Assembly: GCA_020430865.1 (NCBI GenBank)
Contig: JAGQIY010000210.1
Span: 1 to 5,015, forward strand
DNA length: 5,015 bases
Direction of reading: 5' to 3'
Origin: Myxococcales bacterium
GTDB lineage: Bacteria; Myxococcota; Polyangia; Polyangiales; Polyangiaceae
The position numbers and the translations under genes were made by a program. Shown one piece after another: positions 1 to 5,015 of this stretch (position 1 is its first letter; each line of letters starts with the position of its first letter). Under the pieces are notes generated by a model. It saw only the letters and a list, made by a program, of their open reading frames with translations. It ran no database searches and was not told the DNA's origin.

Positions 1-1
1 A

Positions 2-919
2 AAAAGCTGGGTGTGGGATGCCACGCAGCTTCCGACAAACAGTCACTACGTTCCGGTGTTTCTCCGGCTACTCGAGGACCTTGAGCGGGACGCACAAGTA
101 ACCCCGGGCACGCATGTCCTTGTCGAGACGACCACTGGCAACGCAGGAACAGCAGTGGCCTACTTGGCGCGTGAGCTTGGCTATCCCGTCCTTATTTTCA
201 TGCCAGAAGACATGCCAGCAGCACGCATCCAGGATGTCCGGAGCTGCTTGCCGGATGACGGCATCTCCGGGCTCCGCATGACACCCCGCGGCCGGTACGT
301 TCGGGGAGTGGTCACAGCCTTGCGCGATTTCCTCATCGAGCACAAGGATGCGGACTATCAAGGGCGCCAGATTTGCGTGGTAAACCATTCCCGACGTGAG
401 TCGAGCCCGGCCGCTATCGAGAGCTGTGTCACCCGCCTACTGCAGCCCCTGCCCGTGGAAGGGATCATCGACACAGCCGTAGTCGCGCTCGGTAATGGCA
501 CCACTGCCACAGGAATCGCCAGGGCAGTCCGACGTCTCAATCCCGGCGCGCGGGTGGTAGGCATTGAGCCGATCGAAGCACCATGGTTCTATATACAGAA
601 GTACGGCAAGGAAAGATTCCGGCACCTATTTTCCACCGAGCCCGGGCCGCACCCGCACCGCCTCATCGGCACCGGTGGATGGGGTGTCCGCTTCCCCAAC
701 CTAGACTTGGACCTGCTCGACGAGATTGTCCTGGTGACGGAGGATGAGTGGAAGGGCCAACTGTTCCGCCTGCGACAGCGCGGGTTCGAGGTCGGCCACT
801 CGTCCGCAGCGTGCCAGTCGGTGGTGGAACGCCTGGCACTGCTGCACGACGACCGAAGCGATAACTACTTTTCCATGTTCTACGATCCGATCTCGAAGTA
901 CGAGAACGGGCAGAAGTGA
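2..919 (+). CDS. Cysteine synthase/CBS-like fold-type II PLP protein lacking the usual lysine (5' partial)
   Basis: The reading frame is open to the left edge, so the N-terminus (roughly 25-35 residues by comparison with CysK) is missing; the GTG at 11 is probably not the start. Residues are numbered from that GTG. The family is recognisable in order: a substrate/cofactor loop ETTTGNAG at 39-46 (compare E-x-TSGNTG), a phosphate-binding loop GNGTTATG at 161-168 (compare GTGGTxTG), the stretch VVGIEP, the segment EVGHSSAAC at 260-268 (compare GxSSGAA), and a C-terminal FYDPISKYEN (compare PDSGERYLS). In the family these enzymes use a lysine-bound PLP for beta-replacement on serine derivatives. 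Here the block LPTNSHYVP at 7-15 aligns with NPxxSxKDR and has Tyr13 where the Schiff-base lysine belongs, with no other lysine nearby. It may therefore be a pseudoenzyme, a ligand sensor or a scaffold. No signal peptide or membrane segment is seen in the part present; it is probably cytosolic. The stop overlaps the next start (TGATG). The fold assignment is firm; the function is unknown. Confidence 0.88.
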   Translation, partial: KSWVWDATQLPTNSHYVPVFLRLLEDLERDAQVTPGTHVLVETTTGNAGTAVAYLARELGYPVLIFMPEDMPAARIQDVRSCLPDDGISGLRMTPRGRYVRGVVTALRDFLIEHKDADYQGRQICVVNHSRRESSPAAIESCVTRLLQPLPVEGIIDTAVVALGNGTTATGIARAVRRLNPGARVVGIEPIEAPWFYIQKYGKERFRHLFSTEPGPHPHRLIGTGGWGVRFPNLDLDLLDEIVLVTEDEWKGQLFRLRQRGFEVGHSSAACQSVVERLALLHDDRSDNYFSMFYDPISKYENGQK

Positions 920-2724
920 TGTCATCTGAGGAAGGTGTCCGCCTAGTAGAGGCTTATGGTCGTTCCGGTCCGTACGGCGAAGTTCTCGGATGCGTTCTTG
1001 GGGAACTCAAGACCAGGTTCATTTCCCGACAAGTGCAAGGTCTGGCACAACAGCCGAACCACGCGGACCGGATTCTCGCTTGCGCACGCTCTATAAAAGA
1101 ACGGCTCATTCAAGAGCGCGCACGCGCCCTCGCTAACAGGGGGCTGTCCATCACTAGGCTCGTTGATGCGTGGCCTTTGGAGCCCGAGAGTGAACCGGCT
1201 CAAAGAGCGCAACTTGCTGCAGAGCGGTTGGATCAGATCTTGGAATACTTAAACGTGTGCATCATGCACGCAGAGGGCGTGGAAGCGTCCAGGGACCCGC
1301 GCGATCGCCAACTTAGTCTTGCGAAGCTCTACGGAGCGGTTGTGTGGCCCTACTATTTCGTCGCGATCCAGAGCAGCCGCGCGGAATTGTTTCTTGTGAC
1401 CTGGATGCCGCCTGCCACGATGCTAGCGCGGTCATGCTTCGGCACTTGGCCAGACGGCAGCGCAGCTGACGTGCCGTTCTTCCTATACCCAACCGCTGAG
1501 AAGTTGTTTGGATCCTCACCAGTCAGCAACTCCGCGCTGCCTAGTCTCGCAGACGCCTGGCTCGATCTTGGCTACGAAAGTGCGCATGAATCCGAAACGG
1601 AAGCTCGTCGCAACATTGGCCACGTTCAGAGGTATTGGGAGTTGCCGAATGGTTGGGACTACCAAGAGGACTTGGACCAGCGAGTCCGCGGTACGGAACG
1701 TGAAACAACGCTCTTCTCGGATCTGTTTTACGGGAACCGCTCCGCTCTATACATCAACGACGAATCTGCAGAAGACGGGACGCTGGTTGGCCGCCTAGTC
1801 CTGTGTGCTCCCACCAACGGTATATTGTGCGATATCGGCGCCCTTTGGTCAGAAGCGAGTGCCGGCGCTCCTCCCGAGCGGAGCCTGATTGAGGACGTTT
1901 TGCGACGGTGGCAGCGTTTGGGAGGGCCCGGTATCAGCGAGTCACTGCGAAAGAGGCATGAGCGTGTACGCGAGGAGTTGCTGGCCGGCCAAGTGGAAGC
2001 GGACGAAGAGATCCTCCAGAGCTTTATTGCTCACACAGTCCTGGGTCCGGCGGCGGACGCGCTGACATATCTAACGCGTCTCGAGGCCGGCCACAATGCC
2101 GCACAAAACGCGCCGCGACTGCGCAAGAAGCTGAGGACGCTGCTCAGGAACGCACGCTCAGTTCTGGCTCTCTGGAAGGTCTCGCACATGGACGAGGAGG
2201 GTGGGATAGCGGAAATAGACATCCGCACTAGTTGCCTCGACGAGATTGTCGCAGCCATACAGGCTGACCGCGAGAGCATGAACCTGCCGCCACTGCAAGT
2301 GGATCAAGACCTTAACGTGCGGTGTGTGTGTGCCGCAGTTCCCCAAGGCGTCGTACTGCTCTTCACGTTGTTAATCGACAACGCAGTGGAGGAACTCGAT
2401 GCTGTGCACGCAGACGCCGCCCCGGAGTGCCCGACCGCCAAGCTACGGATCGTAACGCGGCCTGTCGAAACACAGTGCGAGATCACCATCAGCAATACTG
2501 CGCGCCCTGAGGCGCGGGAGACATTCAGACGCCTGAACGATGCGGTAGCGGAGCCGATGCCGACGTGGCGGCTTTCCCGCAAGGGCCCCTCGCACTACCG
2601 GCTTGGCCACCGGACAGTAAGGTGGATCGTGCAGGTTCTTCGCGGCCGGATCGCGTACGATGTGTGCGACGACGAATGTGTAGTCCGCTTGTGGCTTCCC
2701 ATGGGAGCGAGAGGTGCGTCATGA
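919..2724 (+). CDS. Soluble histidine-kinase-like protein with divergent ATPase domain
   Basis: This is a 601-residue protein. ATG 919 is preferred because it overlaps the upstream TGA by one base; GTG 916 would add one residue. No Shine-Dalgarno stands out, so coupling to upstream translation is likely. Residues 1 to about 340 match nothing I recognise; they are mixed, with no membrane segment or signal peptide, so the protein should be cytosolic and this part is the presumed sensor. A charged, probably helical linker (about 345-370) leads to a DHp-like helix pair with FIAHTVLGP, where His372 sits in an H-box-like position (compare SHELRTP). A GHKL-like domain follows: LLIDNAVEEL with N-box Asn488, ITISNT at 522-527 where the G1 aspartate motif is expected, HYRLGH at 559-564 in place of GxGLGL, and a final strand ending WLP. 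The cognate partner is probably the receiver protein encoded next. Kinase activity is uncertain because both G boxes are weak; it could be a phosphatase or a non-catalytic sensor. Confidence 0.8.
   Translation: MSSEEGVRLVEAYGRSGPYGEVLGCVLGELKTRFISRQVQGLAQQPNHADRILACARSIKERLIQERARALANRGLSITRLVDAWPLEPESEPAQRAQLAAERLDQILEYLNVCIMHAEGVEASRDPRDRQLSLAKLYGAVVWPYYFVAIQSSRAELFLVTWMPPATMLARSCFGTWPDGSAADVPFFLYPTAEKLFGSSPVSNSALPSLADAWLDLGYESAHESETEARRNIGHVQRYWELPNGWDYQEDLDQRVRGTERETTLFSDLFYGNRSALYINDESAEDGTLVGRLVLCAPTNGILCDIGALWSEASAGAPPERSLIEDVLRRWQRLGGPGISESLRKRHERVREELLAGQVEADEEILQSFIAHTVLGPAADALTYLTRLEAGHNAAQNAPRLRKKLRTLLRNARSVLALWKVSHMDEEGGIAEIDIRTSCLDEIVAAIQADRESMNLPPLQVDQDLNVRCVCAAVPQGVVLLFTLLIDNAVEELDAVHADAAPECPTAKLRIVTRPVETQCEITISNTARPEARETFRRLNDAVAEPMPTWRLSRKGPSHYRLGHRTVRWIVQVLRGRIAYDVCDDECVVRLWLPMGARGAS
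2709..2714 (+). promoter_or_regulatory. Ribosome binding site deciding the response-regulator start
   Basis: GAGAGG lies 6 bases before ATG 2721, inside the end of the upstream coding region. The ATG overlaps the upstream stop as ATGA, and the protein from here begins directly with a receiver-domain first strand (KILIVEDDED). Both points favour 2721 over in-frame upstream starts such as 2565. Confidence 0.65.
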
Positions 2725-4412
2725 TCGAAGAGAAGATCCTCATCGTCGAGGATGACGAGGACCTCCCCGAGCTCTGGAAGGAAGAGCTCGAAGAGGCCGG
2801 GGATCAGTGCACGAAGGTAATCGTGGCGGCGTCCTATTCAGAAGCACTGGAGTACGCAGCAGCTGGAGACATCGCCTACTGCCTTCTCGATCTTGGTCTG
2901 CCTGAACACCGAGGGGAAGATCCTGTTGAGATCCGGGATCCCGATGTCTGCAAGTGGGGCTTCGCCGCGCTCCGAGAAATATCGGCGCAAAACCCGCATG
3001 TTGATGTGGCCATTGTCTCGAGATTTGCTGACCAGCGCGCCGTGACGAAAGTCCAGAGCCGCCTTCTCCGCGAGGGATTGCCTATCAGGCGCATCCTGAA
3101 CAAGAACCTGCACGCAGAAGACGAGTCGTTGGCCGCGGACTGGTACTTGGCGAAGATCAAGGCAGACACTCATGGCCTCGACGACCTTGCGGATACCTTC
3201 CAGCGCCTGGGGTTGCGGGTGGTGCATCCATTGGAGAGGAGGCTTGCTCGAATCCTGTGGCAGAAAGCGGAACCGCGTCGAACCGGACCGCTACCCATCA
3301 TCGTGCTTCGAGGAGAAACAAGAGCGGGTAAGGATAGGTGGGCGGCAGCTTTCGCCGAGTTCCTGAACGACCGCGACCCAAACCAGGATCGAAGACCCGT
3401 CGCGAGGATCGATGTCGGGCACCTTGGGGGGAGGCAGTCTGGAGAAGCGGCGAGGATCGACCTCTTCGGATGTCGCAACTTTCAGAACATGGCCGACGCG
3501 GCTGGTGTCTTCGAGAGGGCGACCGCGTATAGGCGGGCGAACCGATTCGTGCATCAACTGCAACAAGGTGCAGCGGGCGGAGTGCTAGCTCGTAGTGGAG
3601 ATGACGTCGACTACGGCGCGAGCAGCGTTGCGCACTTGGTGGAGTTTGGCAACCTCCCCACGGAGTGCCAGCAGCTCCTGCTTAGCGTGCTGGACAGCAA
3701 CGTAGGAACCGGGGCGACCGTGCAGCCGGCTGGCGGAGGAGGGCTGTCGTTGCCAGTTGGGTGCGCCGTGGTGCTGACGACCAACGCGGACATTGAGAAC
3801 CGGGTCGTCCGTAGCGATAAGCTCGTGGCGGGCGCACTCCGGGAGGATCTTTATCGGAGGTTGAGGAAGGAGCCGGATGGGTGGCTTGAGGTGCCTTCCT
3901 TGCGAGTTATGGGCAGTGATGCGGTCTTCGCGCACCTCCAGCACGCCTTAAACGCGGAGGCGGAACGGCCTGTTACGATCAGGCCAGGGACGAAGCAGCT
4001 GCTCGACGACCTGTGTGAAGAAGGACGGCTGGACATGGAGGGGATCAATACCATCGTCACGGCTTTCGTCCGCTCCGGAGACCGCATGCTGATGACCGAG
4101 CATGTGCGGCCCGCCATGGAGCTGGAATCCACGGTGCTGAAGCCTCATCCACCTGCCAACCGCCCACCCGAGGGCTTTCGCGAGACTATCCAAAGGAAGT
4201 TCAGCGGGAGAAGGCGTGAAGGTCTTCTTGGGCTCCTGAATCACACGGAAGATCCGAATTTCCCGGCTCCCGAATTGGAGTGGACGTACAGCGAAGCCGG
4301 GCAGATCAACAAGCGACTAAAGGAGATGGGCATTCCGCTAGCCGTCCGGAAGGAGCAGGGTGGGAGCTACTATCTAGAAAGAGTGCACACGCGAGAGAGC
4401 ACCGGCAGCTGA
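2721..4412 (+). CDS. Response regulator: receiver, GAFTGA-less AAA+ domain, C-terminal winged-helix-like region
   Basis: This is a 563-residue protein. Residues 5 to about 140 form a receiver: acidic Asp11/Asp12, phospho-acceptor Asp57 (LLDLGLP), Ser100 at the Thr/Ser switch and Lys128, with a longer than usual loop after Asp57 (62-80). Residues about 170-410 resemble the AAA+ domain of NtrC-type sigma-54 activators: Walker A GETRAGKD at 198-205, DLFG at 247-250, GVFERA at 262-267, HLVEFGNLP at 305-313 as Walker B, TTN at 353-355, and ALREDLYRRL at 372-381 (compare FREDLYYRL). The GAFTGA loop that contacts sigma-54 is absent, the Walker B aspartate is Val307 although Glu308 remains, and about 35 extra residues (268-302) precede Walker B. 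No Fis-type helix-turn-helix is seen. Instead residues about 485-555 (TYSEAGQINKRLKEMGI, then GGSYYLE) look like a winged helix ending in a beta-hairpin. It is the likely phosphorylation target of the upstream kinase-like protein, acting as a DNA-binding regulator or effector switch without sigma-54. The domain identities are solid; the output is inferred. Confidence 0.88.
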   Translation: MIEEKILIVEDDEDLPELWKEELEEAGDQCTKVIVAASYSEALEYAAAGDIAYCLLDLGLPEHRGEDPVEIRDPDVCKWGFAALREISAQNPHVDVAIVSRFADQRAVTKVQSRLLREGLPIRRILNKNLHAEDESLAADWYLAKIKADTHGLDDLADTFQRLGLRVVHPLERRLARILWQKAEPRRTGPLPIIVLRGETRAGKDRWAAAFAEFLNDRDPNQDRRPVARIDVGHLGGRQSGEAARIDLFGCRNFQNMADAAGVFERATAYRRANRFVHQLQQGAAGGVLARSGDDVDYGASSVAHLVEFGNLPTECQQLLLSVLDSNVGTGATVQPAGGGGLSLPVGCAVVLTTNADIENRVVRSDKLVAGALREDLYRRLRKEPDGWLEVPSLRVMGSDAVFAHLQHALNAEAERPVTIRPGTKQLLDDLCEEGRLDMEGINTIVTAFVRSGDRMLMTEHVRPAMELESTVLKPHPPANRPPEGFRETIQRKFSGRRREGLLGLLNHTEDPNFPAPELEWTYSEAGQINKRLKEMGIPLAVRKEQGGSYYLERVHTRESTGS

Positions 4413-4824
4413 CAGCGGGCTGCGCGCGGCGCGGCCGCATGGGGCTACCGACGGTGCCAACGGGACGTCGCCGCGACGCTTCGTCGCTGTCCCCCGCGAC
4501 CGCGGACAGGCGGCAACCACTATGGCACAGGGGGGGACATTCTCCACCTGGCCCGTGAACCCCGTGAGGAGTGTCGCTCGTGCGTATCGTAGCGACCAAC
4601 GTACCAACGTCGGAGCCTAGCCATGCCATCTCACTCCCTCACTCCCAGCGGCGTGCGGTGAATAGCAGTGTGTCGGACCGAGAGGTCGATTCGCCCGTGC
4701 CTGCCGATGCCGCGACGCCTGCTCCGGTTGCCGGGCGAGTCCGTGCCAGAAGAGCTGTCACTCACCCTCGCTGCTGCGCTCCTGGCTGCCCTGCGCGACG
4801 GCGGCTCGCTCGGCGGTTTCTCCT

Positions 4825-4876
4825 GAAGGGTTGACGTTCGTCCTCAGCCTGGGTGAAGAACGAAACGCAACCCTTC
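4825..4876. repeat. Imperfect inverted repeat upstream of the small gene at 4894
   Basis: The left arm begins GAAGGGTTG (4825-4833) and the right arm ends CAACCCTTC (4868-4876), giving 9 perfect base pairs. Pairing continues inward with CGTT-CGT on the left against ACGAAACG on the right, with small bulges. The arms are separated by roughly 16-20 bases. A TTGACG at 4831-4836 in the left arm could be a -35 element, but the hexamer 17 bases later (TGAAGA) is a poor -10, so a promoter is only a suggestion. The structure lies in the probable leader of the next gene and could act as an operator, a leader hairpin, or a terminator-like stem for the upstream operon; it lacks a T-run. Confidence 0.55.
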
Positions 4877-4880
4877 AAAC

Positions 4881-4886
4881 AAGGAG
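4881..4886 (+). promoter_or_regulatory. Strong Shine-Dalgarno for the small gene
   Basis: AAGGAG sits 7 bases before ATG 4894 in an A-rich context. It fixes the start and suggests efficient independent translation, unlike the weak or overlapping signals inside the operon. Confidence 0.8.
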
Positions 4887-4893
4887 AAACAAC

Positions 4894-5015
4894 ATGGCAC
4901 AGACGAAACAACCCATCGACAAGATTCGACTCGGCCGCATCACCGCGACCATCTGGGAGAACGAGGGCAAGAACGGCGCCTTCTACAACGTGGTCACCAC
5001 GCGGACCTACCGCGA
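4894..5015 (+). CDS. Small conserved hypothetical protein, N-terminal 40 residues (3' partial)
   Basis: The frame runs off the right edge after 40 complete codons. The translation starts MAQTKQPIDKIRLGRI and continues with ATIWENEG and an AFYNVVTTRTYR-like strand. The pattern of a basic N-terminus followed by IRxGxIxATIWxNEGxNGxFYNV resembles a family of short (often under 100 residues) uncharacterised proteins that I recall from many phyla, frequently on plasmids or integrative elements. That recollection could not be checked here. The alternating hydrophobic residues suggest a beta-rich fold; no signal peptide is seen. A strong ribosome binding site and its own inverted-repeat leader indicate it is not part of the upstream three-gene operon. 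The function is unknown. Confidence 0.8.
   Translation, partial: MAQTKQPIDKIRLGRITATIWENEGKNGAFYNVVTTRTYR

Follow-up and report, generated by a model that had tools for sequence, protein, structure and literature searches.

What role could a protein of the cysteine synthase fold play when its gene overlaps that of a kinase-like protein, and that gene in turn overlaps the gene of a receiver-AAA+ protein? The question is raised by a 5,015-nucleotide stretch of DNA from a Myxococcales bacterium (contig JAGQIY010000210.1, referred to here as the window), in which three genes on the forward strand, g1, g2 and g3, have overlapping frames at both junctions. An earlier note, made from the sequence alone, had pointed to three same-strand genes with these overlaps, and both are present in the sequence (Table 1). 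Since each of the three genes has homologues across almost its whole length, the trio is more than a set of chance open reading frames. A fourth open reading frame, with its ATG taken at 4894, leaves the window at the right edge. A scan of positions 4300 to 5015 found no promoter-like or terminator-like sites, and the window as a whole gave no Rfam families. The window also holds 13 short families of direct repeats.

Table 1. Coordinates of the genes, gene overlaps and sequence motifs in the window
Feature	Position	Strand	Basis or remark
g1	2..919	+	PALP-fold (cysteine-synthase-like), Schiff-base lysine absent; 5' end truncated at the left edge of the window
Tyr codon (TAC) at the catalytic-lysine position of g1, SHY motif	47..49	+	clade/outgroup alignment
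TGATG stop/start overlap, g1/g2	917..921	+	read in the sequence
g2	919..2724	+	soluble histidine-kinase-like; ATG at 919; 601 aa
H-box-like FIAHT of g2, candidate phospho-acceptor His372	2023..2037	+	motif by eye
N-box-like IDNAVEEL of g2 (Asn488)	2374..2397	+	motif by eye
ATGA start/stop overlap, g3/g2	2721..2724	+	read in the sequence
g3	2721..4412	+	receiver + NtrC-like AAA+ protein; 563 aa; C-terminal ~95 aa of unknown fold
Receiver Asp57 of g3	2889..2891	+	invariant in 9/9 rows
Receiver Lys128 of g3	3102..3104	+	invariant in 9/9 rows
Walker A GETRAGKD of g3	3312..3335	+	Gly-Lys in 9/9 rows
Walker B region LVEFGNL of g3	3636..3656	+	Asp lost, Glu308 kept

The match of g1 to the Pfam model PF00291 (PALP) scored 86.1 bits (cut-off 35, E = 3.4e-24), which places it in the PALP superfamily of fold-type II PLP proteins. 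Its score against the cysK model TIGR01139 was 72.4 bits, below the cut-off of 350.95, for a protein that is short by its first 43 residues; Tyr16 of g1 corresponds to Tyr59 of the protein P0011. A homologue search with g1 returned 57 proteins, and the best 36 of the 57, together with the protein of one genome locus (L002, described below), gave an alignment of 37 clade rows. An outgroup of 25 rows was made up of 4 genome loci and 21 search hits. We found that the Schiff-base position, which is a lysine in CysK/OASS and in all 25 outgroup rows, is occupied by the tyrosine of a His-Tyr pair in every one of the 37 clade rows. In the tree of all 62 rows, a branch supported at 99/97 separated the 37 clade rows from the rest, and this split was present in 100% of 200 bootstrap trees.

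The loops around the former active site are retained. With CysK/OASS (PF00291, TIGR01139) g1 shares the fold-type II PALP fold, the Asn loop, the phosphate loop and the C-terminal Ser/Thr-rich loop. The Asn-loop asparagine was present in 30 of the 37 clade rows, with serine or threonine in the other seven, and the phosphate-loop motif G-N-G was present in 36 of the 37; PLP binding by g1 is putative. In a 31-row core alignment, 20 of the 38 invariant columns fell inside 43 pocket-loop columns (Fisher p = 1e-9), which we chose from the aligned motifs and partly from the anatomy of CysK. Any PALP protein keeps its glycine-rich loops; the test thus shows that the pocket of g1 has not decayed, and does not show what the pocket binds. 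On the alignments and the tree, g1 is a member of a single PALP-fold clade in which the lysine is replaced by an invariant tyrosine and the pocket loops are strongly conserved. Such a pseudoenzyme-like protein may be a retired enzyme that has turned into a signalling part.

The homologue search with g2 scored about 8,000 candidates and found two homologues, one of which (P0001) is the window's own record and is identical to part of g2; P0001 is listed on a contig of 5,015 bases, which probably makes the window the whole of that contig. The other, P0002, is 39% identical to g2 over 99% of its length. The protein has a long N-terminal region of unknown fold followed by DHp-like and GHKL-like parts. 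Read by eye, the stretch FIAHTVxGPAADAL, with its histidine and a proline at +5, is present in both full-length sequences (g2 and P0002), as is an N-box-like stretch with NAVEEL; a DxGxG box was not seen by eye in the alignment of the two. Neither protein gave a Pfam match to HisKA, and g2 itself had no Pfam match at all. P0002 matched HATPase_c_5 (GHKL) at 20.2 bits, below the cut-off of 22. Since the AlphaFold model of g2 (pLDDT 37) was too poor for use, the DHp/GHKL assignment rests on the motifs and on this one below-cut-off match. Hydropathy analysis found one hydrophobic stretch in g2 (5 windows starting around residue 469, adjacent to the N-box), and its absence from P0002 indicates that g2 is probably soluble. 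No SSF match was found in g2 with Pfam, which gives no sign of a transporter fused to the kinase. Taken as sequence evidence, these features make g2 likely to be a soluble histidine kinase.

The third protein, g3, matched Response_reg (PF00072) at 33.8 bits (cut-off 30.2) and Sigma54_activat (PF00158) at 23.6 bits (cut-off 20.2), so that both its receiver and its AAA+ domain lie above the Pfam cut-offs, as expected of the NtrC family. Foldseek and VIA-align also put its predicted model among NtrC-family receiver-AAA+ proteins. The homologue search, again of about 8,000 candidates, yielded eight homologues 37 to 97% identical to g3, and the resulting alignment has 9 rows, one of them the 97% copy. 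The receiver had been described as intact, and Asp57 and Lys128 are indeed invariant in the alignment. The Walker B glutamate is kept in all 9 rows, whereas the aspartate is lost in 8 of them and present only in P0006. Read by eye, the GAFTGA loop is missing from all 9 rows, which together with the altered Walker B region and the lack of a Fis-type DNA-binding domain detectable with Pfam sets g3 apart from the NtrC family. One study argues that homologues without an intact GAFTGA, with TyrR, HupR and VpsR among the known ones, do not act as sigma-54 activators (PMC3162934).

The same comparisons bear on two further proposals about the three proteins. A winged helix had been assigned to the end of g3. 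The predicted model is fair up to residue 468, residues 469-563 have pLDDT under 50, and the last 143 amino acids gave no Pfam match even at E 10, so the assignment finds no support. Each member of the trio had also been said to have altered a hallmark motif of its family. That description holds strongly for g1, with its change from lysine to tyrosine, and only in part for g2 and g3, in which the DHp-like histidine and N-box-like asparagine (g2) and the Walker A motif and Walker B glutamate (g3) are kept.

We then looked for the trio elsewhere. A 36,320-base contig is listed for each of three relatives, P0014 (g1), P0002 (g2) and P0004 (g3); it is probably one and the same contig for all three, so the trio probably recurs once. 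The proposal that the three families are joined is backed by the family assignments, the overlaps and this one probable co-occurrence on another contig. On the other hand, there are six g1 clusters within P0012-P0020 in which the longest contig reaches 4.7 kb or above, and for 5 of them no g2 or g3 relative was detected in the searches of about 8,000 candidates each. A scan of one genome per species (84,980 species, three peptide patterns, not exhaustive) with the g1 alignment gave 7 loci, 2 of them in the clade, one in the core clade and one in the wider clade. These are L001, from a Planctomycetota metagenome-assembled genome (MAG), and L002, from a Sphingomonadales MAG. In their genomes, which as MAGs can be incomplete, nothing matched g2 at E 0.01, and the matches to g3 were all of a generic AAA+ kind. 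A contig scan for loci with g3 alone as the query found none.

Sampling of whole genomes gave a similar picture. A g1-clade protein was found in 1 of 392 genomes of the L001 phylum and in 1 of 23 of the L001 order, each time in the genome already known, and the L002 protein as a query found 1 of 296 genomes of its order, again the known one. In samples that had no positive control, g3 was found in 0 of 392 genomes of the L001 phylum, and the sister-PALP alignment gave 0 of 396 and 0 of 395 genomes in two other phyla. The results suggest that the g1 clade, or the module, is rare in genomes, and strict conservation of the trio is not supported by these searches.

The reading that we favour, tentatively and at somewhat less than an even chance, is a cytosolic sensing module with co-translated parts, in which a ligand-binding pseudoenzyme (g1) acts on a soluble kinase (g2) and the kinase on a receiver-AAA+ protein (g3). 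In such a module, lysine-based PLP catalysis by g1 would be gone, and the old active site would bind a small ligand, either an amino acid by itself or one joined to PLP as an adduct. Occupancy of g1 by the ligand would control g2, g2 would phosphorylate Asp57 of g3, and the AAA+ oligomer of g3 would act on a target other than the sigma-54 RNA polymerase. The Lys-to-Tyr clade with its conserved pocket, the overlapping frames, the 36,320-base contig, the receiver residues Asp57 and Lys128, the symporter genes upstream of two g1 relatives and the precedents discussed below are all consistent with this module. Against it, P0014 is the only one of the six clusters whose contig turned up again when g2 and g3 were searched for, and L001 and L002 appear to be without g2 or a g3 proper.

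The symporter genes also bear on the first alternative. Immediately upstream of the g1 relative, L001 and L002 each have a gene for an SSF-family symporter, and neither locus has a detectable g3. The best NCBIfam model for the two symporters was PutP, with 262.2 bits in L001 and 246.1 bits in L002, below the cut-off of 515.5; they are 33% identical to each other. The symporter stop in L001 overlaps the PALP start by 4 bases (2338-2341), and the overlap in L002 is also 4 bases (1652-1655), the start at 1652 being deduced from the alignment of P0045. In the window itself the region 5' of g1 lies outside, and the position that a symporter would occupy is cut off.

We also analyzed the other genes around the two g1 relatives. 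In L001, an open reading frame (3389-3835) begins 7 bases after the g1 relative and runs off the contig. It resembles the N-terminal part of P0002, and as a g2 relative it is weak: the BLASTP E value against P0002 was 0.004, the hhalign probability was 3.6, and its score was reached by 1 of 1000 shuffles with the first 160 amino acids of P0002 and by 110 of 1000 with the first 160 of g2. Another L001 open reading frame (151-900), considered as a ProC-type Rossmann protein, had no supporting Pfam or NCBIfam match. In L002, the g1 relative is followed by open reading frames for a thioesterase-family protein, an SSB-like protein, an integrase and a carboxypeptidase. On this 6.4-kb contig the clade gene has no two-component neighbour, and mobile traces flank it, with a transposase remnant before and the integrase gene after.

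It is conceivable, if rather unlikely in our estimate, that the locus is an uptake or metabolic operon in which the PALP protein and a symporter handle amino acids, while the two-component pair only controls expression and g1 and g2 make no contact. Such an operon would fit the PutP-like symporter gene that immediately precedes the clade gene, with a 4-base overlap, in both genomes, which belong to different phyla, and also the presence in L002 of symporter and PALP genes without adjoining two-component genes. The identities between the window and the relatives on the 36-kb contig point the same way, g1 being better conserved (73%) than g2 (39%) or g3 (51%). However, the stop/start overlap of g1 and g2 suits matched production better than co-regulation, although it is not proof, and because the window starts inside g1, no symporter upstream of g1 is visible there. 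In the sensing module that we favour, the same PutP-like sodium symporter may belong to the route of the ligand in the two related genomes.

A second alternative is that g1 remains an active enzyme whose chemistry has changed, holding PLP or an adduct without the lysine, using His-Tyr catalysis or working independently of PLP, and that its product signals to the kinase. Residues His58, Tyr59, His172, Ser173, Trp270 and Cys314, and the phosphate loop GNGT, are invariant in all 31 rows of the g1 alignment, which exceeds the needs of an inert scaffold. However, g1 has no evident substitute for the lysine, and we know of no lysine-free fold-type II enzyme. We consider an active g1 decidedly unlikely.

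We also asked whether the locus belongs to a defence or mobile setting, as the suggestion of a role in conflict responses would imply. The best PADLOC 2.0 matches were to g3 only, with RtcR_PspF2 at 22 bits (AAA+ part) and PDC-M60B at 13.8 bits (receiver), and at that strength they lend the suggestion little. A Pfam scan of the four open reading frames showed no effector-like domain such as a nuclease or a protease. When viral contigs were searched with alignments of g1, g2, g3 and the sister PALP proteins, no relatives were confirmed, and a phage search turned up two Staphylococcus records, both weak and unannotated, at 28.6%. Plasmids contained no relatives of P0011 (E 1e-20), P0002 (E 1e-5), g3 (E 1e-12) or P0045 (E 1e-20); P0042 matched one plasmid gene annotated cysM at 28.4% identity. 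The downstream open reading frame of the window is 55% identical over 40 amino acids to one on two Planctomycetes plasmids typed mobilizable, a match that is no more than a hint as to the host group and a mobile setting. A conflict system, against phages or otherwise, that used the receiver-AAA+ protein as its switch would suit the rarity of the module and this plasmid match, but with only the weak PADLOC matches to g3, no effector-like domain in the scanned frames and no confirmed viral relatives it is very improbable.

The favoured sensing module has partial precedents. CYSL-1 of Caenorhabditis elegans is described as a CysK homologue that has lost its biosynthetic activity and regulates EGL-9, and it resembles our reading of g1 as a CysK homologue turned signalling partner (PMC5562914). 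The partners of CYSL-1 and CysK are described there as binding through a C-terminal peptide, ending in isoleucine in EGL-9, whereas g2 ends in -GAS and g3 in -TGS (PMC5562914). Neither g2 nor g3 nor any of the nine relatives P0002-P0010 has a C-terminal isoleucine, and we therefore rejected a tail-in-active-site mechanism of the CysK-partner type. TSB-like is described as a non-catalytic protein that activates TSA, with changes at residues other than the lysine (PMC12727527).

For the kinase, the nearest comparison is CbrA, a transporter and kinase in one protein according to three papers (PMC7096432, PMC13022988, PMC7918813). CbrA/CbrB and other SLC5/STAC systems likewise tie an SSS transporter to a kinase and an NtrC-type regulator (PMC7918813, PMC7096432). 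They differ from the trio in that their transporter is fused to the kinase, whereas g2 is predicted to be soluble and unfused, the symporter has its own gene, observed in L001 and L002 but not in the window, and a PALP protein is added. In those parts of the open-licence literature that were accessible, we found no described system joining a PALP protein, a kinase and a receiver-AAA+ protein, in line with the earlier note, and no description of a lysine-less clade with a co-translated two-component pair. Taken singly, g1, g2 and g3 are divergent representatives of families that are already known.

To our knowledge, signalling by non-catalytic fold-type II proteins is known only in scattered cases such as CYSL-1 and the plant TSB-like protein. 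It is doubtful, though worth stating, that the locus represents a new class of two-component sensing, a "split transceptor" in which a lysine-less PLP-fold sensor and a soluble kinase would link PutP-like uptake to a sigma-54-independent receiver-AAA+ protein on mobile elements of uncultured bacteria. If the favoured reading is true, a bacterial Lys-to-Tyr clade with a kept pocket and two-component co-translation would offer a tractable case of an enzyme fold becoming a sensor, and a natural test of how separate transporter, ligand-binding pseudoenzyme and kinase proteins are coupled.

The receiver-AAA+ proteins P0007 to P0010, which form a g3-like group sharing 36 to 37% identity with g3, likewise lack the GAFTGA motif; their contigs are up to 82 kb long.

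Downstream of g3, the ORF at 4894-5013 is left open by the right edge of the window. Over 40 amino acids, it shares 55% identity with hypothetical proteins whose genes are carried by plasmids from the Planctomycetes bacteria Pla133 and Pla86; on pPla133_1, mobC and a gene for a relaxase are found close to the relative. A strong hairpin (4815-4896; z -6.4 as DNA and -5.3 as RNA) is located directly 5' of the ORF, and none of 200 shuffles was equally stable. Its outer stem pairs with the Shine-Dalgarno-like stretch AAGGAGAAA. The sequence ACAAGGAGAA-CA-CATGGC precedes the ORF in both the window and the plasmid relative; the region before the ORF of the plasmid relative showed no significant fold (z -0.8).

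Unannotated PALP-like stretches (28.6% identity) were also observed in two Staphylococcus phage records, and these stretches may be host sequence.

In the Planctomycetota locus L001 and the Sphingomonadales locus L002, a PutP-like SSF symporter gene lies immediately upstream of the lysine-less PALP gene, which in L002 is followed on its 3' side by thioesterase-family and SSB-like ORFs. The symporter-PALP arrangement was found in two different phyla.

Features in the L001 and L002 loci and in the phage records
Record	Feature	Position	Remark
L001	PutP-like SSF symporter gene	926-2341	4-base overlap with PALP gene
L002	PutP-like SSF symporter gene	282-1655	4-base overlap with PALP gene
L002	Transposase remnant	2-241	One flank of symporter-PALP pair
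L002	Phage-type integrase gene	3657-4919	Other flank of symporter-PALP pair
OR849900.1	PALP-like stretch	4873-5490	Staphylococcus phage record
OR845007.1	PALP-like stretch	32558-33175	Staphylococcus phage record
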